Shown: positions 1 to 64,000 of the stretch, piece after piece | Layout: each line of letters begins with the position of its first letter | Position numbering within the stretch: the first letter of the stretch is position 1 | Assembly (NCBI RefSeq): GCF_900101165.1 | Contig: NZ_FNFK01000001.1 | Coordinates: forward strand, 1 to 64,000 | DNA from: Alkalibacterium thalassium | GTDB taxonomy: Bacteria > Bacillota > Bacilli > Lactobacillales > Carnobacteriaceae_A | Direction: 5' to 3' | Length of the DNA: 64,000 bases | Notes under the pieces: generated by a model | What the model saw: the letters and a program-made list of their open reading frames with translations, nothing else | Told to the model about the DNA's origin: nothing | Databases searched by the model: none | Made by a program: the position numbers and the translations under genes

Positions 1-106
1 TCTATGTGTAAAATTAATGTCGGAAGAGGGGAAATTCGACCTAGACAAAAAGAAAGAAGACCCTTAATCTAGAGATAACGACAACGCTAGAGAAAGAGGT
101 CTTCTT

Positions 107-1516
107 ATGAATCAAATTATATCAGAAATCATCACAACTTTAAAGGATTCTTCTTCCCTTTTAGAAGCAGAATTAGCCTTAGAAACGGTTTTTCAACGTA
201 TCACTCAACAGTTACTCAGTGCCGCTATTAAACAGATTGATTTAGAATTACTTCATGATTACAAAGAACAAGGATATGAGATTGACAGTGTGCCTGACCG
301 TACGCTTCAATTTACATTCGGAACCGTTGAATTTGAACGCCACCGTATGCGAAAAGAAGGCGAAAAAAGTGTGATTCCTTTTGATAAAGCCGTCGGCTTA
401 AAGCCTAGAATCCGTAATTCTCCTCTTGTAGAGATGAAAGCAGCTCAAATAGCTTCAGATGGAACGTACCGCAAAGCAGAAGAAGCTATTAATCTTCTTA
501 CATCTTTTTCGCTGAGTCATACGACCATTCATACTATCACTCAAAAAGTCGGTGAAACCATTCAAGAATGGACAGAAACAGCACCTCTTCAAGACGAGAC
601 GTCTCAGAAAGATAAGAAAAAAACGCCTGTCTTATTTATTGAAGGTGACGGGTTAATGCTTACAAAAGGCAAGGAGAAAAAACGTCCTGAGATTCATCGT
701 GTTCAGTTTCATGAAGGGGTAGAGTATAAAGGAAAACAGAAAAGACCTGTCTTAATTAATTCTAAAATGTTTGAGAGTACTGTATCAAGTAAAGAAGCTT
801 TTAAACGTGCAAGCCTTTGGTTAGAGTCGCTGTATGATATACGCGAGACGATCGTCATTTCAAACAGTGATGGAGGCAGTGGTTACGACAAAGATAAATT
901 CCATCAAATCATTGGCAAATGCCAGCGACACGAACATTTTAGAGATGCTTATCATGTAAACGAGAAAATCAAACAACGAATGTATTTTGATAAAAAGATG
1001 GAAAAGAAAATGAAAGAAGCTGTGCGTACATACGATTGGGATCGTATTGAAACCATAATCGCTACAACGGAGAGTCGCATTGAAATTAACAATGAAAAAG
1101 CAACTGAATTTCAGGAAGAACTTACCATGTTAAAAGCTTATCTATATAGAAATTGGGAAAGTCTTAAACCATTTAAAATGAGGGATTTACCCGTAAATAA
1201 AGGGATTGGTGTTTGCGAAAGTAATCATCGTCCTTATAGTTATCGTATGAAACGACAAGGACGAGGGTTTTCAGCTCAAGGTGCTGGGAATGTAGCAGCG
1301 ATCATATCTGCACGTAAGAACGGAACGTTTCTCAAAGCGCTAACAGATAAAATACCGGAACTTACAACGAAACTCCAGCCGGAGTTTAAGGGTGCAGTGA
1401 GAGCAGCTTTGAAGAAAAGCCAACATAGACCTTCAATAGGTGTAAAAATTGGAAGAATAGCTAATAATGGCTCTCCATCAAGTCCAATGGGGCAATTACA
1501 GAAATTATTTAATTAG
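107..1516 (+). CDS. ISLre2 family (UPF0236) transposase
   Basis: This 469-residue protein has full family length and no internal stop, so the element may still be active. It catalyses movement of the surrounding IS. Acidic residues in conserved-looking contexts are D181 (FIEGDG), D255 (SNSDGGSGY) and E371 (GVCESNH); they are candidates for a DDE-type active site, which is inference from the family. The C-terminal part (about 360-410, with RQGRGFSAQGAGN) is the best conserved block of UPF0236 proteins. The start is an ATG shortly after an AGAGGTC purine stretch. The gene sits alone between the terminal repeats and is followed by a strong hairpin. Confidence 0.92.
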   Translation: MNQIISEIITTLKDSSSLLEAELALETVFQRITQQLLSAAIKQIDLELLHDYKEQGYEIDSVPDRTLQFTFGTVEFERHRMRKEGEKSVIPFDKAVGLKPRIRNSPLVEMKAAQIASDGTYRKAEEAINLLTSFSLSHTTIHTITQKVGETIQEWTETAPLQDETSQKDKKKTPVLFIEGDGLMLTKGKEKKRPEIHRVQFHEGVEYKGKQKRPVLINSKMFESTVSSKEAFKRASLWLESLYDIRETIVISNSDGGSGYDKDKFHQIIGKCQRHEHFRDAYHVNEKIKQRMYFDKKMEKKMKEAVRTYDWDRIETIIATTESRIEINNEKATEFQEELTMLKAYLYRNWESLKPFKMRDLPVNKGIGVCESNHRPYSYRMKRQGRGFSAQGAGNVAAIISARKNGTFLKALTDKIPELTTKLQPEFKGAVRAALKKSQHRPSIGVKIGRIANNGSPSSPMGQLQKLFN

Positions 1517-1522
1517 AACTGA

Positions 1523-1571
1523 CTTTCTCAAGCCTTTTAAAAGCTCGAAGAGCAAAAAAGGCTTGAGAAAG
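1523..1571 (+). terminator. Long hairpin at the end of the IS transposase gene
   Basis: A perfect 16-bp stem (CTTTCTCAAGCCTTTT at 1523-1538, its complement at 1556-1571) encloses a smaller GCTC/GAGC stem. There is no clean T-run after it, so it may act as a transcript-end or insulating hairpin inside the IS rather than a classical terminator. Confidence 0.6.
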
Positions 1572-1677
1572 ACAAAAACAATAAACTACGTTTCAGATTT
1601 CTAGAATAAATTTCCGAGAATAACTTTACACATACATAGTTAGTATATCTAATGAATTTTTTTTTAAAATAGGTTAT

Positions 1678-1716
1678 ACTAATATTTATAATACCAACTA
1701 ATATTTACTAATATTC
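1678..1716 (+). promoter_or_regulatory. argR promoter -10 with AT-rich direct repeats (candidate ARG boxes)
   Basis: A TATACT -10 element (about 1676-1681) runs into three copies of ACTAATATT starting at 1678, 1697 and 1707. ArgR boxes are AT-rich 18-mers and argR genes are often autoregulated, so these are candidate operators. The assignment is inference from position and base composition. Confidence 0.4.
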
Positions 1717-1735
1717 GGGAAATGAGGGATGTCAA

Positions 1736-2197
1736 GTGAAGAAATCTGAAAGACAGATGCTGATCAAGCAGATCATTTTAAATAATGATATTGCTACACA
1801 GGAAGAGCTCCTTCATCAGCTCCAGGAAAAAGGCGTCAAAGCAACACAGGCGACCATCTCCAGAGACATTAAGGAACTCAATCTGGTTAAGACTAACAGT
1901 ACCGCAAATGGAACAAAATACACGATTTATCAGAACAATCAGCTGACTATGGAAGACAAGCTGAATTCTACTATAAAAAGTGTGGTCACCAGTTACGAAC
2001 GGGTTCAGTTCATGAACATTATAGTGACAATACCTGGGAATGCTCACGTCATCGGCGCATTGATTGATGATATAGAATTCCCTGAAATTGCAGGAACTGT
2101 AGCCGGAAATGATACCATCATACTTATTTCCAGAACGAATGAAGACGCTGAAAAAATTTATAATTATTATGATAATCTATTAGCAGACCATTCCTGA
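1736..2197 (+). CDS. argR: Arginine repressor family regulator ArgR/AhrC
   Basis: A 153-residue regulator of arginine biosynthesis or catabolism, normally a hexamer that binds ARG boxes with arginine as co-effector. The N-terminal winged helix covers about 1-70 with the recognition segment ATQATISRDIKEL (36-48). The C-terminal oligomerisation and arginine-binding domain covers about 80-150. The start is a GTG after GAGGGATGTCAA. The canonical GDDT motif that contacts arginine reads GNDT (124-127), so one of the two acidic ligands is Asn; arginine response may be weakened. Length is normal. No other arg gene lies in the window, and the gene is monocistronic with its own promoter just downstream of the IS. 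Confidence 0.93.
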   Translation: MKKSERQMLIKQIILNNDIATQEELLHQLQEKGVKATQATISRDIKELNLVKTNSTANGTKYTIYQNNQLTMEDKLNSTIKSVVTSYERVQFMNIIVTIPGNAHVIGALIDDIEFPEIAGTVAGNDTIILISRTNEDAEKIYNYYDNLLADHS

Positions 2198-2226
2198 AAG
2201 AAAAGAGACGGCAGAGAATAAACCAT

Positions 2227-2264
2227 ACACCCGCTGAATTTTACAGTGTGTCGGTGATTTTTTT
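2227..2264 (+). terminator. Weak terminator after argR
   Basis: ACAC/GTGT and CTG/CAG pairings at 2227-2249 form a small bulged hairpin followed shortly by seven T (2258-2264). The stem is poor, so this is a tentative call. Confidence 0.4.
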
Positions 2265-2300
2265 GTCATGTCTTTTTTTTTTCGAAAAATTAGAATGCGT

Positions 2301-2329
2301 TTGCAAAGGATGTTAAAACAAACTATAGT
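2301..2329 (+). promoter_or_regulatory. Sigma-A promoter of the phosphohexomutase gene
   Basis: TTGCAA (2301-2306) and TATAGT (2324-2329) are separated by 17 bp and lie about 50 bp upstream of the start codon. Confidence 0.65.
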
Positions 2330-2381
2330 AATAGAGAAAACATATGGTTAAAAATAATACAACTGATTGAGGAGACGGATG

Positions 2382-3899
2382 ATGGATAAAATTGAATTAA
2401 ATTCTTTACAGAACGGATCGGATATTAGAGGATTCGCACTGGATACGGATGTACATAAGAAGAATCTGACTGAGGAAACGATTAGACTCATTGCCCGAGG
2501 AACAGCTAAGTGGTGGACTGAAAAATCAAATAAACGATTGGATAAAACGGTAGTAACGATTGGACACGACAGCCGACTTTCCGGACCGTCGATTAAAGAG
2601 TGGCTGACTCACGTATTTACTGATCTGGGCATGTCTGTGATCGATGCGGGAATGTCGACGACCCCCGCTTTGTTTATGTCTACACAGTATGATGACTTCA
2701 AGTCAGACTTGGGTATCATGATTACTGCCAGTCATTTGCCTATGGAATATAACGGACTGAAATTCTTCACTAAAGACGGCGGACTTGAACATGATGATAT
2801 AACATCTATTCTTAACCTTGCTGTTACACCTGTTAATCAGCTTGGTCAGGTCGATAAAGGGGATGTCGTGGCTAAAGACCTTTTATCTGTCTATGCTGAT
2901 GACCTTATCGGTAAAATACGTGAAGCACTTGACGTTGAAAAAAACGCTTGCCCTTTGGAAGGACGTCGCATAATCGTCGATGCAGGAAATGGCGCGGGTG
3001 GATTTTTTGCTGATAAAGTACTAAAACCATTAGGAGCAGATACAACAGGTAGCCAGTTCCTTGAGCCGGACGGAACATTTCCTAACCATGAACCAAATCC
3101 TGATAATAAAGCCGCGATGAAAAGTATTTCTGAAGCTGTACTGGCTAATGAAGCAGACTTAGGAATTATTTTTGATACAGATGTCGACCGGTCTGCGATC
3201 GTAGATAAAAAAGGTCATAGTATTAACAGAAATAACCTTATTGGTCTAATTGGAGCCATCATACTTGAAGAGAATCCGGGAACTACTATCGTGACGAACT
3301 CTCCAGTTTCCGATCACCTCATCCAGTTTATAGAATCAAAAGGTGGGAAAATCGACCGTTACATTTCCGGATACCGTAATGTCATTAATCGGGGAATTGA
3401 ACTGAACGATCAGGGCATCGACTGTGCGCTGGCTATCGAAACCAGTGGACACGCGGCAATCAGAGAAAATTATTTCCTTGATGATGGGGCATATCTCGCA
3501 GCTAAGATCATTGCTAAAGAAGCGGAAATGTCTCTTTCTGGCAGTAGTGTAGCTGAACTGATTCAAAATCTTGATCAGCCGGCAGAAACAGAAGAAATTC
3601 GTTTTGTCATAGAAACACCAGCCTACAAGGAAGTCGGACCGGCTATACTTGAGCGATTTGCTTTATGGATTAAAGAAACAGAGGGCTTCAGTCTGGTTGA
3701 AGATAATCTGGAAGGAAAGAGAAGTCAGATCAGTGCTCCTTATGGTAAAGGCTGGCTCCTTCTAAGAATGAGTCTGCATGAACCGAAACTGGTTCTTCAA
3801 ATCGAAAATGATGATAATGACAGAATTCCCGATATTAAGGAAAAGCTGAAGACATTCTTTTATAGTATAGAAGACCTCGATACCAGTCGTTTGGTCTAA
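2382..3899 (+). CDS. Phosphomannomutase/phosphoglucomutase family protein
   Basis: An alpha-D-phosphohexomutase of 505 residues that interconverts hexose 1- and 6-phosphates for sugar-nucleotide and cell-wall precursor supply. The phosphoserine loop is TASHLP with S117. The metal loop is DTDVDR (265-270), with Thr where most members have Gly. The sugar-binding loop is ETSGH (353-357). The start chosen is the ATG at 2382, seven bases after GGAG; an adjacent ATG at 2379 and an upstream TTG at 2367 are in frame but worse placed. The exact substrate (mannose, glucose or glucosamine phosphate) cannot be fixed from sequence alone. The gene stands alone between its own promoter and a two-way terminator. 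Confidence 0.88.
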   Translation: MDKIELNSLQNGSDIRGFALDTDVHKKNLTEETIRLIARGTAKWWTEKSNKRLDKTVVTIGHDSRLSGPSIKEWLTHVFTDLGMSVIDAGMSTTPALFMSTQYDDFKSDLGIMITASHLPMEYNGLKFFTKDGGLEHDDITSILNLAVTPVNQLGQVDKGDVVAKDLLSVYADDLIGKIREALDVEKNACPLEGRRIIVDAGNGAGGFFADKVLKPLGADTTGSQFLEPDGTFPNHEPNPDNKAAMKSISEAVLANEADLGIIFDTDVDRSAIVDKKGHSINRNNLIGLIGAIILEENPGTTIVTNSPVSDHLIQFIESKGGKIDRYISGYRNVINRGIELNDQGIDCALAIETSGHAAIRENYFLDDGAYLAAKIIAKEAEMSLSGSSVAELIQNLDQPAETEEIRFVIETPAYKEVGPAILERFALWIKETEGFSLVEDNLEGKRSQISAPYGKGWLLLRMSLHEPKLVLQIENDDNDRIPDIKEKLKTFFYSIEDLDTSRLV

Positions 3900-3902
3900 A
3901 TT

Positions 3903-3946
3903 AAAAACCGAGTCTCCTGTCAGTTCTGACAGATGACTCGGTTTTT
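3903..3946. terminator. Bidirectional terminator between the phosphohexomutase gene and zwf
   Basis: AAAAACCGAGTC (3903-3914) pairs with GACTCGGTTTTT (3935-3946), and an inner CTGTCAG/CTGACAG stem extends it. A-run and T-run on both sides suit the two convergent genes. Confidence 0.93.
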
Positions 3947-3958
3947 CTAATTATATGC

Positions 3959-5413
3959 TTATGCTTTATAAATCCAGTTGTTTCCATCATTTTGAAGCAA
4001 CGTATCAGCTTCATCAGGACCCATAGTGAGAGCAGGGTAAAATGGAATAGAATCAGTAAAGCTGTCCCATTTTTTTCTGATCTGATCGACATATTTCCAT
4101 GAAGTCGCCACTTCCTGCCAGTGAGCAAAATGTGTTTCATCCCCGTTCAGGACATCAAGAATAAGCTTTTCGTAAGCTTCTGGACTTTCTTCAACTGTTT
4201 CTTCTGATCGGACTGCTGACAGTCTGACAGATTCCAGTTCCATTCCAGGACCGATCTTTTTGTTGTTTAGGAGAAGCTTGAAACCTTCATTCGGGCTGAC
4301 TAGAATAGAAAGGACTGTCGGTTTATCATCGAAAAGAGCTGTCTGAGAAGGCTTGAATACTACATCGACACGAGACGTTTTCTCTGCCAGGCGTTTACCT
4401 GTTCGGATGTAAATCGGCGTGTCGCGCCATTTATCTGTGTCGATTATAATTTTTCCAGCAACAAAGGTTTCCGTCAGGGACTCTGGGTCGACTTTATCTT
4501 CATCACGGTAGCCTTTAGTTTCTCCGTCAATAGACGTATCATATTGTCCTCTGACAAATTCAGTGTCTTCGTCTTGAGTGACAACAGGGTCTTTCAATGC
4601 ATTCAGGATCGCCATTTTTTCTTTACGAACTTCTTCAGTCGTGAAGGCTTTAGGGCTGTTCATAGTCAGCAAGCTCACCATCTGTAGGACATGATTCTGG
4701 ACCATATCTCTTAAAGCACCGCTTTTATCGTAATATTCTCCCCGCTCTTCTACACCAAGATCCTCACTTAACGTAATCTGAATATTAGAAATGGACGCTT
4801 TATTCCAGCTGTTCTCAATCAGTCGATTTGAAAAACGAAGGGCCAGTATATTCTGAACCATTTCCTTACCGAGATAGTGATCGATTCGGTAAAGCTGGTC
4901 TTCATCAAAGGATGCATTGATTTCATCGTTCAGTTCTTTTGAACTATTGAAGTCTGAACCGAACGGCTTTTCAATGATGACTCGGTTGAAACCATTTTCT
5001 GTCACAAGATTCTGCTCTTTAAGATGACTCGTAATGGTACCGAAGAAGCTTGGAGACATGGACAGATAGAAAATTCTGTTGCCGTCGATGTCATACTCTT
5101 CGTCCAGCTTATCAGCAAGATCTTTCAGTGTGTGGTAATGCTTAGTGTCATTAACGTTGTGAGACTGATATCTGAAATGACTTGCAAACGTTCTGGCATG
5201 ATCTTCTGATTCAGTCAAATCAGAAATGGAATCCATAACGACGTCCTGATAATAGTCATCCGACCATTCACGTCTGGCGGTTCCTATGACAGCAAATGAT
5301 TCACCGAGAAATCCTTTTTTATATAGTTTATATATAGCAGGATACAACTTGCGATGAGCCAGATCGCCGGTCGCTCCAAAAATGATGAATAATGCTTTCG
5401 TTCCTTGAGACAT
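3959..5413 (-). CDS. zwf: Glucose-6-phosphate 1-dehydrogenase
   Basis: The 484-residue enzyme oxidises glucose 6-phosphate to 6-phosphogluconolactone with NAD(P)+, the entry step of the oxidative pentose phosphate pathway in the cytosol. The N-terminal dinucleotide-binding motif is GATGDLA (13-19). EKPFGSD lies near 149-154. The active-site signature RIDHYLGKE carries catalytic H179. The length matches the family. The ATG follows GAGGAACGAT on the minus strand. The gene is monocistronic, converges on the phosphohexomutase gene and shares its terminator. Confidence 0.97.
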   Translation of the reverse strand: MSQGTKALFIIFGATGDLAHRKLYPAIYKLYKKGFLGESFAVIGTARREWSDDYYQDVVMDSISDLTESEDHARTFASHFRYQSHNVNDTKHYHTLKDLADKLDEEYDIDGNRIFYLSMSPSFFGTITSHLKEQNLVTENGFNRVIIEKPFGSDFNSSKELNDEINASFDEDQLYRIDHYLGKEMVQNILALRFSNRLIENSWNKASISNIQITLSEDLGVEERGEYYDKSGALRDMVQNHVLQMVSLLTMNSPKAFTTEEVRKEKMAILNALKDPVVTQDEDTEFVRGQYDTSIDGETKGYRDEDKVDPESLTETFVAGKIIIDTDKWRDTPIYIRTGKRLAEKTSRVDVVFKPSQTALFDDKPTVLSILVSPNEGFKLLLNNKKIGPGMELESVRLSAVRSEETVEESPEAYEKLILDVLNGDETHFAHWQEVATSWKYVDQIRKKWDSFTDSIPFYPALTMGPDEADTLLQNDGNNWIYKA

Positions 5414-5588
5414 ATCGTTCCTCTTTTCTACATGATGATCATGTCTGATTCATTCTGTTTTCTATTTTACTTTTAATTTTACTATCATTCAACTTTATTA
5501 TGAAAGATAACGAATCATTAGGCTTTAAATCGTTTGAGTTGAAGATTCCAAAACCTTATTAATAGATAAAACCGAAAGGATGAGATCA

Positions 5589-5960
5589 TTGTATAATTAA
5601 GACAATCTTGATCTGAACTACATTGATGGGGAATGGGTAGAAGGCAGCAGTAAAGAAGTCATTGAATCAATCGATCCTTACACTGAAGATTTGTATGCGA
5701 CGGTTCGCGCAGCTTCTGCAGAAGATTTAGATAAGGCATATGAAAGTGCCAAGCGTCACCAGAAAGAATGGGAAAAAGTCAGTCCATTTGAAAAAGCAGC
5801 CATTATCCGCAAAGCAATTAAAATCATCGAAGACAGAAAAGAGGAGTCAAAGCTTCCGGACTGGGACGCTTCTGTCGTGAACATTCACTGGATGAATTCA
5901 CCACATGGAAATGGATTTCTGTACAGGAAGAGCCAAGACAGTATCCGTTTGATTAACGTA
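5589..5960 (+). pseudogene. Aldehyde dehydrogenase remnant (nonsense codon, internal deletion, frameshift)
   Basis: The reading frame from a TTG at 5589, after AAAGGATGAGATCA, meets a TAA at codon 4 (5598). It then continues as a clear NAD-dependent aldehyde dehydrogenase N-terminus (LNYIDGEWVEG, then IESIDPYTEDL) up to about 5842. From about 5849 another frame gives the family C-terminus (ASGLGRF, EFTTWKWISVQEEPRQYPFD, stop at 5957-5959). Roughly 380 codons of the normal 480 or so are missing, including the catalytic Glu and Cys and most of the NAD site. The apparent 91-residue reading frame starting at 5691 is a chimera of this wreckage. Confidence 0.9.
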
Positions 5961-5992
5961 CTTTAAAGTATAAGTAAAATTAATGAATATCT

Positions 5993-6050
5993 GATCCGGA
6001 CTTGATTGAGCCTAACTAGATGCTTGATCGAGTCCGGTCATTTTTATTTT
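5993..6050 (+). terminator. Terminator of the lost aldehyde dehydrogenase gene
   Basis: CCGGACTTGAT and ATCGAGTCCGG form a stem with one T-G pair, followed by TCATTTTTATTTTTG. Confidence 0.8.
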
Positions 6051-6219
6051 TGCTGTACTGTTATAAAGAAAAAGGTGGTCTGGTAACTGACTTTTCAAGA
6101 GCTGTTTTCAGGAAACCCTTTATTCTATATATCTTATGACAGCGATTGTGCGATTTTACTGTGGCTTGAAGCCTCAAGCTTTGGTACAATACATAGAGAA
6201 CAGAAAAGAGGAATATAAT

Positions 6220-7545
6220 ATGACACACCCATTTGATAAATTTAATTTATCGCCTTACCTGATTGAAGCCATTTCAGAAATCGGCTTTAACGAACCCACA
6301 GACATTCAAAATAAAGTGATTCCAGAGGTTAAAAAAGGAAGAGATATTATCGGACAGTCTCAGACTGGATCCGGTAAAACGCATGCGTTCTTACTGCCTT
6401 TATTTAATAAACTGAACCCAGAGAGAAACACTGTTCAAGTCGTTATTACTGCACCAAGTCGTGAACTGGCTGAACAGTTATACAATGCAGCCTCTCAGCT
6501 GGCAGAACATTCTGAGCAGGAAATCATTGTGCAGTCATTTATCGGCGGAACAGATAAAAACCGTCAGGTTCAAAAACTCAGCAATAAGCAGCCGCATGTA
6601 GCGATTGGTACACCGGGTCGTCTTCTGGACTTGATCAATGCCAACGCACTTCTGACACACACAGCTCCATTTATGGTCGTTGACGAAGCGGATATGACCT
6701 TGGACATGGGATTCCTGGAAGATGTTGACCAGATTGCCTCTCGTCTGCCTGAAAATGGGCAGATGCTGGTCTTTTCCGCAACCATACCTCAGAAGCTTCA
6801 GCCTTTCTTGAAGAAATATATGAAGAGTCCACTGATCATCGAAGTGGAAAACGAGCAGGTTATTGCGGATACTGTTGATAACTGGCTGATTTCTACTAAA
6901 GGCAAGAACAAGATCGATCTAATCTACAACTTGCTGACGATCGGACAGCCTTATCTCGCACTGGTATTTGCAAATACAAAAGAACATGTTGATGACATAG
7001 CCCGTTCCCTTAAGAAAAAAGGCCTGGATGTAGCAGTCATTCACGGAGGCATTTCTTCAAGAGAACGTCGTCGTGTCATGAGACAGGTTCAGAACCTGGA
7101 CTATCAGTATGTTGTAGCGACCGATCTGGCTGCACGGGGCATCGACATAGAAGGTATCTCACATGTCATCAATGCTGAAGTCCCTCAGGATCTGGATTTC
7201 TTCGTTCACCGAGTTGGTAGAACAGGACGTAATCAGCTTCCAGGTACTGCGATTACTCTTTACGGCCCAGATGATGAGCAGGATATTCAGATCATTGAGA
7301 AAAAAGGCATTGAATTCAAACCTAAGGAAATCAAGAACGGTGAAATCGTCGATTCATATGACCGTAACCGTCGTGACAAGCGTAAGCCTGTCAGTAAAGA
7401 GGTATCCTTTGACCCTGAAATTCACGGGATGAGAAAGAAGGCTAAGAAGAACATCAAACCGGGATACAAGCGGAAGATTGAACGTAAGAAACAGGCGAAA
7501 AGACAGCGCGCAAGACGACTTGAACGTCGAAACGACAGAGACTAA
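6220..7545 (+). CDS. cshB: DEAD-box ATP-dependent RNA helicase, CshB-like
   Basis: The 441-residue protein unwinds structured RNA and is expected to act in ribosome biogenesis, mRNA turnover or cold adaptation. The Q motif region GFNEPTDIQ is at 22-30, Walker A SQTGSGKT at 47-54, TPGR at about 131, DEAD at 155-158, SAT in VFSATIP near 190 and HRVGRTGR near 330. The C-terminus is strongly basic (about 395-441), which is usual for RNA anchoring. The ATG at 6220 follows AAAAGAGGAATATA; in-frame sequence upstream to 6136 has no ribosome site. Overall it matches B. subtilis CshB (YqfR) rather than CshA. It is monocistronic. Confidence 0.93.
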   Translation: MTHPFDKFNLSPYLIEAISEIGFNEPTDIQNKVIPEVKKGRDIIGQSQTGSGKTHAFLLPLFNKLNPERNTVQVVITAPSRELAEQLYNAASQLAEHSEQEIIVQSFIGGTDKNRQVQKLSNKQPHVAIGTPGRLLDLINANALLTHTAPFMVVDEADMTLDMGFLEDVDQIASRLPENGQMLVFSATIPQKLQPFLKKYMKSPLIIEVENEQVIADTVDNWLISTKGKNKIDLIYNLLTIGQPYLALVFANTKEHVDDIARSLKKKGLDVAVIHGGISSRERRRVMRQVQNLDYQYVVATDLAARGIDIEGISHVINAEVPQDLDFFVHRVGRTGRNQLPGTAITLYGPDDEQDIQIIEKKGIEFKPKEIKNGEIVDSYDRNRRDKRKPVSKEVSFDPEIHGMRKKAKKNIKPGYKRKIERKKQAKRQRARRLERRNDRD

Positions 7546-7554
7546 CTAACTTAG

Positions 7555-7594
7555 AAGCAGCGAACCCATTATATCAAGGGAACGCTGCTTTTTT
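7555..7594 (+). terminator. Terminator of cshB
   Basis: AAGCAGCG (7555-7562) pairs with CGCTGCTT (7583-7590) and is followed by TTTT. Confidence 0.93.
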
Positions 7595-7654
7595 ATATGT
7601 GGAGAGGATTGGTATTTTATAAGGTGCTCACGGTTTTTTTCTATAAATTATTGA

Positions 7655-8040
7655 GTGAGTTAGTCGTGATCGGCTCATTATCAAAGCAAGCGATACAAAA
7701 TAGTCCTAATCAAGCTGCCTAGTTACAGTTTAATCTTACCACGTATTGTTAAGATATAAGTAGAATTGCCTCTAACTACAGTTCCGCTACCTATGCCCTT
7801 AAAAAGGTCCCGCTAAAAGCATTCTAATGATAGTTTAAAGCTTTTTCGGCAGAAAAACTGCAGCTAGAAGCCTCCTAACGGTGATTATGATCTTTTTGTA
7901 GCTCTAAAATATAACTAGAGCTGTCCTAGCTATATCTTATTTCTGACTATGGGAAATAAACTACAACTAAACTTACTCTACCTGTAGTTCGTAGGCAAGA
8001 TGGTAACCACTAATAAACTGAGATTAGGCGCAGCAGTAGT
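7655..8040. repeat. Family B tandem repeat array 1 (about 51-bp units)
   Basis: This gene-free stretch between convergent genes is made of six to seven degenerate tandem units. Taking the second half of the inner inverted repeat as anchor (CTAGTTACAG and variants), copies start at 7719, 7772, 7824, 7875, 7926 and 7978, and weakly near 8024, so the spacings are 53, 52, 51, 51, 52 and about 47 bp. Units share a beginning like AAATAAACTACAACTA and an inverted repeat of the type AACTAGA-loop-TCTAGTT. No coding potential is seen. The same unit recurs at 62.5 kb. Confidence 0.8.
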
Positions 8041-8109
8041 TCATCGACTCGATTAGAGATGAAAATCAACCTCCATCATCAACCTCAGTCAAAAGGACCG
8101 TCACAGGAC

Positions 8110-8157
8110 AAAAAAATAGAACAAGCTCCCATAACAGGCTACTTGCTCTAAAAAAAC
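8110..8157. terminator. Bidirectional terminator between repeat array and DUF1189 gene
   Basis: TAGAACAAG (8117-8125) pairs with CTTGCTCTA (8142-8150) with one mismatch. It is flanked by A-runs that become a T-run for the minus-strand gene. Confidence 0.75.
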
Positions 8158-8162
8158 CTATA

Positions 8163-8954
8163 TTATCCTTTGTTGTGAGGATCTTTTCGTTTAGGAGCGA
8201 CCGCTTTTAAAGAGGTGAACAGGAAATACAAGGCGAATCCGAGCTTCAGTTCGAAAGCAAAAGGAACGGCCAGGCCAATTCCTTCCAATATAGAAAGCAA
8301 GAGGGTCGGTACACTTAAACTGACGAGTGCCATACGAGCGTTCTTTCTGAATTTGAAACGTAGGCGGAACAGGGTAACTAGGATGTTGGCAAATAGTGAT
8401 ACGATCAACCACTCATACAGTAATACAAAGGCACTGGCAAAATAGGCAATTAAGAAAATAAGCACCAGGACAAGTGGAGACAGTCTGCCGATTTGCTGGA
8501 AGGTTCTTCTTAGATAAGTATCGTCCAGTCCATCCAGCTGTTCATAACTGACTGGGAGTGAGCGCCCGGTCACATTCATGTAGAACTCGTCCTGCATCAT
8601 ACCGATACCGATTGGGACATTTAAGTGTTCCAGGTTGGAATCAATTTCGTTCGTCTCTATGGCACCGTTTGGATCGAAGAAGAACAGGAATGAATTAGTC
8701 TGATGCACGTATGTTTCCTGATCAGCTTCTGTCTGCAGTTGACCGTCTTCAATGGTGAAGGTGGGTAAGGTCTCTGCTATTTCTGTTCCGTCATTTTGAA
8801 GATTGCCCATTACATTAGATAACAGGGAGGCCAGGGACAGGGTTAGGATGAGCGTCAGGAATGCGAAGTAAGCCAACACCTGTTTTCTGGTCATATTTTT
8901 CGCTTGTACAAGCTTTTTAGGATTTAAGAATCCAATACGTATATATTCTTTCAC
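8163..8954 (-). CDS. DUF1189 family integral membrane protein
   Basis: A 263-residue membrane protein of unknown function. It has one hydrophobic segment near 28-50, then an extracytoplasmic region of about 100 residues, then three or four hydrophobic segments (about 150-185, 210-235 and 235-250). The short basic start and lone first helix followed by a large outside loop are typical of DUF1189 proteins. The start is a GTG preceded by AAGGAAGGTGAAAT on the minus strand. It is transcribed alone and converges on cshB across the repeat array. Nothing in the context suggests a role. Confidence 0.75.
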   Translation of the reverse strand: MKEYIRIGFLNPKKLVQAKNMTRKQVLAYFAFLTLILTLSLASLLSNVMGNLQNDGTEIAETLPTFTIEDGQLQTEADQETYVHQTNSFLFFFDPNGAIETNEIDSNLEHLNVPIGIGMMQDEFYMNVTGRSLPVSYEQLDGLDDTYLRRTFQQIGRLSPLVLVLIFLIAYFASAFVLLYEWLIVSLFANILVTLFRLRFKFRKNARMALVSLSVPTLLLSILEGIGLAVPFAFELKLGFALYFLFTSLKAVAPKRKDPHNKG

Positions 8955-9131
8955 ATTTCACCTTCCTTATCGTCAATTTCTCATAGAAACAGTGTACGTT
9001 GCCGGCTGAAAAAAAGCAATCAGACTTTTGACTGACTAGCAGTGCTAAACTGATTTTTTCCATAAGTGTCATTGGTCTGATAAGGTCTAAAAGGGAGAAA
9101 AGGGAGACTTACTAAAATAAAGCAATTTTAT

Positions 9132-9159
9132 TTGCTAAAATAATCATAAGTGATAAAAT
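9132..9159 (+). promoter_or_regulatory. Probable sodA promoter
   Basis: TTGCTA (9132-9137) and TAAAAT (9154-9159) are separated by 16 bp, about 40 bp upstream of the start codon. Confidence 0.5.
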
Positions 9160-9198
9160 AAAGATGTACGATAATTTGTATTGGGAGGAATGTTAACT

Positions 9199-9807
9199 AT
9201 GACGTACACTTTACCAGATCTACCTTATGATTATGATGCATTGGAGCCACACATCGATAAAGATACCATGCATCTCCATCATGATAAACACCATGCGGCA
9301 TATGTAACCAAAACGAACGCAGCACTGGAAAATCACCCTGAGCTTGCTGAATTAAGTATTGTGGACTTAATGAAAAAACTGGATTCTGTTCCAGAAGATA
9401 TCAGAACTGCAGTAAGAAATAATGGTGGCGGACATGCCAACCACTCTCTTTTCTGGGAAATCTTATCTCCAAATGGTGGAGGAGAACCAGAAGGCGAACT
9501 AGCTGACGCAATCAACGATGCATTTGGTGGTTTCGGTGAATTCAAAGAGAAATTTAATCAGACAGCTGCTGGCCGTTTCGGTTCAGGCTGGGCATGGTTA
9601 GTTGTTGCTGACGGAAAATTGGAAGTCATGGATACTTTGAACCAGGATTCTCCTTATTCTGAAGGGAAAACGCCTATTCTTGGACTAGACGTCTGGGAAC
9701 ACGCGTATTACCTGAACTATCAGAACAGACGTCCTGACTACATCCAGGCATTCTGGAATGTTGTCAACTGGGATGAAGTGGCTAAACGCTTTAACGAAGC
9801 TAAATAA
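9199..9807 (+). CDS. sodA: Superoxide dismutase [Mn]
   Basis: The 202-residue cytosolic enzyme converts superoxide to oxygen and hydrogen peroxide. Metal ligands are H27 (HLHHDKHH), H82 ([10 protein letters not shown]), D164 and H168 (DVWEHAYY). LNQDSP near 147-152 carries the glutamine typical of manganese rather than iron enzymes. The ATG at 9199 is chosen because GGGAGGA (9183-9189) lies at the right distance; the ATG at 9190 abuts it and the TTG at 9181 would include it. The gene has its own promoter and terminator and lies just upstream of a PBP gene, as in related Firmicutes. Confidence 0.97.
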
Positions 9808-9821
9808 GTGTCACCCAATCG

Positions 9822-9855
9822 AACTGGTCTCCTTCTATGAAGGTGGCCAGTTTTT
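9822..9855 (+). terminator. Terminator of sodA
   Basis: AACTGGTCTCCTTC pairs with GAAGGTGGCCAGTT around a TAT loop, followed by TTT. Confidence 0.92.
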
Positions 9856-10058
9856 AGAGAAAAAAGTTTGAATTTAAAATGAAAATTTACATTTTCTTCC
9901 TTAAATTTCTTCGTGGTGTGTGGCTTTTAAATGGCTGTTTTGGTAAACTAGTACGAGGTTAATAGTCTCTACTACGTGATTTTAAACGTTTATAGAAACA
10001 GGTCTATTAAACCAATCCTAAATTCAACAATATAATACACATCACAGGAGGGAATTGA

Positions 10059-12212
10059 GTGAAGACACCAGCTCAAAAAAGAAGAGATAAGAAAAAGTCC
10101 CATATCCCTTTCCGATTGAATTTACTCTTTTTTATTGTATTTTTACTTTTCTCTAGTTTGATACTTAGATTAGGTTACTTGCAGATTATTAGAGGAGATG
10201 AATTTCAGGCAGAAGTTGATCGGACAGAGAGAACCACGATCACTGGCAGTGTGCCACGTGGTGAAATATTTGATGCAAACTTGAGGCGTCTGGTGGGGAA
10301 TGAAGCAAGACACACCATTACCTACACGAGAGGGCGTAATGTTCCGGCTAGCCAGATGGCAGAAGTCGCTTATGATCTGGCAGACTATATTTCGATGCCT
10401 TCCGTTCCATTTTTTGCTGTTGATTCCGGTTCTGATTTAAGTAGACGTGATCTCCAGGATTACTTTATCGCAACTAATCAGGACGTTATTCGTGGAAGAA
10501 TGTCCGATGAAGAAATGACGATGGATGGATCGGATGCCTATCAGTCTATGCTCGATTATGTCTCTGATGAAGAACTTGAAGAACTGACGGAACGTGAGCT
10601 TGAAGCGGCTGCGATATTCAAGAAAATGAATGCCGCTTATGCATTGAGTACCGTCAATGTAAAAAACGAAGATGTCACGCATGAAGAAATTGCTCGTATC
10701 AGTGAAAATCTAGATAACTTGCCGGGTGTGGGAACCGGAACTGACTGGGTCAGAATGTATCCTGAAGGAGATATGCTGAGCAGTATATTAGGTACAGTAT
10801 CGACTGAAGATCGAGGTGTGCCCGCTGATCGCTTGAGAACATACCTGGCTCAAGGCTACTCTCGAAATGACCGCGTCGGTTTAAGTCAGATCGAACGGCA
10901 ATACGAATCCGTTCTTAGAGGATCAAAATCCCGTCTGGATACGGAGACGAACAGCCGTGGTGATATTATAAATCAGATCGAACTGTATTCGGGTGAGAAG
11001 GGAGACAATCTGATTCTGACTATCGACATCGGTTTTCAGGAACAGGTCGAACAGATTGCGATCGACTCTTTAGCTCAACGACAAGGTCTTAACAACAGCA
11101 TTTATATCGTGGCGATGGATCCAAGAAATGGTGATGTTCTGGCTCTAACAGGTAAAGAAATTCGTGACGGTGAAGTAAGAGACAATGCATTGGGAACCAT
11201 CAACCAAAACTTTACTATGGGATCTTCAGTTAAAGGAGCAACCATAATAGCTAGCTACATGGAGGACGTTCTTAACAGTAGCAACAATACGATCGTTGAT
11301 ACGCCGATTCGTATAAGAGGCAGTAGCCCTATCCGTTCTGTATTCAACCGGGGTAGCGGACGGATTCCAATGAATGACATTACTGCACTCGAGCGTTCTT
11401 CTAACGTCTATATGGCGAAACTGGCCATGCGTATGGGCGGAGTCTATGACTACACACCAGGTGAAGCGCTGCCGATTAACGGTGGAGAAGTCCTTGCCAC
11501 TCAGCGTAAGTACTTTAACCAGTTCGGACTAGGCGTGCCAACAGGGATTGACCTACCATCGGAGTCAACAGGCTATCAAGGTCCGGGAACAGGTGCAGGG
11601 GAAGCATTATTCTTTTCATTTGGTCAGTACGACACATACACTACTATGCAGTTGGCTCAGTACGTTTCAACCATAGCAAATGGTGGGACACGTCTTGCTC
11701 CTCGACTAGTTTCAGAAATAAGAGACACTGATTCCTCAAATGGACAAGTAGGTGCGTTGAAGACTGAAATAGAACCGAAAATATTAAACCATGTTAATGC
11801 AAGTGAAGAAGCAATGAGCAGGGTCCAGCAGGGGTTCTATCAGGCCGTAAACGGCAGCCAGGGAACAGCCCGAACGATCTTCTCGGGTACACCTTATGTG
11901 GTTGCTGGTAAAACGGGTACAGCCGAGACTTTCTACTGGGACGATGACCTAGGAAGAAACACTGTCTCTGTGACAAATCTGACTTTTGTCGGCTATGCAC
12001 CGTACGACAATCCGGAAATAGCTGTAGCAGTCGTTGTACCGAATTTACCGAACGAGAATCGGACGAATCAGGAAAACCAGCGTGCGGCAAGAAGAGTATT
12101 TGATGCTTACTTCGGTGCTGGTGAATTTGAAGGCTCAGCTTCATATAATGAGGCAGAAGATATCAGCGATCTGGAAGAGAGTGCAGAAGAGATACAAGGT
12201 GAAGAGGAGTAA
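10059..12212 (+). CDS. pbp2b: Class B penicillin-binding protein (transpeptidase, PBP2b type)
   Basis: A 717-residue membrane-anchored D,D-transpeptidase that cross-links peptidoglycan, probably for elongation. A short basic cytoplasmic tail precedes one membrane helix (about 20-42). The dimerisation/pedestal domain spans about 55-320, and the transpeptidase domain follows with S389-S-V-K392, SSN (447-449) and KTGT (618-621). The C-terminus is acidic. The start is a GTG after AGGAGGGAATTGA. All three catalytic motifs are intact. The sodA-PBP order is conserved in Bacillus and lactic acid bacteria. Confidence 0.94.
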   Translation: MKTPAQKRRDKKKSHIPFRLNLLFFIVFLLFSSLILRLGYLQIIRGDEFQAEVDRTERTTITGSVPRGEIFDANLRRLVGNEARHTITYTRGRNVPASQMAEVAYDLADYISMPSVPFFAVDSGSDLSRRDLQDYFIATNQDVIRGRMSDEEMTMDGSDAYQSMLDYVSDEELEELTERELEAAAIFKKMNAAYALSTVNVKNEDVTHEEIARISENLDNLPGVGTGTDWVRMYPEGDMLSSILGTVSTEDRGVPADRLRTYLAQGYSRNDRVGLSQIERQYESVLRGSKSRLDTETNSRGDIINQIELYSGEKGDNLILTIDIGFQEQVEQIAIDSLAQRQGLNNSIYIVAMDPRNGDVLALTGKEIRDGEVRDNALGTINQNFTMGSSVKGATIIASYMEDVLNSSNNTIVDTPIRIRGSSPIRSVFNRGSGRIPMNDITALERSSNVYMAKLAMRMGGVYDYTPGEALPINGGEVLATQRKYFNQFGLGVPTGIDLPSESTGYQGPGTGAGEALFFSFGQYDTYTTMQLAQYVSTIANGGTRLAPRLVSEIRDTDSSNGQVGALKTEIEPKILNHVNASEEAMSRVQQGFYQAVNGSQGTARTIFSGTPYVVAGKTGTAETFYWDDDLGRNTVSVTNLTFVGYAPYDNPEIAVAVVVPNLPNENRTNQENQRAARRVFDAYFGAGEFEGSASYNEAEDISDLEESAEEIQGEEE

Positions 12213-12257
12213 ATTCTTTGCAGATGATCTTCCACCGAGATTATACAAATAAATTGA

Positions 12258-12308
12258 ATACGCCAGCTTCTTTTCTTAAGAATTCGTAAAGGAAAGCAGC
12301 TGGCGTAT
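12258..12308 (+). terminator. Terminator of the PBP gene
   Basis: ATACGCCAGCT (12258-12268) pairs with AGCTGGCGTAT (12298-12308), followed by ATTTTATTA. Confidence 0.9.
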
Positions 12309-12420
12309 ATTTTATTATATCATTTCAAGGGGTTCAGTTACCTCTTGGAAGCAGACTAGAAATATGTGAAGCGTGATGGTGCAAAAAAAGAAAGCCTGAT
12401 TAATCAGACTTCCTTGTGAA

Positions 12421-12758
12421 CTACCCACCACTTAAATCCTCCGGATTTTGAAGTGGAGGCTTCCTACGAACTCCATTCTTGTCTGCACAGGTTTCATGCA
12501 GACAGAGGAATCGGATATGGGTAGGCGCAAAAGGCAGTCCCTGCCTCATAGGTTTTCTTTTACTTGGCTAACGCCAAGGAATACTCAGTAGGCTTGGTTG
12601 TCGCCTATATAGACTTGGTTATCGTCTATATATAAAGTATACCAAATGAGAATGACATTAACCACTTCAAGCTATCGCTTGACCGAAATTCATCTCCCAC
12701 TTTCACTGGTGCTTCGCACCCATACGCTTAGAAGTGGGAGACTTCTTTCGGAATTACG
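12421..12758 (-). mobile_element. IS200/IS605-like relic or non-autonomous element without transposase
   Basis: This gene-free stretch is densely structured on the minus strand. A multi-stem block at 12660-12758 has CCGAAA/TTTCGG, TCTCCCACTT/AAGTGGGAGA and GGTGCGAAGCACC stems. Next come a TCAAGCGATAGCTTGA hairpin, a GTCTGCA/TGCAGAC hairpin near 12481-12506, and an end hairpin in which CCACTT..AATCC pairs with GGATTTAAGTGG (about 12427-12458). Such subterminal hairpins mark the ends of IS200/IS605 (TnpB-type) elements. No tnpA or tnpB reading frame is present. It may be a deletion derivative, or it may retain an omega-RNA-like transcript; the family call rests on recognition, not on a search. 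Confidence 0.55.
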
Positions 12759-12773
12759 TTAAAAAGTTAAAAC

Positions 12774-12923
12774 TTATTTAGTTTCGCGGTGCAAAGTAAC
12801 TTTGCGTTCGCGTGGGCAATATTTTTTAACTTCCAAACGTTCTGTGTTATTACGTTTATTTTTAGATGTTAGGTAGTTGCGTTCTTTGCAGTCTGTACAT
12901 TCTAATGTAACGTTTACTCGCAT
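12774..12923 (-). CDS. rpmG: 50S ribosomal protein bL33
   Basis: A 49-residue ribosomal large-subunit protein starting [17 protein letters not shown]. The first CxxC pair (C10, C13) is present; the second pair reads CPRE, so only one cysteine remains there, a form common in lactic acid bacteria. The ATG at 12923 follows GGAGGGACAATC on the minus strand; a longer frame upstream lacks a ribosome site. It is transcribed against all its neighbours. Confidence 0.95.
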
Positions 12924-13336
12924 GATTGTCCCTCCCAATATTACTGTTTTGAAGGCTATCAAACATGATAGGTGTCTAGCCATTCGCCTTGACTAGAATA
13001 CCATGATTCAAAAAAAAATGCCACTCTTTTTTGTTATATTCCCTTTTCAGACCCTAAAATACGTCAATACCTTTAAAAAAACTGCAGAGTGTTTCAATGT
13101 GCTGATTTAAAGTTCAATTTGACTAGAAAGGCTTACATGGTTAATCAATTAGAATCATTTGAGATAAGATGAAAGATTTTCTGTGACATGGTAGTATAAA
13201 TGACATAATGAAATCTTTCATAATAGAAAATAATATGGGCTTGAGAAACAGAGGTGGACTAATAAGAGGTGGGTCACAGGTATCTGGGTGATAAAAAAAC
13301 AGAGTGGCAATTGACAATATAGAGGAGTGTTAAGTA
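12924..13336. other. Intergenic region between rpmG and the BCCT gene
   Basis: No gene is seen in these roughly 410 bases, which separate divergent genes and so hold both promoters. The clearest structure is the inverted repeat at 13169-13221, listed separately. The rest is AT-rich and without coding signal. Confidence 0.6.
13169..13221. promoter_or_regulatory. 11-bp inverted repeat upstream of the BCCT transporter gene
   Basis: ATGAAAGATTT (13169-13179) and its exact complement AAATCTTTCAT (13211-13221) are 31 bp apart. The spacer is AT-rich and could hold a promoter. A regulator site is possible; no matching regulator is identified. Confidence 0.4.
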
Positions 13337-15277
13337 GTGAATAAAAAAGACAGGCACGAAAAAAAGGAAAAAAAGAAGAAAGAGAAAAGACATGACACTG
13401 AGTTCGACCGGCGACTGGAATCCGAGCGTCAGCTTGCCAAAAAGCTGAGAAAGGAAGAAGTCAGGGCCAGAAAAGAAGCTATTAAGAACAGAGAAAAATT
13501 TAAAGGGCTTCAGATCAAGCCAACAGTTTCCCTTTTTGATGAAGAAGGCAGAGAAGAGGTGGGTGAAAGAAACTGGGAAGGATTCGGTTTTGATATCCAT
13601 CCAGAAGTGACAATTACTTCTTCTATTATATTAGTTATATTTATTGCAGTCACTTTACTTTTTCCTGCGCAAGCTCAATTTTTTTTTGAAAATACACTGG
13701 ATATAATTTCCAACACAACTGGCTGGTTGATGATTTTTTCGGCAAATATTTTTATTATAGCTGCTCTTTATTTCGCATTCGGCCGCTATGGTTCAATAGT
13801 CATCGGAGGGAAGAAAGCCAAGCCGGAGTTTTCACGCTTTGCCTGGTACGCCATGCTCTTGAGTGCCGGCATGGGAATCGGTCTTTTATTCTGGAGTGTA
13901 GCTGAACCGATCACACACCTTGGTGTACCATCACCGATGTTTGGGGGAATCAATCCAAACTCTCCTGAAGCAGCTCAGTCAGCTATGGCATCCACGTTTT
14001 TCCACTGGGGCATTCATCCTTGGGCTATCTATGCGATAGTAGGTTTAGGACTGGCATTCTTTTCATACAATAAAGGACTGCCACTGACGATCCGATCGCT
14101 GTTTTATCCATTGATTGGGAATAAGATATACGGCCTTTGGGGGAATATCATTGATATCCTATCTGTTCTGGCAACACTCATGGGACTGGCAACGTCTCTC
14201 GGTCTTGGAGTCGCTCAAGTGAATGCTGGATTGAATCATCTGTTCGGCATCAGTATCAGCACAACCATGCAGGTCATACTGATCGCTGTCATAACCGGAT
14301 TTGCCACCATTTCCGTTGTGATGGGTCTGGATGGTGGTGTTAAACGGTTGAGTGAGATCAACATGGTCCTGGCCGGTATTTTCCTGTTGTTCGTTCTAAT
14401 AGCCGGACCAACTGTCTATATAATGAGTGGGTTCACTCAAAATGTTGGATTCTATATGGCTAACTTCGTTGAAATGAGTTTATGGACTGAAACATTCAGG
14501 GATACGAATTGGCAGGGAGCCTGGACTGTCTTTTACTGGGCCTGGTGGATCTCATGGTCGCCATTTGTTGGAATGTTCATTGCCCGGGTATCTAAAGGAA
14601 GAACAGTCAAAGAATTTGTCGTTGGTGTTATTATTATTCCAACAGCTATCAGTTTCATATGGATGAGTGTTTTTGGCGGGACAGCAATATTTCAGCAGCT
14701 GAATGGCATCAGTGATCTAACCAGTGTAGTCAATATTGACGAATCGCTGGCGCTGTTCGCTCTTTTAGAAAATTTACCGTTCTCAGCTATCCTTTCATTT
14801 GTTGGAATTATACTTGTAGTAGTGTTCTTCGTTACTTCATCCGATTCAGGGTCTCTGGTTGTGGACCACTTGACTTCAGGTGGAAAACTTGACTCACCTG
14901 TCCCGCAGCGGATCTTCTGGGCAGCAATGGAAGGTGTTGTGGCAGCAACTCTGCTCGTAGGTGGTGGACTCGATGCGCTTCAAACGGCATCAGTCATTAC
15001 CGGTCTTCCGTTTACCCTCGTTCTCCTGGTAATGATTTATTCACTTTATCTCGGTCTGAGACAGGAGTTCCTGATCGAACGTGCGGTTAATCAGAAGCTG
15101 AAGAAAGTGACAGATGACCATATCATTACTGAAGTCATTCAGTCTAGGGTTCACGATGAGGCACTAGTTGACGCGGTTACTGAAAAACTGGTCGAGGAAA
15201 GAAATAGAATAGATGATGAGCCAAGAATTATAGAAGAGATATCTGAAGAAGATAACGAAGATGTGACTGATCAATAA
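13337..15277 (+). CDS. BCCT family transporter (glycine betaine/carnitine/choline type)
   Basis: A 646-residue secondary transporter that takes up quaternary-ammonium osmolytes, usually with sodium. A very charged cytoplasmic N-terminus of about 85 residues (lysine/glutamate-rich) precedes about 12 membrane helices (about 90-580). Family signatures are GMGIGLLFWSVAEP near 178-191 and the tryptophan-rich WAWWISWSPFVGMF near 402-415. The acidic C-terminal tail of about 60 residues is a likely osmosensing or regulatory region, by analogy with BetP-type carriers. The start is a GTG after GAGGAGTGTTAAGTA. It is monocistronic, with a hairpin-type inverted repeat upstream. The exact substrate is not resolvable from sequence. 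Confidence 0.93.
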   Translation: MNKKDRHEKKEKKKKEKRHDTEFDRRLESERQLAKKLRKEEVRARKEAIKNREKFKGLQIKPTVSLFDEEGREEVGERNWEGFGFDIHPEVTITSSIILVIFIAVTLLFPAQAQFFFENTLDIISNTTGWLMIFSANIFIIAALYFAFGRYGSIVIGGKKAKPEFSRFAWYAMLLSAGMGIGLLFWSVAEPITHLGVPSPMFGGINPNSPEAAQSAMASTFFHWGIHPWAIYAIVGLGLAFFSYNKGLPLTIRSLFYPLIGNKIYGLWGNIIDILSVLATLMGLATSLGLGVAQVNAGLNHLFGISISTTMQVILIAVITGFATISVVMGLDGGVKRLSEINMVLAGIFLLFVLIAGPTVYIMSGFTQNVGFYMANFVEMSLWTETFRDTNWQGAWTVFYWAWWISWSPFVGMFIARVSKGRTVKEFVVGVIIIPTAISFIWMSVFGGTAIFQQLNGISDLTSVVNIDESLALFALLENLPFSAILSFVGIILVVVFFVTSSDSGSLVVDHLTSGGKLDSPVPQRIFWAAMEGVVAATLLVGGGLDALQTASVITGLPFTLVLLVMIYSLYLGLRQEFLIERAVNQKLKKVTDDHIITEVIQSRVHDEALVDAVTEKLVEERNRIDDEPRIIEEISEEDNEDVTDQ

Positions 15278-15288
15278 GAGATAATATG

Positions 15289-15325
15289 AAAAGGACACGT
15301 ATCAATATGATACCTGTCCTTTTTT
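15289..15325 (+). terminator. Terminator of the BCCT gene
   Basis: AAAAGGACA and GTATCA pair with TGATAC and TGTCCTTTT, followed by a T-run. Confidence 0.92.
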
Positions 15326-15433
15326 CAGCTCTCATTTCTTTGTTAAGAAAATGAAAATTTTACTGTCTTTCTTATAATGAATAAATATGATACTATTTTA
15401 TAGGTCAACTATAAATGCAAGGGAGGGAAAAAC

Positions 15434-15793
15434 ATGGAAATGTGGATGATAGCCGTCTTGCTTCTAATTCTTTCTGCTGCGTTATTCATCTATTCACTTA
15501 TAAAAAAAGAAGAAAAAGATGCAGCATACAGAGAACTTGAGACTTTTTCACTGGCAGTTACTAAAACCGTTTACGACTTGAATCAGAGAATACATACATT
15601 AGAGTCCCAGTTGAATATCAATTTAGAAGAAGAGGAAAAGTCTTCACAGATGACTCGTCTGATGAAAGACAACACCATTACATTGTTTACAAAAGGAGTG
15701 GCGACTAGAGAAATCGCCCGACAACTTGATCTGTCTCAAAATTCAGTTCAGGAAGTCATTAACGACTATATTACTGAAGGCATCAACGCCTGA
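15434..15793 (+). CDS. Small membrane-anchored protein with a C-terminal helix-turn-helix
   Basis: A 119-residue protein not assigned to a named family with confidence. It has an N-terminal membrane helix (about 4-23), a likely coiled-coil (about 28-72, ELETFSLAVTKTVYDLNQRI and onward), and a C-terminal segment GVATREIARQLDLSQNSVQEV (split over about 90-112) that looks like a resolvase-type helix-turn-helix. This layout resembles the DUF6115/SwrB-like proteins of Bacilli, which is inference from architecture. It follows GGGAGGGAAAAAC and lies 18 bp upstream of the next gene, probably in one operon. Confidence 0.7.
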   Translation: MEMWMIAVLLLILSAALFIYSLIKKEEKDAAYRELETFSLAVTKTVYDLNQRIHTLESQLNINLEEEEKSSQMTRLMKDNTITLFTKGVATREIARQLDLSQNSVQEVINDYITEGINA

Positions 15794-15811
15794 TGTATCA
15801 GGAGGGACACC

Positions 15812-16375
15812 ATGTCAAAGAAGAATATAAGAATGCTTGCGACAGGTTTTCTCTTTTCTGCGGTACTTCTGCTCGTATTTCAGTTTGCCGGTCAAGGTCA
15901 GGCAGTAAGCAGCAGTGAAGATGTCGAAGAACTTCAGGATGAAATACAGTATCTTGAAGAAGTAGCGACCGCGCTGGAACTTGAAAATGAACAGCTTGCA
16001 GCTGAGCTTGAAGAGATGAACAGCTCAATGGATGATCAAAGTGAAGAATCAGCGGATATTGAAAATGAAGAAGCAGATACTGAAGAATCAGAGGAAGCCG
16101 AATCAGACGAGTCTGATCAGGAAAATGAAGCGGACGAAGAGAAAGAAAACGATGAAGAGCCACAAGATGTCACAGAATACACAGTCGTCATTCGCGAAGG
16201 AGAACCGAGTAGCGTCATTGCCTCACAGCTTCATGCTCATGGGCTGATTGAAGACGTTCATGCGTTCAACAAACATCTGGAGGACAATAATCTGTTCAGA
16301 CGTATCCGCCCAGGTCAGTACACTGTCCATTCAGATATGAATAGAGACCAGCTGGTGGAAGCAGTCATTCGTTAG
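15812..16375 (+). CDS. MltG N-terminal (LysM-like) domain protein, YqzC-type, no catalytic domain
   Basis: A 187-residue protein with an N-terminal membrane helix (about 8-28), a coiled-coil (35-70), a glutamate/aspartate-rich linker (about 72-120) and a C-terminal module of about 65 residues beginning TEYTVVIREGEPSSVIASQL. That module matches the LysM-like subdomain preceding the lytic transglycosylase domain of MltG/YceG. The catalytic domain and its glutamate are absent, so it may bind glycan without cleaving it; it resembles Bacillus YqzC. The start follows CAGGAGGGACACC. It is likely cotranscribed with the preceding gene. Confidence 0.75.
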   Translation: MSKKNIRMLATGFLFSAVLLLVFQFAGQGQAVSSSEDVEELQDEIQYLEEVATALELENEQLAAELEEMNSSMDDQSEESADIENEEADTEESEEAESDESDQENEADEEKENDEEPQDVTEYTVVIREGEPSSVIASQLHAHGLIEDVHAFNKHLEDNNLFRRIRPGQYTVHSDMNRDQLVEAVIR

Positions 16376-16436
16376 ATTTTGTATCTTATTATCTTTGAGG
16401 TAAAATTAACCTATCAAAGATAAAGGAGAGAGTTAC

Positions 16437-16748
16437 ATGTCTGAAACAGCAGTTATTTATATGTCCAACGGAAAAACGTATACAATAAGCAATTCTCCAG
16501 GGACTATAGCCAGTCAACTGGACAATAGTGCCTCCGAATCTGATCTGCTCAGAAGTTTTGAACTGGTAAATGGAAAAAAAGTCTTTATCAATCCTGACCA
16601 CGTGGTCGCTGTGGAAACAAGCGAACTAAGTAATATGGACACCTCCAGTCAGGATGAATTAACTGATGAACAGGATCAGGACCGTAAGGATGCGAACTTG
16701 AAAGCAGTTAAAGAGTTCAAAGATGATATCGACGGAAATATGGAATAA
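16437..16748 (+). CDS. Conserved-looking hypothetical protein
   Basis: A 103-residue soluble protein with no recognised family. The N-terminal half (SETAVIYMSNGKTYTISNSPG.. to about VFINPDHVVAVE, residue 60) looks like a small beta-rich domain. The C-terminal 40 residues are polar, acidic and probably disordered. The ribosome site AAAGGAGAGAGTTAC is strong. It has its own terminator, and a short spacer separates it from the MltG-like gene. No function is proposed. Confidence 0.75.
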   Translation: MSETAVIYMSNGKTYTISNSPGTIASQLDNSASESDLLRSFELVNGKKVFINPDHVVAVETSELSNMDTSSQDELTDEQDQDRKDANLKAVKEFKDDIDGNME

Positions 16749-16754
16749 ATTCAT

Positions 16755-16810
16755 AAGTTAAGAGGAACAGCTGGTGCAGATGTTGCCGGGTGTGACTCTT
16801 AACTTTTTTT
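16755..16810 (+). terminator. Terminator after the 103-residue hypothetical gene
   Basis: AAGTTAAGAG (16755-16764) pairs with CTCTTAACTT, followed by a run of T. Confidence 0.9.
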
Positions 16811-16822
16811 GTATGATTCAAA

Positions 16823-16851
16823 TTGGTACACACAATGGAATATGCTATACT
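16823..16851 (+). promoter_or_regulatory. Sigma-A promoter of the rhomboid-glcK operon
   Basis: TTGGTA (16823-16828), 17-bp spacer, TATACT (16846-16851), 30 bp upstream of the start codon. Confidence 0.65.
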
Positions 16852-16880
16852 AAACTTAAAGATTTAAGGGAGCTAAAAAT

Positions 16881-17591
16881 GTGAATTACCAGACTAAAAT
16901 GAAACTTATGAGATGGAACAGAAAACCATTCATTACTTACGCTCTATTAGGTATAACCGGCTTTATGTATATTGTTCAGGAAGTCATGGGTGGGAGTACC
17001 AACCCTAGAGTTCTTGTGTTACTCGGTGCTAAAGTAAATGAACTGATCATACTGGGTGACTGGTACCGTCTCATAACACCAATGTTTCTTCATATTGGGA
17101 TTACTCATCTCTTGTTTAATGTCCTGATTTTATATTTTCTTGGAATCCAGCTCGAAAGCATATTTGGACACTGGCGGTTCTTTCTCTTGTATTTATTCAG
17201 TGCAATCGCAGGAAATGCGGCAAGTTTCGCCTTTAATCAGAATATTTCCGCAGGTGCCAGTACAGCATTGTTCGGTCTCTTCGGCTCAACGCTGGTATTA
17301 GGTAAGCTTTTTCCATCAAATCCGCAGATCGGAGCGATGGCAAAGAATTTTTCTCTGCTGATTGCTTTGAATCTGCTCTTCGGCATATTCAGTCCCAATA
17401 TTGATATGGCCGGTCATGTCGGTGGGCTCCTGGGTGGATACCTTCTAGCTTATGCGTTGACCGCCCCAAGGGCCTGGGAGATAAATAAACAGAGGCAGTT
17501 TGTTTACGCGCTGATTTACGTTGGGGTAGTGGCAGTGCTTATCTTTATAGGCTATTCCCGTTTGGTTCCCATCACACGATTATTCAATTAA
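16881..17591 (+). CDS. Rhomboid family intramembrane serine protease (GluP/YqgP-like)
   Basis: A 236-residue six- to seven-helix membrane protease. The catalytic serine motif is GASTALFG with S127, and the catalytic histidine is H179 in AGHVGGLLGG; an asparagine-containing HLLFN motif (76-80) is also present. It is shorter than B. subtilis GluP and lacks its cytoplasmic and C-terminal extensions. The start is a GTG after AAGGGAGCTAAAAAT. It lies 18 bp upstream of glcK, the order seen in the yqg region of Bacilli. Confidence 0.92.
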   Translation: MNYQTKMKLMRWNRKPFITYALLGITGFMYIVQEVMGGSTNPRVLVLLGAKVNELIILGDWYRLITPMFLHIGITHLLFNVLILYFLGIQLESIFGHWRFFLLYLFSAIAGNAASFAFNQNISAGASTALFGLFGSTLVLGKLFPSNPQIGAMAKNFSLLIALNLLFGIFSPNIDMAGHVGGLLGGYLLAYALTAPRAWEINKQRQFVYALIYVGVVAVLIFIGYSRLVPITRLFN

Positions 17592-17609
17592 CACTAAGGA
17601 GGAAGCAGT

Positions 17610-18596
17610 TTGGAAGATAAGAAAATCATAGGGATCGATCTTGGAGGGACTTCAGTTAAATTTGCCGTAGTGTCTACGGAAGGATCACTTCTGAATCAGT
17701 GGTCCATTCCTACAGATATCTCAGACCATGGCAGTCACATCACCCCTTCGATCATTGGGTCAGTACTGTCATTCATGAATGATCATGGTTATACTTCAAA
17801 GGATTTTATCGGTATCGGTATGGGGTCCCCAGGAACAGTGGATCGTCACGCAGGAACAGTTATCGGGGCCTACAATCTGAACTGGGATCAGTTACAGCCA
17901 GTCAGAGAACAGATCGAGAACGCTACAGGTATTCCGTTTTTCATTGATAACGACGCCAATGTCGCAGCTCTTGGCGAGCAGTGGATCGGAGCAGGCCATA
18001 ATGAACCAAACGTCGTCTTTGTCACTCTAGGAACTGGAGTAGGTGGAGGCGTAATCATGAACAACCAGCTTCTTCATGGAGCTAAAGGGGCAGCCGGTGA
18101 AATAGGACATATGACTGTTGACCGCAAAGGATACGCCTGCACGTGCGGGAAGCTTGGCTGTCTTGAAACAGTAGCCAGTGCGACCGGTGTGGTCAGAGTG
18201 GCCAGAGACAGAGCAGATACCTATCCTGATGCGTCACCATTGAAGGATCAGATCAAAGCTGGTGACTTAGTAGATACTAAACGCATTATGGATGCCGCCA
18301 AGGAAGGCGATGCATTCGCAGTTTCTGTAGTAGATGAAATCAGCGATTACTTAGGATTAGCATGCGGAAACATTGCAAATCTATTGAATCCTTCAACCAT
18401 TGTTATCGGAGGCGGTGTATCTAAGGCAGGCGAATTTCTTGCAGATAAGATCAGAGAACGTTTCAAGCTTTATGCATTCCCGACTATTCGAGAAGACACT
18501 CATATCAGAATTGCAGAATTAGGAAACGATGCAGGTGTCATAGGAGCGAGCTCGCTGGTCTTAAATGAATCTGTATATAAGCATATAAGTGAATAA
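17610..18596 (+). CDS. glcK: ROK family glucokinase
   Basis: A 328-residue cytosolic kinase that phosphorylates glucose to glucose 6-phosphate with ATP. The N-terminal phosphate loop is IDLGGTSVKF (9-18). The probable catalytic aspartate is D115 in DNDANVA. The ROK zinc motif is H167 with C177, C179 and C184 (CTCGKLGC). The start is a TTG after AAGGAGGAAGCAGT. It is cotranscribed with the rhomboid gene. With zwf elsewhere in the window it supports glucose use through glycolysis or the pentose phosphate pathway. Confidence 0.95.
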   Translation: MEDKKIIGIDLGGTSVKFAVVSTEGSLLNQWSIPTDISDHGSHITPSIIGSVLSFMNDHGYTSKDFIGIGMGSPGTVDRHAGTVIGAYNLNWDQLQPVREQIENATGIPFFIDNDANVAALGEQWIGAGHNEPNVVFVTLGTGVGGGVIMNNQLLHGAKGAAGEIGHMTVDRKGYACTCGKLGCLETVASATGVVRVARDRADTYPDASPLKDQIKAGDLVDTKRIMDAAKEGDAFAVSVVDEISDYLGLACGNIANLLNPSTIVIGGGVSKAGEFLADKIRERFKLYAFPTIREDTHIRIAELGNDAGVIGASSLVLNESVYKHISE

Positions 18597-18653
18597 TGTT
18601 CACGTAATGTGGTAAAATGGTTGTAACATAAACCACACAATGAGGTGAGCAGC

Positions 18654-19760
18654 ATGTCAGACAAAAAGGTATATTTAATAACCTTGAGGGTCTTTTTAAC
18701 ATGCTGTTCACTCTTTTTATTTGCCTGCGGGTCTTCTACAGATGGAAGTGTCAACAGCAGCAGCGAAACAGAAGAAATTGCTCATCCCATGGACCTTGAC
18801 CCGGAACAGTTTCAGAAGAACATAGGCTGGCTGGATGACGAAACGCTTCTTATCCACAAAGGCTCCAATGCAAGCCACCAGTTCATGTCCTATAATATCT
18901 TTACTGGAGAGTTTGAAGAGATATATGAAGAACATGCATATATTCTAAGTGTAGAAATAAGTCACACAAGAGACCAGATCCTATTTCAGGAAGTGTCCGA
19001 CGAAGCCATTTCTCTGAATGTCATGGATCTTTCCGGTAATATTCTTCATTCGACTCCGCTCCATTACAGCGGCTATGTGACTCTTGACTGGAATACTGTT
19101 GATCCGGATCTAGTCTTCATTTCACACTATGATTATGACAGTGAAGAAGAAATGGAAACCATACTGGTTCAAGTGTGGAATACAGAAGAAGAGACGCTTA
19201 CTCCAAAACCGATCGCTTCACTATATCCTAGATGGTACTCCTCCAATGTCTATGTCTATGTGGATGAACTGGAAGATAGGGATCTTTATATTGGAGACCT
19301 CAGAGAGGAAAATGGAGACATGGTAATCAGCAGAGATGCCCGTGACTTTTTCCTGCATCAGGATACCTTCATAGGTATCGTTCCTTCCGACATTAACAAC
19401 CATCAAGTCTATCTTTTTCATGAATACCCCTTTCTCGTCGGGGACACTGTGATTGAAGTGCCCAAAGTATCTATGAATGATTACCCCGTCAAACCACACT
19501 TAACGCAGTCAAATCGAAATGGAAAGATTCTGGCTGTTCTACCTGATGAACCAGTAATTCTAGAAGAAGAATTAGGCACGTACACGCTCTCTCAGCTGGA
19601 TTTTGAAAACGAAACTGTTGAGGAGATCATTCCGTTACCGTATGATGCACCGATTTGTCTTTCACCAGATGAGAATTACGTGTTGTACGGCTGGCGGTAC
19701 GAGTACCTTATCGAACTGGACACAGGGGATATGCATTCACTGGTGGACATTTCTTCCTGA
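18654..19760 (+). CDS. YqgU-like lipoprotein
   Basis: A 368-residue secreted lipoprotein of unknown role. The signal peptide (about 1-25) ends in the lipobox LFAC with the acylated cysteine followed by GSS. The mature part is a series of short beta-repeats (for example GWLDDETLLI, then LDWNTVDPDLVFI and LSPDENYVLYG) that suggests a beta-propeller. Position after glcK and size match Bacillus YqgU. The ATG at 18654 follows AATGAGGTGAGCAGC; the GTG at 18645 lies within that ribosome site. It is probably anchored to the outer face of the membrane. Confidence 0.72.
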   Translation: MSDKKVYLITLRVFLTCCSLFLFACGSSTDGSVNSSSETEEIAHPMDLDPEQFQKNIGWLDDETLLIHKGSNASHQFMSYNIFTGEFEEIYEEHAYILSVEISHTRDQILFQEVSDEAISLNVMDLSGNILHSTPLHYSGYVTLDWNTVDPDLVFISHYDYDSEEEMETILVQVWNTEEETLTPKPIASLYPRWYSSNVYVYVDELEDRDLYIGDLREENGDMVISRDARDFFLHQDTFIGIVPSDINNHQVYLFHEYPFLVGDTVIEVPKVSMNDYPVKPHLTQSNRNGKILAVLPDEPVILEEELGTYTLSQLDFENETVEEIIPLPYDAPICLSPDENYVLYGWRYEYLIELDTGDMHSLVDISS

Positions 19761-19833
19761 AAATACAGACTGGAATTTTGCTTGATATTACGGTAAAATA
19801 GAAGGTGATAAGCGTACAGAGAGGGAGTTATTT

Positions 19834-20238
19834 TTGGATAATTGGACAATCGTAACAATCATTTTATGGATCGGAATCATTGCCTGGGGGATCTGGGAAC
19901 TAGTTCAGTATTTCAGAAGAAAGAATGCAGCGACGGCGTTGGAAAATGATGAATTCAAGCAGGACATGCGTAAAGCCCAGATTGTTGACGTTCGTGGTAA
20001 AGACGACTTTGATGCTGGCCATATTCTTGGCGCGCGCAACATTCCGTATATGCAGATGAAGCAGCGTGCTGGTGAACTGCGTAAGGATCAGCCGATCTAT
20101 CTTTATGATGATAAAAAGACAATGAGTTACCGAGCTGCTCTGCTGCTTAAGAAAAATGGGTACGATAACCTATATGTTCTGAAAGACGGCTACGAGAAAT
20201 GGGACGGTAAAATTAAACGCAAAAAGCCGATTCACTGA
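19834..20238 (+). CDS. Membrane-anchored rhodanese-like protein, active-site Cys replaced
   Basis: A 134-residue protein with an N-terminal membrane helix (about 5-25) and a rhodanese domain (about 38-128: AQIVDVRGKDDFDAGHI, ARNIPY, LKDGYEKW). In active rhodaneses the loop after the YLY strand begins with Cys; here it is D92 (YLYDDKKTMSYR), so sulfur transfer by the usual mechanism is not expected. It may have a binding or regulatory role. The start is a TTG after GAGAGGGAGTTATTT. The gene follows the YqgU-like gene by about 70 bp and has its own terminator. Confidence 0.88.
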   Translation: MDNWTIVTIILWIGIIAWGIWELVQYFRRKNAATALENDEFKQDMRKAQIVDVRGKDDFDAGHILGARNIPYMQMKQRAGELRKDQPIYLYDDKKTMSYRAALLLKKNGYDNLYVLKDGYEKWDGKIKRKKPIH

Positions 20239-20293
20239 TCCAGCAGTAGATTGGACTTGCACTCACTTGTTCAAAGTGATACATTTTAATATG

Positions 20294-20332
20294 ACAAAAA
20301 AAGGAAATCACTTAGGGGTTTCCTTTTTTTTA
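20294..20332 (+). terminator. Terminator of the rhodanese-like gene
   Basis: AAAAAAAGGAAA pairs with TTTCCTTTTTTT. Its position argues against starting the following MFS gene upstream of it. Confidence 0.9.
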
Positions 20333-20380
20333 ATAGCAGAATTACAGATGACAGCGTGTCATAAAACAAAGGAGCAGACA

Positions 20381-21865
20381 GTGGATATTAGACGAACAAA
20401 ATGGGGGAGAAAAGCTGTCTTTCTCATTACAAAACAGCTGGACAGGCGCGATAATAATGAAGTACCTTACTGGATGGTGTATACAGCACTGTTTGCCGGA
20501 TCTCTGATGGTCATAATGAATCAGACGGCAATAAAGACTGCTCTTCCGACTATGATAAATGATTTGAATGTGTCTCCTTCGATTGGTCAATGGACCGTTT
20601 CCGGTTACACGCTTGTCAAAGGAATAATGGTGCCGATCACAGCGTTCGCCATGAACAAGTTCAGATCGAGGAACCTTTTCGTATTAATGATGATCGTCTT
20701 CGGTGCTGGGTCATTTATAGCCGGACTTGGCATCAACTTTGCCGTTGTGCTCTTTGGCGCGATCCTGCAGGGAGTCGGTGCAGGAATGGTCATTCCTCTT
20801 ATGCAGACAATCATTCTTACTGTATCACCGCCTGAAAAACGGGGGAGCGCCTTGGGACTGATGGGAGTAGTTTTAGGACTGGGTCCCACACTAGGTCCAG
20901 CTTTAGGTGGATGGATTGTTGATACCTTGTCATGGCACTTTATCTTTTACGGTCTCTTTATTGGCTCGGCAGTAGTCATCCCTATAGCTATCCTGACTCT
21001 GACAGATGTTCTGCCTATGAGTGACCCGAGGATAGACTGGGTATCAATTAGACATTCTCTGATCGGATTCGGAGTCCTTCTCTTTGGACTGTCGATCATG
21101 GGTTCACAAGGATTCGATTCGATCGTAGCCTGGGTGTCGGTGGTTATCGGAAGTCTCTTTATTTATCTGTTTATCAGACGCAATCTTCACAGCCCCGAAC
21201 CGATGCTGAATGTTTCCTTGTTTAAAAACAGGACCTTTAGCCTTGCAGTGATTATTACTATGCTGGGACTCATGGTTATTACAGGTATATCAAACGTCAT
21301 GCCGATGTACATCCAGACTGTTCTTGGACGTTCGGCTACTCTGTCAGGCCTTATTCTTCTTCCTGGAGGAATGTTCAAAGCTTTTATCTCGCCAGTAACC
21401 GGACGAATTTACGACAGGTACGGGGTAGCTAAGGTTGCGCCTCTAGGGGGACTGGCCTTATTTGCTGGAACAGCTCTTTTAGTATTTGTCGGACAAGATA
21501 CATCGATCTGGTATATTGTGGCTGTATATTTGCTGCTGTCCATAGGCTTTGGCGTTTTCAATATTCCGGTTACAACGGCTGGGATGAACGCTCTGCCCGA
21601 TGATCAGATGGGGCACGGGACTTCTGCCCGGCAGACAGTGAGACAGATCGGCTCGAGTTTTGCCATTACACTCGTCTTTGCTTCAATGTCCATCGTCTCA
21701 GCCTTTGCAAACACACCAACTCTCGAAGCAGCTGAAGCAGGAGGAGCTAAGCCCGACTTGACAATTGAAGGAATTAGGGGCGGATTTGGTATGGTTACCG
21801 TACTGGCTCTGGCAGCCTTTATTCTTACATTCTTCCTGAGAGAAAAAACAGTCAGACAAAAATAA
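20381..21865 (+). CDS. MFS transporter, DHA2 (14-helix drug:proton antiporter) family
   Basis: A 494-residue integral membrane exporter with about 14 hydrophobic segments from residue 25 to 490. The first helix carries a variant of the family motif (MNQTAIKTALPTM), and motif C-like GxxxGPxxGG is seen as VLGLGPTLGPALGGWI. Substrate is unknown; multidrug or lipid-type export is usual. The GTG at 20381 is preferred because AAAGGAGCAGACA precedes it; an open frame reaching back to 20267 runs through a terminator. It is monocistronic and converges on the next gene across a strong two-way terminator. Confidence 0.88.
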   Translation: MDIRRTKWGRKAVFLITKQLDRRDNNEVPYWMVYTALFAGSLMVIMNQTAIKTALPTMINDLNVSPSIGQWTVSGYTLVKGIMVPITAFAMNKFRSRNLFVLMMIVFGAGSFIAGLGINFAVVLFGAILQGVGAGMVIPLMQTIILTVSPPEKRGSALGLMGVVLGLGPTLGPALGGWIVDTLSWHFIFYGLFIGSAVVIPIAILTLTDVLPMSDPRIDWVSIRHSLIGFGVLLFGLSIMGSQGFDSIVAWVSVVIGSLFIYLFIRRNLHSPEPMLNVSLFKNRTFSLAVIITMLGLMVITGISNVMPMYIQTVLGRSATLSGLILLPGGMFKAFISPVTGRIYDRYGVAKVAPLGGLALFAGTALLVFVGQDTSIWYIVAVYLLLSIGFGVFNIPVTTAGMNALPDDQMGHGTSARQTVRQIGSSFAITLVFASMSIVSAFANTPTLEAAEAGGAKPDLTIEGIRGGFGMVTVLALAAFILTFFLREKTVRQK

Positions 21866-21866
21866 A

Positions 21867-21926
21867 AAAGAACGTCGACACATGTGACTATCCGGAAGAG
21901 ATAACCAATAAGTGTTGACGTTCTTT
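21867..21926. terminator. Bidirectional terminator between MFS gene and PPDK regulator gene
   Basis: AAAGAACGTCGACAC (21867-21881) pairs with GTGTTGACGTTCTTT (21912-21926) with one G-T pair, flanked by A- and T-runs. Confidence 0.93.
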
Positions 21927-21929
21927 GTT

Positions 21930-22739
21930 TTATTTCTGAAGTGAATTGATAATAATAGCAGCAGTTTCTTCAATTGACTTGGTGGCCACATTGATGACCT
22001 GGCAATTAAGCTTCTTATATAATTCTTCAGCATATTTAATTTCTTTTCGAATACGATTTTTATCTGAATACGGCGTGTCTGGCTGCATGCCATATGAAAT
22101 CATGCGTTCTCTTCGGATATTGGACAGCATCTCTTCATCATTAGTCAGGCCGACGATTTTATTTGAATCGACCTGCCATATTTCTTCAGGTAAAGTAGAC
22201 TCAGGAAGTAAGGGTAAGTTGGCCACTTTATAATTCTGATTTGCCAGAAAAATGCTGAGCGGAGTTTTTGATGTTCTAGAAATACCCAAAATGACAATAT
22301 CAGCCTCAAGAAAACCTTTGGGATCTTTCCCGTCATCATACTTGACTGCAAATTCCAGTGCACCGATCCGGTCAAAATATTTGTCATCAAGTTTATGCTT
22401 GGCGCCTGGCTTATGCGTTGGCAGAGTATTAGACCGCAAAGTCAATTCATTGATCAGAGGATTGATCACGTCGAAACAGGTCAGATCATTTTCAAGACAA
22501 AAGTCTTCTATACTATCGACCAGTTCGGGGTTAACCAAGGTATGCAGAACGATACCATCAATTTCTTTTGCACTTTCCAGGATAGTTTTCAGCTGATCTT
22601 CCTGTCTGATAAAAGGGAAGTTCTTCAGATCGAATGCTACTTCAGGAAACTGGGCTCTTGCCGCATAATATATATTGCTTGCTGTACCTCCTACAGAATC
22701 GGATAAAACAAAAACTGTTGCAGCGGGTCTTCCATTCAT
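21930..22739 (-). CDS. Pyruvate, phosphate dikinase regulatory protein (DUF299, YqfL-like)
   Basis: A 269-residue bifunctional ADP-dependent kinase and phosphate-dependent pyrophosphorylase that switches pyruvate phosphate dikinase off and on. The P-loop-like motif GISRTSKT lies near 150-157, and the N-terminal FVLSDSVGGTA is characteristic. The ATG at 22739 follows GGAAGGACTGATT; an upstream extension lacks a ribosome site. No dikinase gene is in the window. In Bacilli this gene sits next to the Fur-like gene and near the DEAD-box helicase gene, partly mirrored here. The gene is divergent from the Fur-like gene. Confidence 0.9.
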   Translation of the reverse strand: MNGRPAATVFVLSDSVGGTASNIYYAARAQFPEVAFDLKNFPFIRQEDQLKTILESAKEIDGIVLHTLVNPELVDSIEDFCLENDLTCFDVINPLINELTLRSNTLPTHKPGAKHKLDDKYFDRIGALEFAVKYDDGKDPKGFLEADIVILGISRTSKTPLSIFLANQNYKVANLPLLPESTLPEEIWQVDSNKIVGLTNDEEMLSNIRRERMISYGMQPDTPYSDKNRIRKEIKYAEELYKKLNCQVINVATKSIEETAAIIINSLQK

Positions 22740-22814
22740 AATAATCAGTCCTTCCGAGAAGTTTATATATTCAGTATAAAGCATTCGATCATAAAATTGT
22801 ACCAAAAATGTTCC

Positions 22815-22842
22815 TTGAAAAATTAGACATTTCCGATATACT
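22815..22842 (+). promoter_or_regulatory. Probable promoter of the Fur/Zur gene
   Basis: TTGAAA (22815-22820), 16-bp spacer, TATACT (22837-22842), 33 bp upstream of the start codon. Confidence 0.55.
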
Positions 22843-22875
22843 GAAAGATAGAAATTAGAAAAGGAAGCGATTCTG

Positions 22876-23298
22876 TTGACAGCTTTTGAACAAGCCGTTA
22901 GAACACTGAAACGGAATGGTTACAAGACGACAGGGAAAAGACAGCGAATACTGGAAATTCTATATAACAGAAAAAAGTATATGTCTGCTAAAGAAGTCCA
23001 GGATCACTTGAAAGAAATGTTCCCGGGCATAAGTCCTGACACTATTTACCGCAATCTTCACACATTTGTAGAACTGTCCGTTGTTGAAGAGACAGAACTG
23101 AACGGGGAAAAACTATTTCGTTCCAGCTGTGATGTACACGGACATCACCATCATTTTATCTGTACCGAATGCGGGCAGACGCGTGAACTTGAGATGTGCC
23201 CGATGGATATGTTCCAGGGGCAGCTACCAGGTTGTGAAGTCACATCTCATCGATTTGAATTGTTTGGAAAATGTGCAGACTGCAGTCTCGCCGTCTGA
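22876..23298 (+). CDS. Fur family metalloregulator, probably Zur-like
   Basis: A 140-residue dimeric repressor. The N-terminal winged helix (about 1-85, with GKRQRILEILY and SPDTIYRNL) binds DNA. The C-terminal domain has the structural zinc pairs C96/C99 and C133/C136 and a histidine-rich sensing site (DVHGHHHHF, 86-94). Its genomic setting next to a YqfL-like gene resembles B. subtilis zur (yqfV), so zinc sensing is the best guess; iron or peroxide sensing cannot be excluded. The start is a TTG after AAAGGAAGCGATTCTG. No target transporter genes are adjacent. Confidence 0.88.
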   Translation: MTAFEQAVRTLKRNGYKTTGKRQRILEILYNRKKYMSAKEVQDHLKEMFPGISPDTIYRNLHTFVELSVVEETELNGEKLFRSSCDVHGHHHHFICTECGQTRELEMCPMDMFQGQLPGCEVTSHRFELFGKCADCSLAV

Positions 23299-23360
23299 TC
23301 ATCAGAGTATAGTGAGTGAGAGTGTTTACTTTTTGTCCATATTTAATTTTGGGCATGGTG

Positions 23361-23389
23361 TTGACGCTCTCTCTTTATTTGTATATAAT
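23361..23389 (+). promoter_or_regulatory. Strong sigma-A promoter of rpsU
   Basis: TTGACG (23361-23366), 17-bp spacer, TATAAT (23384-23389). The resulting leader before rpsU is about 130 nt and includes an ATTATG/CATAAT hairpin near 23404-23423. Confidence 0.8.
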
Positions 23390-23525
23390 GATTAATGAAT
23401 TGTTATTATGTGCAAGTGCATAATCAACAGTTACATCATTTATTGATAGGGAAGACCAATTGTGACTAATATGATTTTACAAAGCAATAGGAACGCCCTG
23501 AACGTACGAGGGGAGGGGAACAACG

Positions 23526-23699
23526 TTGACTAAAACAGATATCAAAAAAGGTGAAAGTCTTGATGATGCTCTTCGTCGTTTCAAACGTTCCGTATCTAAA
23601 ACGGGTACATTGAAAGAAGCCCGTAAACGTGAGTACTATGAAAAGCCTAGTGTTAAACGTAAAAAGAAATCTGAGGAAGCACGCAAGCGTAAATTCTAA
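23526..23699 (+). CDS. rpsU: 30S ribosomal protein bS21
   Basis: A 57-residue, very basic small-subunit protein ([20 protein letters not shown].. ending [11 protein letters not shown]) that helps initiation-site recognition. The start is a TTG at 23526 after GAGGGGAGGGGAACAACG. It lies 49 bp upstream of the yqeY-type gene, the conserved rpsU-yqeY pair of Firmicutes, and a strong promoter precedes it. Confidence 0.96.
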
Positions 23700-23748
23700 T
23701 AGAGCACCTATACTATTAAAGTTTATATCTCATATAGAAGGTGATTAG

Positions 23749-24198
23749 ATGGCTCGTCTTGATGAATTGAATCAAGAGATGAAAATCGCGATGAAAGCAA
23801 AAGATAAAGAAAAGTTATCTACTATTCGTATGTTGAAATCTGCCTTACAGACCGAACAGATCAATAAGGGAGAAGAACTGACAGAAGAAGACGAATTGAC
23901 CGTTCTTTCTCGTGAGAAAAAACAGCGTGTCGAATCTTTAAATGAGTTCAAAGCGGCCGGTCGTGATGACCTGGTTCTTAAACTCGAAAGAGAAATTGAA
24001 ATCGTCGATGACTATTTGCCGGCTCAGTTAAGCGAAGAAGAAGTTCGTGAAATCGTGCAGGACACGGTGAAACAGACTGGCGCATCCTCAATGAAGGATA
24101 TGGGAAAAGTCATGGGTGCTTTGATGCCTAAAGTAAAAGGTAAAGCTGACGGCAATCTGGTCAGCTCCATCGTCAAAGAAGAACTGAATAAACAATAG
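23749..24198 (+). CDS. yqeY: GatB/YqeY domain protein
   Basis: A 149-residue protein consisting only of the YqeY domain, which is similar to the C-terminal tRNA-contacting domain of GatB. It starts ARLDELNQEMKIAMKAKDK, includes IVDDYLPAQLSEEEV near 83-98 and ends with the conserved GALMPKVKGKADGNLVS-type block (about 123-140). A tRNA-related role is assumed for the family but not proven. It is cotranscribed with rpsU; AAGGTGATTAG precedes the ATG. Confidence 0.93.
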   Translation: MARLDELNQEMKIAMKAKDKEKLSTIRMLKSALQTEQINKGEELTEEDELTVLSREKKQRVESLNEFKAAGRDDLVLKLEREIEIVDDYLPAQLSEEEVREIVQDTVKQTGASSMKDMGKVMGALMPKVKGKADGNLVSSIVKEELNKQ

Positions 24199-24203
24199 AA
24201 AGT

Positions 24204-24250
24204 ACCGCAGCTGTGGGGACATCTCGTCTCCAGTCATCTGCGGTCTTTTT
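24204..24250 (+). terminator. Terminator of rpsU-yqeY
   Basis: ACCGCAG (24204-24210) pairs with CTGCGGT (24238-24244), with an inner GGGGAC/GTCTCC stem, followed by CTTTTTC. Confidence 0.92.
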
Positions 24251-24345
24251 CTAGCTGAAATATATACACATAGTTGTGGTCACACCTTATCTTGATGATA
24301 TAAGTGTACTTATGTGATTTTATCAGTGAAATTTTTTGCGCAAAA

Positions 24346-24602
24346 TCAATAGCTCTTCAACTCCAGCTGGACTCCTGTCCGAGCTCCGGTGCAATCGCCA
24401 TAGCCCCTTAACTCAAATGGAAATCCTGTCCGAGTTCCAGTGCAATCGCGATAGCGCCTTAACTCAAATGATAATCCTAGCTGAGTTCCGGTGCAATCGC
24501 CAGAGCGCCTTAACTCAAATGGAAATCCTGTTCGAGTTCCGGTGCAATCGCCATAGCGCCTTAACTCAAATGGAAATTCTGTCCGAGTTACAGTGCAATC
24601 CA
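24346..24602. repeat. Family A tandem repeat array 1 (five 51-bp units)
   Basis: Five direct copies have exact 51-bp spacing; the AACTC anchors are at 24359, 24410, 24461, 24512 and 24563. Each unit contains GAGTTCCGGTGCAATCGC (or a one- to three-base variant) and an AACTC...GAGTT inverted repeat. The array lies in the gap between the yqeY terminator and phoH, about 150 bp before phoH. Because 51 is divisible by three, long open frames arise on both strands; they have no ribosome sites and are not called as genes. Confidence 0.95.
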
Positions 24603-24759
24603 AGTAGTGGCTCAGCACATAACTTCCAAAAAAACAGACCAACCATGTCATCAAAATCCCCCTCATATTGAAACACTTTTCACCAACTTTATAGAGATTT
24701 TAATGTTTTTATGCTATGATTTAATGGAATACCGTTAATAAGAAGGAGATGTCACCTGG

Positions 24760-25752
24760 TTGACTGAATCAATCGAAAAAAGACGTATAGAACTTGAAGA
24801 TTCTGAGAGATTATTTACACTTTTTGGTCCTCAGAATAGTCATTTGAATTTGATAGAAGAAGAACTGGACGTATCGATCAATAGTCGAGGCACTCAAATG
24901 GACGTTCAAGGCACCCCTGAAGCAATCAGTCAGGTAGAAGCGCTGTTTGAACAGCTGCTGACTCTTGATGACAAAGGGATCAAAGTAAAAAAAGCAGATA
25001 TTATTTCAGCTATCAGGATGGCTAAACAGGGAAAACTTTCTCAGTTTGTCAGAATGTACGAAGAAGAGATCACTAGAGATAAAGATGGTAAAGCGATTCG
25101 AGTGAAAAACGTCGGCCAGCGCGATTATGTCGAGTCGATCAAGAAGAACGATATCGTCTTCGGCATTGGTCCGGCCGGAACAGGAAAAACGTTCATTGCT
25201 GTTGCAATGGCAGTGGCCGCCATGAGAAAAGGGGATGTGAAACGTATTGTCATTACCCGCCCGGCGGTTGAAGCTGGAGAGAATCTTGGATTTCTACCTG
25301 GAGATCTTAAGGAAAAAGTCGATCCGTATCTGAGACCACTGTATGATGCCTTGTATACCGTCTTTGGCACCGAACATACGAATCGTCTGATCGAAAGAGA
25401 AACGATCGAGGTCGCACCTCTGGCATACATGAGAGGCCGTACGCTGGATGATGCCTTCATTATTCTTGATGAGGCTCAGAATACGACTGTGCAGCAGATG
25501 AAAATGTTCCTGACTCGTCTGGGGTTCAATTCCAAGATGGTCATCAATGGAGACATCACCCAAGTCGATCTGCCGAGACGGACGACAAGCGGTCTGATCC
25601 ATGCTGAACGTGTACTGACTGGAGTTAAAGGAATTGGTCATATCAAATTTGAAGCTGAAGATGTTATCAGACATCCACTGGTCGCAAAAGTGATCAGAGC
25701 TTACGACAATGAAACGGATAGGGAAGATTATGGAAACGATAATTTACGATGA
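24760..25752 (+). CDS. phoH: PhoH-like ATPase
   Basis: A 330-residue cytosolic P-loop ATPase. An N-terminal region of about 100 residues, KH-like in other PhoH proteins, precedes the ATPase domain with Walker A GPAGTGKT near 136-143 and Walker B IILDEAQNTT near 235-244. It is linked to RNA metabolism and ribosome assembly by its constant company with ybeY and era. The start is a TTG after AAGGAGATGTCACCTGG. The 3' end overlaps ybeY by 23 bp, opening a tight operon phoH-ybeY-dgkA-cdd-era-recO. Confidence 0.94.
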   Translation: MTESIEKRRIELEDSERLFTLFGPQNSHLNLIEEELDVSINSRGTQMDVQGTPEAISQVEALFEQLLTLDDKGIKVKKADIISAIRMAKQGKLSQFVRMYEEEITRDKDGKAIRVKNVGQRDYVESIKKNDIVFGIGPAGTGKTFIAVAMAVAAMRKGDVKRIVITRPAVEAGENLGFLPGDLKEKVDPYLRPLYDALYTVFGTEHTNRLIERETIEVAPLAYMRGRTLDDAFIILDEAQNTTVQQMKMFLTRLGFNSKMVINGDITQVDLPRRTTSGLIHAERVLTGVKGIGHIKFEAEDVIRHPLVAKVIRAYDNETDREDYGNDNLR

Positions 25753-26195
25753 AACAGATAAAATCACTGAAGATATGGCAGACTGGATCGAGGATCTGCT
25801 GAACGTTGCTGCAAAGAAATTATCTGTAGAGAATAATGCAGAAGTGTCGATTACAGTGGTATCTAATGAAAAGATCAGAGAGATCAACAGAGAATATCGG
25901 GATAAAGATAAAGTGACTGATGTCATCAGTTTTGCAATTGAAGATGATGAAGATGATGAAGATGATCTACTGAAAGAGTTCGATATGGAAGGCATCACCA
26001 TTCCTAGAGATCTGGGAGATATATTCATATCATATGACAAAGCGGTAGAACAGGCTGAAGAATACGGTCATTCTGTAGAAAGAGAGCTTGGTTTCCTGAT
26101 GGTCCATGGTTTTCTTCACCTTAACGGGTACGATCATATGACAGACGAAGATGAAAAGAGAATGTTTGCACTACAAGAGGAGATATTGAAAGAAT

Positions 26196-26212
<17 letters not shown>
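25730..26212 (+). CDS. ybeY: Endoribonuclease YbeY (rRNA maturation factor)
   Basis: A 160-residue zinc endoribonuclease for 16S rRNA 3'-end maturation and ribosome quality control. The metal motif HGFLHLNGYDH gives H126, H130 and H136. An unusual acidic insert (EDDEDDEDDL, 71-80) lies before the conserved LGDIFIS block. The ATG at 25730 lies inside the end of phoH; an earlier in-frame start at 25709 is not supported. It overlaps dgkA by 17 bp. Confidence 0.95.
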
Positions 26213-27923
<1,711 letters not shown>

Positions 27924-27948
27924 TTAAGTTGATTAAGAAGGTGACCGA

Positions 27949-28725
27949 GTGTCTCAGTTAGAAGAAGTTGAAGGCCTGGTCCTGTCTGTTAGGAAGCACA
28001 GAGAACGGGATTACCTGGTCAAGCTGTTTACTGACCGATACGGAAAGCTCATGTTTTTTGTACGAGGGACAAAGAATCCTAACTTTAAACTGCGGTCTGC
28101 CATTCAGCCTTTTGCAAGAGCAAGTTTTATTGCAGATATCAGAAGCGAAGGGCTGAGCTTTATTCGGGATGCAAAAAATGTGCAGTCTTACACCTCTGTT
28201 CAGACAGATATTTTCAAGACGGCTTATGCGACCTATATCGCTCAACTCGCAGATGCAGCGCTTGAAGACCGTAAGGCAGACCCTCTTTTGTTTGAACAGC
28301 TTCTGACTGGAATGGATAGGTTCGAAGAGGATTTTGATCCTGAGATCATTATGAATATTTTCGAGATCCGTTTTTTCAGGTATTTCGGGGTCATGCCTGA
28401 GTTTAGAGGATGTGTCTTCTGTGGATTGACGGATGGGCCGTTTGACTACTCAAGCAGACACCATGGGCTGCTGTGTCCAAAGCATTTTCATGAAGATGAA
28501 CGGCGGCTGCATGCATCTCCCAAGGCGATCCATTTCATCCGTCTATTTTCTGTTGTATCGTTTGACAAGATTAATACTATATCTTTAAAGCAAGAGACTA
28601 AAACTGAGATTCAGAGAGTGATCGACATTCTCTATGACGAACTGGTCGGATTGAATCTTAAAAGCAAACGATTTATCAAAAAAATGCATCAGTGGGAGAA
28701 TCTGCTTAAACGTGAGGAAGATTAA
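27949..28725 (+). CDS. recO: DNA repair protein RecO
   Basis: A 258-residue recombination mediator that loads RecA with RecR at gaps. The N-terminal OB fold (about 1-80) starts with EEVEGLVLSVRKHRERDYLV. The C-terminal helical domain contains a zinc-ribbon-like CVFCG near 152-156 and LLCPKH near 173-178. The start is a GTG after AAGAAGGTGACCGA. It is the last conserved gene of the phoH-era operon, the usual era-recO order. Confidence 0.94.
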   Translation: MSQLEEVEGLVLSVRKHRERDYLVKLFTDRYGKLMFFVRGTKNPNFKLRSAIQPFARASFIADIRSEGLSFIRDAKNVQSYTSVQTDIFKTAYATYIAQLADAALEDRKADPLLFEQLLTGMDRFEEDFDPEIIMNIFEIRFFRYFGVMPEFRGCVFCGLTDGPFDYSSRHHGLLCPKHFHEDERRLHASPKAIHFIRLFSVVSFDKINTISLKQETKTEIQRVIDILYDELVGLNLKSKRFIKKMHQWENLLKREED

Positions 28726-28877
28726 ATGAATGGATCGGACGGACAGCTATTGTTATTCTGGCCTGGGTCGGGATTCTTTATCTGCTGGTCCAGATTAGAC
28801 GTATTACTTTACCCCATCGACTGGCCAATCTGCTTGCGGAACATAAACTGAAAGTTAATATAGCAAGAGAGAATTAG
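28716..28877 (+). CDS. Possible membrane microprotein without a clear start codon
   Basis: Right after recO a frame encodes about 50 residues (NEWIGRTAIVILAWVGILYL, then LVQIRRITLPHRL..) ending at TAG 28877. It has one membrane helix and a basic tail. No ATG, GTG or TTG lies in this frame after the stop at 28713; an ATG at 28726 is one base out of frame, as if one base were lost. It may be a frameshifted relic, or the product may start at an unusual codon. Function is unknown. Confidence 0.35.
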   Translation, partial: GRLNEWIGRTAIVILAWVGILYLLVQIRRITLPHRLANLLAEHKLKVNIAREN

Positions 28878-28902
28878 CATGCATTATCGAACAAGATTTG
28901 GT

Positions 28903-28930
28903 TTGACAATTTTAAAAGTTATTGTAAGAT
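28903..28930 (+). promoter_or_regulatory. Sigma-A promoter of the glyQS T-box leader
   Basis: TTGACA (28903-28908), 16-bp spacer, TAAGAT (28925-28930). Confidence 0.75.
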
Positions 28931-28939
28931 AGAGTAATA

Positions 28940-29152
28940 AGTGAAGCACATTGATAGAAGGAGTAACGAGTCTAGTCTTTATTAGCGACCATGGGACGGT
29001 GTAAGCCATGGAAGACGGTCTGGTGAAGGGCATCTGGAGTGCGATGATATAAAGTGCTGACTCGTTTTTTCGGGTCAGAAATAGGGTGGAACCGCGAGAA
29101 GACTCGTCCCTATACTGATGGCTGTCTGTCAGTATAGAGCCGAGTTTTTTTA
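28940..29152 (+). promoter_or_regulatory. Glycyl T-box leader upstream of glyQ
   Basis: The AGTAACGAG element near 28965 begins Stem I. The conserved T-box AGGGTGGAACCGCG is at 29083-29096 and is followed by a competing terminator. A GGC triplet at 29029-29031 in the expected Stem I region is the likely glycine specifier (inference from the downstream gene). Uncharged tRNA-Gly should bind and favour the antiterminator, raising glyQS expression when glycine charging falls. Confidence 0.92.
29101..29151 (+). terminator. T-box controlled terminator
   Basis: GACTCG and CTATACTGA pair with TCAGTATAG and CGAGT (GACTCG/CGAGTT ends), followed by TTTTTTT. Confidence 0.92.
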
Positions 29153-29181
29153 TATGCATCATTAAAAAGGAGAGTCATATT

Positions 29182-30111
29182 ATGGAAAAAGCAAGAACCT
29201 TTCAGGATATTATCCTGACCCTGCAGCAGTTCTGGTCAGATGAGGGCTGTATGCTCATGCAGGCATACGATACTGAAAAAGGAGCAGGAACGATGAGTCC
29301 TTATACCTTTCTCAGAGCAATTGGGCCAGAGCCTTGGAATGCGGCTTATGTTGAACCTTCACGTCGCCCGGCGGATGGCCGTTATGGTGAGAATCCAAAC
29401 CGTCTGTATCAGCATCATCAGTTTCAGGTGGTCATGAAGCCTTCGCCTGAAAACATTCAGGAGCTGTATCTGGACAGTCTCAGAGCCCTAGGGATCGATC
29501 CACTGAAACATGACATCCGTTTCGTTGAAGACAACTGGGAAAACCCGTCTCTAGGCTGTGCCGGTCTTGGTTGGGAAGTCTGGCTGGATGGCATGGAAGT
29601 GACACAGTTTACCTACTTCCAACAAGTCGGCGGCCTTGAAGTCGATGCAGTCACAAGTGAGTTGACATACGGGCTTGAACGACTGGCCTCATATATTCAG
29701 GATGTTGAAAATGTCTATGATATTGACTGGGCACCTGGAGTGAAATACGGGGAAATCTTCAAGCAACCGGAATACGAGCATTCTGCCTATTCCTTCGATC
29801 ACAGTGATACGGCCTTTCTCTTCTCTCAGTTCCAAGCTTTCGAGAAGGAAGCACTGAAGCAAATTGAAAATAACTTGGCTCATCCGGCTTATGATTATGT
29901 ATTAAAATGCAGTCACGCATTTAACTTGCTGGATGCCAGAGGGGCTGTCTCTGCAACTGACCGCCCGGATTATTTAAAAAGAATCCGCCATATGGCTAGA
30001 CTCATTGCGAAGTCTTTCTTGCAGGAACGGGCAAAACTGTCATTCCCTCTAATTGGAGAAGCAGAGGCAGGAAAATGGATCGAAAAATATGGCGAAAAGG
30101 AGGACAAGTAA
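29182..30111 (+). CDS. glyQ: Glycyl-tRNA synthetase alpha subunit
   Basis: The 309-residue catalytic subunit of the bacterial alpha2beta2 GlyRS; it activates glycine with ATP. The conserved start [19 protein letters not shown] and the motif-rich [18 protein letters not shown]-type block (about 57-74) are present. It follows AAAAGGAGAGTCATATT, and its stop codon is immediately followed by the glyS ATG. Confidence 0.98.
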
Positions 30112-32196
30112 ATGACTCATTCATTATTACTTGAAATCGGACTGGAAGATATGCCGGCGAAAGTCATTGTTCCGGCTGCCGAACAGCTTAAAGACAAAGT
30201 CAGTGTGCATTTTAAAGACCATGACATGTCATTTGATTCTATACAAGTATTCAATACACCTAGACGTCTGGCAGTTAAAATTGAAGGTCTGGCTGAAGGA
30301 CAGAAAGATAAGACAGAATCTGTTAAAGGTCCGGCTAAACGCATCGCTCTGGATGACGAAGGCAACTGGACTAAAGCCGCGATTGGTTTCACTCGTGGCC
30401 AGCAGGCATCCATTGATGACATTACTTTTAAGACGATCAAAGGTGAAGAGTACGTCTTCGTAGAAAAACATATAAAAGGCTTATCTGCAGAAGAAGTCAT
30501 ACAGAAACTCGAAGGAGTGCTCCCGTCACTGTCGTTCCCAGTATCCATGAAGTGGGGCACGCACAGTTACCGTTACATCCGTCCAGTCCACTGGCTGACA
30601 GTTCTATTAGATGAAAAAGTTGTCGATATGACCTTGTTTGATGTCCCTTCAGGTAGAGAGACTAGAGGTCACCGCTTCCTGGGACAGGCTGTTACCTTGG
30701 ACCATGCGAATGACTATCAGGCCCGCTTGAAGGAAGAGCATGTGCTTGTCGACCGTAATGAGCGTCAGGCCCTGATCATCAGTCAGATTCAGGCTTTATG
30801 TACCGACAACAACTGGAAAGATCCTCTGGATAATAAAGAACTGCTTGAAGAAGTAACAGACCTTGTTGAATATCCAACAGCGTTTTACGGCTCTTTCAGT
30901 GACGAGTATCTTGTTGTACCTGAAAAAGTTCTTGAAACGGCAATGGCTGATCATCAGCGTTATTTCCCAGTCAGACTGGATGACGATCAGGCCAAATTTC
31001 TCCCTTATTTCATCGCGGTTAGAAATGGGAATGCTGAATATATCGAGAAGGTCAGAAAAGGAAATGAAAAAGTGCTGAGTGCACGACTGGCAGATGCTGC
31101 TTTCTTTTACGATGAAGACAGAAAGCTGTCTATTGATGACTTTGTCAATAAACTGTCGACTGTATCTTTCCATGAAAAGCTCGGATCACTGTACGACAAG
31201 CAAGAACGTCTGACAGCTATTGCTCATCTGCTGGCTCCTTACTTCGACATGACTGACGAACAGATCGGTCTAATAGAACGTACCGGTATGATGGCCAAGT
31301 TTGACCTCGTCACGCAGACGGTCAACGAATTCACTTCTCTTCAGGGAGACATTGCAGGTATATTTGCTGCTGAAAGAGGGGAAGACAGGCAAATTGCTGA
31401 TGCGCTTTCCGAGCAGTATCTGCCTAAGAGTACAGACGGGAGACTGCCTGAAACGAAACTTGGCGCGCTCATTTCCGCAGCTGATAAACTGGACTCTCTG
31501 CTGTCATTCTTTTCTGTCGATATGATTCCGTCCGGTTCTAATGACCCGTTTGCTTTAAGAAGACAGGCCATGGGAATTGTGAGAATCTTCAAGGCGTTCA
31601 ATGTGTCTGTTCAGCTGGATAAGCTGATCAATGCAATTGCAGAAACGGTTATCTCTGTAGAAACTAAGGCTTCTTACATGCAGAATACACCTGTCGTGAT
31701 CGACTTCATCAAAGACCGCGTGGACCAGTTGCTGTCAGGTGAAGAAGGACTGAGCGAGGATTATGATGTCCGTCAAGCGGTACTGGAATCTAATCAGACA
31801 GATATCCTTGCTCTCATTGATCATGCTGGCGTACTGACTTATCAGAAAAAACAGCCTGGATTTAAAGCAGTGGTCGAATCTTTGACACGGGTATCCAACC
31901 TGGCTGAAAAAGCTGATGATGAATGTTCCATATCAACTGACCTCTTTGAAACACAGAGTGAGAAGAACTTATACGAAGCATTGCTGAAGGCTGAAGAGCT
32001 TATGTCAGAAGATTTAAATGCGGACCAGCAGTGGCAGGTTTTTGCTGAACTCCATCCAGTGATCGATGACTTCTTTGATCATACGATGGTGATGGCAGAA
32101 GATACATCTGTTCGAAACAATCGCCTGGCTCTGTTGAAAAGAATCGATGATCTTTCAAGTGGCTTTGCCCGTTTTGACAGACTGGTTATTAAATAA
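30112..32196 (+). CDS. glyS: Glycyl-tRNA synthetase beta subunit
   Basis: A 694-residue subunit with tRNA-binding, editing-like and anticodon-recognition parts. The start THSLLLEIGLEDMPAKVI and the FNTPRRLAVKIEGLAEGQ-type block near 46 are typical, and the C-terminal ALERYLLAL-like DALR domain is seen near 580-690. The gap to glyQ is zero bases, so coupled translation is likely. The pair is controlled by the upstream T-box. Confidence 0.97.
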   Translation: MTHSLLLEIGLEDMPAKVIVPAAEQLKDKVSVHFKDHDMSFDSIQVFNTPRRLAVKIEGLAEGQKDKTESVKGPAKRIALDDEGNWTKAAIGFTRGQQASIDDITFKTIKGEEYVFVEKHIKGLSAEEVIQKLEGVLPSLSFPVSMKWGTHSYRYIRPVHWLTVLLDEKVVDMTLFDVPSGRETRGHRFLGQAVTLDHANDYQARLKEEHVLVDRNERQALIISQIQALCTDNNWKDPLDNKELLEEVTDLVEYPTAFYGSFSDEYLVVPEKVLETAMADHQRYFPVRLDDDQAKFLPYFIAVRNGNAEYIEKVRKGNEKVLSARLADAAFFYDEDRKLSIDDFVNKLSTVSFHEKLGSLYDKQERLTAIAHLLAPYFDMTDEQIGLIERTGMMAKFDLVTQTVNEFTSLQGDIAGIFAAERGEDRQIADALSEQYLPKSTDGRLPETKLGALISAADKLDSLLSFFSVDMIPSGSNDPFALRRQAMGIVRIFKAFNVSVQLDKLINAIAETVISVETKASYMQNTPVVIDFIKDRVDQLLSGEEGLSEDYDVRQAVLESNQTDILALIDHAGVLTYQKKQPGFKAVVESLTRVSNLAEKADDECSISTDLFETQSEKNLYEALLKAEELMSEDLNADQQWQVFAELHPVIDDFFDHTMVMAEDTSVRNNRLALLKRIDDLSSGFARFDRLVIK

Positions 32197-32208
32197 TATA
32201 TGTTTCAC

Positions 32209-32240
32209 AGAAGGCAGTAAGTGATGACGCTGCCTTCTTT
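32209..32240 (+). terminator. Terminator of glyQS
   Basis: AGAAGGCAG pairs with CTGCCTTCT, followed by TTCTGTTT. Confidence 0.8.
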
Positions 32241-32276
32241 CTGTTTATCAGTTTCAACAAAGAAGGAGACGAACTT

Positions 32277-33989
32277 ATGCTTAAACGATTTTTTTCTTAC
32301 TACGCACCTTACAAAGCGCTGTTTACACTGGACTTTTCTGCAGCCATCATCGTAGCTATGCTTGAGCTGGCTTTTCCCATTATGGTCCAGCAAGTCGTAG
32401 ATTCCATTCTGCCAACCGGAAACTGGTCTTTGATCATCATCGTTTCCATTGGCCTGCTTGGTGTCTATGCGATCAATACAATTCTGCATTATGTGGTGAC
32501 CTATTATGGACATAAGCTGGGTACGAATATTGAAACGGACATGCGTAGAGATCTTTATAACCACCTTCAGAAGCAGTCATTTTCTTATTTCGATAACCGT
32601 GAAACAGGTAAGCTGATCACACGTCTGACATCGGACTTGTTTGAAATAGCGGAAGTTGCCCATCATGGACCGGAAGACATTTTTATTACTCTCTTCACAT
32701 TGACCGGGGCTTTTATACTGATGATGACTGTCCATGTGCCTCTTGCAGTGATGACGTTCGTTTTAGTACCCTTCATTGCGCTAGCCGTTGCTTACTTCAA
32801 CAAGCGGATGACACAAGTCAATACACGCATCTATGATGATCTGGCTGGTTTTAGTGCCGGAATCGAAGAGTCGGTCGGCGGAATCCGGGTCGTACAGGCC
32901 TTTTCAAATGAAGGTTATGAACTAGGACGGTTCCAGGAGCTGAACCAGGCTTACCGAAAATCGAAATATTTATTCTATAAAATGATGGCAGTTAGCCACT
33001 CCTACAATTATTTTCTCATGCGTCTGATCAGTCTGTTTGCGCTTTTCTTCGGCGCTTACTTTACGATTCAAGGTGAAATCAGTTATGGCGATCTAGTGGC
33101 GTTTATTTTATTTGCTAATGTCTTTGTCAGACCAATTGAAAAGGTCAACACGATGATCGAAAGCTATCCGAAAGGCTTTGCTGGCTTCAAACGTCTGCTT
33201 GAGGAAATGGGGATCAGACCGGAAGTTCAAAATTCTCCAGATGCAGTGGAAGTGGAGTCTCTAAAAGGAGATATTGTCTATTCAGACGTCTCGTTCAGCT
33301 ACGAAGAGAATCAGTCAATTCTGAATGATATCAATCTGACAATAAAAGCTGGGGAAACCATTGCATTTGTTGGTCCGAGTGGTGCAGGTAAAACCACTAT
33401 CTGTAATCTACTTCCACGTTTTTATGACATTGACAGTGGAACGATAACTATCGACGGTTATTCGATAAAAGATATTACTTTGAATTCACTGAGAGAACAG
33501 ATCGGCGTCGTTCAGCAGGATGTCTTCCTTTTCCCTGGAACAATCAAGGAGAACATTCTATATGGTAAACTGGATGCTACAGATGAAGAGGTGTATAATG
33601 CCGTCAGAATGGCGAATCTGGTTGATGTAGTGGAGCAGCTTCCTAGAGGTCTGGAGACAGTCATCGGAGAGAGGGGAGTTAAACTTTCTGGGGGACAGAA
33701 GCAGCGGCTTTCTATTGCCCGTATGTTTCTGAAGAACCCTCCGATTCTGATCCTGGACGAAGCAACGTCTGCACTGGATACCGAAACGGAACAGGCTATT
33801 CAGGAAGCTTTGGATTCCTTATCAAAAGGTCGAACGACTCTGATCATCGCCCACCGTTTGGCTACCATCAAGAATGCTGATAGAATAGTAGTAGTTACAT
33901 CAAAAGGCATTGAAGAACAAGGAAGCCACGATGAGCTGATTGCTCAGGAAGGGGCATACAAAGCCTTATATGATGCACAATTTTCTTAA
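32277..33989 (+). CDS. ABC exporter half-transporter (multidrug/lipid type)
   Basis: A 570-residue fused permease-ATPase that should act as a dimer. Six membrane helices lie in residues 15-300. The ATPase has Walker A GPSGAGKTT (from about 366), signature LSGGQKQR (near 468) and Walker B ILILDEATSALD (near 488-499), all intact. Substrate is unknown. It follows AAGGAGACGAACTT. It precedes niaR by 10 bp, so the two may be cotranscribed, but the families are not functionally linked. Confidence 0.93.
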   Translation: MLKRFFSYYAPYKALFTLDFSAAIIVAMLELAFPIMVQQVVDSILPTGNWSLIIIVSIGLLGVYAINTILHYVVTYYGHKLGTNIETDMRRDLYNHLQKQSFSYFDNRETGKLITRLTSDLFEIAEVAHHGPEDIFITLFTLTGAFILMMTVHVPLAVMTFVLVPFIALAVAYFNKRMTQVNTRIYDDLAGFSAGIEESVGGIRVVQAFSNEGYELGRFQELNQAYRKSKYLFYKMMAVSHSYNYFLMRLISLFALFFGAYFTIQGEISYGDLVAFILFANVFVRPIEKVNTMIESYPKGFAGFKRLLEEMGIRPEVQNSPDAVEVESLKGDIVYSDVSFSYEENQSILNDINLTIKAGETIAFVGPSGAGKTTICNLLPRFYDIDSGTITIDGYSIKDITLNSLREQIGVVQQDVFLFPGTIKENILYGKLDATDEEVYNAVRMANLVDVVEQLPRGLETVIGERGVKLSGGQKQRLSIARMFLKNPPILILDEATSALDTETEQAIQEALDSLSKGRTTLIIAHRLATIKNADRIVVVTSKGIEEQGSHDELIAQEGAYKALYDAQFS

Positions 33990-34014
33990 AAAGCCATGAT
34001 TGGGAGTGAATGTT

Positions 34015-34527
34015 ATGGAAGCCGATGAAAGAAGACGAGTAATCAGAGACTATCTGGAACAGTCAGAGGAAGCTGTCGTAGCCCGCACACTCGCCTCGAA
34101 ATTTAATGTCAGTCGTCAGGTCATAGTTGGTGATATTGCTCTTCTTAGAGCTGCCGGTGCTGGAATCGTTTCTACCCCTAAAGGTTATATTATGCGCAGT
34201 CAGATCGATGAGGGGGTCAGTGAGGCAGTGGTATGTCAGCATTCTCCTGACGATACGAAAGAGGAACTCTATGCTATAGTCGATCTTGGCGGAGAAGTAA
34301 TCGATGTGACTGTGGAACATCCGATATATGGCTTGCTGAAGGGGGATCTGAATATTTCCAGCAGACTCGAGGCAGATGAATTCATATCAAAAGTCCAGGA
34401 CAATCCATCAGCACTGCTGAGCAATCTGACAGAAGGCCTCCATATACACACGATTAAAGCTAAAAACGAGGACCGATTACAAAAAATAAAGAAAGTTTTA
34501 GAAAGTAAAGGCTTTCTTTACCAGTAA
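34015..34527 (+). CDS. niaR: Niacin-responsive transcriptional repressor NiaR (3H domain)
   Basis: A 170-residue repressor of NAD-precursor genes. The N-terminal HTH_11 domain (about 1-60) contains ARTLASKFNVSRQVIVGDIA. The C-terminal 3H domain carries histidines in VEHPIYG (near 97-103) and GLHIHTI (near 138-144) expected to bind metal and niacin. The ATG at 34015 follows GGGAGTGAATGTT; the in-frame TTG at 34000 precedes that site. Directly downstream lie a palindromic operator and niaX, the likely target. Confidence 0.94.
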   Translation: MEADERRRVIRDYLEQSEEAVVARTLASKFNVSRQVIVGDIALLRAAGAGIVSTPKGYIMRSQIDEGVSEAVVCQHSPDDTKEELYAIVDLGGEVIDVTVEHPIYGLLKGDLNISSRLEADEFISKVQDNPSALLSNLTEGLHIHTIKAKNEDRLQKIKKVLESKGFLYQ

Positions 34528-34532
34528 GTGTA

Positions 34533-34560
34533 TTGACAATATCTCTTGAATTGGTATACT
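34533..34560 (+). promoter_or_regulatory. niaX promoter
   Basis: TTGACA (34533-34538), 16-bp spacer, TATACT (34555-34560). Confidence 0.8.
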
Positions 34561-34562
34561 TA

Positions 34563-34582
34563 ACAGGTGTCATGACACCTGT
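34563..34582. promoter_or_regulatory. NiaR operator, perfect 20-bp palindrome
   Basis: ACAGGTGTCATGACACCTGT begins two bases after the -10 element. It matches the ACAGGTGT..ACACCTGT style of NiaR sites, and NiaR is encoded just upstream. Binding near +1 would block niaX transcription when niacin is plentiful. Confidence 0.88.
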
Positions 34583-34602
34583 ATACATACTAATTTTAGG
34601 GG

Positions 34603-35172
34603 ATGTTTATCATTAGAAAGACAAATACATTAAGAATGACCGTAACTGCCTTGCTGACCGCGATAGCTATTGCGATTCCGATAGTCATGCCTATTAAAGT
34701 TCTAATCGAACCGGCTTCCTTTACCTTAGCCAGTCACGTTCCGATTTTCTTTGCCATGTTCTTGTCACCAGCAATTGCAGCAGCCGTGTCATTAGGTTCG
34801 GCTGTAGGCTTTTTACTGGCAGGTTTTCCAATAGTTATTACGATGCGTGCCATGAGTCATGTTGTATTCGCATTGGTCGGAGCGCTGTATCTTCGCGGGA
34901 AAAGAGAAGAGCTTTTAAGTTCTCCGGTCAAAAGCGTGTTCTTCTCTTTCTGGATCGCTCTAGTACATGCTCTGGCTGAAGTCCTTGTTGTTTCCGTATT
35001 CTTCTTTGGTCTTGCGCCGGGCGGAACCTACCAGGACGGCTTTTTCTATGCAGTATTTATGCTTGTCGGTGTAGGTACCGTCATTCATAGTATGGTGGAT
35101 TTCTTTATCACCCAAGTTGTATGGAAGAGTTTAGGCAAACGAATGAATCAGATTGCTGTAAAAGTCAGCTGA
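34603..35172 (+). CDS. niaX: ECF transporter S component, niacin-specific
   Basis: A 189-residue substrate-binding membrane subunit with six hydrophobic segments that works with a shared energising module encoded elsewhere. The substrate is predicted as niacin from the NiaR operator and neighbour gene; MTVTALLTAIAIAIPIVMPI near 12-31 is typical of S components. The annotated ATG at 34603 directly abuts GGGG; no better-placed start is seen before the ATG at 34636, so the N-terminus is uncertain. Confidence 0.88.
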   Translation: MFIIRKTNTLRMTVTALLTAIAIAIPIVMPIKVLIEPASFTLASHVPIFFAMFLSPAIAAAVSLGSAVGFLLAGFPIVITMRAMSHVVFALVGALYLRGKREELLSSPVKSVFFSFWIALVHALAEVLVVSVFFFGLAPGGTYQDGFFYAVFMLVGVGTVIHSMVDFFITQVVWKSLGKRMNQIAVKVS

Positions 35173-35194
35173 TACAGATGATTGAATAACAGTT

Positions 35195-35244
35195 AATGAT
35201 CGTTGGAGGATCTGTTTACAGATTTTATTCGACGATCATTTTTT
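35195..35244 (+). terminator. Terminator of niaX
   Basis: AATGATCGT (35195-35203) pairs with ACGATCATT (35232-35240), with an inner ATCTGT/ACAGAT stem, then TTTT. Confidence 0.92.
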
Positions 35245-35554
35245 GTCTCTAATGGAAATGGGTGCAGTCCACACACTGTAATCGTATGTAAACTGAATTA
35301 TCAGGCCTAAGGATGTACTTTAATACCATATATGGACGTAACCTTCAATGCTGGAGATACTATCTTGTTTGTAACAATAGAAATTTTTATTTTGTATCTC
35401 TACTTGACGATTTAGAATTGGAAATGATTAGGTTTTCCTTTTACAACGTGCTTACATTTACAATTTCACTTTGTTTTGGTATACTTATGTTTGATTATTA
35501 TAGGGGTAGTGTGTCTATCCATTAAAAGACTTTTTTGTCGAAGGGGGATGGCTA
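35245..35554. other. Intergenic region upstream of dnaG
   Basis: About 310 bp of AT-rich sequence. Apart from the promoter at 35457-35485 no feature is supported. A 70-codon open frame at 35313-35525 has no ribosome site and atypical composition. Confidence 0.5.
35457..35485 (+). promoter_or_regulatory. Probable promoter of dnaG-rpoD
   Basis: TTTACA (35457-35462), 17-bp spacer, TATACT (35480-35485), about 70 bp upstream of dnaG. Confidence 0.65.
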
Positions 35555-37420
35555 GTGAGCAGGATTCCAGAAGAAACCATTCAGTCGATCCGGGAGAAGA
35601 CTGATATTGTTCAGATTATTTCCCAGTATCTGCAGTTAAGGAAGTCAGGTCAGAACTATTTTGCATCCTGTCCGTTCCACGATGACAAGACGCCTTCATT
35701 TTCTGTCAGTGAGAAGAAGCAGATCTATCATTGCTTCAGCTGTGGAAGAGGCGGGAATGTCTTCAGCTTCCTCCAGGAAATGGAAGGCTTGTCTTTTGTT
35801 GAAGCGGTAGGGAAAACTGCTGAGCTGGCTGATGTGCCGATCGATTTCACTCTGATTGACCGAGCAAGGGAGTCAGCGCCAGATCCGGATTCGATGCAGG
35901 CAAAGTTACTGGCTGTCTACGAAAAAGCGGAGTATTTTTATCATCACCTACTCGTTAATACGCAGACGGGTGAAGAAGCTTACCGTTACCTTCTTGATAG
36001 AGGAATGACTAAGGAGAGCATCGAGACCTTTAAAATCGGGTTTTCTCCTCCTAAAAGAGAAGCACTGAAACTATATCTCGATAATGAAGGATTGAACGAT
36101 CCGGAGCTGTTGAAAAAATCCGGTCTGTTTTCTGACCGGGAGGATGATGTTTTTCTTGACCGCTTTTCCAACCGGATTCTGTTCCCAATAAATAATGCAA
36201 AAGGGCAGACGGTCGCATTTTCTGGTCGTGCCTTTATGGAGCAGTCCGGCAATTACCGGACTGCAAAATATATGAATAGCCCGGAAACAGATCTGTTCAA
36301 TAAACGACGGGTACTGTTCAATTACGATAAAGCCCGTGCATCGATCCGCCGCGAAAATGAAGTCATTCTTTTTGAAGGGTTTATGGATGTCATATCAGCC
36401 TGGCAGGCGGGAGTCAAAAACGGGATCGCGTCGATGGGAACAAGTCTAACAGAAGAACAGATCTCCGTACTTGATAAAGTGACCGATCATGTGGTCATTG
36501 CTTATGATGGGGATGATGCCGGACTTGAAGCAACTAAGCGGGCGACAGATTTCATCAGCAAGGATACACATTTTACCATGGAGATAGCGACCTTTCCTGA
36601 GAAACTTGATCCGGATGATTATATTCAGACCAAAGGAATAGAAGCTTTTCAGGATTTTCTGAAACATGGCCGAGACACTCTGATGAGTTTCCTTATGGCT
36701 TACCACCGCAAAGGTCTCAATTTGAAAAATGAAAGTGAACGTCTGAAATATATTGAAATTGTGCTGAAAGAACTGGCTCGAGTGACCTCTGCAATTGAAC
36801 GGGAACTCTATCTTAAACAGCTTCAAGACGAATTCGATCTGTCTCTAGAGACATTGAAGGAACAGATGCATACCTTTGTGATCGAACAGCAGAACGAGCG
36901 TCGGGCTGAAAAGCGTAAAGAAGCAAGAGCGGACACTTCACCGGAGCCGGTCCAGTCTATCGTATTTCACCGGAACCAACCGAAAGAAACAGCGCTGATC
37001 CGGGCCGAAAAAAATCTTCTCCATCGTCTGTTTACTCTGGATGAAACTTGGACGATACTGAATAGTCAGGATAAAGAGCTGTCATTTTCAGATCAGGATC
37101 ATCAGGTGCTCTATCTGATGTATGATGAGTTTCACCATTCTCATGAAGACACGTCTCTGCAGTCGTTTCTTGACTTCCTTCCAGATGAACGTCTGAAAAG
37201 CAAGGCATCAGAAATTGCCTGGATATCTCTGAGTGAAGAAATAGCTCCTGGTGAAATTGAGGACTACTTGTCTGTGATCTGTGACAGGCAGCCGCTTGAA
37301 ACCAGACTTCAGTCAAAAAAAGAAGAACTGAAACTGGCTGAAAGAAATGGAGATAAACAGAAGCAGCAAGCACTAAGTTTTGAAATCATAAATATAATTA
37401 AACAAATGAAAAGCAATTAA
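35555..37420 (+). CDS. dnaG: DNA primase
   Basis: A 621-residue primase that makes RNA primers for replication. The N-terminal zinc-binding CHC2 domain has [11 protein letters not shown] and HCFSCGRGG (about 40-65). The RNA polymerase core with TOPRIM motif ([15 protein letters not shown], near 270-285) and a C-terminal helicase-interaction domain (about 450-621) follow. The start is a GTG after GAAGGGGGATGGCTA. It forms the conserved dnaG-rpoD operon. Confidence 0.97.
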
Positions 37421-37446
37421 CGATTAATCAGGAGGCATGTCAGTAT

Positions 37447-38580
37447 ATGGCAAAATCTAATAAAAAATCTACCCAACAGCCTGAAGAAAAGTATGAACTT
37501 GCGGTTGTCCAGTTTATCAAGGAAATCAAGAAGAAAAAGGAGCAGACAGTGTCTTACGTCGAATTGACGGACAAGCTTGCGGAACCTTTTGAACTTGAAA
37601 AAGAACAGATGGAAGATCTGATCCAGAAGTGTGAAGATGAAGGAATCGGCGTCGTCGATGAAGATGGGAACCCACTGGCTAAGCAGCTGAACAAAGAAGA
37701 AGATGCGGCTGAAGAAGCTAAAAAAGAAGAAATGATTGCCCCTCCTGGAGTTAAAATAAATGACCCTGTCCGCATGTACTTGAAAGAAATCGGGCGCGTA
37801 GACCTGCTTAGTGCCGAAGAAGAGATTGCATTGGCCAAACGTATCGAAGAAGGTGACACGATCGCCAAGCAAGAGCTGGCTGAGGCCAACTTGAGACTGG
37901 TTGTATCTATTGCTAAACGTTATGTTGGTAGAGGCATGAGTTTCCTTGACCTGATTCAGGAAGGGAACATGGGACTTATGAAGGCTGTAGAGAAGTTTGA
38001 CTATGAAAAAGGATTCAAATTCTCTACGTACGCGACATGGTGGATTCGTCAGGCTATCACTCGTGCAATTGCCGACCAAGCTCGTACGATCCGTATTCCG
38101 GTTCATATGGTCGAAACCATCAATAAGCTAGTTCGTATCCAGCGTCAGCTGCTGCAGGACCTGGGAAGAGAACCGACACCTGAAGAAATCGGTGCTGAAA
38201 TGGACTTGCCTACTGAAAAAGTACGCGACATTCTAAAAATTTCACAGGAGCCAGTCTCTCTGGAAACGCCGATCGGTGAGGAAGATGATTCACATCTGGG
38301 CGATTTCATTGAAGATAATGATGCAACCAGTCCGGCTGACAATGCAGCTTATGAACTCTTGAAGAGTGAGCTGGAAGATGTGCTCGACACACTGACTGAC
38401 CGTGAAGAAAACGTGCTGCGTCTGCGTTTCGGTCTAGACGACGGACGTCAGCGTACTTTGGAAGATGTTGGTAAAGTCTTTGGCGTAACGAGAGAACGTA
38501 TCCGTCAGATCGAAGCTAAAGCTTTGAGAAAACTGCGCCACCCGAGTCGTTCAAAACAGCTGAAAGACTTTTTGGAGTAG
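37447..38580 (+). CDS. rpoD: RNA polymerase primary sigma factor RpoD/SigA
   Basis: A 377-residue housekeeping sigma factor. Region 1.1 (about 15-75) precedes an acidic linker. Region 1.2/2 contains [17 protein letters not shown] (about 105-121) and [17 protein letters not shown], region 2.4 [18 protein letters not shown], and region 4.2 [17 protein letters not shown] at the C-terminus. It follows AATCAGGAGGCATGTCAGTAT. The -35/-10 elements found in the window (TTGACA/TATAAT-like) are those expected for this factor. Confidence 0.98.
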
Positions 38581-38610
38581 AAACGATGTGATGTGCTGGC
38601 AGAGAGAAGC

Positions 38611-38652
38611 GAAAAAGACTGTAAAGGTAAAGTTCTTGTCGCTTTTCTTTGC
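38611..38652 (+). terminator. Terminator of dnaG-rpoD
   Basis: AAGCGAAAAAGACT pairs imperfectly with AGTTCTTGTCGCTT, followed by TTCTTTG. Confidence 0.7.
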
Positions 38653-38677
38653 ATTCCTGTCACATTTTTGTTATACT
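38649..38677 (+). promoter_or_regulatory. Promoter of rplY
   Basis: TTGCAT (38649-38654), 17-bp spacer, TATACT (38672-38677), about 70 bp before the start codon and touching the end of the preceding terminator. Confidence 0.6.
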
Positions 38678-38746
38678 AATTTCTGGCTTGTTCAGTAATG
38701 ACGTATGCTAGTTACTTAAAATATAATCCTGGAAGGTGAAAATCAG

Positions 38747-39367
38747 ATGAAATTATCAGCAGTTAAACGTACAGAAACAGGAACATCCGCTTCAAGAAAA
38801 GCGAGAAACGAAGGTAAGATCCCTGCAGCAATCTACGGAAAAGAAGTTGAGACAATCTCAGTACTAATCAACCGTAAAGAATTCCAAAACACGATCCGCG
38901 AAGTAGGATACAACGGTGTATTCGATATCGATGTTGAAGGTGACACATACCAGGTATTCGTAAAAGATCAGGATAAAGCTGCTCTTAAACCAGAAGTATA
39001 CCACGTTGATCTTCTAGCATTCACAAAAGGACAGAAAGTTACGATGTCTATTCCGGTTCACATTTCCGGCGTAGAAGAAATCAAAGAAGGTATCGTATCT
39101 CAGTCAATTTCTGAACTGGAAGTCAACATTGCTCCAGCAGAAGCTCCTTCAGAATACGTTGTAGACGTATCTGAACTGGAAATCGGCGATACAGTTCACG
39201 TATCTGACATTAAAGTTGGAGACGAAGCTGAACTGCTTACTGACGACAGCCTGACAATTGTATCTGTATCAGCTCCAGAAGCAGTTGAGGAAGAAACGAC
39301 TGAAACAACTGAAGATATGCCTGAACCAGAAGTTATCGGTGAATCAAAAGACGAAGACTCAGAATAA
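38747..39367 (+). CDS. rplY: 50S ribosomal protein bL25/general stress protein Ctc
   Basis: A 206-residue 5S-rRNA-binding protein of the long TL5/CTC type. The N-terminal L25 domain (about 1-92) includes SASRKARNEGKIPAAIYG. The C-terminal domain (about 95-185) is followed by an acidic tail (TTETTEDMPEPEVIG and onward). It follows GGAAGGTGAAAATCAG and is monocistronic. CTC-type members are often stress-induced. Confidence 0.95.
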   Translation: MKLSAVKRTETGTSASRKARNEGKIPAAIYGKEVETISVLINRKEFQNTIREVGYNGVFDIDVEGDTYQVFVKDQDKAALKPEVYHVDLLAFTKGQKVTMSIPVHISGVEEIKEGIVSQSISELEVNIAPAEAPSEYVVDVSELEIGDTVHVSDIKVGDEAELLTDDSLTIVSVSAPEAVEEETTETTEDMPEPEVIGESKDEDSE

Positions 39368-39408
39368 GTATAGACTGAGTTAATAAGTTGTAAGTTGTTT
39401 AATCTGTG

Positions 39409-39451
39409 ACAGTCCATTTCCACTCTTTAAGGGTGGGATGGGCTGTTTTTT
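39409..39451 (+). terminator. Terminator of rplY
   Basis: ACAGTCCATTTCCACTC pairs with GGGTGGGATGGGCTGT with mismatches, followed by TTTTTT. Confidence 0.9.
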
Positions 39452-39584
39452 GATGTCCTTTGTCTAGTGAAATTTTAATAAATCCTAAAGTGACATAAGG
39501 GCTATTATTGTTCAATTCATGCGATTATTCCTATGATAATATTAGATGGTTAATCTAAGCTAGAAATTTTATAGGAGAGATAGC

Positions 39585-39748
39585 ATGGATAAAAATAATC
39601 AGACAGTAATCGGTACCTATGACAATCGGATGATGCGTTGAAAATCATCAGTCAGCTGCAGAACGAAGGGTATCAGAAACAGGATATCATTCTTTACTCA
39701 AATAATGCGACTGGCGTAGGAGACCATGATGCGAAAGAAGTGTATTGA
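39585..39748 (+). pseudogene. YflT-like general stress protein, frameshifted and truncated
   Basis: After AGGAGAGATAGC an ATG opens DKNNQTVIGTYDNR and then hits TGA at codon 19. Shifting by one base at CGGATGATGCG (as if CGGGATGATGCG had lost a G) restores DDALKIISQLQNEGYQKQD and further residues to a TGA at 39746-39748. The pattern of a short acidic start followed by an EALKxIxxLxxxGY segment is that of the YflT heat/general-stress family. The C-terminal half of the family domain is missing. Confidence 0.8.
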
Positions 39749-39800
39749 TTAAGAAACCGTAAATAAAGATCACCCTAATGCATGATCAACTACTTTTATG

Positions 39801-39845
39801 AGAACCCCCGGAAACCCACTATAAGTGATCCGGGGGTTTTCTCTG
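39801..39845 (+). terminator. Terminator of the broken stress gene
   Basis: GAACCCCCGG pairs with CCGGGGGTTT, followed by TTCTCTG. Confidence 0.9.
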
Positions 39846-39932
39846 TATTAATTCCTGTTAAATTTATTCAAAACTTTTCAATCTTTGCTGAAAACTGGTA
39901 AAATAGACTGGAAGACTTTAAAGAGGTGACCT

Positions 39933-40634
39933 ATGAATTCAGTTCAATTATCAAAACGGCTCAAGCAGGTAGCCGACTATGTAGAAAAAGGGGCAAGAGT
40001 GGCTGACATCGGGTCTGACCATGCCTATCTGCCGTGTTATCTGGCAGACCAGGGAAAAATCACTTTTGCTGTGGCAGGAGAGGTGGTCCAGGGGCCATTT
40101 AACAATGCAGTGAAGGAAGTTAGGCGGACGGGACTAGAAAAAATAGTTGAAGTCCGACTGGGCGACGGATTAATGGTTTTAAAACCCGAAGATCAAATCG
40201 ATACGGTTACTATAGCTGGAATGGGTGGTGCACTGATCCGATCGATTCTTGAAAAAGGACAAGAAAATGATAGACTGACTGGTCAGGAAACATTGATCCT
40301 ACAGCCGAATGTGTTTGAAGAAACAGTAAGAGAATACCTGATGGAACAGCAGTACCGCATTACAGATGAAACGATCCTTGAGGAAAATGACAAGATCTAT
40401 GAAATCATCAAGGCCGTACCTTCTGACGTTCAAATGATTTATTCAAAAAAAGAGCTGCTGTTTGGTCCATATCTCAGTAAGGAACAATCTGATACGTTTC
40501 AGAAAAAGTGGACCCAGCAGATGCATACGGACGAGTTCATCGTTGGTCAGATGGAACGGTCAAGCCAGCCTAATGAAGAAAAGCTATCGGCACTCAAAGA
40601 AGAAATTAAACTGATTAAGGAGATGATCGAATGA
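39933..40634 (+). CDS. trmK: tRNA (adenine(22)-N(1))-methyltransferase TrmK
   Basis: A 233-residue SAM-dependent methyltransferase that modifies A22 in certain tRNAs. The SAM motif VADIGSDHAYLPCYLA lies at about 23-38, the catalytic-loop IAGMGGALIRSIL near 95-107, and NVFEETVREYL near 126-136. The C-terminal coiled-coil is typical of the family. It follows AAAGAGGTGACCT, and its stop codon overlaps the next ATG (ATGA). The pair lies near rpoD as in B. subtilis. Confidence 0.93.
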   Translation: MNSVQLSKRLKQVADYVEKGARVADIGSDHAYLPCYLADQGKITFAVAGEVVQGPFNNAVKEVRRTGLEKIVEVRLGDGLMVLKPEDQIDTVTIAGMGGALIRSILEKGQENDRLTGQETLILQPNVFEETVREYLMEQQYRITDETILEENDKIYEIIKAVPSDVQMIYSKKELLFGPYLSKEQSDTFQKKWTQQMHTDEFIVGQMERSSQPNEEKLSALKEEIKLIKEMIE

Positions 40635-41761
40635 CAGACGTGACAGTGAACGATCTGACAACTGCACTTGACCAGCTCGCACCCCCTTCACTTGCTGAAG
40701 GATGGGATCCAGTCGGTTTATCCTTTGGTTCTAAAAACAAAGCGGTCAAGACTGTTCTGATAGCTCTCGATGTTGACAAGCAGACTATCCAGGAAGCAAA
40801 AGATAAGCAGGCGGATCTGATCATCACTCATCACCCTGCGATCTTCAAACCTTTAAAAAACTTGACTGATGAGGACTCCAGAACACGGGAGTTTCTTGAC
40901 CTGGTCAGATCAGATATTGCAGTATACTCTGCCCATACCAATCTTGATGCGGCAGAAGGCGGGATGAATGACTGGCTGGCTGACAGTATAGGTATCAGTC
41001 AGGAGGAGCGACAGATTGTCTCAGTGAGTACCAAAGAAGGCTATAAGAAACTTGCCGTGTATGTCCCCGATTATGCTGCGGACATGGTTAGAAAGGCTCT
41101 GCATTCAGCAGGAGCTGGAGAAGTGGGCGACTATAAAGACGTGTCCTATACTCTGAAAGGGCATGGCCGTTTTACGCCTCAGGAAGGTGCAGATCCCGCT
41201 GAAGGTGAAATCGGCAAAGAAGAAGTGATCCATGAACAGCGCATCGAAATGCTATTGAAGAATTCTTCTGTCTATCCTGTCATTGAGGCACTGAGAGCTA
41301 ATCATCCTTATGAAGAACCAGTCTTTGACCTATTTACCCTAGACAATCAGACCGATGCATTCGGATTCGGTCGGGCCGGTAAGCTGGAGAAACCTGAAAC
41401 TACCGAGGAACTCGCTGCGAGGATTAAAACACTCTTTTCAGTAGATGGTGTGCGTTTCGGCTCAAACGATCGTGAACGTAAACATGAGAAAGTAGCTATA
41501 TTCGGCGGATCCGGAGAAAAGTACTATAAAGAGGCTCTGTCCAGTGGAGCGACTCTCTTCATTACTGGTGACATTTCCTACCACGGAGCACAGGATATGC
41601 TGAGAGACGGGCTGGATTTCATTGATGCCGGTCATTATATGGAAGCAATCTGTGTGCCGAAGCTGGCCAGATATTTCGAGCAGCTGAAACTGACTAATAA
41701 CTGGGACCTGACTATTTTACAGACAGCGACACAAACCGACGTCTTTACTTACTCTATTTAA
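40631..41761 (+). CDS. Nif3-like dinuclear metal-centre protein (YqfO type)
   Basis: A 376-residue member of the Nif3/YbgI family, which forms a hexameric ring with a two-metal site. Metal-ligand motifs ITHHPAIFKPL (near 62-72), SAHTNLDAAEGGMN (near 100-113) and the C-terminal DAGHYMEA are present. The central insert domain (about 130-235) identifies the longer YqfO subtype. The exact biochemical role is unsettled. Its start overlaps trmK, so translation is coupled. Confidence 0.92.
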   Translation: MTDVTVNDLTTALDQLAPPSLAEGWDPVGLSFGSKNKAVKTVLIALDVDKQTIQEAKDKQADLIITHHPAIFKPLKNLTDEDSRTREFLDLVRSDIAVYSAHTNLDAAEGGMNDWLADSIGISQEERQIVSVSTKEGYKKLAVYVPDYAADMVRKALHSAGAGEVGDYKDVSYTLKGHGRFTPQEGADPAEGEIGKEEVIHEQRIEMLLKNSSVYPVIEALRANHPYEEPVFDLFTLDNQTDAFGFGRAGKLEKPETTEELAARIKTLFSVDGVRFGSNDRERKHEKVAIFGGSGEKYYKEALSSGATLFITGDISYHGAQDMLRDGLDFIDAGHYMEAICVPKLARYFEQLKLTNNWDLTILQTATQTDVFTYSI

Positions 41762-41776
41762 AAGGATGGAATGACT

Positions 41777-43006
41777 ATGTATAAAAATTTAATGGACCGT
41801 TTTCTAACTTATGTAAAAATCGATACACGTTCAGATGCTGAATCTACATCAGTACCTTCTACTCAGAAACAAGCGGATTTTGCTCGTGTACTGATGGCTG
41901 ACCTAAAAGAAATCGGGATGAGCGATGTGGAATACAATGAGTCAAATGGATTCGTAACGGCTACATTGCCTGCGAATGCTGAAGATACAGGACCGGTCAT
42001 CGGCTTCATAGCTCATATGGACACGGCTGACTTCAATTCAGAACATATCAATCCGCAGATCATTGAAAAATATGATGGTGAAACGATCGTACTTAATGAA
42101 GAGCAGGGTATTCGATTATCTCCGGACGATTTTCCTAATCTGAAAAATTATATTGGTCAAACTCTTATTACAACCGACGGGACGACATTACTTGGATCGG
42201 ACGACAAGTCTGGTATTGTTGAAATCATGAGTATGGTTGAGTACTTTATTGCCAATCCCACGATCAAACATGGAAAAATTCGTGTGGCTTTCGGACCTGA
42301 TGAAGAAATTGGTGTGGGAGCAGACCGATTCGATGTCGACCACTTTGGAGCGGATTTTGCGTATACAGTTGACGGCGGGCCTGTCGGGGAACTTGAGTAT
42401 GAAAGTTTCAACGCAGCAGGAGCGAAAATAAGAATCAAAGGGAAAAACGTCCACCCGGGGACTGCTAAAGATAAGATGATCAACGCGCTTAAACTAGCTG
42501 TATCTTTTGATCAGGCATTACCTGAAAATGAAGTCCCTGAACGAACTGACGGTAGAGAAGGGTTCTTCCATCTTCTTGAAATCACGGGGACCGTGGATGA
42601 AGCCATGATGCAGTATATTATACGAGATCATGACCGGGAAGCTTTTGAAACTAAAAAAGAACAGATGTTGGCTGTTGCATCTAAGCTGAACGAAACATTT
42701 GATGAAGAGCGCGTTTCTGTTGAAATGAAAGATCAGTACTATAACATGCGCGAAGTCATTGAAAAAGACATGAGACCGGTTAAACTTGCTGATAAAGCAA
42801 TGAATAATTTGGGAATCAGTCCTATCATCAAACCTATTCGTGGGGGAACAGACGGATCAAAGATTTCATTCATGGGTCTACCAACTCCAAATATTTTTGC
42901 TGGAGGAGAAAATTTCCATGGACGTTATGAATTCGTAGCTGTAGAGAGCATGATTAAAGCTACTGATGTATTGATTGAAATCGCAAAGCTTGCTGCAGCT
43001 GAATAA
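41777..43006 (+). CDS. pepT: Peptidase T (aminotripeptidase)
   Basis: A 409-residue M20-family zinc peptidase that removes the N-terminal residue of tripeptides in the cytosol. Metal and active-site motifs are AHMDTAD (about 78-84), GSDDKSG (near 139-145) and [11 protein letters not shown] (near 173-183), with a dimerisation domain at about 205-320. The ATG at 41777 ([19 protein letters not shown]) is preferred to the ATG at 41771 by family start and by distance from AAAGGATGG. The gene follows the Nif3-like gene closely. Confidence 0.95.
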
Positions 43007-43091
43007 TAAGAAAAGGGAAGAATGCTTAACCGGCCTTTCTTTCCTTTCTTCTTAACATTAAATCAATAGCTTAAGAGAGAGGAGCACATGA

Positions 43092-46000
43092 ATGGGTCTT
43101 CAATTTATTCTGAGCAGACTGCAGACGGATAAGAAGAAAATACTTTTCGACCAGATGATGAATTGGATGGAGGATGAAGAGGCACAAGTTTTCTATCTAG
43201 TCCCGGATCATATGAAATTTGAATCGGAAATGGCTATTCTGGATCGTATAAAAGACAGTCATCCAGATAATGATCGTCATCTGGCAGGAATGATCAATCT
43301 GCAGGTGTTCAGTTTCAGTCGTCTGGCATGGTACTTTCTTCAGGACACGGCCTTATACAGTCATTCCCAGCTTACTGAAACAGGACTGACCATGCTGATG
43401 CGTCGACTTTTAAGAGAAAATGAGGAAGTCCTGACCATATTCAGAGGAGAAAGTCAGCAGCAGGGCTTTGTAGAAAAAACGACTGAACTGTTTATGGAAT
43501 TGAGAAATGCTCGTGTAATGCCAGAAGATCTGACTAATATCAGTGGTCAGATCTTTGAAGGTGAGCCAGGCACTAGAGATTTCTTACTTAAACTCAAAGA
43601 TATTACCCTGCTGTATGACTCTTTTCTCTCTCATCTTGAAGGAAAGTATATTGAAAAAGAGGATGTACTTGAAGCGCTGATTGAAGAAGTTAAAATAAGG
43701 GATCTTAGCCGTACCCACATCATCATTGATAACTTTCACCGCTTTTCGGCACAGGAGCAGGAGCTGGTCCTGCAGATGGTCGAACATGCAAAGGATGTAA
43801 AAGTTTCTTTGATTCTAGATAAAAAATATGCGGTGGAACCTCCAGAGATGACTAACTTTTTTTATCAGACTGGAATGACTTATTTCAGGCTTTACCAGGA
43901 AGCCAGAAATCGTCGTCTACAAGTATTGAATGATACTGTTGTAAAAGACAACAGTCGTGAGCGATGTGATGCACTGCAAAACTTTGAAGATTACTGGGTC
44001 AGCAGTTTCGATTTGTCACCTAAACGACGGTCGCACCCGTCAGCTGATTACAGCAGCTGTATAGAAATAAGAGAAGCAGAATCAAGACAAGCCGAAGTGT
44101 TGCACACGGCAACTACTATAAAACAGTTGGTTGCTGAGGGCAATTACCGCTATAAGGACATTCTTGTATGTGCTAGAACCCTTGAAGATTACAAAATGCT
44201 AATGGGTTCTACTTTTGCGGAAAATGACATCCCTCTATTTATTGACGAAGCAGATAAGATGTCCCATCATGCATTGGTAGAATGTATACAAAGTCTAGTA
44301 AATATCTATAAACGACATTACCGATATGAAGATGTCATGCGCTTTCTTAAAACTGAACTGTTCATTCCTGTGGAAGATGAACGGACTGTTCCTAAAGAAA
44401 AGAAAGACCGCCTATCTTTCTGGAGTTCTAAATCGGAAAACTGGCGACAATCCGTAGATACTCTTGAGAACGTCATGCTTGCTTATGGGTACGAAGGCAA
44501 TGACTGGGTAAGAGATGAAGACTGGATCTATGCACGCTTTCATCTAGAAGAAATGGATGACCAGCTGGATGCAGACAAACGGATGCAGGAACAGGCAAAT
44601 CAGGCGCGTTCAATCATTCGCTCAGCGTTTCTTCCGTTTTTCAAACAGCTGGATAGAGTTAAAACGAACCGAGAAGCTGTGCGTCTTATCTATCAGTTTC
44701 TTGAGCGGCACGGAATTGATCGTCAACTCCTATACTGGCGTGATCAGGCACTTGAGGATGGGGAGCTTGAAGATGCGAGAAAACACGAACAAGTCTGGCA
44801 GACCTTCATCCAGCTACTGGACGAGTTCGTCGATGTGCTTGGTGATGAATCCTGGGAAGTCGATACCTTTCTGTCAGTTCTAGAAACTGGATTTGAACAG
44901 GCAACATACGGCATTGTCCCTCCGAGCATCGATCAGGTCATGTTCACTCAGTTTGACAAATCACGGCTTAACTGCAAGAAATTAGTAGTCATCATGGGAA
45001 TGACAGATACACAGCTGCCCTTGAATTCAGAAAATGACTCTATATTGACAGACGAAGACAGGGAACAACTTGGCGTGTTTCTCCCGGACGATAAATTTCT
45101 CATGCCATCCACAGCGGGAAGACTGGCTAACGAGCCTTTCACTGCCTATCTTGCCTTTCTTAATGCGTCGGATAAGTTGATCCTCAGTTATCCGATGAAG
45201 AATGACGGCTCTGGTGACAACCGACTGAGCCCTTACATCGAACGTCTTAACCGCCAGCTCGCTATACCGATTGACCGTAAATACACTGATGCTGGGGCCG
45301 TGACTGATGAGACAACTGATTTATCTCTTTCTTTTGTCGGATCCAGTCGTCAGACGATCGGTCAGCTCGTGACTATTTTAAGAGACCGTCTGGATCATAA
45401 GAATAATCCGCCTATTTTCTGGACTATTTTATTTCAGAAACTTCAGAAACAGTCTAACGAAGTTGAGAAGAATATTTTAAAGAGTCTGGAATATAGAAAT
45501 ATTCCTCGACGCCTGTCACCTGAACTGGCTGAAGAACTTTACGGGAAAGATCTGTATCTTTCTGTGTCACAGCTGGAAAGTTTTTATCTGGATCCGTACA
45601 GTCACTTTCTTCAGTACGGATTGAAACTGCGGGAGCGGGCTGTCCAGGAGCTGACTCCGGCAGAAACAGGAACATTTTTCCATGACGCTCTGGACAGTAT
45701 TTTTAGGGCAATTATTACCAATGATTTGTCCTTTGATCAGCTGAACGAAGATGAACTGGAATCTGTGACGGAAGAGGTCCTTCAGGAACTGTATCAGAAC
45801 AACAAGTTCAAACTGCTGTCTATGTCAAATCGGATGAAATTCATACGAAAACAACTGAGCCGTACCATCCAGCAGATGGTCAAGGCCTTGTCTAACCAGA
45901 CCAGACGGACACAGATGAGACCAAGAAAGTCAGAGGTCCTATTTGGACGACTGGGGAGTCGAGAAGGGGTACCGGGGCTTAATTTCCCCCTTAATACTGG

Positions 46001-46724
46001 AGGAAATCTCTATGTACGCGGAAAAATCGACCGGCTTGATGCACTGGAACTGGACAATGAGTTGTATTTAAGTATCGTGGATTACAAATCCAGCAGAAAA
46101 GCACTGAAGTTCGATGAAATCTATCACGGGCTGATGATGCAGATGTTGACTTATCTTGATACAGCTGTTCATTACTCGGAAGATATTTTTGGTAAAAAGG
46201 CCAAGCCCGCAGGTGCATTTTATGCCCATGTCAATAACCCAATGCTTAAAGCCAGCGATCTGTTGAAAAAAGACTGGCTGGATGTCTGGCTGAAGTCATT
46301 TAAAATGGACGGGATCATTCTGAATGAGGACGAGCTGGTTGAAAAACTGGACCTGACTCTGCCTGAAAATAAATATTCCCTGGTCTATCCTCTTGAGTAT
46401 GTCAAAACAAGAGACCAGATCAAAGGCAAGCTGATCACAATGGAGGATCTAGATCTGCTCTTCAGACATAACAGGGAGAAAATCAGAGAAGCAGGTAACC
46501 GGATCCTGGCAGGTGAAAATTCCTTGTCGCCTATTTACGACAAGAAAGAATTTACACCATCTGTTCGAGGCATCTATCAGTCGATTTCCCAGTTTGATGT
46601 TCTTCTACCGAACGGGCAGAATCAGTACCGGCAACTTGAACCCATCAGTGATCAGTCCGATCTGATCGATAAATTAAAATCTAAATACCTGGACTTGAGC
46701 GAGAGAGGAGCAGATGACAACTAA
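43092..46724 (+). CDS. addB: ATP-dependent helicase/nuclease subunit AddB (RexB type)
   Basis: A 1210-residue subunit of the AddAB/RexAB recombination nuclease that resects double-strand breaks. The N-terminus (GLQFILSR) has no GxGKT P-loop, which is the lactic acid bacterial RexB form. The RecB-type nuclease has GKIDRLDAL and VDYKSSRKAL near 975-1010. All four cysteines that hold the Fe-S cluster in Bacillus AddB appear replaced: D834 in FYLDPYSHF, and S1157, G1160 and S1166 in the C-terminal C-x2-C-x5-C position. The ATG follows GAGAGGAGCACATGA. Its stop overlaps the addA start (TAATG). Confidence 0.94.
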   Translation: MGLQFILSRLQTDKKKILFDQMMNWMEDEEAQVFYLVPDHMKFESEMAILDRIKDSHPDNDRHLAGMINLQVFSFSRLAWYFLQDTALYSHSQLTETGLTMLMRRLLRENEEVLTIFRGESQQQGFVEKTTELFMELRNARVMPEDLTNISGQIFEGEPGTRDFLLKLKDITLLYDSFLSHLEGKYIEKEDVLEALIEEVKIRDLSRTHIIIDNFHRFSAQEQELVLQMVEHAKDVKVSLILDKKYAVEPPEMTNFFYQTGMTYFRLYQEARNRRLQVLNDTVVKDNSRERCDALQNFEDYWVSSFDLSPKRRSHPSADYSSCIEIREAESRQAEVLHTATTIKQLVAEGNYRYKDILVCARTLEDYKMLMGSTFAENDIPLFIDEADKMSHHALVECIQSLVNIYKRHYRYEDVMRFLKTELFIPVEDERTVPKEKKDRLSFWSSKSENWRQSVDTLENVMLAYGYEGNDWVRDEDWIYARFHLEEMDDQLDADKRMQEQANQARSIIRSAFLPFFKQLDRVKTNREAVRLIYQFLERHGIDRQLLYWRDQALEDGELEDARKHEQVWQTFIQLLDEFVDVLGDESWEVDTFLSVLETGFEQATYGIVPPSIDQVMFTQFDKSRLNCKKLVVIMGMTDTQLPLNSENDSILTDEDREQLGVFLPDDKFLMPSTAGRLANEPFTAYLAFLNASDKLILSYPMKNDGSGDNRLSPYIERLNRQLAIPIDRKYTDAGAVTDETTDLSLSFVGSSRQTIGQLVTILRDRLDHKNNPPIFWTILFQKLQKQSNEVEKNILKSLEYRNIPRRLSPELAEELYGKDLYLSVSQLESFYLDPYSHFLQYGLKLRERAVQELTPAETGTFFHDALDSIFRAIITNDLSFDQLNEDELESVTEEVLQELYQNNKFKLLSMSNRMKFIRKQLSRTIQQMVKALSNQTRRTQMRPRKSEVLFGRLGSREGVPGLNFPLNTGGNLYVRGKIDRLDALELDNELYLSIVDYKSSRKALKFDEIYHGLMMQMLTYLDTAVHYSEDIFGKKAKPAGAFYAHVNNPMLKASDLLKKDWLDVWLKSFKMDGIILNEDELVEKLDLTLPENKYSLVYPLEYVKTRDQIKGKLITMEDLDLLFRHNREKIREAGNRILAGENSLSPIYDKKEFTPSVRGIYQSISQFDVLLPNGQNQYRQLEPISDQSDLIDKLKSKYLDLSERGADDN

Positions 46725-49700
46725 TGGCAACTATTCCATCAAAGCCGGCTGATGCCCAATTTACGGATCATCAGTGGCAGGCAATTTATGATGAAGGCAA
46801 GAATATCCTGGTCTCTGCTTCTGCAGGGTCCGGAAAAACGACCGTCCTTGTGCAGCGAGTCATTGAAAAGATCAAAAACTTTACGGACATTAATGAACTG
46901 CTTGTCGTGACATATACTAATGCCGCAGCAAGAGAAATGAAAGAACGGATCCAGAAAGCCATTCAGAAGGAACTCAACGCTGAAACGGATCCTAAGAAAA
47001 AGCAGCATCTAATTCGTCAGATTCCTCTTTTAGGTCATGCAGACATTTCGACCTTGCATTCATTCTGTCTGAAAGTGATCAAACGCTACTATTATCTAAT
47101 CGACTTCGATCCCGTCTTTCGACTGCTGACTGACGATACAGAAATTGCTCTCATGAAAGAAGATGTCTGGGAGGAACTGAGAGAGGAATTATACGGCGAA
47201 GAAGATTCTTTGTTTGAAGCACTGGCTCAGGCGTACTCAAATGACCGCAGTGATGACGGGCTGACTGATCTTATCTTCAAACTTTATGATTTTTCACGGT
47301 CCAAGACTGATTCAAAAGCGTGGCTCTCAGACTTGTCCAGCCGATATGAAATGGAAGGGGGCGACTTGTCCAGCAGTACCATTTTCCAGGAACTGGCCAA
47401 GCCTGCAATTCTGGATACGTTGGACACTGCTAAGGAACTTCTAAGCGATGCTCATCAGATGAGTAATGGCGATTTGTCACTTGATAAGACGGTTGAGCTG
47501 CTTGTGAATGACCTGGAGCTGGTCGAACGGGCTGAACAGGCTATCCATGAAGACCGTCTCAATGATGTATACAGTTTACTGAATGGCCCAATATTCCCAA
47601 GATGGAAAAATCCAGGCAAACATTCACCTGATGAAGTCAAGGAAGCCGCTAAGGAAATGAAAAGCTTCCGAGATAAAGCCAAATCCTTTGTCGTTTCCTT
47701 AAGAGACGACTATTTCCTATTATCACCCGATGAACAAGCGGAAACGATGAGTGCAGTAAAAGGACTCGTTGAAGAACTATCTCGTGTGGCAGTACTGTTT
47801 TACGACCGCTACCAGCAGCATAAAGCAGACAGAAAAGTGCTGGACTTTAACGATCTGGAGCATCTGACCCTGGCCATTCTTATTGATGCTGATGACGGAC
47901 AGTCAGTACCTTCCGAAGCCTCCAGGCATTACCGCAGACAGTTTGCTGAAGTGATGGTCGATGAGTATCAGGATATCAACCTGATTCAGGAAACGATTTT
48001 GAAATGGCTGACTCGTTCATCTGACGATATCGGGAATCAGTTCATGGTGGGGGACGTCAAGCAGTCCATATACTCTTTCAGGCTAGCTGATCCTAGTCTT
48101 TTCATTGAGAAATACGAACGATACGAAAAAAGTCAGGATGGGGACCGGATCATTTTAGCTGAAAATTTCCGCTCACGTCCGGAAGTGCTTCAGTTTACCA
48201 ATTTCATTTTCGAACAGTTGATGGACAAAAAAGTGGGCGAACTGGACTATGATGAATCGGCTAAACTGATCAACAGGTTTACTGCCTTTCCGGAATCGGA
48301 TCGCTTCTCTGCCGATGTTCTGATATATGAAACAGAAGAAGAGGAATCTGAAGAAGATAGCGATTCTCTGGAGAGCGACAGTGTTTCGTTTCAGATGAAC
48401 ACAAAGACCAAAGGCGAAATATACATGGTTGCCGATAAAATTCTTGAAATGGTCGCTAGTGGATATGAGGTTTATGATAAAGAGCTGAAAGCCAACAGAC
48501 CTGTGCAGTTCAGGGATATTGTGCTTCTCACACCAACAAAGAAAAATAATATTGATATTCAGGATATCTTTAAACAGCTTCAGATCCCGACAGCTGTGAA
48601 TGATACTCAGAACTATTTCCAGACCACTGAGATAGCAATCATGATGTCACTGCTTAAGGTCATAGATAATCCGAAACAGGATATTCCGCTTGCTGCAGTT
48701 CTTCGCTCACCCATGGTCGGTCTTAACGAAGTCGACATGGCTCGCATCCGCATCGAAGATAAGCAGGGCACGTATTTTGAAGCGCTGCAGGCTTTTGTCA
48801 GTCGGACAAACTGGCAAGATGAAGCAAATATCAAATTGCAGGAGAAACTAATCCAGTTTTATCAGAAGCTTGAACACTGGCGGACTCAGTCCAAGCGAAA
48901 ATCGTTGGTCGAACTGATCTGGATGATATACGAAGACACTGGTTTCCTGCATTATGTCGGAGGCATGAGTTCCGGCAGACAGAGAAAAGCCAATCTACAT
49001 GCCCTATACGAACGTGCGGCTTCATATGAAAAAACGTCATTTAAGGGCTTGTTCCAGTTTATCCGATTTATCGAAAAGATGCAGAAAAAAGACAAAGATC
49101 TCGCTGAACCATCAGCCGTAACCGATGGGGAGGATGCGGTCAGAGTCATGACGATACATGCCAGTAAAGGGCTTGAATTTCCGATCGTATTTGTCATGGA
49201 TATGTCCAAGCGATTCAACCTGATGGATATCAGAGGCTCTACCGTGCTTGATGAAGAATACGGGGTCGGATCAGAATATATCGACGTCACGAACCGGATC
49301 AAAACGCCGACTTTGCCGGAAACAGTTTTGAAAATGCAGAAGAAGAACCGGATTTTATCTGAACAGATGCGGGTCTTATATGTAGCTTTGACACGGGCTG
49401 AACAGAAACTGTTCCTGGTTGGATCCTACAAAAATAAAGAAACGGCTATCAGCAAATGGAACAAGGTGAGTGGGCATGCTCAAACTGTTCTGCCACCAGC
49501 ATTAAGGCTTGATTCTCAGCATTTCATGGACTGGATTGGTCAATGCCTGATCAGGCACCAGAACATGGAAGCAGAAAGCGAAATCAAGTCCCAGAATAGA
49601 TGGGTCCACACTTATGACACGTCGTTTACTGTCTCATTTTACCAGTCGACTGAACTCGAAGAGCATCTGATCAGCTATCAGAATGAAGAAAGCAGTAACT

Positions 49701-50506
49701 GGTTTGAGGACCTGAAACAAGGGAAAATGAAGGAGTCAGATAACGAGACAGTGAAAGCAGCTGTATCGCAGGCCCTTAGTCTAATGGCTTTTGAGTACCC
49801 ATATGAGCTGGCTACTCAGACCACCAGTTACCAGTCCGTGTCCGAGATTAAACGCATGTTTGAAGAACCGGATGACGGACAGATGGTGAAAATTGATGTA
49901 ACGAATCCTAGACAGTCCAACAGGTACGTTGAAGATGAACTGGAGCGGCCCAAGTTTCTACAGGAGGTATTGAAACCAAGCGGAGCAGAAATCGGTAAAG
50001 CCACCCATCTGGTACTGCAGGCTATTGACTTGAATGAATCGCTAACTGCTGATGATATAAAAGCTGAGGTAAATAAACTTGCTTCTGAAAAAGTCATCAC
50101 TGAAGATATTGCTGAGCTAATACCTGTAGAAAAAATCGACCGATTTTTCCAGACAACATTTGGGCGCTATATATTAGGCCATGTTTCGTCAATGAAGAGG
50201 GAAGTGCCGTTCTCACTTCTCCTGGAAGCTAGAGATATTTTTCAGGATATGCAGGCAGTGGATGACAATGTACTGATTCACGGGATTATCGACGGCTATA
50301 TTGAAGGGGAAGAAGGCCTCATTCTCTTTGACTATAAGACAGACAATGTTGAACGCTTCCAGGATAGAGCTGAAGAAGAAATGCTTAAAAAATATAAAGG
50401 TCAGCTCATGCTGTACAAGCAGGCACTGGAATCGATACTGAGAAAACCAGTACTCGAGACATACTTGGTTCTGCTGGATAATGGCCAGACGATTCAGGTG
50501 GACTAG
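46724..50506 (+). CDS. addA: ATP-dependent helicase/nuclease subunit AddA (RexA)
   Basis: A 1260-residue UvrD-like helicase plus RecB-type nuclease. Walker A SASAGSGKTTVL is near 31-42, MVDEYQDIN near 405-413, GDVKQSIYSFR near 442-452, VMTIHASKGLEFP near 806-818, and the nuclease motif LFDYKTDNV near 1203-1211. All motifs look intact. The acidic insert TEEEESEEDSDSLESDS (about 545) is unusual but lies in a variable region. It overlaps addB by one base, so stoichiometric coupled translation is likely. A terminator follows. Confidence 0.97.
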   Translation: MATIPSKPADAQFTDHQWQAIYDEGKNILVSASAGSGKTTVLVQRVIEKIKNFTDINELLVVTYTNAAAREMKERIQKAIQKELNAETDPKKKQHLIRQIPLLGHADISTLHSFCLKVIKRYYYLIDFDPVFRLLTDDTEIALMKEDVWEELREELYGEEDSLFEALAQAYSNDRSDDGLTDLIFKLYDFSRSKTDSKAWLSDLSSRYEMEGGDLSSSTIFQELAKPAILDTLDTAKELLSDAHQMSNGDLSLDKTVELLVNDLELVERAEQAIHEDRLNDVYSLLNGPIFPRWKNPGKHSPDEVKEAAKEMKSFRDKAKSFVVSLRDDYFLLSPDEQAETMSAVKGLVEELSRVAVLFYDRYQQHKADRKVLDFNDLEHLTLAILIDADDGQSVPSEASRHYRRQFAEVMVDEYQDINLIQETILKWLTRSSDDIGNQFMVGDVKQSIYSFRLADPSLFIEKYERYEKSQDGDRIILAENFRSRPEVLQFTNFIFEQLMDKKVGELDYDESAKLINRFTAFPESDRFSADVLIYETEEEESEEDSDSLESDSVSFQMNTKTKGEIYMVADKILEMVASGYEVYDKELKANRPVQFRDIVLLTPTKKNNIDIQDIFKQLQIPTAVNDTQNYFQTTEIAIMMSLLKVIDNPKQDIPLAAVLRSPMVGLNEVDMARIRIEDKQGTYFEALQAFVSRTNWQDEANIKLQEKLIQFYQKLEHWRTQSKRKSLVELIWMIYEDTGFLHYVGGMSSGRQRKANLHALYERAASYEKTSFKGLFQFIRFIEKMQKKDKDLAEPSAVTDGEDAVRVMTIHASKGLEFPIVFVMDMSKRFNLMDIRGSTVLDEEYGVGSEYIDVTNRIKTPTLPETVLKMQKKNRILSEQMRVLYVALTRAEQKLFLVGSYKNKETAISKWNKVSGHAQTVLPPALRLDSQHFMDWIGQCLIRHQNMEAESEIKSQNRWVHTYDTSFTVSFYQSTELEEHLISYQNEESSNWFEDLKQGKMKESDNETVKAAVSQALSLMAFEYPYELATQTTSYQSVSEIKRMFEEPDDGQMVKIDVTNPRQSNRYVEDELERPKFLQEVLKPSGAEIGKATHLVLQAIDLNESLTADDIKAEVNKLASEKVITEDIAELIPVEKIDRFFQTTFGRYILGHVSSMKREVPFSLLLEARDIFQDMQAVDDNVLIHGIIDGYIEGEEGLILFDYKTDNVERFQDRAEEEMLKKYKGQLMLYKQALESILRKPVLETYLVLLDNGQTIQVD

Positions 50507-50526
50507 TGAAGGGTTATGATTAAAGG

Positions 50527-50555
50527 GAAAGCAGCTGAATCAGCTGCTTTTTCTT
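50527..50555 (+). terminator. Terminator of addBA
   Basis: AAAGCAGCTG pairs with CAGCTGCTTT, followed by TTCTT. Confidence 0.92.
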
Positions 50556-50640
50556 ATTAAATTTCTTTATGCGGCATGTTGATCTATAGCGCGTAGACGA
50601 TAGAGACAGATTAATGTGGTTGCTTCGTAACTAGAGGTAA

Positions 50641-50890
50641 AAATTCGTTTGAGTGCCTGTGCTTGGACGATTGGACCGGAACTCAGAGTAATAAACCGTT
50701 TGAGTGCCATAGCCTGAGCGATTGCACCGGAACTCAGAGTAATAAACTGTTTGAATACCTGTGCTTACACGATTGCGCCGGAACTCAGAGTAATAAACCG
50801 TTTGAGTACCTGTGCTTGGACGATTGGACCGGAACTCAGAGTAATAAACCGTTTGAGTGCCATAGCCTGAGCGATTGCACCGGAACTCAG
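50641..50890. repeat. Family A tandem repeat array 2 (five 51-bp units, inverted relative to array 1)
   Basis: AACTC anchors at 50680, 50731, 50782, 50833 and 50884 give four spacings of exactly 51 bp. The core GCGATTGCACCGGAACTC is the reverse complement of the array-1 core. Each unit has an ACTCA...TGAGT inverted repeat. Two unit variants occur (CTGTGCTTGGACGATTGGACC and CCATAGCCTGAGCGATTGCACC types); units 1-2 are repeated almost exactly as units 4-5, so a 153-bp duplication is recent. It lies between convergent addA and the glycoside-hydrolase-like gene. Confidence 0.95.
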
Positions 50891-50923
50891 AACAGAAATC
50901 CATCTTAGTGACGTATTTCACAC

Positions 50924-50971
50924 AAAAACCTCTCGAAGTCGTTCATAAGCGAACAACAACGAGAGGTTTTT
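50924..50971. terminator. Bidirectional terminator downstream of repeat array A2
   Basis: AAAAACCTCTCG (50924-50935) pairs with CGAGAGGTTTTT (50960-50971), with an inner GTTC/GAAC stem. Confidence 0.93.
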
Positions 50972-50987
50972 CATTTTTTTTCATCTA

Positions 50988-52229
50988 TTAATCAAAACTG
51001 TAGGTAGCACCTTCAGAGTAACGGTTACCGGCATTCCATAATAGGAACTCATCTACGCCATGTTCGTTCAATGCACGAATCTGTTCACTAACTTCATGAG
51101 CACCATAGGTCGTATACCATCCTGCACCAAGATAAGAAGCTGTAAAGTCCTGGATCCATGGACGGGAAACAGGGGCGCGATCCCCTAAGTTGTCGAGTAC
51201 ATCATTTTCGTATTCCATATAGCGGGAAATAACTTCATACGGTTCCAGATCCGGACGTTCGATCCCTAATGATCCTGCACCCCAGTGACTAGGGTAAATC
51301 ATCGAAGAAATCACGTCGACATTCTCAGAAATTCTTGAAAAGTTCTGACCGATACCAGGAGTTTCTTCTCGCGTTGCAGCATAACCGAAGATATCTACAG
51401 ATACATCGACATCGTAAGGCTGAAGTTCACGGCGAGCATAAGCTACGAATTCAGTTACAGCATCGACACGCTGCTTGACATTATCTAGATCGCTCTCTTC
51501 GTAATCGCCTCGAGAATAGTTCAGGTCTTCATCACGGTATTCAAATCCTTCAGGGAAGCGAACATAGTCGAACTGGATATCCTTAAAGCCAAGCTTAGCT
51601 GCCTGGCGGGCCACTTCAACATTATACTCCCAGACTTCACGTTCATATGGATTGACGAAGCTTTCTCCGCGGCGGTTAGCCCATACGGATCCGTCATCTT
51701 CAGTAAATGACAGATCAGGGCGTTCATTAGCCAGTCTGGAATCTTTAAATACGACAATACGTGCAATTGGGTAAATATCGTTTTCCTCTAGATGTTCCAT
51801 CAAAGGTTCAGCTTCAACAATGTTATTAGTGAACTGATTGACGTATTCATGATCGGATTCTATCGGCATGACGATGTCGCCATGATCATCTTTGACATCA
51901 ATAACCATACTGTTGAGTTCTGTTGAGTTGACTAAATCAGTCAATGTTTCCAGTCTGGATCCACCTGCAGAATGGGCAGTGACGAAAATACCTTTCACGC
52001 CGTCTTCTGGATAGTCGATATTTACTCCGCTGTCAAATTTGAACTGACGGGGGAAACTTTCCGGTACAGAAAGAAGGGGGTCTTGAGTATAGTTCAGGTA
52101 AGCTGTCTCGATATCTTCAGGCTGATCAACAGTATCATCTTCATCGGCTGAAACGACTGATGGGGAAAGAGAAGCAACTGCTAATAAGGCTGTAGAGTAA
52201 AATACATGTTTCTTTAAATTAAGTTTCAT
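50988..52229 (-). CDS. Putative secreted glycoside-hydrolase-like protein (PF13200/DUF4015 type)
   Basis: A 413-residue exported protein. A signal peptide (about 1-28, ending VVSA) precedes a TIM-barrel-like domain with conserved GIFVTAHSAGG (about 80-90), VIDVKDDHGDI (near 108-118), QFDYVRFPEG (near 216-225) and a late SMIYPSHWG. The catalytic residues and substrate of the family are not established. It starts with ATG overlapping the stop of the deacetylase gene (TAATG), so the three minus-strand genes YkyA-like, deacetylase and this one form an operon acting at the cell wall. Confidence 0.85.
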   Translation of the reverse strand: MKLNLKKHVFYSTALLAVASLSPSVVSADEDDTVDQPEDIETAYLNYTQDPLLSVPESFPRQFKFDSGVNIDYPEDGVKGIFVTAHSAGGSRLETLTDLVNSTELNSMVIDVKDDHGDIVMPIESDHEYVNQFTNNIVEAEPLMEHLEENDIYPIARIVVFKDSRLANERPDLSFTEDDGSVWANRRGESFVNPYEREVWEYNVEVARQAAKLGFKDIQFDYVRFPEGFEYRDEDLNYSRGDYEESDLDNVKQRVDAVTEFVAYARRELQPYDVDVSVDIFGYAATREETPGIGQNFSRISENVDVISSMIYPSHWGAGSLGIERPDLEPYEVISRYMEYENDVLDNLGDRAPVSRPWIQDFTASYLGAGWYTTYGAHEVSEQIRALNEHGVDEFLLWNAGNRYSEGATYSFD

Positions 52230-53116
52230 TAATCTGTTTCCTCGCTTTCTGATTGTTCAGGAGTGGCGGAGCGAATCAAGTCGGGATCCACTAGCTCATA
52301 ATCGTTTTCTCTTAAGCCTTCAATAATTTGAGACGTGGCTTCAAGGGTCCAGCGACGGTCATGCATTAGCAAATTGGCTCCTGGTCTTAGCAGTTCGGTA
52401 TTGACCATAATATTAGCAAGTGGCTCAGCTTCCATATAGCCGGATTCCCAGTCATAGCCATAGGTCCAGTTCATAAGGACCATCCCGTCTTCTCTAACAA
52501 GTTCCTTGACATGATCAGTATTCTGTCCAAATGGTGCACGGAAAAATCGAGGACGCTCTCCGATGATTTCCTCAATAAGGTCACTAGTCTTCATGATTTC
52601 CTCAGTCTGTTCATCTTCACTCAATGAAGGGAGGCTCTGATGGGTGTGTGTATGGTTCCCGATGGCAAATCCCATCTCGTGAATTTCTCTAAGCATCTCC
52701 TGGCCTTCTTCACTCTCAATAAACATTCCGTTAACGAAGAAGATCGCAGGAGCGTCATGTTCGACAAGCACTTCAGCAATGTCCACGGCGTAATTATCTG
52801 GTGCATCATCATAAGTAAGAAGGGCGACACGTTCGTTTGCTTCTTCGCCTTCAATCACTTGAATTGTAGCAATGTCATTTTCGTTGACTTCGTAAAGATA
52901 TGAAGATTCTTCAGGTTCATCTATTGACACGTCTTCTTCATCATCTGAGTCTTCATTAGAGTGTTCATTCATATCAGCTTGACCTTCACTGGTTTCTCCA
53001 GAACTGTCTTCAACAGGTTCAGACTGCTCATCCGTATCGTATTCTGCATCTGAGGTATCACAGGCAGTCAATATAAGAGATGAGGCTAAAAATAGCGTAG
53101 CTAATGTTCGTTTCAT
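52229..53116 (-). CDS. Polysaccharide deacetylase family lipoprotein
   Basis: A 295-residue lipoprotein with lipobox LTAC, a linker of about 60 acidic residues, and a NodB-type deacetylase domain (about 90-285). Motifs are TYDDAP (motif 1, metal-binding Asp pair), NHTHTH (motif 2, zinc histidines), RAPFG (motif 3), WTYGYDW (motif 4) and LMHD (motif 5). All key residues are present, so it is probably active on peptidoglycan or another surface glycan. The ATG at 53116 follows AAGGAGAAGAAGACT; an earlier ATG overlapping the upstream gene is less well placed. Confidence 0.9.
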   Translation of the reverse strand: MKRTLATLFLASSLILTACDTSDAEYDTDEQSEPVEDSSGETSEGQADMNEHSNEDSDDEEDVSIDEPEESSYLYEVNENDIATIQVIEGEEANERVALLTYDDAPDNYAVDIAEVLVEHDAPAIFFVNGMFIESEEGQEMLREIHEMGFAIGNHTHTHQSLPSLSEDEQTEEIMKTSDLIEEIIGERPRFFRAPFGQNTDHVKELVREDGMVLMNWTYGYDWESGYMEAEPLANIMVNTELLRPGANLLMHDRRWTLEATSQIIEGLRENDYELVDPDLIRSATPEQSESEETD

Positions 53117-53129
53117 AGTCTTCTTCTCC

Positions 53130-53777
53130 TTATTCATCCTCAGTCAATTGGTTATCAATAGATGTATGCAGCTGGTCTAAACTTTCACCAAAGTCTACCA
53201 GTGTCTCGTCAAGTACGAGCAGGTATTCTCTAAGTTCGTCATGTTCGTCATTAATTGATCGAATGCCGTCGACGAAGTCTTCATAAGTCGCGCCATTTTC
53301 AGATAAACTGACGAAATAGCTGTCTTGTGAAGAGAGGGCAGCCTGGTAATTTTCTCTATACTGGCTGAGCTGATCAGTAAAAGTATAGACGTCAGACATA
53401 ACTGCATCGATTTCTGATTGATCCAGCAGTTCGCCTTCATAAGTATCGAGCGTTGACTGGTGTTCGCTCATTTCTTCTTCATGTGCTGCTATGTTTTCCA
53501 GCACAGCTTCTCTGGATTCAATATTTTCGAATACCGGGGAAGAGCCATCACCTAAAGTAGTCAACTCATCATCCGATTCAAGTGTTTCACTGAAACTATT
53601 CTGCAGATCAGTTTCCAGATCATATAAATGATTCAGTTCATCCGCAGTCTCTGTTCTTAATCGGTCCAGTTCCTGTGTGGCCTCCTGCATATCTTCTAAG
53701 TTCTCTCCATCATCGCACCCAGCTAAAAGTAAGGCCGTTGAGCTGACTGCTAAGTATGTCCATCGCTTTCGAATCAT
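53130..53777 (-). CDS. YkyA-like putative cell-wall-binding lipoprotein
   Basis: A 215-residue lipoprotein (lipobox LLAGC, cysteine near 21) whose mature part is almost wholly helical coiled-coil (ATQELDRLRTETADELNHL and onward), strongly acidic. Architecture and length match the YkyA family; its role is unknown. The ATG follows AAAGGAGATCACTAA. It is the first gene of the minus-strand envelope operon. Confidence 0.8.
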   Translation of the reverse strand: MIRKRWTYLAVSSTALLLAGCDDGENLEDMQEATQELDRLRTETADELNHLYDLETDLQNSFSETLESDDELTTLGDGSSPVFENIESREAVLENIAAHEEEMSEHQSTLDTYEGELLDQSEIDAVMSDVYTFTDQLSQYRENYQAALSSQDSYFVSLSENGATYEDFVDGIRSINDEHDELREYLLVLDETLVDFGESLDQLHTSIDNQLTEDE

Positions 53778-53985
53778 TTAGTGATCTCCTTTATTGTTTT
53801 AAATATATACGATTACTTTTCGAGTATATCAGACTTCTTTATCTAATTAAACTGTAATGGGTGTAATCGAGTTATACTGTTTCTTTGATGAAGTAAGGGA
53901 TTGAGAGAATCTTTCAGTAAAGGTAGGTTTCATCGCAAAAATATTGTACAATATGAGAAAGTCTACTAAAGAAAAGAGGATTTTT

Positions 53986-54456
53986 ATGATACTTTATTAC
54001 ACTTTGGCAGTTCTGATCATCGGACTGGACCAACTGACCAAGTATTTGACTGTTTCAACTATTCCATTTAGAGAAACAGTAGAATGGATACCAAATGTCC
54101 TGTCGCTTACTCATCATCGCAATACGGGAGCAGCCTGGGGTATACTTGAGGGCCAGATGCTGTTCTTTTACATCGTTACGGTTGTCGTTGTAGGTGTCGT
54201 CATTTATTATCTGCATACGTTAGGCAAGCAAGATATACTTATCGGCTTATCGCTAAGTATGATACTTGGAGGCGCAATTGGAAACTTCATCGACCGACTG
54301 ATTCAACAGTATGTTGTTGATATGATCAAACTTGACTTCATCAATTTTCCGATCTTTAATATAGCAGATATTGCTTTATCAGTAGGAGTTGGACTGATGA
54401 TCGTTTACCTTGTTATAGACGAGATTAGAAATCACAAGAAGAAAGTTGGACAATAG
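53986..54456 (+). CDS. lspA: Lipoprotein signal peptidase
   Basis: A 156-residue four-helix membrane protease that cleaves prolipoproteins after lipidation. Catalytic aspartates are D103 (GNFIDRL) and D128 (FNIADIA); the conserved HHRNTGAAWGI is at 43-53. The ATG at 53986 follows AAAAGAGGATTTTT; an upstream in-frame ATG at 53944 lies in what is probably promoter sequence. It processes the lipoproteins encoded nearby. The lspA-rluD-pyrR order is conserved in Firmicutes. Confidence 0.96.
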   Translation: MILYYTLAVLIIGLDQLTKYLTVSTIPFRETVEWIPNVLSLTHHRNTGAAWGILEGQMLFFYIVTVVVVGVVIYYLHTLGKQDILIGLSLSMILGGAIGNFIDRLIQQYVVDMIKLDFINFPIFNIADIALSVGVGLMIVYLVIDEIRNHKKKVGQ

Positions 54457-54457
54457 A

Positions 54458-55925
<1,468 letters not shown>

Positions 55926-55950
55926 AAAAGAGGGTTGTACAATAAACATT

Positions 55951-55989
55951 AAAGACCGAGTGATCACATCAAGTAGTCACTCGGTCTTT
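55951..55989. terminator. Bidirectional terminator between pyrR and rqcH
   Basis: AAAGACCGAGTGA (55951-55963) pairs with TCACTCGGTCTTT (55977-55989). Confidence 0.94.
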
Positions 55990-55990
55990 C

Positions 55991-57682
55991 CTATGCTTTT
56001 AGTGAGCGTACAGCTTCTGCACTTGGTGTGACAAAATACGTGCTCTGACCCTCATAAATGACGTAACCTGGTTTAGCACCATTCGGTTTTTTTATCTGGC
56101 GAACCTGAACGACATCTACTGGAACAGAAGAAGACAGACGATACTTACTGTAATAAGCGGCCAACATACAAGCTTCTTCAATGGTCTTTTCACTAGGTTC
56201 ACTGTCTTCAATAATGACATGAGAACCTGGGATGTCTTTAGCATGAGCCCACCAATAAGATTTTTTCGCTTTTTTCAGTGTCAGTTCATCATTCTGTGTA
56301 TTATTCTTTCCAACAAGAATTGATGTCCCATCGGAAGACATGAAAGCTTCAGGTTTTGACTTCTTCGGTTTCATCTTCTTACTGCTGCGTTTCTTCAAAT
56401 ACCCACCATCACGCAGTTCCTGTCTGATGTCATCCAAGTCAGAAATAGAAGCAATAGACAGCTGGGTGAGCAGTGTATCAAAATAAGCCATTTCTGCTTT
56501 CGTGGAAGCAATCTGTTGAGCCAGGTGAACCTTGGCATTCTTTAACTTCTGATATTTAGAGAAATATTTCTGTGCGTTTTCTGCTGGTGTCTTCTGAGGA
56601 TCCAGCTGAATCGAGATCATCTGATTTTCTTCATAAAAATTAGGCAAATCGATCTTCTCCTGCCCCTTTTTCACCTCGTGAAGATAGGCAGTCAGCACTT
56701 CACCTTTAACACGTAGTTGATCAGCTTTTTCAGTTTCCTTTAACTCTTTTTCAAGTTTTTTCAGTTTTTTCTCGTTCTTTTGATAAAATGTACTGACGAG
56801 TTGAGTCAGGTCATTAGCCTGCTGATTGACCCTGTCCCGCTCACTCTTATCCTGGAAATAACGGTCCATCAAGCTACTCAGGGAATCATAACTAATACGC
56901 TCTCCTTCAATTGAATGGTAGTCAAAAGGGGTGAAGGTCTCCTTATTGCCATTCTTAATCAATGTCGGTTGAATACGTTCAGGACTGAACATCTGCATGA
57001 ACTGCTGATAAACTGTTTCAGGAGAATCTTCTGTTTGAGTTTCTATACGGTGGACAAGTTCTACTGCCGAATCTTTACCGAATCCTTGCAAGGTTGACTG
57101 GACCCATTTGATCTTATCTTTAGTATTCAAATCTGATACAGGGAAGGGACCATCATAATTAAAGGGGTTATACTTTTGCTGATCGGGTGCCGGTCGGTAC
57201 TCAGCGCCAGGCAGCAGAGTCCGGTAAGTATTCTGGCTGGCCGGTACATGTCTGATTGCGTCAATCAGCTTGTTATCCGGTGTATTGACCAGCAGGATGT
57301 TACTGTGACGCCCCATTATTTCAACAATAAGAGAAAGGTGTTCCATATCCCCAAGTTCATTTCTGCTCTTGAATGAGAAGACTAGCTGACGATCATTTTC
57401 TTTCTGAGTAATTGATTCGATAACTGCACCATCTAGGTATTTCCTTAAAATCATGCAATAGTGAGGAGGGCTGTCAGGATTCTCAAAAGGAATCGTTGTC
57501 AGCTGAACACGGGCATACTGCGGATGGGCCGACAATAGAAGGGACACGTTTTTTCGGTTTGCTCTAATTTTTAGAATAACTTCATTTTCATATGGCTGCT
57601 GTATTTTAGAAATACGGCCTCCCTCACATATTTCTTTCAGTTCATCCGTGAGGGCATGGACAAATAACCCGTCAAAAGACAT
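55991..57682 (-). CDS. rqcH: Rqc2 homolog RqcH (NFACT/FbpA family)
   Basis: A 563-residue protein that binds stalled 50S-peptidyl-tRNA complexes and directs C-terminal alanine tailing. The NFACT-N domain begins SFDGLFVHALTDELK; a central coiled-coil (about 300-440) and the NFACT-R domain with HAKDIPGSHVII (about 463-474) follow. The ATG at 57682 follows AAAGGAGTTTTTTTA on the minus strand; longer in-frame sequence upstream is not supported. Older annotation calls this family fibronectin-binding protein. It diverges from the marR-type gene. Confidence 0.95.
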   Translation of the reverse strand: MSFDGLFVHALTDELKEICEGGRISKIQQPYENEVILKIRANRKNVSLLLSAHPQYARVQLTTIPFENPDSPPHYCMILRKYLDGAVIESITQKENDRQLVFSFKSRNELGDMEHLSLIVEIMGRHSNILLVNTPDNKLIDAIRHVPASQNTYRTLLPGAEYRPAPDQQKYNPFNYDGPFPVSDLNTKDKIKWVQSTLQGFGKDSAVELVHRIETQTEDSPETVYQQFMQMFSPERIQPTLIKNGNKETFTPFDYHSIEGERISYDSLSSLMDRYFQDKSERDRVNQQANDLTQLVSTFYQKNEKKLKKLEKELKETEKADQLRVKGEVLTAYLHEVKKGQEKIDLPNFYEENQMISIQLDPQKTPAENAQKYFSKYQKLKNAKVHLAQQIASTKAEMAYFDTLLTQLSIASISDLDDIRQELRDGGYLKKRSSKKMKPKKSKPEAFMSSDGTSILVGKNNTQNDELTLKKAKKSYWWAHAKDIPGSHVIIEDSEPSEKTIEEACMLAAYYSKYRLSSSVPVDVVQVRQIKKPNGAKPGYVIYEGQSTYFVTPSAEAVRSLKA

Positions 57683-57761
57683 TAAAAAAACTCCTTTCAT
57701 CGTACAAAGTCTTCTATAGTATAGCACTTTTTCCGATACATCAACAATTCTATTAAAAAGA

Positions 57762-57790
57762 TTGCTGAATAGAATAAGGCGTGGTATAGT
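57762..57790 (+). promoter_or_regulatory. Promoter of the marR-ECF operon
   Basis: TTGCTG (57762-57767), 17-bp spacer, TATAGT (57785-57790). Confidence 0.65.
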
Positions 57791-57794
57791 TGAC

Positions 57795-57810
57795 GTGTAC
57801 AATTGTTCAC
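57795..57810. promoter_or_regulatory. Candidate MarR operator
   Basis: GTGTACAATTGTTCAC is palindromic except for one base pair. It lies five bases after the -10 of the operon that encodes a MarR regulator, which suggests autoregulation. Confidence 0.55.
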
Positions 57811-57840
57811 AGCTTGTCATATAAAGAGAGGGGTAATTGA

Positions 57841-58272
57841 ATGGAATCACCAGGCAATACAGATGCGCTGCTAGAAAAGGTCACAGAGATGAATCAGCTT
57901 TACAAGCAGGTAGCTGAACTGATGCTTCATGAACATGGTCTGTCAAGCTCGGCAATAAATCTGATCAAACTGATCGGCAACGATGAGTGCACGCTAAAAG
58001 ACATTACTCAGAAAAGCCGGCTGGATAAATCAACAGTCAGTCGACAGATGAATGCACTTGTCAAAAAGGAATTTGTGACTAAAACCACTGGAGAAGACAA
58101 ACGATATGCTTACTTCACACTAACTGATAAAGCCCTGGATGTATTCTCCAATTATCATAAACATCTTGAAGAGAAGTTTGAGTCCATTCTTTCCGGCTGG
58201 ACTGAAGAAGAGGTCCATATGCTGACAGTTCTGATCGGGAGGTTGAACCGGAGCATGACCAACCGCATATAA
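57841..58272 (+). CDS. MarR family transcriptional regulator
   Basis: A 143-residue dimeric winged-helix protein. The recognition helix region is LKDITQKSRLDKSTVSRQMN (about 52-71) and the wing is KTTGEDKRYAYFTLTDKA (about 80-97). Its ligand is unknown. It follows GAGAGGGGTAATTGA, precedes an ECF S component by 28 bp and has a palindrome at its transcription start. It probably controls the vitamin transporter gene and itself. Confidence 0.9.
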   Translation: MESPGNTDALLEKVTEMNQLYKQVAELMLHEHGLSSSAINLIKLIGNDECTLKDITQKSRLDKSTVSRQMNALVKKEFVTKTTGEDKRYAYFTLTDKALDVFSNYHKHLEEKFESILSGWTEEEVHMLTVLIGRLNRSMTNRI

Positions 58273-58300
58273 TAGAATAGGTAAGAGAGGAGGAAAACGA

Positions 58301-58903
58301 ATGCTAACAAACAAGAAAATGTCTAAACCCCATCGTATCGCCTTACTGGGGATTCTTACTGCAATCATACTGATTCAGAACTTTGTGCCGTTTCTGGGGA
58401 ATATTCCAATTCCACCACTCAATCCGACAATCATACATATCACAGTCATCGTTGCAACGTTGACTATGAGTACGACGGACGGAATCATTATCGGTGCAGT
58501 TTGGGGAATCACTCGAATGATACGTGCCTATACTATGCCGGCAACGCCTCTGGATCTTTTACTTTGGACGCATCCAATGATCGCTCTTGTTCCTAGAATG
58601 CTGATTGGACTCTTTACTGGTCTGTCTTATCGTCTGTCACACAGACTGTTTCCAAAGAAAGATAAAATGGCACTCGCCAGTGCGTCGGTCGTAGGATCTT
58701 TTACAAATACAATTTTTGTCCTGTTTTTCATCTATCTCTTTTTTGGAGAAGCTTATGCTCAGGCAATCGATGTAGACATCAGCAATCTGGCTGGAGCTTT
58801 GGCAATCATAGTAGGAACGAATGGGGTAGCAGAAGCTATTGCAGCTGCTATCATTGCTCCTCTAGTTACGATTCCACTTAGAAAGATTACGATGAAAAAA
58901 TAA
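58301..58903 (+). CDS. ECF transporter S component, substrate uncertain (pantothenate-like)
   Basis: A 200-residue membrane protein with five to six hydrophobic segments. PLNPTIIHITVIVATLTM (about 39-56) and a glycine-rich GIIIGAVWGITRM stretch (about 61-73) resemble pantothenate-type S components that energise through a shared ECF module. Substrate is inference only. It follows GAGAGGAGGAAAACGA and is cotranscribed with the MarR gene. Confidence 0.8.
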   Translation: MLTNKKMSKPHRIALLGILTAIILIQNFVPFLGNIPIPPLNPTIIHITVIVATLTMSTTDGIIIGAVWGITRMIRAYTMPATPLDLLLWTHPMIALVPRMLIGLFTGLSYRLSHRLFPKKDKMALASASVVGSFTNTIFVLFFIYLFFGEAYAQAIDVDISNLAGALAIIVGTNGVAEAIAAAIIAPLVTIPLRKITMKK

Positions 58904-58916
58904 TTACTGATAAATG

Positions 58917-58980
58917 ACTCTTCATCTGGCGCTTCTCCTTTTACTACTAAGGAAAAGCAGGCTGATGAAGAGTTTTCTAT
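58917..58980 (+). terminator. Terminator of the marR-ECF operon
   Basis: ACTCTTCATC and GCTTCTCCTT pair with AAGGAAAAGC and GATGAAGAGT with small internal loops, followed by TTTCTATTT. Confidence 0.9.
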
Positions 58981-59011
58981 TTAAATACTAAGTGTTATTG
59001 TTTTCAATGTA

Positions 59012-59468
59012 ATGGAAAGCCAATGTGACAACTCAAATAAAAATCCGGAAACTGATTATGGTGGATTGTTTGGATTTGGAAAACTGAATGGAGACTACCC
59101 AGGTGGTCAGGCAGAGTTTCTTCGTGTGCCTTATGCGGATCAGAATTCCTTCAAAATACCTGACCAGTCAGTGCCGGACGAAAAAGTACTCTTCTTATCG
59201 GATATTGTTCCTACAGCTTACTGGAGTGTACTTGACTCCAGGGTCAAACTTCCCAATCAACAACATCTTCGCCAGAAACATCACATTGAAGACAGGTCAG
59301 ACGCCCGTGCCTCATTTCATGCCAAAACTCTATGACATGATAATGAAAGGTGACATTGATCCCAGTGACATCATCACGCATGTCATGCCAATGGAACAAG
59401 CGTCTACTGCCTATGATCTGTTCGACAAAAAAGAAGACAACAACATTAAATTTGTCCTGAAACCATAA
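59012..59468 (+). pseudogene. Zinc-dependent alcohol dehydrogenase remnant
   Basis: Fragment one (59012-59224) encodes the metal-loop to Rossmann border of the family (ESQCDNSNKNPETDYGG, then YPGGQAEFLRVPYADQN and LFLSDIVPTAYWSV). Fragment two, in another frame (about 59223-59468), encodes the C-terminus (VYLTPGSNFPINNIFARN and NITLKTGQTPVPHF, ending IKFVLKP). The N-terminal catalytic domain and most of the NAD-binding domain are gone, and the junction shifts frame. Two overlapping open frames of 107 and 126 codons cover it but neither is a plausible protein. Confidence 0.9.
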
Positions 59469-59483
59469 TCCGGTCAGGCCCAG

Positions 59484-59525
59484 CCCGCTCTGCGAGGGAA
59501 CTCACCTCTCAGAAAGGGTTTTTTA
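59484..59525 (+). terminator. Terminator of the lost alcohol dehydrogenase gene
   Basis: CCCGCTCTGCGAGG pairs with CCTCTCAGAAAGGG with small bulges, followed by TTTTTT. Confidence 0.75.
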
Positions 59526-59764
59526 TACTAGTTATGCTTAACTAACTAAAATATAGTATAGATAAAGGTGTTGAAGTGTACAGGTTTATTCCCTCTTATT
59601 ATTACATAATTCGCTATTTTTTATAAAACTAAGTCATTTGATACCCTTTTGTCGGTTTTGTATCTGATTTGTCATGTCCTGATTCTATTCGTTGTGCTAC
59701 ACTTTTTAACAGTGGTATAATTTACTTAATATCATCAACTACTTCTTATGGAGGCAACTGAAAT

Positions 59765-60445
59765 ATGAAACAGACACGGACAAATAGAAAGAATAATACA
59801 CCAAATACACCAAAAGGGCCTAAGAATAATACACCTGAAAAAATCTATTACGGAATCATAGCTGTATTGCTGGTCGTGCTGATTGGCATCATGGCATTTA
59901 TTTTCATGAACAGGGAATCTGCGGTCGATTTTGATGCTGATAACGGCACACCTGATTCTGAATTCCTTACTGATACTGAAGACGAAGATGAAGTCGACGT
60001 AGAGGAAGAACCTGCCGAAGAAGATCAGAATAATAATGGTGAAGAAGAAGCCAGTGATACTGATGAAGAACCCGTCGATGATTCTGACGATGAGACTGCT
60101 GAAGATACAGAAGTAGACTCAGAGGAAGAAGAAGAGAATACATCGGATGAAACCAGCTATGAAGTTACTGAAAATGCACCGCTTGATGAAACTCACAATA
60201 CGAACTACAGTGAAGGGTCAAGCGACCGTGTAGCAATCGCCAATGCTGTATCATCAGTGACTGGGCTGAACCAGAGTGATATGATCACCTGGCGTGTAGG
60301 GAACAACGGTCCTGGACAAGTCTTTGCAGTCATGTCCGACAGCGGACGCAATGATGTGTATCGTGTGCTCCTTCAGTTCGGAGACGGACAGTGGCATGTA
60401 ACTAGTGTTGAGGAACTTGCGGAAGTCCCTGCAGAATTCAGATAA
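59765..60445 (+). CDS. YrrS-like membrane protein (DUF1510)
   Basis: A 226-residue protein with a basic, asparagine-rich cytoplasmic N-terminus (1-25), one membrane helix (about 27-50), a long aspartate/glutamate-rich extracellular linker (about 53-150) and a compact C-terminal domain of about 75 residues (VAIANAVSSVTGL to ELAEVPAEFR). That layout and the C-terminal YRVLLQFGDGQWHVTSVE stretch match the YrrS/DUF1510 family, linked to cell-wall synthesis by context in other species. It follows TATGGAGGCAACTGAAAT and is monocistronic. Confidence 0.82.
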   Translation: MKQTRTNRKNNTPNTPKGPKNNTPEKIYYGIIAVLLVVLIGIMAFIFMNRESAVDFDADNGTPDSEFLTDTEDEDEVDVEEEPAEEDQNNNGEEEASDTDEEPVDDSDDETAEDTEVDSEEEEENTSDETSYEVTENAPLDETHNTNYSEGSSDRVAIANAVSSVTGLNQSDMITWRVGNNGPGQVFAVMSDSGRNDVYRVLLQFGDGQWHVTSVEELAEVPAEFR

Positions 60446-60473
60446 GTTCTACCTGTTAATTATATCGATTACG

Positions 60474-60502
60474 ACCTGCCTGATGAACGGGCAGGTTTTT
60501 TT
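60474..60502 (+). terminator. Terminator of the yrrS-like gene
   Basis: ACCTGCC pairs with GGGCAGGT, followed by TTTTTT. Confidence 0.92.
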
Positions 60503-60588
60503 GCTCATAAACATAAGGGAACAGACGCATTTTTTTCGTTTTCATCCGCCTAACATGTTAAAATGATATAAAAGAATAGGAGGCGCCT

Positions 60589-61872
60589 ATGAAATTTTCA
60601 GACAATAAATACAATATGATTCAAGACATCCTTGAGAAAACCGAAGCTGAAATTGAAAAAATGAACCCTGTCAATATTCTGATTGCCGGAAAAACAGGAG
60701 TTGGAAAGAGTACCTTGATCAACAGTGTGTTCAGGGAAAACCTTGCAGATACCGGAATAGGGAAGCCTGTTACTAAACATTTAAGGCGTATATCTAAAGA
60801 AGGCATCCCAATTGCTCTGTATGACACCAGAGGGCTCGAATTGAACCCGAAAGTTCAAAAAGATATAAAGAACGAAATTTTCGATCTAGTTGAACAGAAT
60901 AAGCAGACCAGAGATGCTGTTCATGTCGTCTACTACTGCATTCAGGCTAATTCATCACGAATAGAGGAGACGGAAATCGACTTGATCAAAGAAATTTCCT
61001 CTGTTCTTCCAGTCATACTGGTTCTGACCCAATCGATCGGTAAGCCTGCTGAAGAGTTCAACGCGTACCTGGAGAATCTCAATCTTCCAGTAGCCGCTGT
61101 TCAGAACATTATGGCTGAACCTTATGAAATTACAGAAGATTATGTTATTCCTGCATTTGGTCTAAAAGAACTGATCGACAAGACTCTTCAACTGATACCG
61201 AAAGAGGTACATGATGCTTTTATGAACGCCCAGCACGCTGATATCGAGCGCAAAGCTAAAGCGGCCAGACGTTGGGCTTCCCGTTATGTGGCGACTACAT
61301 TTGGAGTCGGTTTCGCACCGATCCCGTTTTCAGATGCCTCTGTACTGATTCCCATGCAAGTCACTTTACTCGCTCACATTACAGCTATATTCGGGATTTC
61401 AATGGATAAGTCGACCATAGTTAGTCTGATTGCTGCTGTAGGAGGCACCGGTTCAGCTACTATGATCGGGAAAACCATTGTCGCGAATGCATTTAAGTTC
61501 ATTCCAGGAGCGGGTACCCTTATAGGTGGACTGATCAGCGGGACGACCGCTTCGATCGTGACAAGTGCTCTCGGACTTAGCTACATCGAAGTATTGAGTA
61601 TTATTGCTACGAAAGAGCGGGAAGGCGAAAGCATTGACTTAGGATTGATCGAACGGCTTATGCGCACTCAGTTTAAGAAAAACATAAAGTTGAATCGTAA
61701 GGAACTAAAGACGAAAGATCTCGAGTTTGAAGGGGATGATGCGTTGAATGATGCCCACAAGACCTACCAAGAGATGGAAGAAGACACTAGACGTCCAAGC
61801 AAAGCTCAGAAAACAAGCCGTGCCCTTTCAAAATTTATCAGCCGGCACAATCCTTTTAACAAAAATAAATAG
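60589..61872 (+). CDS. Dynamin/Era-like GTPase with C-terminal DUF697 membrane region
   Basis: A 427-residue protein. The N-terminal GTPase domain has G1 AGKTGVGKST (about 33-42), a probable switch I threonine in GKPVTKHLR and G3 DTRGLE (near 79-84). The canonical NKxD G4 motif is not obvious; LVLTQS occupies its place. The C-terminal part (about 215-345) is the hydrophobic, glycine/alanine-rich DUF697 type (PIPFSDASVLIPMQ, then GGLISGTTASIV). Cellular role is unknown. It follows AGGAGGCGCCT and is monocistronic. Confidence 0.85.
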   Translation: MKFSDNKYNMIQDILEKTEAEIEKMNPVNILIAGKTGVGKSTLINSVFRENLADTGIGKPVTKHLRRISKEGIPIALYDTRGLELNPKVQKDIKNEIFDLVEQNKQTRDAVHVVYYCIQANSSRIEETEIDLIKEISSVLPVILVLTQSIGKPAEEFNAYLENLNLPVAAVQNIMAEPYEITEDYVIPAFGLKELIDKTLQLIPKEVHDAFMNAQHADIERKAKAARRWASRYVATTFGVGFAPIPFSDASVLIPMQVTLLAHITAIFGISMDKSTIVSLIAAVGGTGSATMIGKTIVANAFKFIPGAGTLIGGLISGTTASIVTSALGLSYIEVLSIIATKEREGESIDLGLIERLMRTQFKKNIKLNRKELKTKDLEFEGDDALNDAHKTYQEMEEDTRRPSKAQKTSRALSKFISRHNPFNKNK

Positions 61873-61885
61873 GTTAATACGTTGT

Positions 61886-61920
61886 CCTGATAGGCTTAGT
61901 TTCCCCTATCAGGCTTTTTT
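61886..61920 (+). terminator. Terminator of the GTPase gene
   Basis: CCTGATAGG (61886-61894) pairs with CCTATCAGG (61905-61913), followed by CTTTTTT. Confidence 0.93.
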
Positions 61921-62132
61921 GTGAAAAATCGACTTTATAATAATTTACTTTTAAACAATCTTGCGTTCTGCAATCAAGCCTATTTTGTAGAATAATTAAA
62001 TTAGTTGCTATAGACAATTTCATAGGTGCAACTATGCTTGTTAGGAAAATTGGAATAAGAATATAAAGATTAACAACCGGTTTTAAAATTGGAATAGCTC
62101 TGGAATAATATTTTTTTAGAGAGGACTATACC

Positions 62133-62300
62133 AAGCAAGTAACATATGAACAATCTGGTAAGAAACGAAAACAGGCAAGATCAATAATTCAATATAAGCG
62201 TTATTTCAATGTCGATCATTCCACTGATCCTGATTTACCTGTTCTTATCTATGCACATCATCGTCGTCGTGACTGGTGGTGGAGTGAAAATGTAAGCTGA
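62133..62300 (+). pseudogene. Small basic protein gene whose start codon appears lost
   Basis: A 55-codon frame (QVTYEQSGKKRKQARSIIQY, then KRYFNVDHSTDPDLPVL.. ending RRRDWWWSENVS) has protein-like composition. It begins seven bases after AGAGAGGA with AAG where an ATG would be expected; no ATG, GTG or TTG occurs in this frame after the upstream TAA. An ATG at 62144 is out of frame and gives only 13 codons. It is probably a gene inactivated by one base change, or a fragment; the family is not recognised. Confidence 0.45.
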
Positions 62301-62336
62301 AAATTTTAGCTCATCAATCACTTTCTTTCCATTATG

Positions 62337-62387
62337 AATACCCTATCCTCTTCAACACGCTGACTTGAAGGGGATAGGGTATTTTTA
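62337..62387 (+). terminator. Terminator after the 55-codon frame
   Basis: AATACCCTATCC (62337-62348) pairs with GGATAGGGTATT (62372-62383), with an inner TTCAA/TTGAA stem, followed by TTT. Confidence 0.9.
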
Positions 62388-62484
62388 GTATGCAAGAGCA
62401 TAGATTTCTTGCTGCAGGAGATCCAGCTTAATCACGTGAATTCAGATACTCGGTAGATTTCATCTTAAGAATACGATAAAAGTG

Positions 62485-62830
62485 GCATCTAAAGTTGTGT
62501 AGCGACAGTTTCTGCCATTTACGTCTAATTAAACTGCGCTTAGAGACAATAATAGTGACACTTTATAAAGTTACGACATGATGGATCTATAACTAGAAAG
62601 AATCTAACGTCAAGTTATCTGGTGAGAAAAATATAAGCTGCAGCTAGAAAGCCTTTAGTGACAGTTTTCTTGTTGTCTACGAAATAAACTACAGCTATAA
62701 GGCTGTTAGTGACATCTCCTTAAGTTTTTAAAGAATAAAATGTAACTAGACAGCGTCTAGTTATACCTTATCAAAAAGAAAGTATGTAAAGTCAAACTAG
62801 AAACAGCTTAATGACAGATCTTCAGATAAA
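62485..62830. repeat. Family B tandem repeat array 2 (seven about 51-bp units)
   Basis: Anchored on TAGTGACAG and variants, copies start at 62500, 62553, 62605, 62656, 62707, 62758 and 62809, so spacings are 53, 52, 51, 51, 51 and 51 bp. Units share AAATAAACTACAGCTA-like starts and an inverted repeat; in unit six TAACTAGA (62743-62750) and TCTAGTTA (62756-62763) pair perfectly over a five-base loop. No coding frame is present. The array ends just before the terminator of the DUF1456 gene. Confidence 0.88.
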
Positions 62831-62837
62831 TTAATAG

Positions 62838-62875
62838 AAAAAATGAGCTTAGATCATATTAGAATGATCTAAGCT
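62838..62875 (-). terminator. Terminator of the DUF1456 gene
   Basis: On the minus strand AGCTTAGATCAT pairs with ATGATCTAAGCT and is followed by CATTTTTTC. Confidence 0.9.
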
Positions 62876-62899
62876 GGACGATACGTAAGGCTATTATAA

Positions 62900-63439
62900 T
62901 CAATTGGAAGATTCGTCTCCACGCAAGTGATGGGCGAGTCCTTTCAGGAAATTACGTGCATACCGGTCGCCGCACTCTTTGTAGTTCCGGTGACCTTCTT
63001 TCCTTAAAACAGCACTTAATTCACTATTTGAGATGTGGACACCAGTGTCGTCTAAGATGTCCAGTATATCATCACTGGTGAGTGTAAGAGCTATTTTGAC
63101 TTTCTTTATCAGGACGTTATTTACATCTTTATCGTGCTTGATAAGTCTGGTCTGTTTAACCGGCTCACCAGTAGCAGTGACTTGTTGTCCACGCTTAAAC
63201 ACAATCAGTCCATTTAGAAATGATTCGAATAGCTGGTTGCTACATTCTTTAGCATAGGTGTTCTCGGTAAAGTCATCTTCTTCATCGGAGGTAGCTTCAG
63301 AAGACTCGACTTTCTTCAATAGCAGCTGAACCTCTTCCAAGGATAAATCTTGATGGCCTAATTTGAATATTTCCTGAGTTTCTTCATCTTTTAAATCCAG
63401 TGCGTACCTTAATCGTAATAGACGATCATTATTGTTCAT
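62900..63439 (-). CDS. DUF1456 family protein (YehS-like)
   Basis: A 179-residue soluble protein with two copies of the DUF1456 repeat: NDRLLRLRYALDLKDEETQEI at about 4-24 and NNVLIKKVKIALTLTSDDIL at about 106-125, each followed by a similar helix. The segment CSNQLFESFLNGLIVFKRG (about 66-84) is the conserved FLxGLIxxKRG block. No biochemical role is known. It is transcribed alone and converges on repeat array B2. Confidence 0.88.
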   Translation of the reverse strand: MNNNDRLLRLRYALDLKDEETQEIFKLGHQDLSLEEVQLLLKKVESSEATSDEEDDFTENTYAKECSNQLFESFLNGLIVFKRGQQVTATGEPVKQTRLIKHDKDVNNVLIKKVKIALTLTSDDILDILDDTGVHISNSELSAVLRKEGHRNYKECGDRYARNFLKGLAHHLRGDESSN

Positions 63440-63749
63440 GTTTGCGGCCTCATTTCACAAAATTAGATTCCATACGAACAGTATAACAAAAATGAGTTAC
63501 TGTGATTAAATATATTAGACAGATATTAGATTGTTGAGCCCAACTATAGAACGTCTGTTATGATTAGTTATGTGGAAGAACGTTGGAAATAAGATCATCA
63601 AGAAGATTCTAATGACATTTTTCTAATGGATACAATTGGCACTCCTCGAAACTAAACGTAGTCCAGACTATCGAGGTCTGAATCACTGATCAAAATCATT
63701 CTGTTTTCTGTTATACTGTATTGGAGTCAACAACTTTAGGAGTGAGTAT
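63440..63749. other. Divergent intergenic region with a bulged hairpin
   Basis: No gene is supported in this stretch between divergent genes. At 63645-63677 CCTCGA and TAGTC pair with GACTA and TCGAGG, leaving a nine-base bulge. A TATACT -10 element for the following gene lies near 63712. Confidence 0.45.
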
Positions 63750-64000
63750 ATGAGTAAGAATAGAAACAATAAGCATAATAATCAGCCCAAGAAAAAGTCT
63801 GAGGTGATTCGTAAAGGAACGAAACAGGTCAATAAAAAAGGTACAACGAATTATACAGTGGAAGAGGAGACGACCCTGCTGCCGTATTTGTTGACCGTCA
63901 TCACAAACAAAAGCCGAAATGCGGTTAAATCTATACTGACTAGAGGTCAGGTGTCGGTGAACGGAGAAGAGACCACTAAGCATAATTACCCGCTTAAACC
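63750..64000 (+). CDS. S4 domain RNA-binding protein (partial, runs off the window)
   Basis: The first 83 codons are visible. A lysine/asparagine-rich N-terminus (about 1-32) precedes an S4 domain (EETTLLPYLLTVITNKSRNA, then VKSILTRGQVSVNGEETTKH) of the small stand-alone type. The ATG follows AGGAGTGAGTAT. Its target RNA is unknown, and the C-terminus is outside the window. Confidence 0.82.
   Translation, partial: MSKNRNNKHNNQPKKKSEVIRKGTKQVNKKGTTNYTVEEETTLLPYLLTVITNKSRNAVKSILTRGQVSVNGEETTKHNYPLK

Follow-up and report, generated by a model that had tools for sequence, protein, structure and literature searches.

What is conserved in the repeat arrays described here is an architecture of 51-52-bp units and not the sequence GAGTTCCGGTGCAATCGC; in the 12 genomes of the genus and in a 295-genome sample of the order, arrays of that sequence were found in this species and its sister and nowhere else. 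The arrays share, across differing sequences, a unit made of a GAGT-type dyad and a linker, a period of 51-52 bp, a phased A+T content and an intergenic location that is enriched between convergent genes. Our tentative explanation, to which we give somewhat less than an even chance, is that these helix-phased dyad arrays, placed between transcription units, are sites for DNA docking or wrapping.

Two arrays of one family lie in the window, i.e. the whole stretch of 64,000 nucleotides that was analysed. Array 1 (approximately 24347..24601, forward strand) consists of five 51-bp units starting at 24347, 24398, 24449, 24500 and 24551, each with a 17-nt linker between two arms of 17 nt. Tandem Repeats Finder (TRF) delimits it at 24373-24600, with a period of 51, 4.5 copies, 87% matches and 0 indels. 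The original prediction was of exactly five copies spaced 51 bp apart that share a core. The spacing holds for all five, the fifth GAGTT box (24585) being in register, but the core holds only loosely since its 18 bp recur with 0-1 mismatch each at 24381, 24432, 24483 and 24534 and with four mismatches in the fifth copy. The AACTC...GAGTT inverted repeat that had been predicted as well is present in this array. Matches to the core with up to three mismatches number 10 in the window, as compared to 0.03 expected from shuffles, nine of them inside the two arrays and the tenth a single one at 36791. On the left of array 1 is yqeY (23749..24198, forward strand; Pfam PF09424, E 5.5e-55), followed by a terminator-like hairpin with a T run found by rule-based detection (approximately 24204..24251, forward strand). 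On its right is phoH (24760..25752, forward strand; Pfam PF02562, E 6e-97), upstream of which a -10-like TGCTATnAT box is, by eye, retained in 12/12 species.

Array 2 (50646..50891, reverse strand), which is absent from the original prediction, belongs to the same family in the opposite orientation; TRF assigns it 4.8 copies and a period of 51, and two unit types alternate along it. It is located between two convergent genes. The left-hand neighbour, of which the 3' part spans 47501..50506 on the forward strand, encodes a UvrD-type helicase/nuclease (Pfam UvrD and PDDEXK_1; whole ORF of ~1260 codons) that may be AddA-like judging from its domains. The right-hand neighbour is a DUF4015 gene (50988..52229, reverse strand; PF13200, E 8.3e-118), which an unstranded terminator-like hairpin (approximately 50924..50972) separates from the array.

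The genome from which the window comes (G000, a 2.36-Mb assembly) contains at least 11 arrays, including these two. A search of it with R1, a sequence-only model of the units, added arrays on contigs C109, C48, C96, C62, C44, C49, C87 and C67, and a later pattern search found one on C32 that belongs to a different sequence family. When laid out, the arrays hold the 51-bp register, the one on C67 having two units only. The array on C48 (L070) reads N in part. The consensus of 49 units from G000 and G007 is nnATAGCnCCGGAACTC (arm), AAAnGGAAAAnCnnnCT (linker) and GAGTTCnGGTGCAATCG (arm), in which the stretch from GAGT to the next ACTC forms an imperfect dyad of 34 bp that is followed by a 17-bp linker. 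G007 is the genus-mate Alkalibacterium pelagium DSM 19183, and its shared loci with G000 display ~85-97% DNA identity, which places the window in an Alkalibacterium close to A. pelagium. Seven of the G000 arrays (C61a, C61b, C109, C62, C44, C49 and C87) have a counterpart in G007, as determined by BLASTN and by eye, and the unit number, also counted by eye, is lower in G007 in all seven orthologous pairs (e.g. 5/2 for yqeY-phoH, 7/3, 5/1 and 3/1). The view that the array is repeated and maintained is borne out. In the other 10 of 12 species, the yqeY-phoH gap is shorter and without array, with the phoH promoter-like box kept. Similarly, the site of the C44 array is devoid of array in G011 and G003, where an upstream gene resembling the one for Cu/Zn superoxide dismutase in G000 is kept.

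Arrays of the same period between genes of related genera, which the original prediction suggested looking for, were found. R2, a model built from the 49 units, gave weak matches in other genera, several of them exactly 51 bp apart, and the loci behind these matches are arrays that have different arms and the same ACTC-17-GAGT core and period. A scan of the order for the pattern ACTC-N17-GAGT-N(11-41)-ACTC-N17-GAGT, which allows periods of 36-66 bp, matched 24/395 Lactobacillales genomes and left 371/395 without a match. Nineteen of the 24 are 10 of the 12 Alkalibacterium genomes, three genomes of the same family (G013, G019 and G021) and six of the genus g30, which belongs to a second family. 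In the latter, the pattern was found in 6/6 genomes of g30 and in 0/12 of other genera. Neighbouring pairs in loci fetched from 19 genomes have a period of 51 (50 pairs) or 52 (12 pairs) in widely differing sequences, a tally in which some pairs are counted twice (L209 and L210 overlap L187 and L190), and one match in G004 has, among the places listed, a period of 53. Periods of 40, 41, 44, 45, 55 and 60 all came from loci of G058, G171, G299, G303 and G314; the match in G171 was set aside because it lies inside a coding 15-bp repeat, and those in the other four genomes, whose period is not 51, were left out as other repeats. As a control, the reversed pattern gave a single match in each of eight genomes, one of which (G006) is an Alkalibacterium, whereas three genomes of the genus g12 gave 7, 8 and 11 matches. 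The patchiness of the arrays, considering the 371 Lactobacillales genomes and the 12 genomes from other genera of the second family without a match, argues against an essential role.

Two of the fetched loci have features of their own. In L173 (2278-2960), an array of ~13 units appears by eye to contain a duplicated block of several units, a trace of unequal recombination, and in L172 (3102-3352) a 51-bp array of G090 is adjoined by a separate tandem repeat with a unit of 121 bp (2.1 copies, 98% matches). Outside the order, with the gap restricted to 24-29, two of 398 genomes matched in a class-level sample (G000 and G743) and two of 398 in a phylum-level sample (G000 and G813), both samples including some Lactobacillales. 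The locus in G743, a 6.8-Mb genome from another family of the class, is a tandem array of 52-bp units that no ORF of at least 90 codons spans (L211, G743:C1:5435055 on); it could be a distant parallel or have no relation to the others. The locus in G813 is a 51-bp array of four near-identical copies, also without an ORF of at least 90 codons across it (L290, G813:C57:3149 on), and may be unrelated as well. Carriage by phages was considered and rejected, an exact scan of IMG/VR with a gap of 26 only having returned a single pair on each of two contigs, and these pairs resemble chance matches rather than arrays. A search of plasmid records with one G090 array gave no match.

In order to lessen the circularity that comes with the GAGT pattern, TRF was run motif-free on long stretches of sequence (periods from 20 to 200, minimum of 1.8 copies). 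In 400 kb of Alkalibacterium (G004, G005, G006 and G011), 6/8 tandem repeats have a period of 51/52, or 5/7 without the one (G004:C1) that was known beforehand, as opposed to 0/9 in 400 kb of other Lactobacillales used as controls (G051, G039 and G171); G090 and G021, sampled over 200 kb apiece, contained no 51/52 repeat (0/4). G005 and G006 had given no match to the GAGT pattern in the order scan, and two arrays in G006 have GAAGGA-type end boxes in place of GAGT and still a period of 52. Therefore, it is the period that is constant, while GAGT is common but not universal.

Units of the GAGT type consist of a dyad that runs from GAGT to ACTC, 34 (35) bp in length, and of a linker of 17 (18) bp. 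Complementarity of the inner pairs is 0.475, compared with 0.253 +- 0.026 after within-cluster shuffling of columns (124 dyads in 18 clusters, chance loci removed). The strongest pairs, with z about 5, are those at positions 11 and 12, one helical turn inside GAGT, followed by 9 and 6, and positions 15-17 are at chance. The A+T profile of 108 units from 18 clusters peaks at the linker centre, near 35 and near 43-44, with G+C in between. Its amplitude at 10.2 bp with the anchors excluded, measured on families picked by the GAGT pattern, is 22.0, whereas 20,000 segment rotations, a null that ignores kinship between clusters that may share distant ancestry, average 0.76 and never exceed 7.7. The best A+T period is ~10.4 bp, with a fixed phase relative to the anchors, and the starts of GAGT and ACTC are 21 and 30 bp apart, i.e. 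near two and three turns, which together indicate that one unit corresponds to five helical turns. Single arrays analysed without anchors give a weaker signal, in which harmonic 5 is 0.062 vs 0.040 +- 0.006 (z 3.5) and harmonic 7, at 0.074, is above it and is the largest in 12/40 arrays vs 9/40 for harmonic 5. In the five arrays of G005/G006, harmonic 5 is 0.03, 0.10, 0.08, 0.05 and 0.01.

Among 49 classified arrays, 24 are between convergent ORFs, 18 between co-directional ones and seven between divergent ones, as opposed to 32, 223 and 49, respectively, for 304 background gaps of at least 100 bp, taken from the window plus 800 kb of sequence from six genomes with arrays, ORFs being called by length only (at least 90 codons). 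This excess of convergent gaps (24/49 vs 32/304; Fisher p 2e-9) persists when three G007 orthologues are removed (22/46, p 1e-8), and the count of 24/49 still includes orthologous arrays of species other than G000/G007 (L188 and L191 look like one). The set derives from 50 arrays listed by hand, of which L069, at a contig end, was dropped; left out of the count are L078 and L079 (orthologues of the window arrays), L180, L181 and L200, as well as repeats of listed arrays (L101-L105, L189, L198, L209 and L210). In G000 and G007, terminator-like hairpins identified by a permissive rule are found on 17 of the 22 array sides that face the 3' end of a gene; when the bases of these segments are shuffled 40 times, the count is 2.7 +- 1.6 and never above 7.

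The original prediction offered three readings, a protein-binding array, a source of structured RNA or a selfish tandem repeat, which have fared differently. Binding or wrapping by a protein fits best because the dyads show no excess of compensatory pairing, are helically phased and lie between transcription units. In such a scenario, a protein that binds or wraps DNA as a dimer or multimer would make its contacts along the array on a single face of the helix and act at gene ends, where positive supercoils would gather. The recognition dyad would drift between lineages, and unequal recombination or slippage would homogenize the dyads within each array, also altering the copy number. By analogy with BIME-2 in E. 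coli, the likeliest partners would be DNA gyrase or a nucleoid protein, binding by gyrase or by any other protein being an inference. Gyrase of E. coli has a motif of 130 bp in which G/C content is phased, and BIME-2 is enriched in gyrase cleavage sites and shows a gyrase signal that rises when transcription is blocked (PMC6379681, available sections). The latter finding argues against simple supercoil relief, which may be wrong, and a fixed strong gyrase site would be favoured instead. Wrapping by gyrase is tied to deformable or phased DNA in the accessible part of a preprint (PMC12393610). A bolder extension, which we regard as rather doubtful, is that of a largely sequence-independent architectural code of bacterial chromosomes, in which arrays of five-turn (51-52-bp) units with freely drifting dyads would keep their helical layout and serve as topology or wrapping sites between transcription units, with a fast-evolving putative DNA-binding partner in each lineage.

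The selfish reading is a live rival, nearly equal to that of wrapping or docking sites and likewise short of an even chance. According to it, the arrays would be miniature repeats, selfish or neutral, in the manner of extragenic REP or MITE palindromes that insert where they do no harm, lengthen by slippage and have no role for the host, and the 51-52-bp period would be a product of the array-making machinery. In accord with this, the arrays are lineage-restricted and patchy, there are several families per genome and a single family occupies many loci, unit numbers vary at orthologous loci, the yqeY-phoH array is found in only 2/12 species, and the C44 site is empty in G011 and G003 despite the kept upstream gene; neutral insertions would also be tolerated in convergent gaps. 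However, neutral slippage alone does not predict a single period and a single helical phase in differing sequences, and the distribution of the Y1 transposase (PF01797), with seven matches in G000 and none in array-bearing G007, does not follow that of the arrays. The original prediction of no nearby transposase holds as far as the Y1 type is concerned, for which the sole match on the contig is at 86278, outside the window. The G000 matches, of the IS200/IS605 type, are on C96, C39, C99, C61 (86278), C62 (69356), C42 and C77.

The remaining explanations seem much harder to reconcile with the data. That the arrays are transcribed by read-through into structured RNA hairpins is improbable, even though they fold better than shuffles (22 arrays; mean z of -3.1 for one strand and -3.3 for the other) and one unit of array 1 folds at z -5.8. 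Folding shows on average no strand preference and is near zero or positive on one strand in G006_a, G008, G003 and G137, the z-scores of a unit of array 2 (-0.1 and -0.3) are those expected by chance, RNAalifold gives no consensus structure, and terminator-like hairpins precede the array on the 17 of 22 sides mentioned above. In a test that pairs the two arms of one unit in the window's family, 69.5% of cells are paired vs 73.5% after shuffling, a value reached by 500/500 shuffles, and two-sided changes are fewer (9 cells) than in shuffles (23.3). Rfam gave 0 matches at gathering score for the window and 12 array loci. The folding and pairing results are thus more consistent with symmetric half-sites read by a protein than with an RNA stem. 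A shade less probable still is that the arrays are operators bound by a transcription regulator of the adjoining genes, although dyads do amount to two half-sites and some arrays lie upstream of a promoter-like box, e.g. before phoH. Divergent ORFs flank only 7/49 arrays and the yqeY-phoH array is missing in 10/12 species in which the box is kept. Moreover, no common function is apparent among the neighbours Mur ligase, papain-like peptidase, Cu/Zn SOD, glycosyl hydrolase 4, EF-Tu, ribose-5-phosphate isomerase, YqeY, PhoH, the helicase/nuclease and DUF4015. Finally, since 51 is 3 x 17 codons, the repeats could be coding, and array 1, which is open on both strands for 106-111 codons, does not by itself exclude this. 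There is at least one stop-free frame in 16/28 arrays checked, and C109 has open frames, but the other 12 have stops in all six frames and 52-bp units shift the frame with every copy, which makes this explanation very improbable indeed.

No description of such arrays was found among the papers listed from the open literature, subscription papers being mostly outside its scope, and no paper was found there with the letters of the unit sequence. In the available sections of the literature, intergenic palindromic repeats are mainly REP, tied to RAYT and of debated role. A class of repeats in Lactobacillales in which the sequence varies and the helical geometry is constant makes the question of selfishness vs topology testable. 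In the parts available, 'Firmicutes' is not in the main text of a study of RAYT-linked palindromes (PMC3733652), and a study reporting that the enrichment of intergenic stem-loops in low-GC Firmicutes is not due to large repeat families does not have Alkalibacterium in its species list as shown (PMC1590033).

Several known systems nevertheless offer parallels. BIME-2 binds gyrase and IHF, pneumococcal BOX elements are intergenic boxA-boxB-boxC modules with a 45-bp tandem inner unit of variable copy number, and the plasmid centromere sopC consists of 43-bp tandem units, each with an inverted repeat, that are bound by a partition protein. The arrays resemble sopC in having tandem units of similar length with inverted repeats but are dispersed in large numbers on chromosomes and differ in sequence. 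They share with BOX an intergenic tandem unit of variable copy number in a lactic-type Firmicute, but seem by eye to have no distinct end modules and to have flanks that differ between loci. Unlike CRISPR, in which spacers are unique, linkers are alike within each array. The long-range alternation of A/T and G/C in step with the helical repeat is reminiscent of the gyrase motif as described in the available part of PMC6379681, although that motif is degenerate and the arrays add sequence-specific dyads.

The closest likeness is to REP and BIME-2, which, in the accessible sections of two studies, are clustered intergenic palindromes often found in convergent gaps, BIME-2 being a target of gyrase (PMC1525189; PMC6379681). 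Simultaneous transcription of the convergent genes between which REP sequences often lie can raise positive supercoiling (PMC1525189, same sections). The preference of BIME-2 for gene ends and convergent gaps is seen here as well (24/49 vs 32/304), and the 34-35-bp imperfect dyads are within the size of an intergenic REP/RAYT palindrome (~20-40 bp). However, the arrays are head-to-tail with a period of 51-52 bp and their sequence is not conserved between species. The RAYT-linked palindromes described in the available text of PMC3733652 also have tetranucleotide tags (GTAG/CGTC) and families that differ in sequence, in both stem and loop, but spacers in their dimers are mostly 20 to 100 bp, whereas the linker here is 17 (18) bp. 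In place of a GTAG/CGTC tag at one end, there are GAGT and ACTC at both ends (other ends in two G006 arrays), and a cognate Y1 transposase is missing in G007 (0 PF01797), where it may have been lost after spread. Because of these last two differences the arrays are not filed as REP, and we rate them as extragenic palindromic repeats that would be BIME-like in their working and in which geometry is conserved in place of sequence.
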